Part shown: positions 1-35,040 of the stretch, in pieces
How positions within the stretch are numbered: the stretch's first letter is position 1
Layout of the letters: each line of letters opens with the position of its first letter
Origin: Saprospiraceae bacterium
GTDB lineage: Bacteria > Bacteroidota > Bacteroidia > Chitinophagales > Saprospiraceae
Direction of reading: 5' to 3'
Assembly: GCA_015490175.1 (NCBI GenBank)
Contig: WFYJ01000001.1
Location: forward strand, 1 to 35,040
DNA length: 35,040 nt
Translations under genes and position numbers: made by a program
The notes under the pieces: model-generated
What the model was told of the DNA's origin: nothing
The model's input: only the letters and a program-made list of their open reading frames with translations
The model's database searches: none

Positions 1-440
1 ACTCAACGCAATTCGGTTTGGGAATTTTTGACGATGGACGATGGTCAATGGACGATTTTCCGAGATGGAGAGAGGAGAGATGGAGTGAGGGAGTGACCGA
101 GCGCGCAAACTGCGTCAACGCTGCATCTTCTGCGGCCGAAGGCTGCGGTTTTTGGCTGAGCAATCGAAGACGCGAAGAACCGAGGATTCAATTCAAGAGG
201 CCTGCTGAAAAAGTCGAAAAATCATTCAGTTACACAGAGCGCCACTGAGCATGCACTGATTTTCACAGAGTTGCAAAAAACTGCGTGCAAACTGCGGCGC
301 TCTGCGGCCGAAGGCTGCGGTTTTTTGGCTGAGCAATCGAGGAACCGATGATTCGACAAAAAGCTGGTAGTCAACGAGAAAAACTTTAAACTCTAAACTC
401 TAAACCCTCAACTTCAAACTTCCGCATGGCGCCTTTTTTG
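1..440 (+). repeat. Composite intergenic repeat upstream of prc
   Basis: No gene is supported here. The stretch is built from modules that recur elsewhere in the window: an inverted-end motif at 1-24 (CTCAACGCAATTCGG then TTTGGGAA), a purine-rich GATGGAG/GTGAGGGA segment at 60-105, two copies of a GC hairpin with a T run (132-153 and 304-326), an ACACAGAG-type segment at 225-290, and a degenerate 7-nt array of the CTCTAAA type at about 382-430. The same order is seen at 12735-13150, and inverted at 11314-11770 and 29178-29480. The window edge cuts the left end. From 440 to 627 I see only unique sequence that presumably carries the prc promoter; no clear box was found. Confidence 0.75.
304..326 (+). 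terminator. Hairpin plus T run inside the repeat
   Basis: GCGGCC and GGCTGC pair around a GAA loop, with one G-T pair, and TTTTTT follows at 321-326. The same core with a shorter T run is at 132-153. It has the form of an intrinsic terminator reading rightwards and would insulate prc from transcription entering from the left. Confidence 0.5.
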
Positions 441-627
441 GTGCGCTCACCGATTGGACCGATTGACCGAACAGGTAGCAGATGTTAAAAAGTGTCAAAG
501 GAAGTCACGCGGGCAGCTTTTGCCGCAAGGCAGATATCTTTATGTCCGATCTTGGGCCCTCTCTTCTTGCTGGCAGGCAACTTGAGCAGTAAAGGAACGT
601 TGTACGAGTGGTTTTGAGCAACGCAAA

Positions 628-2748
628 ATGGAATCAATCAAAAAATTTGTCATGAAATATCGCGGACCGATTTTTTTCAGTCTGGTCGTGGCCGGGCTGA
701 TGTGGGTTGGCTGGTATCAGCCGCTGAAGAATGCCGAGAAAGAAGCCGTGCTGATCCACACCATGCTGGAAGGCATCAACCGCTTTCACTTCTCGCCCAA
801 ACCGATCGACGACGATTTTTCTGCCATGGCGTGGGATCTGTACCTCAAGCGCCTCGACGGGGCCAAGCGGTGGCTGACCGGGCAAGACATCGAGCAGTTG
901 GCGCCATGGAAGTACCAGATCGACGACCAGGCTGAAGCCGGCCGCTATGAGTTTTTTGACCTGTCGGTACAACTGTTCTCGAACGCCCTCGACAAGACGC
1001 AGCAATGGTATCGCGAGATCCTGGCCCAGCCCTTCGATTTCTCGAAAGAGGAAACCGTGGAGCTCGACGGCGAAAAGCGCCCCTGGGCGCTTGACGATGC
1101 GGCCCTGCGCGAATACTGGCGCAAATGGCTCAAGTACGAGACGCTGACCCGCCTGCACGACAAGCAGGAGCAGCAAGCCAAAGGCGAAGACGAAGAGCTG
1201 GCAGGCAAGACGTTCGAGGAGCTGGAAGCCATGGCGCGCAAGGAGGTGCTCGACATGATGGACAACTGGTACACGCGCCTCAAGAAGCGCAAGCGCCCCG
1301 ACCACCTCAGCGTATATCTCAACGCCATCACCAACATCTTCGACCCGCACACCAGCTACTACAAGCCCATTGACAAGCAGAACTTCGACATCAGCATGTC
1401 GGGCAAACTCGAAGGCATCGGCGCCCGCCTCCAGGCCGATGGCGAATACACCAAAGTAGTGGAAGTGGTCGTGGGCGGCCCGGCATGGAAGCAGGGCGGG
1501 CTCGAAGAAAACGACCGCATCCTGAAGGTCGCCCAGGAAGGCGAAGAGCCCGTCGAGGTGACGGGCATGACGCTCGACGAGGTGGTGCAGCTCATCCGCG
1601 GGCCCAAGGGCACCAAAGTGACGCTCACGGTCAAAAAAGCCGACGGCTCGATCAAGGACATTACCATCGTGCGCGATGTGGTGATCTTCGAAGAGGGCTT
1701 CGCCAAATCGCTCTTGCTGGAAAACGAACATGGTGAGACGATCGGCTACATCTGGCTGCCGCGATTCTATGCCGACTTTGAAGACCCTTCGGGCCGCCAG
1801 TGCGCGCGCGACGTGGCCCGGGAAGTGGAAAAACTCAAGAACCACAATGTGGACGGCATCATCATTGATCTGCGCAACAACGGCGGCGGCTCGCTGCGCG
1901 ACGTGGTGGAGATGACGGGGCTGTTCATCGAGAAAGGCCCCATCGTCCAGGTCAAGTCGCGCGGGCGGCGGCCCGTCGTGCTCGACGACGAAGATCCGGG
2001 TGTCGCCTGGGACGGCCCGCTCGTGGTGATGGTCAATTCGTTCAGCGCTTCCGCTTCGGAGATCATGGCGGCCGCCCTGCAGGACTACCGCCGCGCCGTC
2101 ATCGTGGGCAGCAAGTCCACCTTTGGCAAGGGCACCGTACAGCGCTTTTTCGACCTCGACCGCGCTCTGCCCGGCCACAACGACCTCAAGCCGCTGGGCC
2201 AGATCAAGATCACCATGCAGAAATTCTACCGCATCAACGGCGGTGCCACCCAGTTGCGCGGCGTCACCCCCGACATCAACCTGCCCGATCAGTACCAGTA
2301 CATCGACGTGGGCGAAAAGGAGCAGGACTACCCGCTGCCCTGGTCACAGATCGAACCCGTCAAGTATGAGCAGGACGTGTACGTGGTCAAGCACCTCGAC
2401 AAAATCCGCAAGGCCGCCGAAGCGCGGCTCGCCCGCGACACCGTCTGGCAGAAAATCCTCGCCCACGCACAGTGGGTCAAAGAGCAGCAGGACCACACCA
2501 GCCACCCCCTCTCGCTGGAGAAATGGGAAGCCGAGACTGAGGCCGAAGAGGCCTACCTCGAAGCCTATGACAAGCTCTTTGACCGCGAGGTCATCCACAC
2601 GGTGCGCAATCTCGACGAAGACCTCGACCACATCAACAGCGACGAAGGCCGCAAGGCCCGCAACGAAGAATGGATCAAAAACCTGAAAAAAGACGTGTAT
2701 GTCGCAGAAACCCTGCGCATCATGCACGACCTGATACGGTATCACTGA
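628..2748 (+). CDS. prc: Carboxy-terminal processing protease (Prc/Tsp, S41A)
   Basis: A 706-residue serine protease of the tail-specific (Tsp/Prc) family, acting in the periplasm on the C-termini of misfolded or tagged envelope proteins. Residues 14-29 form an N-terminal signal anchor. The long N-terminal helical part is followed by a PDZ domain at about 254-345 (GIGARL, then GGPAWKQGGLEENDRIL). The catalytic core has the DLRNNGGGS motif near 414-422, SFSASASE at 471-478 and FGKGTVQ at 499-505. By comparison with E. coli Prc the nucleophile is S475, the base K501, and D486 the assisting residue, so the enzyme looks active. The C-terminal lysine- and glutamate-rich region fits the DUF3340 tail of long Prc proteins. 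ATG at 628 gives a good membrane start. The ABC-F gene follows 55 bp later. Confidence 0.95.
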   Translation: MESIKKFVMKYRGPIFFSLVVAGLMWVGWYQPLKNAEKEAVLIHTMLEGINRFHFSPKPIDDDFSAMAWDLYLKRLDGAKRWLTGQDIEQLAPWKYQIDDQAEAGRYEFFDLSVQLFSNALDKTQQWYREILAQPFDFSKEETVELDGEKRPWALDDAALREYWRKWLKYETLTRLHDKQEQQAKGEDEELAGKTFEELEAMARKEVLDMMDNWYTRLKKRKRPDHLSVYLNAITNIFDPHTSYYKPIDKQNFDISMSGKLEGIGARLQADGEYTKVVEVVVGGPAWKQGGLEENDRILKVAQEGEEPVEVTGMTLDEVVQLIRGPKGTKVTLTVKKADGSIKDITIVRDVVIFEEGFAKSLLLENEHGETIGYIWLPRFYADFEDPSGRQCARDVAREVEKLKNHNVDGIIIDLRNNGGGSLRDVVEMTGLFIEKGPIVQVKSRGRRPVVLDDEDPGVAWDGPLVVMVNSFSASASEIMAAALQDYRRAVIVGSKSTFGKGTVQRFFDLDRALPGHNDLKPLGQIKITMQKFYRINGGATQLRGVTPDINLPDQYQYIDVGEKEQDYPLPWSQIEPVKYEQDVYVVKHLDKIRKAAEARLARDTVWQKILAHAQWVKEQQDHTSHPLSLEKWEAETEAEEAYLEAYDKLFDREVIHTVRNLDEDLDHINSDEGRKARNEEWIKNLKKDVYVAETLRIMHDLIRYH

Positions 2749-2760
2749 TCCATGGCCGAC

Positions 2761-2790
2761 AGGGCGGTTTCCACAGCCGGAGGCCGCCCT
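2761..2790 (+). terminator. Hairpin between prc and the ABC-F gene
   Basis: AGGGCGG at 2761-2767 pairs perfectly with CCGCCCT at 2784-2790, with a short inner TCC/GGA pairing. Only a weak pyrimidine stretch follows, so termination is likely partial at best, and prc and the ABC-F gene may still be co-transcribed. Confidence 0.3.
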
Positions 2791-2803
2791 TGCCCTTTCA
2801 CCA

Positions 2804-4675
2804 ATGCCCGCACCAATGAATTACCTGACTCTGGAACGCGTATCCCGCTCCTACGGCGAGAAAGTCCTGTTCCAGGACGTGGACCTGCAGCTCAACAAAG
2901 GACAAAAGGTGGCGCTCGTCGCCAAAAACGGCAGCGGCAAGAGCACGCTGCTGCGCGTCATCGCCGGCGAAGAGCGCCCCGAAGGCCAGGGCGCCCGCGT
3001 GTGGATCCATCCCGACATCCGCATGGGCTACCTGCCTCAGGAACCCGACTTTGGAGCCGCCCACGACGTCCTCGATGCCGTGCTCGCAAGCGATCATCCG
3101 GCCATCAAGGCCTTGCGCGACTACGAGCAGGGCCTGTTGCACCGTGCCGATGCCGACACCATGCAGCGGCTGCTCGGCCGCATGGACGATCTGCAGGCAT
3201 GGGATGCCGAAGCGCGCATGAAAGAAGTGCTCTTCCGACTGAACATTACCGACCTGACGCAGCCACTCAGCACCCTGTCGGGCGGTCAGCGCAAACGGCT
3301 GGCCCTGGCACGCCTGCTCATCGAGGAGCCCGAGCTGCTCATCCTCGACGAGCCTACCAACCACCTCGATCTCGACATGATCGAATGGCTCGAAGAGTAC
3401 CTGGCCCGCCCCAATCGCACCATCTTCATGGTCACCCACGACCGCTATTTTCTCGAAAGAGTGTGCGATACCATCGTCGAACTGGATCGCGGTCGCCTCT
3501 ACAAGTATTCGGGCAACTACAGCGACTTCCTGGAGAAAAAAGCCACTCGCCACGAGACCGAAAGCGCCGAACTGGAAAAAGCCCGCAAGCTGTTGCGCCG
3601 CGAGCTGGAATGGATCCGGCGCATGCCCAAAGCCCGCGTCGATGCGTTCCACGAACTGAAGCAAAAGGCTTCGCAAAAGATCGAGCAAAGCGAGATCCGC
3701 ATCGACATCAAGGGCAGTCGCCTCGGCAGCAAGATCCTCGAGTGTCACTACATCAGCAAGGCCTATGGCGACCTCAAGATCGTGGACACCTTCGCCTACA
3801 AGTTTCGCAAAGGCGAAAAGGTGGGCATTGTGGGGCCCAATGGCGTGGGCAAAACCACCTTCCTGCGGCTGCTCACCGGCCTGGAAAAACCCGACAGCGG
3901 CAAGATCGTGGTGGGATCCACGGTGCGTTTTGGATACTTTACGCAGGAAGGCATTCAACTGGCCGAAGACAAACGCGTCATCGACGTGGTCACCGACATT
4001 GCCGAATACATCCCGCTGGAGAAAGGCCAAAAACTGACGGCCGCCCAGTTGCTCGAGCGCTTCCTCTTCGACCGCAAACAGCAACAGGTGTACGTCTCGC
4101 AGCTCAGCGGCGGCGAGAAGCGGCGGCTGCACCTGCTCACCGTCCTGATGCGCAACCCCAACTTCCTCATCCTCGACGAGCCTACCAATGACCTCGACAT
4201 CCTCACGCTCAACGTGCTCGAAGAGTGGCTGGCCGAATTCCCGGGCTGCGTGATCATCGTCTCGCACGACCGCTACTTCATGGACAAGCTGGTAGATCAC
4301 CTCTTCATATTTGAAGGGGAAGGCCGCATCCGCGATTTCAACGGCACCTGGACCGAGTATCGCAACCGGCAGCGGGCCGAGCTCGAAGCCAGCCGTCGCA
4401 CCAATGCCGCTTCCGCAAAAGCGCGGAAAAACCCCGGGGAAAAGCGCGCCCACGGCGGGCTCACCTACGAGGAGCGCAAGGCCATGAACCGCCTCGAAAA
4501 AGCCATCCAAAAGCTGGAGCAGCACAAGGCCGAGCTGCACGAAGCATTCACCCGGCCCGACCTCACCCCCGAACGCATCGCCGAGCTGTCGAAAGAACTG
4601 GCCGAAGTGGAGGCACAGCTCGAAGAGAAAGAGCTCGAGTGGTTTGCCCTTGCGGAAAAGGCCGAAAGCCCATAA
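2804..4675 (+). CDS. ABC-F family ATPase (Uup/YheS-like)
   Basis: A 623-residue protein with two ABC ATPase domains and no membrane segments. ABC-F proteins bind ribosomes and help translation, or protect ribosomes from drugs. Domain 1 has Walker A with NGSGKST at 42-48, signature LSGGQRKRLALARL and Walker B LLILDEPTNHLDL. Domain 2 has GPNGVGKTT, LSGGEKRRLHLL and LILDEPTNDLDI. The segment between the domains is charged and helical, as in the ABC-F linker. The C-terminal 80 residues form a charged coiled coil (KAMNRLEKAIQKLEQ), which points to the Uup-like branch. ATG 2804 is used; ATG 2816, giving MNYLTLERV, is an equally good start. Nothing in the neighbourhood points to antibiotic resistance, so a housekeeping role is more likely. 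Confidence 0.93.
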   Translation: MPAPMNYLTLERVSRSYGEKVLFQDVDLQLNKGQKVALVAKNGSGKSTLLRVIAGEERPEGQGARVWIHPDIRMGYLPQEPDFGAAHDVLDAVLASDHPAIKALRDYEQGLLHRADADTMQRLLGRMDDLQAWDAEARMKEVLFRLNITDLTQPLSTLSGGQRKRLALARLLIEEPELLILDEPTNHLDLDMIEWLEEYLARPNRTIFMVTHDRYFLERVCDTIVELDRGRLYKYSGNYSDFLEKKATRHETESAELEKARKLLRRELEWIRRMPKARVDAFHELKQKASQKIEQSEIRIDIKGSRLGSKILECHYISKAYGDLKIVDTFAYKFRKGEKVGIVGPNGVGKTTFLRLLTGLEKPDSGKIVVGSTVRFGYFTQEGIQLAEDKRVIDVVTDIAEYIPLEKGQKLTAAQLLERFLFDRKQQQVYVSQLSGGEKRRLHLLTVLMRNPNFLILDEPTNDLDILTLNVLEEWLAEFPGCVIIVSHDRYFMDKLVDHLFIFEGEGRIRDFNGTWTEYRNRQRAELEASRRTNAASAKARKNPGEKRAHGGLTYEERKAMNRLEKAIQKLEQHKAELHEAFTRPDLTPERIAELSKELAEVEAQLEEKELEWFALAEKAESP

Positions 4676-4679
4676 GCAC

Positions 4680-4711
4680 GGATCCCGCCCGGCAAAGCCG
4701 TGGCGGGATCC
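4680..4711. terminator. Strong hairpin between convergent genes
   Basis: GGATCCCGCC-CGGC pairs with GCCG-T-GGCGGGATCC around an AAA loop: 14 pairs with a single bulged T. It lies 4 bp after the ABC-F stop and about 55 bp beyond the end of the oppositely transcribed curlin gene, so it could end both transcripts. Neither side has a T run, so intrinsic termination is not certain. Confidence 0.4.
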
Positions 4712-4766
4712 CATGCTCTGGTCATCTTGGGTAAAATTGCTTCGCTCGTCAAAGTACCCTGCGTCC

Positions 4767-5873
4767 TCAGTTGCCTGTCTGCTTCACGGTCACCGTGTTC
4801 TTGTTACCGCTCTGCAGGATGTTGCTCTGGTTGTTTACTCCCGTCTGGAAGGTCTTGGCCGTGTTGTAGTTGCCCGACTGCTTGATCACCGTCGAGCTCA
4901 GTCTGGCGCCACTCTGCACGGCCGTAGCCGTGTTGGACTTGCCCGGCTGCACGATCACGGCGCTGCTCTGCGTGGTGTTTTCCTGCAGCACGCCTGCCGT
5001 ATTCTTGTCGCCGGCCTGGTCAATGGTCACCTCGCTTGCCGAGGTCTTCACCTGTTCTACCTTGGCGGTGTTCTTGTTGCCACCCTGGTTGATGTCCACG
5101 ACGGTGCTGGTAGCATCCTGCTGCGACACACTGGCCGCGTTGAGGTTGCCCCCCTGGCTGATGTTGACCACCGTACCCTTGGTGCGTTGCTGTCCCACTG
5201 CCGCCGTGTTCTGATCCCCCGCCTGCGAGATGTTGATCAGGTTGTTCTGGGCCGACTGGGCCTGGCTCACGGTAGCCGCGTTCTGATCGCCGGACTGGCC
5301 GATGTTGATCGTGTTGCCCGAGATGTTGTCGCCTGCCTGCTCGACGGCGGCGCTGTTGCGGTTGCCCGTCTGGCCTATGTTGATCTTGTTGCCGACCACG
5401 TTGCCCGACTGGCTGATGCCCGCCTGGTTCTTGTTGCCGGCTTGGCTCACGTTGATCTCGTTGCCGCGCACGCCGGCACCCAGCTGTTGCACCGAGATCG
5501 TGTTGGCATCGCCCGTTTGCGTCAGATTGGTCTTGTTGCCTTCGGCACCGGCCTGCAGGCTCGATACCTGGTTCTTGTTGCCGGCCTGCTCCACATTGAC
5601 GAGGTTGTTTTTCGCACCACTCGTCTGCGAGATGCCGGCCGAGTTGTCATTGCCCGACTGCTTCAGGTTGACGGTGTTGCCTACCGCATTGGTCTGCTGG
5701 ATCACAGCCTTGTTGCGGTCGCCCGATTGCAGTTGGTTCGCGGTGTTGTTGCGGCCGCTCTGTTCGATGGCTGCCTGGTTTTCGTTACCCGATTGCACGG
5801 TGTTGTTGCGGTTCTGTGCCTGAAGGCTCGTGAGAGCCAGCAGCAGGGTGGCGAGGAAAAGCAGTTTTTTCAT
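4767..5873 (-). CDS. Secreted curlin-repeat protein (CsgA-like)
   Basis: A 368-residue exported protein with a clear signal peptide (MKKLLFLATLLLALTSLQAQ, residues 1-20) followed entirely by about 15 tandem repeats of 22-25 residues. The pattern is Q-x-G-N-x-N-x-A-x-x-x-Q with hydrophobic residues at alternate positions (INVSQAGNKNQAGISQ). This is the curlin/CsgA amyloid motif: each repeat folds as a strand-loop-strand unit of a cross-beta fibre. Most repeats keep the paired Gln and Asn ladder positions. The larger open frame extends 63 codons upstream, but only the ATG at 5873 starts at the signal peptide. No CsgG, CsgE or CsgF gene is present, so the export route is not shown here. Likely role: amyloid matrix fibre or fibre-bound adhesin. 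Confidence 0.88.
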   Translation of the reverse strand: MKKLLFLATLLLALTSLQAQNRNNTVQSGNENQAAIEQSGRNNTANQLQSGDRNKAVIQQTNAVGNTVNLKQSGNDNSAGISQTSGAKNNLVNVEQAGNKNQVSSLQAGAEGNKTNLTQTGDANTISVQQLGAGVRGNEINVSQAGNKNQAGISQSGNVVGNKINIGQTGNRNSAAVEQAGDNISGNTINIGQSGDQNAATVSQAQSAQNNLINISQAGDQNTAAVGQQRTKGTVVNISQGGNLNAASVSQQDATSTVVDINQGGNKNTAKVEQVKTSASEVTIDQAGDKNTAGVLQENTTQSSAVIVQPGKSNTATAVQSGARLSSTVIKQSGNYNTAKTFQTGVNNQSNILQSGNKNTVTVKQTGN

Positions 5874-6087
5874 GGTCAAAGGTTTGGTGAACAATATGAT
5901 TTGCACTTCAATCGGGGGCAATTTGCGGCGGGACTGCCGCAGAGGGGGGCAAATTTCGCTGAACGGTGCAGAGCAGGCTGAAAATGGCATCACCGGGTCG
6001 CCAAATCGCATCGCACGCACACACCGAAAGCGCACGCAGGCAAACAGATCACGGGATTGCAAGGGGGAAAAGAGGGGAAGGATGCGG

Positions 6088-6118
6088 CAAAGGTAAAAAA
6101 AAGTCGCACCCCTTTCAA
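6088..6118 (-). promoter_or_regulatory. Bacteroidota-type promoter of the curlin gene
   Basis: On the minus strand TTG (6118-6116) is followed by 20 nt and TACCTTTG (6095-6088), a perfect match to the Bacteroidota -33/-7 pattern TTG-N17-23-TAnnTTTG. The predicted transcript would have an untranslated leader of roughly 205 nt before the ATG at 5873. The -33 element lies in the loop of the hairpin at 6103-6126. Confidence 0.6.
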
Positions 6119-6172
6119 GGTGCGACCGAATGCTACTAACAAATTATAATCTCATGAAAAAAACGAATCCAA
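6103..6172. repeat. Hairpin-leader repeat, copy 1
   Basis: GTCGCACC (6103-6110) pairs with GGTGCGAC (6119-6126); on the minus strand the hairpin is followed by TTTTTTT, like an intrinsic terminator for RNA coming from the gene at 6750-9659. A 45-nt segment from 6128 to 6172 follows and is repeated with two differences at 6530-6574. The remaining gap sequence (5874-6087 and 6244-6506) shows no gene. Confidence 0.65.
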
Positions 6173-6243
6173 CTTCAAAACGGGTCCGGCGCCATCATGT
6201 TCACGCTTCTGTTGCCAAAAAGTGCGCCAAACGCACATCTTAG
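6154..6243 (+). CDS. Possible 29-residue basic peptide
   Basis: ATG at 6154 in the AT-rich leader opens a short frame beginning MKKTNPTSKRVRR and ending at TAG 6241-6243. It is rich in Lys, Arg and His. The AT-rich stretch just before it resembles an upstream region of Bacteroidota genes. In the second copy of the leader the start is ATA and the reading frame diverges after KRTNP, so purifying selection is not shown. It could equally be non-coding. Listed because the start context is conserved in both copies. Confidence 0.18.
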   Translation: MKKTNPTSKRVRRHHVHASVAKKCAKRTS

Positions 6244-6506
6244 GTAAATTTTAACACATCTGTACCCTGTTGATACTCAAAAAATGGCTTCAAGGTTTCA
6301 GTTGTCAGCGCAATCAGGTGTGGGATCGGAATGGGTGCATACGACCTGTTACATGTAAAACGCAGATGAAGCGTAATTATTTCGAGGCGAGGGTTCTGGG
6401 CCGCAAAAGCCCGGCAGAAAGACAAGCAGTTTCCGAAAAAGCGGCCCGGAGGTTAATTATCGCCTTGAATATCCTTGAGCCCCGAAGGGCACTTCTGTTC
6501 CAAAAG

Positions 6507-6574
6507 GCCGCACCGGTCAGGGTGCGGCGGAATGCTACTAACAAATTATAATCTCATAAAAAGAACGAATCCAA
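6507..6574. repeat. Hairpin-leader repeat, copy 2
   Basis: GCCGCACC (6507-6514) pairs with GGTGCGGC (6521-6528). Compared with copy 1 the second base pair has changed from T-A to C-G on both arms, so pairing is kept. The downstream 45 nt are 43/45 identical to copy 1, but the ATG is ATA. On the minus strand the hairpin is followed by CTTTTGG. Confidence 0.65.
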
Positions 6575-6639
6575 ATTTGGGAGCTCCCGAAAGAGCTCGT
6601 TTCTGGTTTTTTGAAGTCCCACCCAGAGCTGCTGGCGGG

Positions 6640-6671
6640 AAAAGCACCCGGCGGCCCGGGAGCCACCGGGT
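6640..6671 (-). terminator. Terminator of the T9SS cargo gene
   Basis: ACCCGG-C-GGC pairs with GCC-A-CCGGGT (6646-6671; nine pairs, one mismatch). On the minus strand GCTTTTCCC follows. It lies about 80 bp past the stop codon of the gene at 6750-9659 and in the right orientation. Confidence 0.6.
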
Positions 6672-6749
6672 ACTGTAATCGGTTTTTGGGAGGCGGGCTG
6701 AACGTTTTCAGCTACGGATTTGGATATATTCAAGGGATAATTACCGTAT

Positions 6750-9659
6750 CTATTGGGCCACCACTTTGGCCGTGTACACAATGCTTTCGTTTGAACGTAT
6801 GGTCAGGATGTATATGCCTTTCGGCAAATGCAATCCTGTGATGCGGGCATGGCCTTGCTCGAATCGTCCCGAGCGCAGCGGCCGCCCGGTCACATCGCTG
6901 AGCTGCCATTGCAGCGCTGTCTCTTCAGCACCTGCCACCTCGAGCACAAAGGCATCCGCAAACGGATTGGGCCACACCCGCACTTCCACATCCGGCAGCG
7001 TCGGCCCGAACACGCCCGTCACTACGAGGAAGTCGGTGAGCGTGGTACCTTCCACGATGTGGAGCGTCTGCTCGGTAGGCGCGGGTGCGTCGTACCCGAC
7101 ATAGGCAACAGCCCGGTTGTAGATATGGGTGCCGGGGGCATTGTCCGGTTTTTGGGATATGCGGAACTGCACGAATCCGCCCGACGTTCCCGAACCGGAG
7201 CTGCTGCTTGCCAGGATCACGTCTTCGATCACGATCTTGACAATGCCGCGATCGTACACTTGCAACTCGTAGGGATGCGACGATGCCCCTTTCTCGACCG
7301 TTTCGGGCAAGAGCCAGGGAGAAAGCGTGTCGCGGATCACCACCCGCGTGACAGTGTCCTCGCTCGTGTTTTCGAAGCGAACGAGATAATCGATCTGGGT
7401 TGTGCTGGTGACATACATGCTGTCACCGTAGCCTTTGGGATAGCCTCTGAGCAGGGGCGCGTCGGTTACCGCGCTCACGCTTTCCTGCACGTCTATTGCC
7501 TCGAACAGGTCGTTTTCGTCTTCAGGGAACTGGGTGACCACGCCGGTGGTGAAGGGCGTGCCCGCAGCGACACAACCCTCCACTGCGACGGTGGGGTAGC
7601 TGCGGCCCGGATGATGCGGCGCTTGCTCGGCCACCAGACGCCAAGTGGCGCCATTGCGCGGCAAGCTCACCGTCATGGCCTGGCCGCTGGCCGTTTGATG
7701 GGTCTCCTGATTGCGCAGGATGACGTCTTCAATGACGATGTACTTCAGCGGCTGCACAGGATTGCCTGCACCGGCATTTTCTATGGTGAAGCGCACGGAG
7801 TCGGCATCACAGCGACCCGTCACGCGGATGCTGGCGCCACTCCAGGCGGGATTTGCCGGAAGGCAAATACTGTCGGGCACGATGTGGGCCCGCACCTCGG
7901 CTACCTGGCCGACCATGGCGTCGCAGTCCATGAAGGCATCCAGTGTGAAGCGACCGCAATCGCCCGAGGCCACCGGCCCCAGCTCGAACCGCACGAGGCT
8001 GTCCTGCACCAGAGCGGGAGCGATCGAAGCCGACTCGAAGGTCAGCCCGCGCCCAAGCACGACATCCACACGCACGTTGTCGGCATCGACGGGGCCTTCG
8101 TTACAGTAGCTGACAACCCACGTATTCGACGCACACACCACCGCCGCACCGGCGCTCACGTCTACCTGCATGGCCGGACAGGACACGGCTTCGTGGACGG
8201 GGAAGTCGAAAGTGAGCGTGTCGTAGGCCTCGGTCACCTGCACATTGTGAAAGGTGTCGATGCAGGCACTCCAGTAGGCGTTTTTGGGTACGAGCACCAG
8301 ATCGTACTGCCCCATATCGAGGCGCATGGCGTAGCGGCCGTCGGCATCCGAGGAAGCGTACACGCTGCCGTCGCTGCCGATGGCTTTCAGGATCCATCCG
8401 TTGAGCCCGGGCTCGCCACTGTCGAGGGTACAGTCCTGGTTTTTGTCAAAGAACACCTGGCCGACGAAGTAATTGGTCTTGACGCGTCCCTGCAAGTCGG
8501 CCTTGACGAGCGACACGTCGTTGATGAACACGGCGGCCAACGAGTTCACGCCGGCAATGGCCACGCCTCCATCAGCCGTAAGTGTAAGGTCGGCGCCTTC
8601 GTCCCAGTGGGTGTTGCGCCCGATGTATTTGTCCCACAACAGTTGGCCATCGGCATCGGTGCGGAACAGGTAAATGTCGGCGTCGAAGGCGTTGACTTCA
8701 CCCGTGCCGGCCACGACATAGCCGCCATCGTCGAGCTGGCGGACGGCACGGCCCACTTCGGCCAAGCCGGCACCGTAAGTCTCCATCCACTCTTCGTTGC
8801 CGTCGGCATCGGTCTTGAGCAGGAAGGCATCGCTGTTGTTGCCCCACAGACCGGTGATGATGAGGCCGCCGTCGGCGGTTGGTGCCAAGCCGAGTGCTTC
8901 CTCGCGCTCGGCAGGCGTGCCGATCACGTAGTCGTTGATGAGCGCGCCCTCGGCATCGAGCAGCAGCACCCACGCGTCGGGGCTGGGGTTGCCGGGCTCG
9001 TAGCGGACGCCCGCAATGGCATAGCCGCCATTGTGCATCACCACGTCGTTGGCCACTTCATCGTCGTCGCCGCCGTACACTTGGTCCCACTCGAAGTTGC
9101 CCTCGGCATCCGTTTTCACGAGGTAGATATCGTCTTGCCCGGAGCCAAAGCTGTTGCTGCGCCCGGCGAGCAGGTACCCTCCATCGGGGGTCTGCGTCAC
9201 GGCAAATGCCTGGTCGGCGCCTGCCCCGCCAAACTGGCGGCTCCACAGTACGTTGCCGCGATCGTCCACCTTCAGCATGTACATGTCGGGCGACTGACCG
9301 GGGGTTGCGGCGATGTCGCCCACGACGATGTAGCCGCCATCGGGCGCGGCAACGAGGTCAAAAGCGTGTTCTACCCAGCCTTCATCCACCACTTTCATCC
9401 ATACCACCTCGCCATCCACGTCGGTACGGATGAGGTATACGTCGAGGTCGTTGTCGTCGCCGAACGATTCGCTGTAACCTGCAATGAGGAATCCGTGATC
9501 GCGCGTCTGAACGACGGCCTCGCCATAGTCTTCGGCAGACCCGCCGTAGTACAACTCCCATCCACCCTGAGCTTGCATCGTCAGGCTCAGGCACACGAAG
9601 GCAACCACGCCGATCAGGCTGAAGGGGGAAAGCCCGGTGATTGCATTCGTTCTTTTCAT
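6750..9659 (-). CDS. Large secreted protein with T9SS type A sorting domain
   Basis: A 969-residue secreted protein. Residues 1-30 are a signal peptide ending in LTMQAQ. Residues 35-390 hold seven repeats with cores such as GGYIVVG, GGYLLAG and GGYVVAG followed by LVKTDADG, a propeller-type blade pattern. A SdrD-B-like segment with DKNQDCTLDSGEPGLNGW follows at about 393-475, then Cys-containing immunoglobulin-like or DUF11-like domains to about 880. The last 85 residues (VWPNPFADAF, then LPKGIYILTI, ending in a short basic KVVAQ-type tail) match the T9SS type A C-terminal signal, so the protein should be carried across the outer membrane and anchored or released. The longer open frame begins 41 codons upstream, but ATG 9659 starts the signal peptide. 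The cargo's own function is unknown; adhesion is plausible. Confidence 0.9.
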   Translation of the reverse strand: MKRTNAITGLSPFSLIGVVAFVCLSLTMQAQGGWELYYGGSAEDYGEAVVQTRDHGFLIAGYSESFGDDNDLDVYLIRTDVDGEVVWMKVVDEGWVEHAFDLVAAPDGGYIVVGDIAATPGQSPDMYMLKVDDRGNVLWSRQFGGAGADQAFAVTQTPDGGYLLAGRSNSFGSGQDDIYLVKTDAEGNFEWDQVYGGDDDEVANDVVMHNGGYAIAGVRYEPGNPSPDAWVLLLDAEGALINDYVIGTPAEREEALGLAPTADGGLIITGLWGNNSDAFLLKTDADGNEEWMETYGAGLAEVGRAVRQLDDGGYVVAGTGEVNAFDADIYLFRTDADGQLLWDKYIGRNTHWDEGADLTLTADGGVAIAGVNSLAAVFINDVSLVKADLQGRVKTNYFVGQVFFDKNQDCTLDSGEPGLNGWILKAIGSDGSVYASSDADGRYAMRLDMGQYDLVLVPKNAYWSACIDTFHNVQVTEAYDTLTFDFPVHEAVSCPAMQVDVSAGAAVVCASNTWVVSYCNEGPVDADNVRVDVVLGRGLTFESASIAPALVQDSLVRFELGPVASGDCGRFTLDAFMDCDAMVGQVAEVRAHIVPDSICLPANPAWSGASIRVTGRCDADSVRFTIENAGAGNPVQPLKYIVIEDVILRNQETHQTASGQAMTVSLPRNGATWRLVAEQAPHHPGRSYPTVAVEGCVAAGTPFTTGVVTQFPEDENDLFEAIDVQESVSAVTDAPLLRGYPKGYGDSMYVTSTTQIDYLVRFENTSEDTVTRVVIRDTLSPWLLPETVEKGASSHPYELQVYDRGIVKIVIEDVILASSSSGSGTSGGFVQFRISQKPDNAPGTHIYNRAVAYVGYDAPAPTEQTLHIVEGTTLTDFLVVTGVFGPTLPDVEVRVWPNPFADAFVLEVAGAEETALQWQLSDVTGRPLRSGRFEQGHARITGLHLPKGIYILTIRSNESIVYTAKVVAQ

Positions 9660-9875
9660 GATGGACAGGCAGGTTGATCCGTTGCTATTCGATGACGATA
9701 CAAATGTGCGCAGTCCTCCGCTGCTGTTCAAAGACAAAAATCGGCATTTGTTGAGCAAAATTTTGAGATATTTGAACCACATGAATCTTAACTGTTTTTA
9801 TAAAACATTGAAAATCACACAAAAACCCAAAAACCAACATTTACCCTTTTCCTGCATTTTGTTGAAAAGAACTTC
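9660..9875. other. AT-rich divergent promoter region
   Basis: The gap separates the minus-strand T9SS cargo gene from the plus-strand helical protein and is much richer in A and T than the genes. It must hold both promoters. I looked for TAnnTTTG on both strands and found no perfect match, so no box is assigned. Confidence 0.45.
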
Positions 9876-11288
9876 ATGTACCAGAGCCGCTTGATCTCTT
9901 TGTTGCGTACGCTCGACCGCAAGGAATGGCGCAAACTGCACAAATGGCTGCAATCTCCAGCCCACAACCAGCGGGAAGACGTGCAGCAGCTGGCTGCCTG
10001 GCTCCATGCGCAAGTGCCCTTCGACGATCCGGACGCCCTGTCGAAGGAGGCGGCTTGGGCTCGCCTCTTTCCCGGCCGGCCGTACGACGACCGGCACATG
10101 CGCCAGGTGATGCACTTCCTGCTCAAGGCCGTGGAGGCGATGCTGTTGCACGACGAGCAGAATGCCGATCGGGTGCGGGCCCTCACCATGCTGGCCGGCG
10201 TGTTTCGCAAGCGAGGGCTGGACAAGGCTTTCGAAGCGACGATGAAGCAGGTGCGCAAGCGGCACGAGCAACAGCCCTGGCGCAACGAATTGTACTTCCG
10301 CAACCAGTATCTCATCGAGCAGGAGCAATACAGCTACCTGAGCGGCTTCCAGCGCCTGCATCTGAACCTGCAGGAAATGTCGGATGCGCTCGACCTTACC
10401 TACATCGTGGACAAGCTGCGGCAAAGCTGCCTGATGCTCGCTCACCAGACGGTGTACAAGGCAGACTACCGCATCGGCCTGCTGGAGCCGGTGCTGCGCT
10501 ATGTCGAACAGGAAGACCTGTTGCGCTTTCCGGCCATCGCCGTGTACTACCACATCTATCACACCCTTTCGGAACGCGATGAGGAAGGACATTTTTACCG
10601 CTTGCGCGAACAGATCCGACAGCACTACGACAAATTCCCCAGAGGCGAGATGCGCGACATCTACCTGTTTGCCATCAACTACTGCATCGGGCGCATCAAC
10701 GCCGGAAAGGAACCCTTCATTCGGGAAGCCTTCGAGCTATACCGCGCCGGCCTCGAGCAGGGCATCCTCATCGAAGAGCGCGGCATCTCGGCATGGACGT
10801 TCCGCAACGTGGTGACCAATGGCGTCTATCTGGGCGAGTTCGAGTGGGTAGCGCGCTTTATAGACGAATACCAGCATTTGCTGGAAAGCAAGTTCCGCGA
10901 AAGCACGGTGCTGTATTGCCAGGCACAGTTGCACTTCGCACGCCGCGATTACGACACGGCCATGCGCCTGCTGGCCCGCACCGACTTCGACGATATACTG
11001 ATCAACCTGCGCGCCAAGACGATGCTGCTGCGCATGTACTACGAGGAAGGCGAGTTCGAGGCCCTGGAAAGCCTGCTGCAAAGCATGCGCACCTACATGC
11101 AGCGCAAGAAAGTGATGGGCTACCATCGCGCCAACTTCCAGAACTTTGTCCGGCTTACGCGCAAGCTGGTGCGCCTCAACCCCTTCAACAAACAGAAACG
11201 GGAAGCCCTGCGCCAGGAAATCGAAAAGGCCGAGCCCATGACCCTCTCGGAAAAGCAGTGGCTGCTACAGCAACTCGATCAGCTCTGA
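9876..11288 (+). CDS. Helical protein of unknown function
   Basis: A 470-residue protein I do not assign to a named family. It has no signal peptide or membrane segment and is almost entirely alpha-helical. It is rich in Arg, Glu, Leu and Gln, with several helix pairs resembling TPR or other alpha-solenoid repeats (for example YCQAQLHFARRDYDTAMRLL and RMYYEEGEFEALESLLQ). The N-terminus (LLRTLDRKEWRKLHKWLQSP) looks like a separate helical cap. Likely a cytoplasmic protein-interaction scaffold. ATG 9876 is the first start in frame. The next gene in the same direction is about 590 bp away behind a repeat, so it is probably transcribed alone. Confidence 0.8.
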   Translation: MYQSRLISLLRTLDRKEWRKLHKWLQSPAHNQREDVQQLAAWLHAQVPFDDPDALSKEAAWARLFPGRPYDDRHMRQVMHFLLKAVEAMLLHDEQNADRVRALTMLAGVFRKRGLDKAFEATMKQVRKRHEQQPWRNELYFRNQYLIEQEQYSYLSGFQRLHLNLQEMSDALDLTYIVDKLRQSCLMLAHQTVYKADYRIGLLEPVLRYVEQEDLLRFPAIAVYYHIYHTLSERDEEGHFYRLREQIRQHYDKFPRGEMRDIYLFAINYCIGRINAGKEPFIREAFELYRAGLEQGILIEERGISAWTFRNVVTNGVYLGEFEWVARFIDEYQHLLESKFRESTVLYCQAQLHFARRDYDTAMRLLARTDFDDILINLRAKTMLLRMYYEEGEFEALESLLQSMRTYMQRKKVMGYHRANFQNFVRLTRKLVRLNPFNKQKREALRQEIEKAEPMTLSEKQWLLQQLDQL

Positions 11289-11313
11289 CAGGCGGAAAGC
11301 ACTGCCGCATGCA

Positions 11314-11770
11314 TATACCCACTTCAAAGTGGTTTGGGAAATATGGCAGTACCGATCAGGGCTGTACTAAAGGACAAAATTTGGCATTAAATTCAAAATA
11401 CTTATCTTTTCGTAACTGATTATCAAGCATTTGAATCAATTCCTCGAGTCCTCGGTTTTTCGAATCCTCATTCAGCAAAACTGCAGCTTTCAGCCGCAGA
11501 TGGACGCAGTGTGCGCGCTCTGTGAAACTCAGTGCATTCTCTGTGGGTGCTCTGTGTAACTGAATGATTTTTCGACTTTTTTCCGCAGACTCTTGAATCA
11601 AATCTTCGATCCTCAATCATTGAAACCACAGTCTTTGGACTGCAAAAGACGCAGCGCTGACGCAGTTTGCGCAGTGGGTCACTCCCTCACTCCATCTCTC
11701 TTCTCTCCATCTCAGAAAATCGTCCATTGACTATTGTCAAAAATTCCCAAACCGGATTGCGTTGAGTATT
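11314..11770 (-). repeat. Composite repeat with 27-bp inverted ends
   Basis: The unit is bounded by imperfect inverted ends at 11314-11340 (TATACCC, then GGTTTGGGAA) and 11744-11770 (TTCCCAAACC, then GTTGAGTATT). Inside, all modules of 1-440 appear in reverse order: two hairpin cores (11483-11497 and 11629-11642), an ACACAGAG-type segment in complement at about 11510-11565, and the purine-rich segment in complement near 11680-11715. No gene is supported in the gap, including 11771-11881. Confidence 0.75.
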
Positions 11771-11881
11771 TATGGACATTTGCCGGCGCGCCAACGCGGG
11801 CAGAACCATTTGGGGAAAAGTTGCCCGGGCAGGCAGCACATGGCCCCCTCGGGCGTTTTGCCTGAGCAAGCATGCCTCACC

Positions 11882-12706
11882 ATGAATACGACCCCGAAAC
11901 ACATGACTATCGCGCTCCGCACATACGCACGCTTTCTCCGGGCCATCAGTCTGCTCGCCCTGCTGGCAAGCGGCTGCCGCTTCAACGACGAGCCCAGACC
12001 CGTATTCATTGACCTGGAAGACTCATTCCAACTCGACCTGTTCGAAAAACTCGACTTTTCGACGCGCCAGGCGCAGCTGCTGCTGACTACCCTCAAGCCC
12101 CTGCCCTGTCAGAACTATTCCCTCGATTACGATCTGTTTCACTCGGGCACCAACATCCAATTGCAGCTCAACAGCCTCAACCCGCCCGCCGACGAATGCA
12201 TCACGCCACCCCTGCCGCTCACCACGGCCATCAGCCTCGGATACCTCATTCCCAACGACTACAAACTGGAAATCGTCATCAACGACGTGCTGGCCTACAC
12301 CGGCACGCTCGAGGTAACTCCCGAATGGTACAGCCTGCACCTGCCCTCGGGCCAGGGCATCGAATTGCTGCACGACACGCTCTATCGCATACCGACCAAT
12401 GCCATCTGGGGCTATGCGGGCTACGACGATCCACAGCTCGACCAGTTGGCTGCCGACTTTCTCGGCGAGCTCGAAACCATGTCCGAACCCATGCCCTTGC
12501 AAAAAGGACATTACGGCTACTTCACCATCGACGCCGCAGGACAACCGACCTTCCATCCTCCTGCCGAAGAGCTGTACGTACATCCCTTCTTCCGCCTCTA
12601 TACGGGCGACCGCGAGGAACTGATCCAGTTGCTCGAACAATACCGCAACCAGTCGGGCAATCAGCTCACCATTCAGCTCTACACCCACCGCGGGGAGCAG
12701 CTTTGA
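11882..12706 (+). CDS. Lipoprotein of unknown function
   Basis: A 274-residue lipoprotein. The N-terminus has basic residues, a hydrophobic run (AISLLALLA) and a lipobox ending ASGC, which places the lipidated Cys at residue 32. No family is recognised for the mature part, which is acidic and mixed in secondary structure, with two Cys (in LPCQNYSL and DECITPP) that could form a disulfide. It probably sits on the outer membrane or cell surface. The open frame extends 40 codons upstream, but only ATG 11882 or ATG 11903 gives a sensible signal peptide. It is followed directly by a repeat region with a terminator-like hairpin at 12906. Confidence 0.8.
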   Translation: MNTTPKHMTIALRTYARFLRAISLLALLASGCRFNDEPRPVFIDLEDSFQLDLFEKLDFSTRQAQLLLTTLKPLPCQNYSLDYDLFHSGTNIQLQLNSLNPPADECITPPLPLTTAISLGYLIPNDYKLEIVINDVLAYTGTLEVTPEWYSLHLPSGQGIELLHDTLYRIPTNAIWGYAGYDDPQLDQLAADFLGELETMSEPMPLQKGHYGYFTIDAAGQPTFHPPAEELYVHPFFRLYTGDREELIQLLEQYRNQSGNQLTIQLYTHRGEQL

Positions 12707-12905
12707 TGATCATCGCGTTGGTCGTCTCCCCGATTACACTCAACGCAATTCGGTTCGGGAGTTTTTGGCGAGAGTCATTTGGGGATGGAGTGACGGAGAG
12801 AGAGTGAGTGAAGCGTCTGCTAATCATTCAGTTACACAGAGCATCCACCGAGAACACACTGAGTTTCACAGAGTTAAAAAAACTGCGTGCAAACTGCGGC
12901 GCTCT

Positions 12906-12928
12906 GCGGCCGAAGGCTGCGGTTTTTT
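12906..12928 (+). terminator. Hairpin plus T run after the lipoprotein gene
   Basis: GCGGCC-GAA-GGCTGC followed by GG and TTTTTT. It lies 200 bp after the lipoprotein stop and in its direction, so it is a plausible intrinsic terminator carried by the repeat. Confidence 0.5.
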
Positions 12929-12932
12929 GGCT

Positions 12933-13012
12933 GAGGAACCGAGGAACCGAGGAACTGAGGAACTGAGGAACTGAGGAACTGAAGAACTGAAGAACTGAAG
13001 AACTGAAGAACT
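12933..13012 (+). repeat. Tandem array of ten 8-nt units
   Basis: Ten uninterrupted units: two GAGGAACC, then four GAGGAACT, then four GAAGAACT. Other copies of the same module (337-350, 20971-20990) have only one or two units, so the array has expanded at this site. The ordered variants point to slippage or unequal exchange. Confidence 0.9.
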
Positions 13013-13198
13013 GGGTGTTTGACAAAATACTGATAATCAGCAAGAAAAACTTTAAACTTTAAACTCTAAACCCTAAACTCTACACCCTCAACTCTCAACT
13101 CAACCCTCAACTTCAAGCCTCTGCATGGCACCTTTTTCAGTAGCCTCAGCAAAAAAGGGAAAGCCCGGAACGCGTGAGCCGGCGGGGAAAGGTGCAGC

Positions 13199-14644
13199 TC
13201 AGGCAATGACGCGGCCGTCTGCAGCACCCGTTGTCTGCCCGCGACGAATGCGGCTCATGGGGATGGTGAAATAGAAGGTCGTGCCTTCGCCTTCCTTCGA
13301 CTGGAGCCAGATCTTGCCGCCCAGATTGGAAACGATCTTGCGCACCGTGGCCAGGCCGATGCCCGAGCCCTCGTAGTCCGACTGGGCATGCAGCCGCTCG
13401 AAAATGTCGAACACGCGATGTTGCTGGTCTTCGGGAATACCTATTCCGTTGTCTTCAATTCTGAACAGGTAATGGCCTCCCTCTTCGGTAGCCGTGATGC
13501 GAATTTCCGGCGCCACGTCCGGCTTGCGAAACTTCAGCGCATTGGACAGCAGATTCTGGAACAACTGTATCAATTCGGTAGTCGAGCCATGCACCACGGG
13601 CAACAGATTGGAACAGATGGAGGCCCCGCTCTCCTTCATGGCTACCGTCAGGTTGGAAAGCACGGTAAAGAGCAGCTCGTTCAGATCGTTGTCCTGCATG
13701 TCGCTGTGGCGGCCCGTCCGTGAATACTGGAGCAGATCGTCGAGCATGCGCTGCATACGGCCGACCCCATCGCGCACGTACTTCATGAATTCCTGCGTGT
13801 CTTCGGCAAGCTGCCCCTGGAGCTGCCGCTCGATCAACTGGGTGTACATGCCGATCATGCGCAACGGCTCCTTCAGGTCGTGCGAGGCCGCATATGCAAA
13901 CTGCTCCAACTGCTTGTTGGTCTCTTCGATCTTGCGCTGAGCCTCCCGCAAGGCATCCAACTGCTTCCTGATCTGCACCTGCTGATCGGAAAGGATTTTT
14001 TTCTGCTCCTGGAGCTTGTCAATGATCATCGCCTGGCCCGTCTCGAAGATATAGACGATGCCCAATAGAACCGCAAAAAAGAGGGTGAAGCTCAAAAAGT
14101 AATAGTCTGGCGTAAAGCGCATGAGCTGCTCCTTGAATCCTGCATCGTCCTGCAGGTGAAGGATCAGCAGCACCAGGCTGAACAGCGTCAGCACGCCTGC
14201 CCAGACAAACCCCCATCGCCGCTCGGAAAACAACACGGCAATGGCCGGCGCCAGAGCCAACCACAGCATATTGTCGGAATACAGACCTCCCGTCTGGAGA
14301 ATGGCCGGAACGAGCACAAAAAACCAGCCGGCGGCAAGGAAATTACCGGTGATTTCAAGGCTTTGGGTAGTTTTCAGCAAAACCAGAGAAATTATCAGCC
14401 CCAACAACGCCCCTAACAATGGCACATCCTTATTTTCAGGTGTAAACACATTAGTAGTGAAAATCATCACCAAAATAGTAAAAACCAGATAGATGTGCAA
14501 TTCAACAAGGGTGTGGACACGGAAATACTCTACGGGCTTCTTTTCCCTACTCAAATTTTGCGGGACCAACCAGAAAGCCAACCTGTCCTTGATCTCCTTT
14601 ATCTTCCTCATAGGTTTATGAAATCTGTGCTCCTCATTCCTCAA
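13199..14644 (-). CDS. Six-TM sensor histidine kinase
   Basis: A 481-residue membrane histidine kinase. Six hydrophobic helices are predicted at about 47-63, 74-92, 102-117, 126-140, 145-163 and 183-200, followed by a coiled coil (207-247). The HisKA domain has SHDLKEPLRMI with the phospho-accepting H255. The ATPase domain has the N box (LFQNLLSNALKF, N364/N368), G1 EDNGIGIP (398-402) and G2 GSGIGLATV (426-433). No receiver domain or adjacent response regulator is present, so its partner is elsewhere. The sensor has no large periplasmic loop, so the ligand is probably membrane-soluble or sensed within the membrane, as in CqsS. The first 90-100 codons have lower GC than the rest. ATG 14644 is taken; ATG 14611 is an alternative. 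It lies 80 bp downstream of the PLP enzyme gene. Confidence 0.9.
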   Translation of the reverse strand: MRNEEHRFHKPMRKIKEIKDRLAFWLVPQNLSREKKPVEYFRVHTLVELHIYLVFTILVMIFTTNVFTPENKDVPLLGALLGLIISLVLLKTTQSLEITGNFLAAGWFFVLVPAILQTGGLYSDNMLWLALAPAIAVLFSERRWGFVWAGVLTLFSLVLLILHLQDDAGFKEQLMRFTPDYYFLSFTLFFAVLLGIVYIFETGQAMIIDKLQEQKKILSDQQVQIRKQLDALREAQRKIEETNKQLEQFAYAASHDLKEPLRMIGMYTQLIERQLQGQLAEDTQEFMKYVRDGVGRMQRMLDDLLQYSRTGRHSDMQDNDLNELLFTVLSNLTVAMKESGASICSNLLPVVHGSTTELIQLFQNLLSNALKFRKPDVAPEIRITATEEGGHYLFRIEDNGIGIPEDQQHRVFDIFERLHAQSDYEGSGIGLATVRKIVSNLGGKIWLQSKEGEGTTFYFTIPMSRIRRGQTTGAADGRVIA

Positions 14645-14655
14645 TTTTCACACCA

Positions 14656-14689
14656 AAACAAAAAGGATGCCCTACATAGACATCCCTTT
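14656..14689 (-). terminator. Terminator-like hairpin between PLP enzyme and kinase
   Basis: On the minus strand AAAGG(G)ATG pairs with CATCCTTT with one bulged G (14662-14689), then TTTTTGTTTT follows. It could end the PLP enzyme transcript or work as a partial terminator that lowers kinase expression. No room for a full promoter remains between it and the kinase start. Confidence 0.5.
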
Positions 14690-14724
14690 CTTGAAACCTA
14701 CGCTAACCTAATTCTTACTGGTTA

Positions 14725-16026
14725 CTAAACAATAGCGACTGAAGGCAGTTTCATCTTAAATGCTTCAAAAATCTCTTGGTAGGAAAATCCCTCCTCCTTC
14801 AATGCTTCATCCAAGGACTCTTTCAAATTAAACGTAAACTCTTCAACATCTTTCAATGAGTGATGATTTGTTAATGTAAAGCGAAGGCCTGTATTTCTAA
14901 TAGGCACACTGGGATAAGTTGCAATATTCAAATAAAACCCTCGATCGTGCATTTTTTGTACAACCTTGTAGCCCACTTGCGGCTTGCTCACTGCCACGAA
15001 GAAAATTGGTGTGTCTTCAAATTCGACTAAAGGCAAACACAATTGCCTACAGCAGTCATTAGCTTTCTTTACCCTTTCTTGCAATTGGGCTTGCAACTGA
15101 CCAATCTCATCAGAAAGGTGAATTTTTGCTGACTGGATAGCTGCCCCAAGAGAAGGGTTTGGAACAGGTCCGGAAAAAAACATCGTTGAACCAGTATTAT
15201 TCACATAATCTCTCAATTCCCTATTCGGGAACACCAAACAACCTCCATAAGCAGCAAAGCTCTTTCCCAAGCTTGTGGCAAGCACCATTCGATCATGAAA
15301 TGCGATGCGATCCAAAACGACCCCACACCCATTCCTTCCACACCAGCTCATTCCGTGGGCGTCATCAATATAAAGATGGAGATTGTCATACTTTTCCAAC
15401 AGTTCAAGCAAGGCATTCAACGGAGCAATATCCCCAAACATTGAATATACGCCATCCAGAAAATACCAAATGTTCCGATAATCTTTTGATAGCTTTTTAA
15501 TCCGCCATTCCAGGTTTTCCAAATTATTATGGCGAATCATTTCCACATGTACCCCACCTGATTTAGCTATTCTCACAGCATTTTGCACACTTGCATGAAC
15601 CTGGTGGTCCAGAATCGCGACGTCCTGTACATCCAATAGAGAGGGAATCGCAGCAATATGACCAAGAGTAGTAGTAGGAGTAATGATCAAGGGCTTTTGA
15701 AAAATACGCTCTAAAAGGTATTGCAACTCTCTATAGAGTGGTGAAGACAAAAAAGCTCTCGAGGAAGAAAAAGCAGGGCCGTACCTCCGAGTAGCATCAA
15801 TTGCCGCTTCTTTCATCCGTGAATCGAGGTCCAACCCCAAGTAACTACAAGACCCGAAATTCTTCACCACCTTACCATTGATAGTGATTTCATTGCCCTT
15901 GAGTACTTCGTCTTCGAGGATGATGTAGCCGATGGAGTTTTGAGCACAATAGGTAGCCTCTTTATGGAGGTCTTCCAACAACCTGGACGTGTTGTGCATG
16001 GGACGGGGGGTGATTTGTTTGTTCAT
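14725..16026 (-). CDS. PLP-dependent alpha-oxoamine synthase family enzyme
   Basis: A 433-residue fold-type I PLP enzyme of the alpha-oxoamine synthase group (KBL, BioF, serine palmitoyltransferase, CqsA), which condenses an amino acid with an acyl-CoA. Visible motifs: SCSYLGL near 59-65 (the N-Y-L-G site), DHQVHAS at 140-146 with the PLP-stacking H144, DGVYSMFGDIAPL at 191-203, DDAH at 221-224 and TSLGKSF at 251-257 with the PLP lysine K255. Length is normal and all key residues are present. The acyl donor and amino acid cannot be read from the sequence. It is not next to biotin, heme, threonine or sphingolipid genes, but beside a six-TM kinase, which fits a CqsA/LqsA-like signal synthase. 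GC is about 40% from codon 42 onward, far below the neighbours. Confidence 0.85.
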   Translation of the reverse strand: MNKQITPRPMHNTSRLLEDLHKEATYCAQNSIGYIILEDEVLKGNEITINGKVVKNFGSCSYLGLDLDSRMKEAAIDATRRYGPAFSSSRAFLSSPLYRELQYLLERIFQKPLIITPTTTLGHIAAIPSLLDVQDVAILDHQVHASVQNAVRIAKSGGVHVEMIRHNNLENLEWRIKKLSKDYRNIWYFLDGVYSMFGDIAPLNALLELLEKYDNLHLYIDDAHGMSWCGRNGCGVVLDRIAFHDRMVLATSLGKSFAAYGGCLVFPNRELRDYVNNTGSTMFFSGPVPNPSLGAAIQSAKIHLSDEIGQLQAQLQERVKKANDCCRQLCLPLVEFEDTPIFFVAVSKPQVGYKVVQKMHDRGFYLNIATYPSVPIRNTGLRFTLTNHHSLKDVEEFTFNLKESLDEALKEEGFSYQEIFEAFKMKLPSVAIV

Positions 16027-16201
16027 AGTTTTTGTGTTTGAAGGGTGAAAATTCGTCGGGGAAAACGCAGCAGCAGCCTGCAGGCGAATACAACCTTTCA
16101 GGCGGGTTTGAAGGTGAATGCAAAGCTTAAGGGGTTGGCAAACGCTCGGAGCGTGGTGGTGACGTGATGTTTGAGGAAAGACTTTTGTATTGTCGTCCGG
16201 C

Positions 16202-16232
16202 CAAATTTAATCACATATTGCAATATACACAA
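16202..16232 (-). promoter_or_regulatory. Promoter of the PLP enzyme gene with internal palindrome
   Basis: On the minus strand TTG (16232-16230) is followed by 20 nt and TAAATTTG (16209-16202), a perfect Bacteroidota-type promoter, giving a leader of about 170 nt. A perfect 12-bp palindrome, ATATTGCAATAT (16215-16226), lies between the two boxes, where a bound regulator would block the polymerase. The divergent Lrp-type gene starts about 270 bp away and is the obvious candidate regulator. The rest of the gap (16027-16503) shows no gene. Confidence 0.55.
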
Positions 16233-16434
16233 TAAGATGGAAAATTAAATTTTGTTTTAATTTGAAAATCATGAAGTTGTTGATACAACTACCCTTGATC
16301 AGCCCGGTCGGCCGGACGGGCCGGAGCGGAGGGGCCGGTACGTTCCGGCCAACCGATTTGTCAAAATTTTATTGCATCGAAGTGGGCAATAAGCTTTGAG
16401 AATAAAATTATTGACGGGTGTAACGGCATATTTT

Positions 16435-16465
16435 TTGGATTTTGTTTGCAACCCCCGTAACTTGG
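16435..16465 (+). promoter_or_regulatory. Possible promoter of the Lrp-type regulator
   Basis: TTG (16435-16437), 20 nt, then TAACTTGG (16458-16465), one base from TAnnTTTG. The start of transcription would be about 30 nt before the chosen ATG. The imperfect -7 box makes this tentative. Confidence 0.35.
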
Positions 16466-16503
16466 CCCGCGAAACTGCCCGTTCAACAAACCTCAACGAA
16501 ATC

Positions 16504-16983
16504 ATGCCGGACAAACTGGACAAGATTGATCTCAAGATTTTGCGCATCCTGCAGGAAAACAGCAAGATCACCAACCTGGAATTGTCGCGCCGCATTGGCC
16601 TGTCGCCGGCGCCCACGCTCGAGCGCGTAAAAAAGCTGGAAAACAACAACGTCATTCTCAGCTATCATGCCGAGGTCAACCCGCAGGCACTGGGACTGAA
16701 TGTGATGACCTTCGTCCTGGTGTCGCTGGCATGGAAGAAAGAAGACGCCCTCAATCGCTTCCTCGAAAAGATCAAGACCATAGACGAAATCGTGGAGAGC
16801 TACATCATCACGGGCGAAGCCGATTTTCTCATCAAGGTCATCTGCAAAGACATTCCCACTTACGAGCAACTGCTCTTCAAGCTCTCGCAGATCGACGAGA
16901 TCGAACGGCTCAAGACGCTCATGACGCTTTCCACGGTGAAGAAGTCCAGCATTCTGCCGTATGATTACGATTACGAACCCTGA
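16504..16983 (+). CDS. Lrp/AsnC family transcriptional regulator
   Basis: A 159-residue regulator. Residues 3-60 form the AsnC-type winged helix-turn-helix (DLKILRILQENSKITNLELS, then SPAPTLERVKKLE). The C-terminal half (about 68-150) is the RAM effector and oligomerisation domain (MTFVLVSLA, then EIVESYIITGEADFLIKV). Members assemble as dimers to octamers and usually respond to amino acids. The ATG at 16504 is chosen because it begins the conserved domain; the longer frame from 16396 adds 36 unlike residues that overlap the likely promoter. It is transcribed away from the PLP enzyme gene, an arrangement in which Lrp-type proteins often control the divergent neighbour. Its stop codon is also the first base triplet of a mobile-type repeat. 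Confidence 0.93.
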   Translation: MPDKLDKIDLKILRILQENSKITNLELSRRIGLSPAPTLERVKKLENNNVILSYHAEVNPQALGLNVMTFVLVSLAWKKEDALNRFLEKIKTIDEIVESYIITGEADFLIKVICKDIPTYEQLLFKLSQIDEIERLKTLMTLSTVKKSSILPYDYDYEP

Positions 16984-17157
16984 GCCTACTGAAAAAAGTC
17001 CGTAACAACGCAACGACGTAACATATGGAAGGTATGATTAACTTACAACAAATTGATTTAAAATTAAAAATACATTGCGTGTCGTTGCGTCCCCGACTTT
17101 GGTCGGGACAAGCTGTTGCGTCGTTGCGTGAGATTTGGGTTTTTTTCAGTGGCCTCA
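16981..17157 (+). repeat. MITE-like element, family 2, copy 1
   Basis: A 177-bp unit with imperfect inverted ends: TGAGCCTACTGAAAAAA at the left and TTTTTTCAGTGGCCTCA at the right. The inside is AT-rich in the middle and has CGTTGCGT repeats and a short palindrome, CCCGAC (17092-17097) with GTCGGG (17102-17107). It starts exactly at the TGA of the Lrp-type gene and ends 17 bp before the TraB start. No transposase is encoded. A second copy is at 20993-21166 and a third, inverted, starts at 34803. Confidence 0.75.
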
Positions 17158-17173
17158 ACCCTGAGAGGCACAA

Positions 17174-17989
17174 TTGAACAACAGGTTGAGCCAGAAGCAC
17201 AAGAAGCAAACATTTCTGTGGAAAGTGGAAGGAGCCGCGCTTGCTGCTCCTTCCTTCGTTTTGGGCACCATGCATCTGCCCGGCCTGAGCGAGCTGCCCT
17301 GTGCGGCGCGCGTGCGCCAACTGGTGAGCCAGTGCGCGCTGGTCGCCTGCGAGCTGGCGCTGGACGAGCTGCCGCAGATGCCCACCCGCTGGGCGCCGCC
17401 CGGGTGGTCGTTGCGGCAGGCCCTGCCGCCGGCCCGGTACGAGAAGGTGCGCCGCATGATGCGCAAGTCCTTTGGCATCGACATGGCGCTGTTCGACCAT
17501 CTGCCGCCGCTGGCCCTCATCAGCCTGTTGCCTCGCCAGGTGTTGGACATCGAGGGCCGCGCCCTCGACGAGGAGCTGTGGCAAATGGCCCGGGCGATGG
17601 GCAAGTCCTGCGTGGGGCTGGAGACGGCAGCCGAACAGGCAGCCGAGCTGCTCGAGGTGCCGCTCGACCTGCAAGTGCGCGAACTGATGCGCATTGCGCG
17701 CAACCCGTCGGCTTTTCGGCGGCGTTTGCGCAAGCGCAGGCAATTGTACCTCGAGGGGCGCATACAGATGCTCTACCGGCTGGTGCGCAAAGAGTCGGGG
17801 CGCGCGCGGAAAACCATTATCGATGCGCGCAACGAACGCATGGCTGCGCGGGCATGGCCCCTGATGCAACGCCAACCGGTCTTCATTGCCGTGGGCGCCG
17901 CACACCTGCCCGGCCACAAGGGGCTGCTGCGGTTGTTCAAACACCGGGGAGCGCGACTGCAGCCGCTGCCCTGGCACGACGGTGGATGA
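17174..17989 (+). CDS. TraB/GumN family protein
   Basis: A 271-residue protein of the TraB/GumN/Tiki fold. The family's spaced motifs are present: LWKVEG at 15-20, FVLGTMHL at 28-35 with the conserved GxxH (G31, H34), a central ACELAL and GLET, and the C-terminal RNERMA plus FIAVGAAHLPG. Tiki-type relatives are metalloproteases; the bacterial members are mostly uncharacterised. No signal peptide is visible, so a cytoplasmic place is likely, unlike many GumN-type members. An in-frame stop at 17162 excludes a longer protein, and no ATG precedes LWKVEG, so translation must begin at TTG 17174 (or TTG 17186). The arginine-rich middle is unusual. gatB follows after about 100 bp. Confidence 0.82.
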   Translation: MNNRLSQKHKKQTFLWKVEGAALAAPSFVLGTMHLPGLSELPCAARVRQLVSQCALVACELALDELPQMPTRWAPPGWSLRQALPPARYEKVRRMMRKSFGIDMALFDHLPPLALISLLPRQVLDIEGRALDEELWQMARAMGKSCVGLETAAEQAAELLEVPLDLQVRELMRIARNPSAFRRRLRKRRQLYLEGRIQMLYRLVRKESGRARKTIIDARNERMAARAWPLMQRQPVFIAVGAAHLPGHKGLLRLFKHRGARLQPLPWHDGG

Positions 17990-18088
17990 CGTAGCGGGGC
18001 CCGACTTTTGCACCTGGTCGTTTGAGGTCGGCGCACCGAATTTTGCAACCATATCTTTCCGCTTTCGCAAACGATGCAAGCAGTGATC

Positions 18089-19540
18089 ATGTCTGACCAA
18101 TCGAAATGGGAAATCGTCATCGGTCTGGAAGTGCACGTGCAGCTCGGCACGCGCAGCAAAGCATTCTGCGGCGACGCCACTACCTTCGGCGCCGAGCCCA
18201 ACACGCAGACCAGCCCCGTTTCCTTGGGTCATCCCGGCACGCTGCCCCGGCTCAACGAGGCCCAGGTGCGCGCCGCCGTGATGCTGGGGCTGGCACTGGG
18301 CGCCACCATCTCGCACCGCAATTCCTTCGACCGGAAAAATTACTTCTATACCGATTTGCCGAAAGGCTACCAGATCACACAGGATGCCATGCCCGTTTGC
18401 AGGGGAGGCGCCCTCCCCATCAAGCTGGGCGAGGAATGGAAAGAGGTGCGCATCCACCACATCCACATGGAAGAGGACGCGGGCAAGAGCATCCACGACC
18501 AGGATCCGCGCCACACCCTCATTGATCTGAACCGGGCCGGCGTGCCCCTGCTCGAGATCGTCACCGAGCCCGACCTGCGCAGCGCCGACGAAGTGGATGC
18601 CTTCATGAGCGGCATGCGCCAATTGGTGCGCTGGCTCGGCATCTCCGACGGCAACATGGAACAGGGCAGCCTGCGGTGCGACGTCAACATTTCGGTGCGG
18701 CGGCGCGGCGACACGGCTTTTGGCGAGCGCTGCGAAGTGAAGAACCTCAACTCGATGCGTTACGCCCGCCGTGCCATTGCCTACGAAGCCCGCCGCCAGA
18801 TCGCCCTGCGCGAAGCCGGGCAAGAGGTGAGGCGCTACACCCTCCACTTCGACCCGGCCAGCGGCACCACCTCGCCACTGCGCGGCAAGGAAGCAGCACA
18901 CGACTATCGGTACTTTCCCGAGCCCGACCTGCCGCCACTCGTGCTGAGCGACGAATACATCGCTGCCGTGCGGGAAGCGCTGCCCGCCCTGCCGTGGCAG
19001 CTATACCGGCACATGCGCGCACAGTTCGGGCTGAGCGACTACGAAGCCGGCCTGCTGAGTGAGGAACGCCACACGGCCACCTTTTTCCTCGAGCTGGCCG
19101 ACCACACGCCTCATTTTGCGAAAGCAGCCAACCTCATCATCAACCGCATCCTGCCCTGGTGCAAGGAACAGGACGTACCCCTCCACTCCTTCCCCGCACC
19201 CAAGCCGGCGCTGGCTGAGCTGATCGGAATGGTGGAAGCGGGCGAGATATCCCATTCAGCGGCGTGGCAGGAACTCTTCCCCCTCCTGTGTGCGCATCCG
19301 GACACGCGGCCTCGCACCCTTGCGGAAAAACACGACCTGCTGCAACAAAGCGACGAAGAGGCCCTGGTGCCCGTGATAGAAGAGGTGCTGGCCGCTTTTC
19401 CCGACAAGGTGGTCGCCTGGCGCAAGGGCAAAAAAGGGCTGACGGGCTTTTTCATGGGGCAAATCATGCGGCGCACCGGCGGCAAAGCCGACCCCAGGCT
19501 GACCAACCGCCTGCTCCTCGAACGCCTGAAAGAGGAATGA
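18089..19540 (+). CDS. gatB: Asp-tRNA(Asn)/Glu-tRNA(Gln) amidotransferase subunit B
   Basis: A 483-residue GatB. It is the kinase and tRNA-binding subunit of the GatCAB complex, which converts misacylated Glu-tRNA(Gln) or Asp-tRNA(Asn) to the correct product. Family landmarks: VIGLEVHVQL at the N-terminus, the LGHPGTLPRLNEAQV region, FDRKNYFYTDLPKGYQITQ, the HMEEDAGKS segment, DLNRAGVPLLEIVTEPD and RYFPEPDLPPL. The C-terminal helical and YqeY-like tail (LTGFFMGQIMRRTGGKADP) is complete. ATG 18089 (MSDQSKWEIVIGLE) fits better than ATG 18074. gatA and gatC are not nearby, which is usual in many Bacteroidota. A weak ACGGCC/GGCCGT hairpin lies 28 bp after the stop. Confidence 0.97.
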   Translation: MSDQSKWEIVIGLEVHVQLGTRSKAFCGDATTFGAEPNTQTSPVSLGHPGTLPRLNEAQVRAAVMLGLALGATISHRNSFDRKNYFYTDLPKGYQITQDAMPVCRGGALPIKLGEEWKEVRIHHIHMEEDAGKSIHDQDPRHTLIDLNRAGVPLLEIVTEPDLRSADEVDAFMSGMRQLVRWLGISDGNMEQGSLRCDVNISVRRRGDTAFGERCEVKNLNSMRYARRAIAYEARRQIALREAGQEVRRYTLHFDPASGTTSPLRGKEAAHDYRYFPEPDLPPLVLSDEYIAAVREALPALPWQLYRHMRAQFGLSDYEAGLLSEERHTATFFLELADHTPHFAKAANLIINRILPWCKEQDVPLHSFPAPKPALAELIGMVEAGEISHSAAWQELFPLLCAHPDTRPRTLAEKHDLLQQSDEEALVPVIEEVLAAFPDKVVAWRKGKKGLTGFFMGQIMRRTGGKADPRLTNRLLLERLKEE

Positions 19541-19992
19541 CGCCCCCTCGCCAAAAAGCCTCGAAATACGGCCAGTCAGGCCGTTCCGACTGCCATTTTC
19601 AGAAAATTTTCCACTTCCCCGATGCTTGTATTAAATATTGCACGCAAGCCTAACCATATTTTGATCAAGAGGATAAGGCGGGCTTGAAGTCGTATAAAAC
19701 AAAACAGTCATACATCATTAATGATCAAGTGTTTTACAAATTGATTTTTTGAACATAAATTTGTCCACCGTAATTCCAGCTCATCCTTCCGGGTGAGCTC
19801 CATTGCACGCACTTACAGCCCTGACAGCCAGAAACAGCCGGTCAAGCTCGCCTTACTGGTTTCACTCACCGCTCAAGACAACACGGGAACAAACACGTGC
19901 CTCGAAAAAGAGAGGTAGCGAGCTGTCGTGCACGGAATGCATGCAGCCTCTTTCCCTGTAATCCCTTGGACAAATCTTCAAAAGTTTTAACC
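19541..19992 (+). other. AT-rich leader and promoter region
   Basis: No gene is supported. A perfect -7-type box TAAATTTG lies at 19756-19763, but no TTG is found at the usual distance upstream, so a promoter is only possible. Downstream, AGCTCATCC pairs with GGGTGAGCT (19780-19801, one G-T pair) around TTCC, in what would be the untranslated leader of the next gene. Confidence 0.4.
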
Positions 19993-20874
19993 ATGACCCA
20001 CCACTACCACCTGGTGGCACTCCTGTGGTGTGCCATCGCACTGACCATGAACAGCCCACGGACACAGGCACAGCAATCGCTGGAGATCGGCGGCTTCGTG
20101 GGCGTATCCAACTACTCAGGGGAACTGCATCAGGCCCATTACGAGGTGGCCGACAGCCGCTTGGCGGCGGGCTTCGTAGGGCGCTATCACTTCAGTCCGG
20201 CCCTGGCCATACGGGGCCATTTCCTTCGGGGCAGGCTTCAAGCATCCGATGCGGACTATGCTTCCATCGAGAGCCGACGCAATCGCAACCTCAGCTTTCG
20301 CACCACGCTTTTCGACCTGGGGCTGATGGCCGAAGTCAACCTGGCGTGGTTTGGCGAGGGGGCCCGGCTCAGCACATCTCCCTATCTGGTCATAGGCATC
20401 AGCGGTTTTTACTTCAATCCGCAAGCCCTCTACAACGGCCTGTGGGTCGATCTGCAGCCGCTGGGTACCGAGGGGCAGGGACGCCCGGGCCTGTCGGACC
20501 AGCCACGCTACAGCCGCTTGCAGGTGTCCATTCCCATGGGCATCGGCTACACCTGGCGCGTGAACGATTACTACACCATCGGCTTTCAGGTGCTGGCGCA
20601 CAAGACTTTCACCGACTATCTCGACGACGTGAGCGGCAAGTATCCCGACCTGGAACAGCTCGGCGCCATGGATCCGCTGGCTGCCGCACTGTCGTACCGC
20701 TCGCCCGACCCCACGGCCGGGCTGCCCGAAGACGGCATGCGCGGCAACCCGAACACCAAAGACTGGTATTTCTTTGCCGGCGTGGTGTTCACGCGCTACC
20801 TGCAGCACTGGAACACAAAAAAGCATCGGGCAGAGCCGTCCGTTTCGGGCCGCAAGGAATACCGGTATTTTTGA
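19993..20874 (+). CDS. DUF6089-type outer-membrane protein
   Basis: A 293-residue protein with a signal peptide (hydrophobic LVALLWCAIALTM, ending near RTQAQQ) and a predicted beta-barrel of about eight alternating strands (EIGGFVGVSNYSGEL; VSIPMGIGYTWRVN; FFAGVVFTRYL). The order of motifs, including the NPNTKDWYFFAGV segment near the C-terminus, fits the DUF6089 family of Bacteroidota outer-membrane proteins, whose function is not known. Although the frame is open from 19897, ATG 19993 starts the signal peptide. It ends at a TGA that opens the purine-rich repeat module. No partner genes are nearby. Confidence 0.85.
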   Translation: MTHHYHLVALLWCAIALTMNSPRTQAQQSLEIGGFVGVSNYSGELHQAHYEVADSRLAAGFVGRYHFSPALAIRGHFLRGRLQASDADYASIESRRNRNLSFRTTLFDLGLMAEVNLAWFGEGARLSTSPYLVIGISGFYFNPQALYNGLWVDLQPLGTEGQGRPGLSDQPRYSRLQVSIPMGIGYTWRVNDYYTIGFQVLAHKTFTDYLDDVSGKYPDLEQLGAMDPLAAALSYRSPDPTAGLPEDGMRGNPNTKDWYFFAGVVFTRYLQHWNTKKHRAEPSVSGRKEYRYF

Positions 20875-20877
20875 GAA

Positions 20878-20992
20878 GGAGAGAAGAGAGATGGAGTGAG
20901 GGAGTGAGCGACTGCGCAAACTGCGTCAGCACTGCGTTTTCTGCGGCTGAAAGCTGCGGTTTCAATGGCTGAGGAACCGAGGAACCGAAGAA
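20878..20992 (+). repeat. Partial composite repeat after the DUF6089 gene
   Basis: Carries the purine-rich GATGGAGTGAGGGAGTGAG segment and the hairpin core in its variant form GCGGCT-GAA-AGCTGC (20943-20957), followed by GGTTTC and two GAGGAACC-type units. It lacks a left inverted end and starts within 4 bp of the stop codon. Confidence 0.7.
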
Positions 20993-21166
20993 TGAGCGCA
21001 CTGAAAAAAGTCCGTAACAACGCAACCACGCAATGCATAACAAATACTCTCAATTTACAACAAATTATTTTAAACAAAAAACACATTGCGAATCGTTGCG
21101 TCCCCGATGTTCGGGACAAGCTTTTGTGTCGTTGCGTGAGATTTTGAGTTTTTTCAGGGGGCTCGA
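20993..21166 (+). repeat. MITE-like element, family 2, copy 2
   Basis: Same organisation as 16981-17157: left end TGAGCGCACTGAAAAAAG, shared TCCGTAACAACGCAA, AT-rich middle, CGTTGCGTCCCCGA, palindrome CCCGA/TCGGG at 21103-21115, and right end TTTTTTCAGG. It follows the partial composite repeat directly, so the two families sit head to tail. A lone family-1 end lies beyond it at about 21182-21230. From 21231 to 21493 no gene is supported. Confidence 0.75.
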
Positions 21167-21493
21167 GTGTGAAAATGCTACGCTCAACCATTGCTTTCGA
21201 ATTTTCCCAAACCACTCTGATTTGCGTATGTATCAGCAGTGTACACAGATGGCGCCGCAAGCTGGCGGGCAGCGCAGCGATTTGTGGTGCGCGACAGGTG
21301 ATTATTTGCATGCCAGAGGGGAGCAACGTATCTTTGGCTTGGTTTTGGACGCTCCGAAACGCATCGAGACACCTACCCCTGCCTCCTGCCCCCATAAAAT
21401 CCCGGAAAAAAATCCCTTGCAATCCAAAAACGACGAGCAAGCCAGTAGTGTGGGCTTGGGAATGTGGATTTTGAAAACCAAAAGGCACCCGTC

Positions 21494-22483
21494 GTGAAAC
21501 GATTGAACTTATTATGGCTTGTGGCAGGGATTGCTATGAGTCTGACCCAAACCAACGCACAACAACGAACGCTTTTCGTACGCGCCGGCGCAAGCGGCGA
21601 CGGCAGCTCGTGGCAGCAGGCCCTGGGCTCGCTGAGCGAGGCCTTGCAACAAGCCCATCCCGGCGACCAGATCTGGGTGGCCGAGGGCACGTACCGCCCT
21701 GGCGACAGCCGCACGGCTACCTTCTTCATTCCTGCCGGCGTGGCCCTGTATGGCGGCTTTGCCGGTACGGAAAGCACGCTCGAAGCGCGCGACCCGGAAG
21801 CTCATCCCACCATTCTGAGTGGCGAAATCGGACAGCCCGGCATCGAAGACAACGTGTACAGCGTGGTGACCATCGGCGCCAGTGATGCCGACACCCGTCT
21901 CGATGGCTTCATCATCGCCCACGGCAACGCCTTCGACAAAGGCGCCGACGCCCATCCGCACCGCTGCGGGGGCGGCCTGTACGTCGATGGCAGCCGAGGT
22001 GCCGCCCGCGCCGTCATCGCACATTGCGTGTTCCGCAACAACACTGCTCGCGTGGGTGGCGCCGTTTATCTGAACGGGCGAGGTGGACATTGCGCACCCG
22101 TTTTCCTGCACTGCCGCTTCGAGGGCAACAAGGCCGGCGTGGATGCCGGCGCCGTCTATACGGATGCCCGCGAGGGAGGACTGGCCAGGCCCGTCTTTCG
22201 GTTCTGCCTGTTCGAGGAGAACGAAGCCACCTACGGCGGCGCCCTCGTCAATGCCGCCGGCAACGGCGAATGCGTGATCACTGCCGAACAGACGGCATTC
22301 CGCCACAACATGGCACTGGCCAGAGGAGGCGGCATCTACGACGTGAATGCCAGCCGCCGCTGCCGCACCCAACTGACCGATTGCCGCTTCGAACGCAACC
22401 TGCCCGACGATCACAGCGAGGTGTTCATGGGCTACAGCTCGATGAACAAACAGGTCTATCGGTTGGACCGGGAGAAAGAATAG
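21494..22483 (+). CDS. Secreted right-handed beta-helix protein
   Basis: A 329-residue exported protein. A signal peptide ([23 protein letters not shown]) precedes a domain with [18 protein letters not shown], then [14 protein letters not shown] and [11 protein letters not shown]. This is the usual start of secreted parallel beta-helix proteins of Bacteroidota (the choice-of-anchor or polymorphic outer-membrane type). Later there are at least four helix turns with C-R/V-F-R/E-N-N/E-x-A ([45 protein letters not shown]). No T9SS C-terminal signal or catalytic site is visible, so it may be short or end-truncated relative to family members. GTG 21494 gives a basic signal start; ATG 21464 is an alternative with an acidic start. 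Confidence 0.78.
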
Positions 22484-22715
22484 GGCCTTTGAGTTGAGAG
22501 AGGGTGTAGGGTTGAGCGTTTTTGTCTTGACTGGGAAGTGCCTGGTCAAGCCCTCGGTGCTACGATTCCTCACCCATTGCCCACAACAGCAAGTTGGCAA
22601 TCCAATCCAGAGCCTTGAAACTTGCTTCAGGCATTCCGCGTTGGTGGGATGCCTGTTTTCATTTTTGCGAAAGCGGCATATTTGGGCGACGAATCCGCAA
22701 CAAACCGGCCTGCCT

Positions 22716-24638
22716 TTGCCCACACTCGAAGACATACTGCGCCAATACTGGGGATACGCGCACTTCCGCCCGCTGCAGCGCGAGGTGATCGAGTCGGTAA
22801 TGCAGGGGCACGATACGCTGGCCCTCTTCCCTACTGGCGGCGGCAAGTCGCTCTGTTACCAGGTGCCGGCCCTGGCGCGCGAAGGGGTGGCCATCATCGT
22901 CTCGCCGCTCATTGCGCTGATGGAAGACCAAGTGATGCAACTGCGCCGCCGCGGCATCCGCGCCGCCGCCATCCATTCGGGCCTGCGCAAAGCCGACATC
23001 GACCGCATCTTCGACAACTGCATCTACGGCGACGTGAAGATGCTGTACCTGTCGCCCGAGCGACTGCAGACCGAGCTGGCACGCGTGCGCATCGGCAAGA
23101 TGAAGGTCAGCCTGCTGGCCGTAGATGAAGCCCACTGCGTGTCGCAATGGGGCTACGACTTCCGGCCGCCCTATCTCGAGATCGGCCCCTTTCGCGACGA
23201 GGTGCTGCCCGAAGTGCCTGTGCTGGCGCTGACGGCCACGGCCACCGAAGAGGTGGCTCGCGACATTTGCGACAAGCTCCATTTTGGCGAAGGCCACAGG
23301 GTCTTTCGGAAGTCCTTTGCACGGCCCAATCTGACCTACGTCGTGCTCCACGAAGAAAACAAGCTCGCCAAGCTCCTCGACATCCTGAAGAAAGTGCCGG
23401 GCAGCTCGGTGGTGTACGCGCGCAACCGCCGCCAGACGCGCGAGGTAGCCCGCTGGCTGCGGCAACGCGGCATCCGCGCCGACTTCTATCATGCCGGTCT
23501 GGACTATACCACTCGCTCGCAGCGACAGGAAGCCTGGATCAAAGGGCAGACGCGCGTGATGGTGGCCACCAACGCCTTCGGCATGGGTATCGACAAGGCC
23601 GACGTGCGCACCGTCGTCCACCTCGACCTGCCCGACAGCCTCGAAGCGTATTTCCAGGAAGCCGGCCGCGCCGGCCGCGACGGCAAAAAGGCGTGGGCCG
23701 TGCTGCTGTACCATGACGAAGACAGAAAACGACTGGAGCGCCAGCTCGCCGTATCGTGGCCCGAGCTGCACGAGATCCGCCGCGTGTACCACGCCCTGTG
23801 CAACCATCTGGGCGTGCCGATAGGCGGTGGCGCCTTGCAGTCGTTCGATTTCGACCTGTCCACTTTTTGCAAGCGCTTCAATCTGGAGGTGCTGCCTGCC
23901 TGGCACGCCCTCAAGGTGCTCGAACAGGAGGGCTGGATTGCCATGAACGAGGCAGTGTACGTGCCGGCCACGATCAAGGTGCTGGTTTCGCGCGAGCAAT
24001 TGTACGATTACCTGCTGCGCCATCCGAAGCTGGAGCGGGTGCTGAAAGCATTGTTGCGCATGCTGCAGGGCGTCCACCTCGACTACGTGCGATTGCACGA
24101 GCAGAAGCTGGCCCGATTGCTTGAAATGGAACAGCGCGCCCTGCAGCAGGCACTGAAGGTGATGCACGAACACCAGGTGGTGGACTACCGCCCCCAGAAG
24201 GAAGCGCCGCAACTGATGCTGCTGCACGAGCGCGTGCCCGCTGAAAACCTGACCATCGATCTTCAGCGCTACCGCTTCCTCAAAGAGCGGCAGCAAGCAC
24301 GCATCGCGGCGGCCATACGCTACGCCACCGAGGTCGAGTGTCGCAGTCTGCAACTGCTGCGTTACTTCGGCGAAGCCGAGGCCCGGCCTTGCGGCAAATG
24401 CGACGTATGCCTGGGACGGCACGAGACGAAGCTGGCGCCCGACGACCTCAGGCGATACGTCGAAAAGATCCGGGCGCTGCTGCACCACCAGCCGCTCACC
24501 GTGGCACAGGTACTCGAGGCCTTCAGCCCGAAGCGGCAGCAACGCATGCTGCACGCCATCGAACACATGGTGGACGAAGGGTTGCTGATCAAAGACGGCG
24601 ACCTGCTCTCGCTGCCCCCGCAAAAAGCCGACACGTGA
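22716..24638 (+). CDS. recQ: ATP-dependent DNA helicase RecQ
   Basis: A 640-residue 3'-5' DNA helicase of recombination and fork repair. Motifs: [11 protein letters not shown] (motif 0), Walker A PTGGGKS at 39-45, DEAH at 137-140 with [18 protein letters not shown], and motif [12 protein letters not shown] (314-323). The zinc site has the exact RecQ spacing C-x16-C-x2-C-x2-C (ECRSLQLL, then PCGKCDVC), followed by a winged-helix-like region. No HRDC domain is obvious. The frame is open from 22494 but has no ATG before motif 0, and the upstream part reads through repeat-like sequence. TTG 22716 ([14 protein letters not shown]) is the likely start. The gene overlaps the next by 4 bp. Confidence 0.92.
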
Positions 24639-25741
24639 AGCGCATCGTCCTGACCGTAACGACCGACCTGAGCTTCGACCAACGCATGCAGCGCATCGCC
24701 GCTGCGCTGGCCGAGGGCGGATACGACGTTTGGCTCGTGGGGCGCGCCCTGCCCGACTCGCCCCCGCTCCAGCCCGCACCCTGGCACCAGGTGCGCCTGT
24801 CGTGTCGCCACCACAAGGGCAAACTGTTTTACCTCGAATACAACCGGAAGCTGTGGAGCCTGCTCCGCCAGCTCGAATGCGACACCATCGCCGCCGCCGA
24901 CCTCGACACTTTGCTGCCTGCGGCTCAGGTGGCTTCCGCCAAACGCATCCCGCTGGTATTCGACGCACATGAACATTTTACGGAAGTGCCCGAGGTGGTG
25001 GAGCGCCCGTTGGTGCGCTGGCTGTGGGGGCGCGTGGCCCACTACGGCATCCCGCGGGCGCGCCTGGCTTATACCGTGGGGCCGCGCCTGGCCGACCTGC
25101 TCGCCCGCACGTACCGACGCCCTTTCGAGGTGGTGCGCAACGTGCCCGTGTTCGACGAGCGCCTACCCGTGCGCACGCGGCCGCCCGAGCCGCCCTTCGT
25201 CATCCTGTATCAGGGAGCGCTCAATGAGGGGCGCGGGCTGGAGTGCGCCATCGAGGCCATGACGCGCTTGCCCGACACGTTCGAGCTGTGGCTCGCCGGC
25301 GAGGGCGACCGGTCGGCTGCCTTGCGGCAAAAAGCTGCTGCTTCGCCCGCTTCGGCGCGCATCCGTTTTCTCGGCAAGGTGCCGCCCGCTCTTTTGCGGA
25401 AGCTGACACCCGAGGCCTGGCTGGGCCTGAACCTGCTCGAACACAAGGGTCTCAGCTACTACTACTCGCTCGCCAACAAGGCGTTTGACTACATGCACGC
25501 CGGCGTGCCGGCCCTCCATCCCGACTTCCCGGAATATCGGCAACTCGTGGCGGACCATGGCGTGGGACTGCTGCTCGAGCGGCTCTCCCCCACCCTGCTC
25601 GCGCAAACCATCGAGCGGCTGGCCGCACAGCCCGAGCAGTGGCGCACCATGCACCAGCGCTGCCTCGAGGCCCGCCGCCACCTCAACTGGCAGCAGGAAG
25701 CCGACCACCTGCGCGCCCTCTATGCGCGTTTGTGGTCGTGA
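24635..25741 (+). CDS. Glycosyltransferase, GT4-type
   Basis: A 368-residue GT-B fold glycosyltransferase. The N-terminal domain begins [20 protein letters not shown], with the acceptor-side [13 protein letters not shown] segment. The C-terminal nucleotide-sugar domain has [33 protein letters not shown] and the conserved family E in [12 protein letters not shown], which replaces the usual ExxxxxGxP motif in part. Sugar and acceptor are unknown; likely role in surface polysaccharide or glycolipid synthesis, cytoplasmic face. It starts at GTG 24635 inside the recQ stop codon (GTGA), so it is probably translationally coupled to recQ. Its stop abuts the convergent stop of the next gene. Confidence 0.85.
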
Positions 25742-27334
25742 TCAGTCACAGGGAAAGCGCGTGGCGTCGGCCTCCTCTACGTCGAAGAGCCAGTGGGGCG
25801 GCACCGTGTCGCGATCGCGCAGACAGCCTTCCTCGAGATAGGGATAAATCTGGTCGTAGCGGCGGATTTCATGGACGCTGATGCGCCGAAATATGTGCGT
25901 GCGGTTGATCTGGTCGGGGCTGCGCAAGCCCGCCGCAGCCATCAACTCGGCAAAGGCTTCCACCGTCTCATCGTGAAAGTTGGCCACGCGCTGCGCTTTG
26001 TCTTCCACCACCAGCCCCTGCACCAGCTCGGGCTTCTGGGTGGCCACGCCGGTGGGACAGGTGTTGCGGTTGCATTCCAACGCCTGGATGCAGCCCAGCG
26101 CCAGCATCATGCCGCGAGCCGAGTAGCAGGCGTCGGCGCCAAGCGCCATGGCGCGAAAGATGTGAAACCCTGTCAGGATCTTGCCCGCAGCAAACAGCTT
26201 GATGTCGCGTTTGAGGCCATAGCCCACCAGCGCATCGTAGGCGAAAGCCAGCCCCTCGCGGAACGGCATGCCCACCGAATTGGAAAACTCGAGCGGCGCA
26301 GCTCCCGTGCCACCCTCGCCGCCATCGATGGTGATGAAGTCGGGCTTGATGCCCGTCTCGATCATGGCCTTGCACAACGCAATGAACTCACTGCAGCGAC
26401 CAATGCACAGCTTGAAGCCCACCGGCTTGCCGCCCGCCAGCTCGCGCAACTGAGCGATGAATTCCATCAGCTCTACGGGCGTAGTGAATGCCGTATGCCA
26501 GGGCGGCGACAGCACGGCCGTGCCCGGCTCCACCCCCCGGATGGCTGCAATCTCGGGCGTGTTCTTGCGTGCGGGCAGGATGCCGCCATGCCCCGGTTTG
26601 GCACCTTGCGAGAGCTTTACCTCGATCATCTTGACCTGGTCGAGTGCGGCGCGCTTCTGAAATTCTTCGGGCGAAAACCGACCGTCGGGGGTGCGACAGC
26701 CGAAGTAGCCGGTGCCGAACTGGAAGATCAGGTCGCCCCCGCCTGACAGATGGTAAGGGCTGATGCCCCCCTCGCCGGTGTTGTGCGCAAAGCCGGCCAG
26801 GGCCGCGCCTTTGTTCAGGGCCATCACCGCATTCTTGCTCAACGCGCCGAAGCTCATGGCCGAAATGTTGAATATGCTGGCCTCATAGGGCCTGCTGCAA
26901 TCGGGTCCGCCTACCCGCACGCGCGGCCGGCGATCCACTTCCTCGAACGGCACCGGCCGAATGCTGTGGTTCATCCATTCGTAACCTTCCTCGTACACGT
27001 CGAGCTGCGTACCGAAGGGATTGGTGTCGAGCTCCCGCTTGGCGCGGGCATAGACCACTGAACGAAACACGCGGCTGATGGGCGTACCGTTGGTATCGCT
27101 CTCGATGAAGTACTGGTAAATCTTGGGCCGCAGCTCCTCCATGAAGTAGCGGCCGTGCCCCACGATGGGGAAGTTGCGCAGGATGGCATGGCGCCGCTGC
27201 ACCAGGTCGTACACCAGCACGGCCGTCCAGGGCACCCACAGCGCAAAGCCCCACCACGCCCGGGGCCACCACATCGAAAGCGCACCCATGGCCACGGCCC
27301 AGATCAGGGTGAAAGCGATGATTTCGTTTCGCAT
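25742..27334 (-). CDS. FMN-binding glutamate synthase-family protein
   Basis: A 530-residue membrane-attached member of the glutamate synthase central/FMN domain family. Two N-terminal helices (about 5-22 and 27-43) are followed by the barrel: SAMSFGALSKNAVMALNKGA, HNTGEGGISPYH, KPGHGGILP, the DGGEGGTGAAP phosphate site, and FAAGKILTGFH. A C-x5-C-x4-C motif (C415, C421, C426) matches the 3Fe-4S ligands of GltB. The glutaminase domain of true GltB is absent, so it is not a complete glutamate synthase; the substrate of this stand-alone class is not established. The open frame extends 32 codons upstream, but ATG 27334 starts the first helix. A terminator separates it from the barrel gene upstream. 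Confidence 0.9.
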   Translation of the reverse strand: MRNEIIAFTLIWAVAMGALSMWWPRAWWGFALWVPWTAVLVYDLVQRRHAILRNFPIVGHGRYFMEELRPKIYQYFIESDTNGTPISRVFRSVVYARAKRELDTNPFGTQLDVYEEGYEWMNHSIRPVPFEEVDRRPRVRVGGPDCSRPYEASIFNISAMSFGALSKNAVMALNKGAALAGFAHNTGEGGISPYHLSGGGDLIFQFGTGYFGCRTPDGRFSPEEFQKRAALDQVKMIEVKLSQGAKPGHGGILPARKNTPEIAAIRGVEPGTAVLSPPWHTAFTTPVELMEFIAQLRELAGGKPVGFKLCIGRCSEFIALCKAMIETGIKPDFITIDGGEGGTGAAPLEFSNSVGMPFREGLAFAYDALVGYGLKRDIKLFAAGKILTGFHIFRAMALGADACYSARGMMLALGCIQALECNRNTCPTGVATQKPELVQGLVVEDKAQRVANFHDETVEAFAELMAAAGLRSPDQINRTHIFRRISVHEIRRYDQIYPYLEEGCLRDRDTVPPHWLFDVEEADATRFPCD

Positions 27335-27374
27335 GAACACAAACGGATTTTGGAGGTGAGCAAATGGCTTTCGC

Positions 27375-27418
27375 CAAAATACGCAAGGCCCCGCGGATCG
27401 TCGTCCGCAGGGCCTTGC
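27375..27418 (-). terminator. Intrinsic terminator of the barrel gene
   Basis: GCAAGGCCC (27383-27391) pairs with GGGCCTTGC (27410-27418), with an inner GCGGA/TCCGC stem. On the minus strand GTATTTTGG follows. It lies about 30 bp after the stop of the barrel gene and before the flavoprotein gene. Confidence 0.7.
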
Positions 27419-27448
27419 ACGAGACGCCACTGTCCTCTGGTGGACTTT

Positions 27449-29104
27449 TCAGAAGCGGGCCGAGGCCCCAAGCAGGAAGTTCAAACCGTAAGTGGGATAG
27501 TATTGCCAGCGCTGCCGCTTGTTGTTGAGCAGGTTGTTGAGCTGCATCCACACGCTGATGTGGTCGGTGAAGCGGTAATCTACCGCCAGGCTCAGGTCGA
27601 ACAGGCCGTTGAGGTTTTCAGGCGTGCCGTCGGTGCCCGGTACGGGCACGCCGTTTTCCACGAACAGGTCGCTGCGCACCCGCAAGGCCCCTTCGAGGCC
27701 CGAGTAAGTGACGAAGCTGTTGAGCGTCAGCGAGGGCAGGTGCCAGGGCTTGGCCTGCGCGTTCAGGTCGTACACGTTCTGGCGCACGGCGCCCCCCACC
27801 TCGATGCCTTCGAAGGGACGCGCCAACAGCGAACCGGCCAGGTAGAAAATGCGGGCCGTGTCGTACACCGTCGCAAAACGCCGGCGGATACTCGTGTCGG
27901 TGGTGTCGAGCAGGAAAAGCGGCAGGTCATTGGCGCGCTTGAAGCCCACCTTGCCGCTGTACTCCACGATGTTCAGGTTGCCCTTGATGCCCCCGTAGAA
28001 ATCGAGATAGTCAGTGGTCTTGAGCGTCAAAGCCGGAAAGCGCGAAGCGATGAAGGGGTTGTATTCGCTCAGTGAGCGGAAGGTGTTCTTTTCGCGGTCG
28101 CCCTGGGCGGCAGCGAAGACCATCAGCTTGTTGCCTGCAAGCTGGACGGTGGCTTCCACGTCGGGATACACGCTGAACTCCTGCTCGAAGCTCACCAGCC
28201 GCAGGCCGCCCTTCACCTTGAAAGCGTCGCCGTGGAACGCAAACGAAGGGTTGAGCGTGTAGGTGTTCAACTTCTGCGTGGTGGTATCCTCGTAGCCCGT
28301 AAGGTCCACCTGCACGCCGAGGTGGAGCGGATGCGTTTCGGCAATCCACTTCGTGGCGTCGAGGTTGAGCAGGAAACCCGTTTCGCGGGCAGCGTAATTG
28401 TCGGAAAGGAGGTAGAGGTCGAAGCCGGCGTCGTAATTGATGTCGCCCACGTTCCGGGTAGCGTTGAAAATGGAAGCTCCGGCCGAAAAGGTCTTGAACA
28501 CCTGACGCACCTCATCGGCAGGGATGCCCGTGGTGTCGCTGCCATCGAAGTTGTAGCCGTAGAAATGCACGCGATCGGAATCGTAGTCGAGGTGGCCCTT
28601 CACCCCAAAGCCCTGCTCGCTGTACCAGGTGCCCTTGGCGCCCAGCTGCGTTTGGGCGAAAGCCTGATTCTCCACCTCGTCGTTCGACAGGTCGGCCGCA
28701 TGGTGCTTGACGCGAAACAGCAGGTCGGCCGTCTTCTCGGCCAGCACGTGGTACGACGCCTCGCCGTAGATCGACTTGGGCAGGCCCACGCCCGCACGCA
28801 CGAATCCGTTGTACACAGGGGGCAGCGGTTCGCCCCGGAAGGCCAGGGGCCGGATGCGCGGCGGCGGATAGTCGATCGAAAGGGTGCGCGGCGTCAGCTC
28901 ATACTGCAGCCGCGGCCGCGTCGTGTCGGCGGGAGGCAGTGAAGGCGTCAGCGGCAGCTTTTCCACCTCGAGCAACTGCGCCTCGAAGTTGGCAATCACT
29001 TCCACCTGCTCGCCCGGCAGGTCGTCCTGGGCTTGCAGGGCCAGCGGTGCCAGCCACAGCACCCACAGCAGGCTTCCGTATCGCGACAATATGTGCTTTG
29101 TCAT
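27449..29104 (-). CDS. Outer-membrane beta-barrel (TonB-receptor-like)
   Basis: A 551-residue protein with a signal peptide (LLWVLWLAPLALQAQ) and many amphipathic beta strands. Both the many alternating-residue strands (GFVRAGVGLP, SIYGEASYHVL, FAFHGDAFKVKGGLRLV) and the aromatic end (YYPTYGLNFLLGASARF, terminal Phe) are typical of outer-membrane barrels. No plug domain or TonB box is visible, so it is receptor-like rather than a proven transporter. The N-terminal PPADTTRPRLQYELTP region is proline-rich, a feature of this barrel class. It lies downstream of the TPR gene in the same direction with a 455-bp repeat-filled gap; this pairing of large TPR protein and barrel suggests a common envelope task. 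Confidence 0.82.
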   Translation of the reverse strand: MTKHILSRYGSLLWVLWLAPLALQAQDDLPGEQVEVIANFEAQLLEVEKLPLTPSLPPADTTRPRLQYELTPRTLSIDYPPPRIRPLAFRGEPLPPVYNGFVRAGVGLPKSIYGEASYHVLAEKTADLLFRVKHHAADLSNDEVENQAFAQTQLGAKGTWYSEQGFGVKGHLDYDSDRVHFYGYNFDGSDTTGIPADEVRQVFKTFSAGASIFNATRNVGDINYDAGFDLYLLSDNYAARETGFLLNLDATKWIAETHPLHLGVQVDLTGYEDTTTQKLNTYTLNPSFAFHGDAFKVKGGLRLVSFEQEFSVYPDVEATVQLAGNKLMVFAAAQGDREKNTFRSLSEYNPFIASRFPALTLKTTDYLDFYGGIKGNLNIVEYSGKVGFKRANDLPLFLLDTTDTSIRRRFATVYDTARIFYLAGSLLARPFEGIEVGGAVRQNVYDLNAQAKPWHLPSLTLNSFVTYSGLEGALRVRSDLFVENGVPVPGTDGTPENLNGLFDLSLAVDYRFTDHISVWMQLNNLLNNKRQRWQYYPTYGLNFLLGASARF

Positions 29105-29177
29105 GATGGTGTTGTTTAGGAATATACTCGCTTCAAAGTGGTTGGGAAAATCCGGCTTTTTGATGGCGCAATCGGTG

Positions 29178-29480
29178 TATACTCAAATCAAAGTGGTTTG
29201 GGAAATCCTGTTGTATTGGTTTAGGGTTTAGAGTTCAGGGTTTAAAGTTTAAAGTTTTTATTGTTGATTATCAGTTTTTTGTCAAATCCTCGGTTCTTCG
29301 GTTCCCCATTCATCAAAACCGCAGCCTTCGGCCGCAGAAAGCGCAGCTTGAACACAGTTTGTGCGGTCGGTCACTCCCTCACTCACTCCCTCCCTCACTC
29401 CATCTCTCCTCCCTCCATCTCGGAAAAAATCGTCCATTGGCTATCGGCAATAATTCCCAAACCGAATTGCGTTGAGTATA
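29178..29480 (-). repeat. Composite repeat with 27-bp inverted ends
   Basis: Ends 29178-29204 (TATACTCAA, then GTTTGGGAA) and 29454-29480 (TTCCCAAAC, then TTGAGTATA) are inverted copies matching at 22 of 27 positions. Inside: 7-nt array (29218-29259), a CAGTTTTTTGTCAAA segment, the hairpin core (29321-29335) and the purine-rich segment in complement. A lone half-end is at 29119-29145. Between 29105 and 29559 no gene is supported. Confidence 0.78.
29315..29335 (-). terminator. Repeat-borne hairpin after the TPR gene
   Basis: On the minus strand GCGGCC-GAA-GGCTGC is followed by GGTTTTG. Orientation and place suit termination of the TPR transcript before the barrel gene. Confidence 0.45.
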
Positions 29481-29520
29481 ATCGGTGTAATCGGTGAACT
29501 ACTGCGTGCTCCGTCGCTCC
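29481..29520 (+). repeat. 40-bp direct repeat, left copy
   Basis: Begins ATCGGTGTAATCGGTGAACT and matches 32746-32785 at 35 of 40 positions in the same orientation. The two copies enclose the TPR gene. Confidence 0.75.
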
Positions 29521-29559
29521 ATCTCTCATTCACTCATTCTCTCCTCTCTCCTCACAAAA

Positions 29560-32500
29560 TCAGTGTCCTTCTTCGAGGAACGGCTCTTCGCCTTCGGTGC
29601 TGAGGCGGTTGCTCGCACCGGAGGCCTGCTTGACCTGTTCGAGCTTGCGGCGCGCTTCGGCCAGGATTTCGGGGTCGCCGTCCTGGTACTGTTCGAGCAG
29701 GGCTTCGAGTGCGGCGCGCGCACTGAACAGGTCGCCCCGCTCCATGTAGATGTCGGCCAGCAGCAACACGCTCTTGGCCACCCAGTATTTGTGGGCGCCG
29801 CTGGCGGCGTTGTTGCTCATGCACTTTTCTTCGGCTTTCGCCAAATCGCGGTTCAGGTAGTAGATGTAGGCGATGAGGTAGCGCGCCTCGGCCGTCATGA
29901 CGTTGTCGCTCAGCGCTTCGACGTGCTCGAAGGCGGCCAGGGCCGTGTCGTAGTCCTTCTGATCGAAAGCCACCTTGCCCAGGTAGAAATAGGCCTTGGC
30001 TTTCTGCAGGTTGGACGCGCCCGGGTGGTTGATCACCTTGCGCGCCAGGTCGGGGATGACGTCGGTGCGCTTCGTCTCCCAGGCGCAAGCCAGGGCACCG
30101 GTATAGGCCAGCAGGCGCTGATCGTCAGACACGGCCTCGTCCATCAGCTTGCGGTAATACTCGTAGGCCAGGTCGTAGTCTTTTTCGTGCTCCTCGGCAA
30201 TGATGGCTGCTTTTTCGAGCGCCTTGAGGTAGAATCGGCTCTTGCCGCGCTCGATCACCTTGCGGTAGTCCTGCAGCGCCTGGCTGTACTGCTTGAGTGC
30301 GAGGTAGCTGTCGCCCCGCGCGTACAGGGCTTCGAGGGCGTGGCTGCCATTGGGAAACTTGCGCAGATAGTCGGTGAGCTGCTGGATGGCGCGGGCATAG
30401 TCGCCCTCCTCATACGGTGCAATGGCCGCCTTGAACGACAGCGAGTCGCGCGAGTAGTTGTCGGTTTTGAAGTTGGGAATGGTTTCGAGGAAGGCGAAGT
30501 ACTCGTCGGGCCGGCCCAGGTCGTACAGGTAGATCTCTTCGAGCGATTTGAGGGCCGACTGTCCTTCTTCGGCCGTGGGGTTGTTGGCGAAGACGCGCTT
30601 GTAGTACTCGATGGCCGTCTGGAGCGAGCCGGCGTTGTAGGCGATGAGGCCGAGCTTGAGCAAAGCCTTGTTGACCAGCGGGCTGGCCGGGTAGTCGCTG
30701 ATGAGGCGCTCCAGCGGCTGGCGCGCCCGGTTGAGCTGGCCGGCATCTTGGTAGGTGTTGCCCAGCTCGTAGAGGGCGTCGTCGGCAAAGGGCGAGTTGG
30801 GATAGTTGTTGACCAGTTGCTCGAGGGCCATGATCTTTTCGGTGATGTTTTCGCGCAGACCCTCGATGATGGCCTTCTGGTAGATGGCATATTCGAAACC
30901 GCGATAGCCGTTGCGGATGGCCTCGTCGTAGAAGCGCACGGCTTCGGCGTAGCGCTTGCGCTTGAACAGGCAGTCGCCCGCGCGCAGCGTGGCATCGCCC
31001 AGCACGTCCTGCTTCACATACTCGCTGCGGATCAGGGCGCGGTTGCGCTTGATGGCCGCCACGCAGTCCTGGAAGTATCCCTGTGCCGAGCTGTAGTTTT
31101 TCAGCTTCAGGTAGTTGTAGCCCTGCAGGTAGGTGCCCGTGTAGATGGAGGCTTCATCGGGCAGGCCCGTCAGGCTGCGCGCCTCACTGAGGAACTGGTT
31201 GGCGAGCTGGATGCTGCGCTGATACTGCTTGCGGCGATGTGCGATCTCGGCCAGCCAGTAACGCGCCTGCGCCTTCAGGGCCAGATCGACGGGCGCGTCG
31301 AGCGACTTGAGGAAATATTTCTCTGCCTGCTCGTCGTTGGCTGCCTGCATCAACTGAACGGCTCGGTTGAAGGCCACCGTCTGGTAGGCGCGCCGCATCT
31401 GCGGCGACATGGTGGGCATGCTTTCGAGGATGGCCAGGGCCCGCTCGTAGTCGCGCGTCCTGATGAACATGTCGCTCATCACCTGCTGCGCCTCGCTGTA
31501 CCAGGGCGAGTCGGGCTTGATTTGCCGAAAGGCAGCCAGCGCGTCGCTGTCGAAGCCCAGCTCATACGAGAGCCTGGCATAGTGGAACAGGGCTTCTTCG
31601 CGCAGATCGGGGTCGTAATTCATGCGGGCGGCGGCACCGAAGGCGTTGCGCGCTGCCGTGCGGTTGTTGGTCTTGAGGTAGCAGTCGGCCAGGTAAAACA
31701 TGGCGTACTGCCCCATGGGGCTGTCTTCGTCGGCGAGCTGCTCGAAGTTTTTGGCGGCAGCCGCATACTTGCCCACCTTGTACTGGGCATACGCCAGTTG
31801 GTAGAACTCCTCGGGCCGCATGCGGCCCGTGCGCTCGGCATAGTATTCGAGATGGGGCACCGCTTTCGCAAAATCGCCCAACTCGAACCAGGCTTGCCCC
31901 ACGAGCTGGTGGAGTTCCTTGGTTTTGCGCAAGCCGCGCTCGTCGAGGCGCGGCTCGGCATATTCGATGAGCTGGCGAAACTGCCCCTGGGCAAAGTAGA
32001 TCTGGGCGATGTAGTAGGGCACGTGACCGGCATACTTGCGCGATCGCTCCACCAAACGGAAGCTCTTGATCGCCGCATCGTAGTTGCCGTCGAAAAACTC
32101 GCACAGGCCGTAGTAGTAGTTGGCCGGATAGTAGTACGGCCCTTCGATGTGGCGGATCTCGCGGAAGTTGGTCTTGGCTTCCCGGAATTTCTTTTTGGCA
32201 AAAAAGGCATAGCCCATCTTGAAGCGCACCTCGGCTTTCTGCTCGTCGCTCAGCTCCCAGCCGGGGATGCGCGCAAAAAACTCGATGGCCTTGTCGTAGT
32301 CCTTCGAATCGAAGAAATAGTTGGCTGCCTCGATGAGCGCCTGCGTCGCCACGGGATCGGGCTCATAGGTGCGGATGAAGTCGAGGATGTAGCGCTCGGC
32401 ATCGGGCAACTGCAAGCGCAGGGCCGACTGCGCATAGCCGAACCGGGCCTTCATGCGCAACAGCTCGTAGTCGGTATCGTGCACGGGCTCGAGCCGGTCC

Positions 32501-32673
32501 ACGGCCTGCGCAAAGGCCTCCATGGCCTGCCCGTACAGGCCCTGCGCGTAATAATCCTGCCCTTGTTTCCACAGGGCAAGTGCCTCGGTAAACACGGCGG
32601 TCTGCTGCGCCTCGGCAGGCCATGCCAGACCAATGGCCACAATGGCCGTAAACATCCATTTTGCCATCTTCAT
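29560..32673 (-). CDS. Large periplasmic TPR protein
   Basis: A 1,037-residue exported protein with a signal peptide (WMFTAIVAIGLAWPAEA) followed almost wholly by tetratricopeptide-type helix pairs, at least 15, from about 30 to 1000 (for example ALWKQGQDYYAQGLYGQAMEAF, YELGNTYQDAGQLNRARQPLERL, KAKAYFYLGKVAFDQKDYDTAL). The C-terminal tail is acidic and disordered (STEGEEPFLEEGH). No enzyme motif is seen. The repeats resemble the YbgF/BamD class, which assists envelope and outer-membrane processes; the beta-barrel gene downstream suggests a common task in outer-membrane assembly or transport. ATG 32673 starts the signal peptide. The plus strand opposite shows an unusually long open frame, but it is a codon-usage shadow. 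Confidence 0.87.
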   Translation of the reverse strand: MKMAKWMFTAIVAIGLAWPAEAQQTAVFTEALALWKQGQDYYAQGLYGQAMEAFAQAVDRLEPVHDTDYELLRMKARFGYAQSALRLQLPDAERYILDFIRTYEPDPVATQALIEAANYFFDSKDYDKAIEFFARIPGWELSDEQKAEVRFKMGYAFFAKKKFREAKTNFREIRHIEGPYYYPANYYYGLCEFFDGNYDAAIKSFRLVERSRKYAGHVPYYIAQIYFAQGQFRQLIEYAEPRLDERGLRKTKELHQLVGQAWFELGDFAKAVPHLEYYAERTGRMRPEEFYQLAYAQYKVGKYAAAAKNFEQLADEDSPMGQYAMFYLADCYLKTNNRTAARNAFGAAARMNYDPDLREEALFHYARLSYELGFDSDALAAFRQIKPDSPWYSEAQQVMSDMFIRTRDYERALAILESMPTMSPQMRRAYQTVAFNRAVQLMQAANDEQAEKYFLKSLDAPVDLALKAQARYWLAEIAHRRKQYQRSIQLANQFLSEARSLTGLPDEASIYTGTYLQGYNYLKLKNYSSAQGYFQDCVAAIKRNRALIRSEYVKQDVLGDATLRAGDCLFKRKRYAEAVRFYDEAIRNGYRGFEYAIYQKAIIEGLRENITEKIMALEQLVNNYPNSPFADDALYELGNTYQDAGQLNRARQPLERLISDYPASPLVNKALLKLGLIAYNAGSLQTAIEYYKRVFANNPTAEEGQSALKSLEEIYLYDLGRPDEYFAFLETIPNFKTDNYSRDSLSFKAAIAPYEEGDYARAIQQLTDYLRKFPNGSHALEALYARGDSYLALKQYSQALQDYRKVIERGKSRFYLKALEKAAIIAEEHEKDYDLAYEYYRKLMDEAVSDDQRLLAYTGALACAWETKRTDVIPDLARKVINHPGASNLQKAKAYFYLGKVAFDQKDYDTALAAFEHVEALSDNVMTAEARYLIAYIYYLNRDLAKAEEKCMSNNAASGAHKYWVAKSVLLLADIYMERGDLFSARAALEALLEQYQDGDPEILAEARRKLEQVKQASGASNRLSTEGEEPFLEEGH

Positions 32674-33306
32674 ATGGTCGTATGGTTTTTCAAAGACATG
32701 CTCACCTCAAACCGGTTCGGGAAAGTCAATGGCGAACATGGTCAAATCGGTGCAATCGGTGAACTACCGCGTGCCCCCTCGCTCTGTCGCACCCTCACTC
32801 CTCACTCTTCACTCCTCACTCTTCACTCCTCACAAACTGCGGCGTCACCCTCTAACGTCGCCTCGCCTCTGTTTGTTACTGTCGCCAGGGGCTGCCGATG
32901 GCAAATGTACCATTCCCCTTCTTTCGCAGGGAAACGGACTGTACGGGCAAGGCGCAAGGGGTGCCTTTCCTCTGACGCCCGAATGACCATTTCCCACACA
33001 GGGAAAAGGATAATCCTCCAAGGTAATGTGTCACAAAAAAAGGCGCATTTACGTGTTTACCGCCCCCTTCAGAGGAGAACGGAGCGCAAAAACCGGCAAT
33101 GCGGGCTGCGCCCGGCTGCTTTTTCAAGTCACAAAAAACAAAAGAACACGCTGCGCGTCTCACCGCATATTCAATATCGTTGCCATACCAACCCACCAAG
33201 CACTGCCTTTCGATCAAACACTGCCGGACGAGACGATTGTTCGGCACCTTCCGGGAACCTGCCGCCAACCAGAATCTCATAGACACACTACCAACCCCTT
33301 ACCGGA
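32674..33306. other. Divergent gap with repeat remnants
   Basis: No gene is supported. It has a family-1-end remnant (32700-32723), the right copy of the 40-bp direct repeat (32746-32785), CACTCCTCACTCTT tandem units (about 32795-32835), a possible -7 box on the minus strand (CAAATGTA on the plus strand, 32902-32909), and CGGGC-TGC-GCCCG plus CTTTTTC (about 33106-33127), a small terminator-like hairpin with no known gene upstream. It could mark the end of an undetected small RNA. Confidence 0.5.
32746..32785 (+). repeat. 40-bp direct repeat, right copy
   Basis: Begins ATCGGTGCAATCGGTGAACT; pairs with 29481-29520. It lies 73 bp before the start of the TPR gene. Confidence 0.75.
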
Positions 33307-34443
33307 ATGAACGCAACTACCAGACAGGACCTGCACGGAATCCTCTATCATTCGCTGATTGAAAACAGTGCTGTGCCCCTGGCCGCAGTGGACGACCAGC
33401 TCAAGATTCTGAAGGCCAATCCTGCCTTCTGTGATCTCGTGGGGCTGCCCTTCAACCACGACCTCGCCGAAATGCTGCTCGAGCAGTTGCCCTTTGCCGC
33501 CGATCAGCACTTCCAGGACTTGCTGCAGCACATGTTGCGGCACCGCATCGACAAATTCGAGTACGAAACGCACGTCACCTCGCCTTTCTACGAGGAAACC
33601 CGGCATCTCAAACTGACCTTTTCGGCCCAATGGCGGCAGAGCCGCTTTGGCGGCGGGCTGCTGCTCCTGAACGACATCACCCAATTTCACAAGAAAAAAC
33701 ACCTGCTCGAAGAGCGCATCAAGGCCATGCGCCAAGAGAACGAAAAGCTCAAGCAGACCATAGAAGACGCCGAAGGGCTGCAACAGTTCTCACAGCTTGC
33801 CGCCCACGACCTGAAAGGGCCGATCCGCATCCTGGGCAACTTCAGCCAGCTATTGCTGCGGCGCTACCGGGAAGTGCTGGATGAAGAAGGCCGCGACTAT
33901 CTGCAGTTCATCCACGACAGCGCCACGCACCTCAACCTCGTCCTCACCGACATGATCCACTACGCCGACGTGGCCAGCAAGCCGCTCCACTTCGACGTGT
34001 TCGACTTCCAACAACTGATCCGCCAGGTCAGAACCAGGATGGCGCCCCTGCTCGAACAACATGGAGCGGTGCTCGAGTTTGAAAACCCGCCCAAACTCAT
34101 TCATGGCTCGCGCAAGTACCTGCGCCTGCTCTTCCTGCACCTCATCGAGAATGCCATCAAATTCGCCAAACCGGGCATACCGCCCCGCATCCGTATCACC
34201 CACCACCGCACCCCCGAGCATCACATCTTCGCCGTGCAGGACAACGGCATCGGCATCGCACCGGCCTATCAGGAGAAGATCTTCGAGCTGTTCAAGCGCC
34301 TCGACCCCGCCAGCAACCGCCCCGGCTCGGGCGTGGGCCTGGCCATCTGCAAAAAGATCGTGGAGCGCCATGGCGGCAAGATGTGGGTCGAGTCGAAAGA
34401 AGGCGAGGGCAGCACCTTCTATTTTTCGCTTCAGCGACTCTGA
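33307..34443 (+). CDS. Soluble PAS-domain sensor histidine kinase
   Basis: A 378-residue cytoplasmic kinase without membrane helices. Residues 10-125 form a PAS domain (LIENSAVPLAAVDDQLKILKANPAF, ending GGLLLLNDITQF), then a coiled coil (128-158). The HisKA domain has AAHDLKGPIRIL with the phospho-accepting H167. The ATPase domain has HLIENAIKFAK (N282), G1 QDNGIGIA (D312-G316), the F-box EKIFELFKRLD and G2 GSGVGLAICKK (340-350). No response regulator is adjacent, so it is an orphan. The PAS domain has no clear heme or flavin ligand. It starts at ATG 33307. A strong terminator follows the stop. Confidence 0.92.
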   Translation: MNATTRQDLHGILYHSLIENSAVPLAAVDDQLKILKANPAFCDLVGLPFNHDLAEMLLEQLPFAADQHFQDLLQHMLRHRIDKFEYETHVTSPFYEETRHLKLTFSAQWRQSRFGGGLLLLNDITQFHKKKHLLEERIKAMRQENEKLKQTIEDAEGLQQFSQLAAHDLKGPIRILGNFSQLLLRRYREVLDEEGRDYLQFIHDSATHLNLVLTDMIHYADVASKPLHFDVFDFQQLIRQVRTRMAPLLEQHGAVLEFENPPKLIHGSRKYLRLLFLHLIENAIKFAKPGIPPRIRITHHRTPEHHIFAVQDNGIGIAPAYQEKIFELFKRLDPASNRPGSGVGLAICKKIVERHGGKMWVESKEGEGSTFYFSLQRL

Positions 34444-34455
34444 TCGCTTCTGCCA

Positions 34456-34511
34456 CAAAAAGAAAAGCGGGATGCCGTACCACGCGACGACATCCTGCTT
34501 TTCCTTTTTGG
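34456..34511 (+). terminator. Intrinsic terminator of the PAS kinase gene
   Basis: AAAAGCGGGATG (34463-34474) pairs with CATCCTGCTTTT (34491-34502), 12 pairs including one G-T, with further A/T pairing outside, then CCTTTTTGG. It lies just after the stop codon. Confidence 0.75.
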
Positions 34512-34522
34512 CTGCAAGCCTG

Positions 34523-34802
34523 AAGCCACTGAAAAAAGGTGCCATGCAGAAGCTTGAAGTTGAGGGTTGAGGGTTGAGGGTTTAGAGTTTAGGGTTTAAA
34601 GTTTAAAGTTTTTCTTGCTGACTATCAGTTTTTTTGTAAAACACCCAGTTTCTCGCTTCCTCATTCATTGCAACCGCAGCCTTCGGCCGCAGAGCACCGC
34701 AGTTTGTACGCAGCTTTTAATCAGGTTGAGCGTTGAGGGTTGAGCGTTGAGGGTTTAAAGTTTTTGCATCGACTATCAGTATTTTGTTAAATCCTCGATT
34801 CC
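34523..34802 (-). repeat. Composite repeat, inverted, near the window end
   Basis: Contains a family-2-type end (AGCCACTGAAAAAAGGTGCC, 34524-34543), two 7-nt arrays (about 34552-34612 and 34723-34765), CTGACTATCAGT-type segments, and the hairpin core in complement (34676-34690). The PAS kinase gene lies to its left. No gene is seen. Confidence 0.7.
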
Positions 34803-35040
34803 TGAGGCCACTGAAAAAACCCCAAATCTCACGCAACGACTTGTTCCGACTCGTCGGAAGCTTGTCCCCGGTAAACCGGGGCAGGCTCCGACGCCAGTCG
34901 GGGACGCAAAAGCCTGTCCCGAGTATCGGGAACGCAACGATTCGCGATGTATTTTTTTATTTTAAATCAATATGTTATCTATAGTGGACACGCGTTACGC
35001 GTCATCCCGACAAGTCGGGAACCTGCCCCGACCAAAGTCG
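34803..35040 (-). repeat. Family 2 element, copy 3, with many palindromes
   Basis: Starts TGAGGCCACTGAAAAAAC, then AAATCTCACGCAACGAC, the inverse of the right end of 16981-17157. It is longer than copies 1 and 2 and carries several short palindromes: TTCCGACTCGTCGGAA (34844-34859), CCCCGGTAAACCGGGG (34865-34880), CCCGAGTATCGGG (34918-34930), and CCCGACAAGTCGGG near 35006. The window edge truncates it. No gene is supported. Confidence 0.7.

Follow-up and report, generated by a model that had tools for sequence, protein, structure and literature searches.

The locus described here raises the question of whether an enzyme of the alpha-oxoamine synthase (AOS) group and the membrane histidine kinase encoded beside it could produce and sense a chemical signal. 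The window, i.e., the whole stretch of 35,040 nucleotides that was analysed, comes from a draft genome of a Saprospiraceae bacterium (4.14 Mb, 291 contigs). An AOS-derived signal combined with a neighbouring six-helix kinase is described in Vibrio and Legionella and inferred in Janthinobacterium; Bacteroidota are unmentioned in the available parts of these papers (PMC3376566, PMC3566124). Homologues of other two-component quorum-sensing pairs are reported in Bacteroidetes (PMC8895600, available part). A search of the open-access literature returned nothing combining "oxoamine synthase" with "histidine kinase". Besides the CqsA, LqsA and JqsA papers, no title or abstract opening among the open-access matches listed reported an AOS-kinase link for the AOS subgroup considered below or for Bacteroidota.

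Organization of the locus

The AOS gene (14725..16026, minus strand, 433 aa) belongs to a PRK07505-like or Alb29-like subgroup, as assigned by Pfam/NCBIfam, a tree and a residue census. It lies directly upstream of the sensor histidine kinase gene (13199..14644, minus strand, 481 aa; Pfam, five-relative alignment and topology), and an 80-nt gap separates the two, so that the gene order given in an earlier note on this DNA was correct. The kinase is 481 aa long if translated from a TTG codon, or 470 aa from an in-frame ATG 11 codons further in. As that note had stated, no response regulator gene adjoins the pair in the window according to ORF and domain annotation. On the other side of the AOS gene lies a divergent Lrp/AsnC-type regulator (16396..16983, plus strand; Pfam/NCBIfam and neighbour clustering), whose real start is probably an internal ATG 36 codons in. 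Its homologues occur at two further loci (G001, G049) among the 23 compared. G001 is the nearest relative within the genome set, with 71% AOS identity.

The intergenic hairpin resembling an intrinsic terminator, also pointed out earlier, was confirmed by folding and shuffling (14660..14690; 13-pair stem running from 14690 to 14660 on the minus strand). Its stability of -19.2 kcal/mol (z -1.87) was equalled by 10 of 200 shuffles. Scanning positions 12700-16700 yielded six terminator-like sites vs 5.1 expected, and a single site of this kind is therefore weak evidence. Strong hairpins between the AOS and kinase genes, judged by eye, were found in 6 of the 12 folded linked loci of the host family, the window counted; these 12 are drawn from 14 linked loci, L389 and L397 being left out. 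The gap is absent, the genes abutting or overlapping, in two of the 12 (L404 and L392), and both zero gaps hinge on the chosen start codon. A hairpin between the genes argues against simple co-transcription of AOS and kinase.

The enzyme

The window AOS is a complete fold-type I PLP enzyme, as the earlier note had read it, with an Aminotran_1_2 match (Pfam) and the residues K255, H144 and the DDAH motif. The PLP lysine, the ring-stacking His, the Asp and His of the PLP site and the carboxylate-binding Arg that mark the group are present. None of K255, H144, D221 and H224 varies across the 181 homologous loci (near-duplicates counted); D222 is kept in 175 of the 181, and R382 in every one of the 178 rows that have a residue at this place. 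Since the catalytic residues and hence, presumably, the AOS chemistry are conserved, an alpha-aminoketone is the likely product.

Two positions are out of the ordinary, and the sister group shares them in part. Cys60 is found in 179 of 181 loci, vs Asn in all eight classical AOS references (the KBL N50 / BioF N47 position), an Asn kept by classical AOS and not strictly superfamily-wide; sister-group AOS have Cys in two of four cases, Gly and Tyr in the other two. His123 is present in 181/181 loci, vs Asn in seven of the eight classical references and His in one of the four sister AOS. The amino-acid substrate is uncertain, because C60 stands where other AOS keep Asn.

The best NCBIfam model for the window AOS is PRK07505 (NF005697, "hypothetical protein"), which scores 256 bits, under its cut-off of 342, and which is the top model for all seven clade members scanned. 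The NCBIfam record of PRK07505 gives no function, and the name was not found in the open-access literature. Lower scores were obtained with the models for bioF (168 bits), serine palmitoyltransferase (157 bits) and glycine C-acetyltransferase (133 bits). The model of alpha-hydroxyketone autoinducer synthase (NF005526) gave 70.5 bits vs a cut-off of 428, less than for the two other AOS of the same genome (188 and 161 bits). One of these is KBL (642 bits, cut-off 493), and the closest PDB entry of the other is cysteate fatty acyltransferase (569 bits).

A quick tree with 71 rows places the 59 homologues sampled on one side of a branch with support 94. Their neighbours are AOS of Rhizobium, Sinorhizobium and Enterobacter together with PDB 8XHA, the Streptomyces albogriseolus enzyme Alb29 (PMC11906848, available part), in a group with support 80. 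Alb29 is also the best PDB match of the window AOS by sequence (131 bits); it differs in being a natural-product enzyme and in having Tyr where the window clade has Cys60. We know of no kinase linked to Alb29. A long, fully supported branch separates the window clade and its sister AOS from BioF, KBL, SPT, the cysteate enzyme and three CqsA-type proteins, in a tree built without L030, L044, L154 and L158 and with long reference branches that call for caution. Thus, the firm grouping with BioF, KBL or SPT, which the earlier note had named as speaking against its reading, was not found. Serine palmitoyltransferase and SulA share the superfamily and the PLP-site residues with the window AOS and differ in lying far from it in the tree. 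SulA uses acyl-ACP (PMC9304779, available part). A rough composition filter detected no acyl carrier protein near AOS genes, and the small ORFs there are not carrier-like.

The suggested kinship with CqsA/LqsA did not hold: besides the low NF005526 score, CqsA stands elsewhere in the tree, a tree constraining the window AOS with CqsA was rejected (AU test, p 0.002), and Cys replaces Asn at position 60. The CqsA/LqsA label was dropped on the NF005526 score, the tree and the AU test.

The sensor kinase

The kinase consists of HisKA and HATPase_c domains (Pfam) behind an N-terminal stretch without a family match, which forms a six-helix membrane sensor domain (13925..14644, minus strand; residues ~1-240). 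By hydropathy, five helices are counted at one threshold and a sixth appears once the threshold is relaxed. The first 245 residues were also modelled with AlphaFold2 (mean pLDDT 79, pTM 0.68, nine aligned sequences only); the model fits six membrane helices, the fourth of them broken, and has no large extracytoplasmic domain. The earlier description of a six-helix kinase lacking a periplasmic domain thus agrees with the laxer-threshold hydropathy and the model. Among the kinases of the same genome containing HisKA, three of the 17 analysable have at least three helices, the window's counted.

Five sensors tested against Pfam and NCBIfam had no domain family above cut-off; a MASE6 match below threshold was seen in the sensor of one relative. 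A fold search of the PDB with the sensor model found no match (best E 0.53). A GG(I/L)YS motif (residues 119-123) is common to most of 25 sensors, and its GG part may resemble the motif at the quinone site of RegB/PrrB kinases.

Sensors of the window group are related to those of a second group, which accompany unfused AOS in other families (hhalign probability 95.2%, E 2.8e-8), the second group having been chosen beforehand by profile match. The same comparison with LytS-type sensors gave 1.9%, and with a third sensor type 0.2%. CqsS-type sensors reached 0.3-0.4% probability, with a CqsS-type profile of three sequences only. Therefore, the kinship with CqsS proposed earlier was not recovered, and the CqsS label was dropped, as there is no detected profile similarity. 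A remote homologue of the window sensor, present in L122 and not linked to AOS, matched a Cupriavidus sensor with BLAST E 6e-5 in a three-sequence database with the low-complexity filter off.

The resemblance to CqsA/CqsS, LqsA/LqsS and JqsA/JqsS is one of architecture. The gene of an AOS-fold enzyme adjoins that of a kinase in which a six-helix N-terminal sensor is fused to HisKA/HATPase (six helices in CqsS and LqsS: PMC3376566, available part), and the catalytic Lys, His, Asp, His and Arg are conserved. The differences are an enzyme outside the CqsA group with Cys instead of Asn at position 60, a sensor without detected profile similarity, the lack of an adjacent regulator and a Bacteroidota host.

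Linkage of AOS to two-component genes

The adjacency of AOS and kinase is more than chance, since it recurs in other genomes. Two-component genes were called by our own profiles built from Pfam-verified seeds, and KBL loci of the same genomes (relatives and class set) served as a control, represented by 40 of the 52 full-length strong matches listed. A two-component gene lies within 3 kb of AOS in 44 of 63 loci vs 3 of 40 for KBL (Fisher p 1.9e-10), and is the immediate neighbour in 28 of 63 vs 0 of 40 (p 9.9e-8); shared ancestry is not removed from these values. In the named-genome set the count is 59 of 79 loci (L326, with no AOS frame, was left out), and in the host-family set only 16 of 39.

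These locus sets overlap, and near-duplicates were removed only by clustering at 70% AOS identity. The merged sets (181 loci) form 98 clusters, 19 of which were omitted for flanks shorter than 1.5 kb. A two-component gene is found within 3 kb in 59 of the 79 remaining clusters. Many homologues extend into a second domain, giving proteins of ~810-850 aa, and this domain has a weak Acetyltransf_6 (GNAT) match in Pfam in the two proteins scanned, one above and one just below cut-off. The 3-kb linkage amounts to 34/41 clusters of the fused and 25/38 of the unfused form; immediate neighbours are found in 11/41 and 24/38 clusters, respectively.

Within the host family, a kinase of the window's type lies directly downstream of unfused AOS on the same strand at 14 of 35 loci from several genera. 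One more locus has the same kinase in another orientation, three have two-component genes of other kinds, and 17 lack any within 3 kb, as do 9 of 14 fused loci. This analysis was not de-duplicated, and 8 of 57 loci were excluded because they were too short. In genera other than the window's, the AOS of kinase-linked loci are 42-52% identical to the window AOS. Besides kinases, no neighbour family recurs in more than three of the 23 clustered loci; at the later host-family loci, neighbours were compared by gene size only. Of the reading proposed in the earlier note, the linkage of enzyme and kinase, with kinase neighbours kept in related genomes, therefore stands on the KBL control and the 14 of 35 loci, and the kinship with CqsA/LqsA and CqsS does not.

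AOS-linked kinases of both sensor groups are not one clade (six label changes on the kinase tree), and the AOS tree of the host family requires five label changes for kinase linkage, so gains or losses of the linkage have occurred. AOS and sensor distances are correlated (Mantel r 0.80, reached by 0 of 5000 permutations; the 28 kinases include duplicates and two-kinase loci), which is not taken as proof because species history remains in the correlation. The AOS was detected in 23 of 148 relatives, in 67 of 395 genomes of Bacteroidia and in 53 of 398 host-family genomes (overlapping samples; thresholds E 1e-60, 1e-70 and 1e-80). It occurs in 12 of 19 genomes bearing the sensor vs 11 of 129 others. 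Seven of the 19 have no AOS, and only 5 of 26 sensor places adjoin one.

Fused and unfused modules

The fused AOS-GNAT gene is typically divergent from an operon that encodes DUF7793, a kinase of the PAS-HisKA_3 type and a response regulator whose output domain is LuxR-type (gene identities by Pfam in two loci, by profile and size in others). Intact modules of the fused form occur in Flavihumibacter petaseus and Crocinitomix catalasitica. DUF7793 is encoded near fused AOS in 25 of 41 clusters, and its model (pLDDT 92) has a SpoIIAA/STAS-like fold, with 2q3l as the best PDB match (E 3e-6). A small ORF follows the AOS gene at many fused loci; two of these ORFs were tested and had no Pfam match. 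The unfused AOS is accompanied by at least three sorts of membrane kinase: the six-helix type of the window; a related type, mostly with PAS and sometimes with a separate receiver; and a LytS-type with a LytTR regulator.

The form of the enzyme correlates with the topology of the kinase. At least three helices are predicted in 24 of 27 kinases beside unfused AOS, and none in 30 of 37 beside fused AOS, kinases with fewer than 60 residues ahead of the core being omitted. Since the fused form is for the most part a single lineage, the correlation is partly inheritance. The pairing of unfused enzyme with membrane sensor, and of GNAT-fused enzyme with soluble sensor, fits the idea that the form of the product may set the place of its sensing.

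Possible function of the pair

The explanation tentatively preferred here, at somewhat below an even chance, is that an AOS subgroup without a described function is coupled to two-component signalling and works like CqsA/CqsS with separate parts. The AOS could join an amino acid and an acyl thioester into an alpha-aminoketone. This lipophilic product or its derivative would be sensed in the membrane by the neighbouring six-helix kinase, which could pass the signal to a response regulator encoded elsewhere in the genome. The window pair would be one form of a broader set of AOS/two-component modules, unfused AOS with a membrane kinase and GNAT-fused AOS with a soluble PAS-HisKA_3 kinase, a LuxR-type regulator and the STAS-like DUF7793. 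The data themselves show a conserved active site, a linkage that is not random and a correlation between enzyme form and kinase topology; from these we infer the identity of the product, its sensing and the direction of information flow. CqsA makes the amino form Am-CAI-1 in vitro, and a bioluminescence assay shows its binding to CqsS (PMC3376566, available part); sensing of an aminoketone by a six-helix kinase is thus chemically reasonable. The arguments counted in favour are the KBL control, the non-redundant linkage, the same kinase at 14 of 35 loci, the related sensors in other families, the topology split, the co-occurrence of sensor and AOS and the intact catalytic residues. Counted against it are the host-family loci lacking a two-component gene (17/35 and 9/14) and the low count of 16/39, the several kinase types, the sensor-bearing genomes without AOS (7/19) and the few adjoining sensor places (5/26), the hairpin, the fact that no cognate regulator, transporter or regulon was found, the ancestry contained in the statistics, and C60.

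That the kinase merely regulates the AOS is nearly as likely as product sensing, and is to be regarded as a serious possibility. The two-component genes would then control the enzyme in response to another stimulus (redox, membrane state or stress), and the AOS product would be a lipid or small metabolite that the kinase does not sense. The frequent divergence of regulator operons from fused AOS, which is a usual layout of regulator and target, the Lrp/AsnC-type regulator adjoining the window AOS and the presumed RegB/PrrB-like GG motif favour this, and the several kinase types are compatible with regulation of the enzyme as well as with product sensing. Regulation alone leaves unexplained the split between unfused AOS with membrane kinases and fused AOS with soluble ones, as well as a recurrent host-family partner that is a kinase without an adjacent regulator. 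Homeostasis of membrane lipids, with the AOS starting a sphingolipid- or sulfonolipid-like base, the kinase gauging the lipid for feedback and no cell-to-cell role, appears improbable. The AOS superfamily includes lipid enzymes, and the fused GNAT domain could be an N-acyltransferase, the whole resembling a condensing enzyme with a ceramide-synthase-like step; against this, the genome already has a cysteate-acyltransferase-like AOS, both this enzyme and SPT are distant from the window clade, and no non-kinase neighbour cluster recurs beyond three of 23 loci (most neighbours in the other sets are unannotated).

Neutral adjacency of functionally unlinked genes would suit the hairpin and the many loci without a kinase, but it is hard to reconcile with the KBL control and the 14 host-family loci in several genera, and is quite improbable. 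That a Bacteroidota host carries a true CqsA/CqsS or LqsA/LqsS system is very improbable given the NF005526 score below those of the other two AOS of the genome, the AU test and the profile comparison with the three CqsS-type sequences, in spite of the shared six helices, the L122 match to the Cupriavidus sensor and the same layout in Cupriavidus, where a kinase-like ORF lies directly downstream of a CqsA-like gene.

Coupling of AOS to product sensing could be extended to a signalling family spanning Bacteroidota and based on its own AOS subgroup, with enzyme and receptor outside the known synthase and receptor subgroups. Unfused AOS would release a free alpha-aminoketone read by six-helix kinases, and fused AOS a GNAT-N-acylated product read intracellularly by the soluble PAS kinase with DUF7793 and the LuxR-type regulator. 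In this full form the proposal is rather unlikely. If the linkage does reflect sensing, a large phylum would possess aminoketone-type signals of its own together with ready receptor pairs; AOS genes beside sensor genes in many bacteria hint at a candidate for an unrecognised kind of chemical signalling. Even if only regulation is involved, a consistent regulatory partner accompanies an AOS subgroup that is uncharacterised and unusual in its active site.

The best 80 loci in named genomes include MAG contigs labelled Gammaproteobacteria, Myxococcales, Cyanobacteria and others, and those labelled outside Bacteroidota may reflect transfer or contamination. Among the same 80 are loci of Crocinitomix catalasitica, Imperialibacter, Flavihumibacter petaseus, Ginsengibacter hankyongi and Aureispira, which are cultured going by the titles of the entries.

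Genes accompanying the AOS

The fused form of the enzyme, in which the alpha-oxoamine synthase (AOS) is joined to a GNAT acyltransferase-like domain (AOS-GNAT), has a frequent partner in DUF7793 (PF25056), which is found near it in 25 of the 41 fused clusters. Examples detected by Pfam lie at L130:6263-6664 and L132:4539-4928 (locus number: coordinates within the locus), and structural modelling predicts a SpoIIAA/STAS-like fold for this domain. Contigs whose labels name Cyanobacteria, Saccharospirillaceae, Myxococcaceae and Beijerinckiaceae also carry AOS-GNAT loci (L293, L324, L333, L340, L349); at L333, AOS-GNAT, DUF7793, a kinase and a regulator share a single direction.

Many AOS-GNAT genes are followed on the same strand by an uncharacterised ORF, some 70-91 aa long, that looks conserved (e.g., L337:8402-8656, L343:8500-8742 and L323:8472-8699); neither of the two scanned had a Pfam match.

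Thiolase and 4HBT thioesterase genes (L152:3020-4771), divergent from the AOS, perhaps hint at an acyl-CoA substrate for this enzyme. Similar-sized genes occupy this position at some other AOS loci.

The window and its genome

The G+C content of the window AOS gene (14725-16026) is 42.8%, versus 58.9% for the remainder of the window without the AOS and its neighbouring kinase. In the nearest relative among the genomes compared (G001), the AOS gene matches its surroundings in G+C.

The other two AOS of the window's genome (L002, L003) are KBL and a cysteate-acyltransferase-like enzyme, which makes sulfonolipid synthesis plausible there.

A second histidine kinase of the window (33307-34443) has a PAS-HisKA-HATPase architecture and zero predicted membrane helices. 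Downstream of the kinase neighbouring the AOS, the sequence shows short repeats in a row at approximately 12936-13015, near-identical to one another and with ggaactga-like units.
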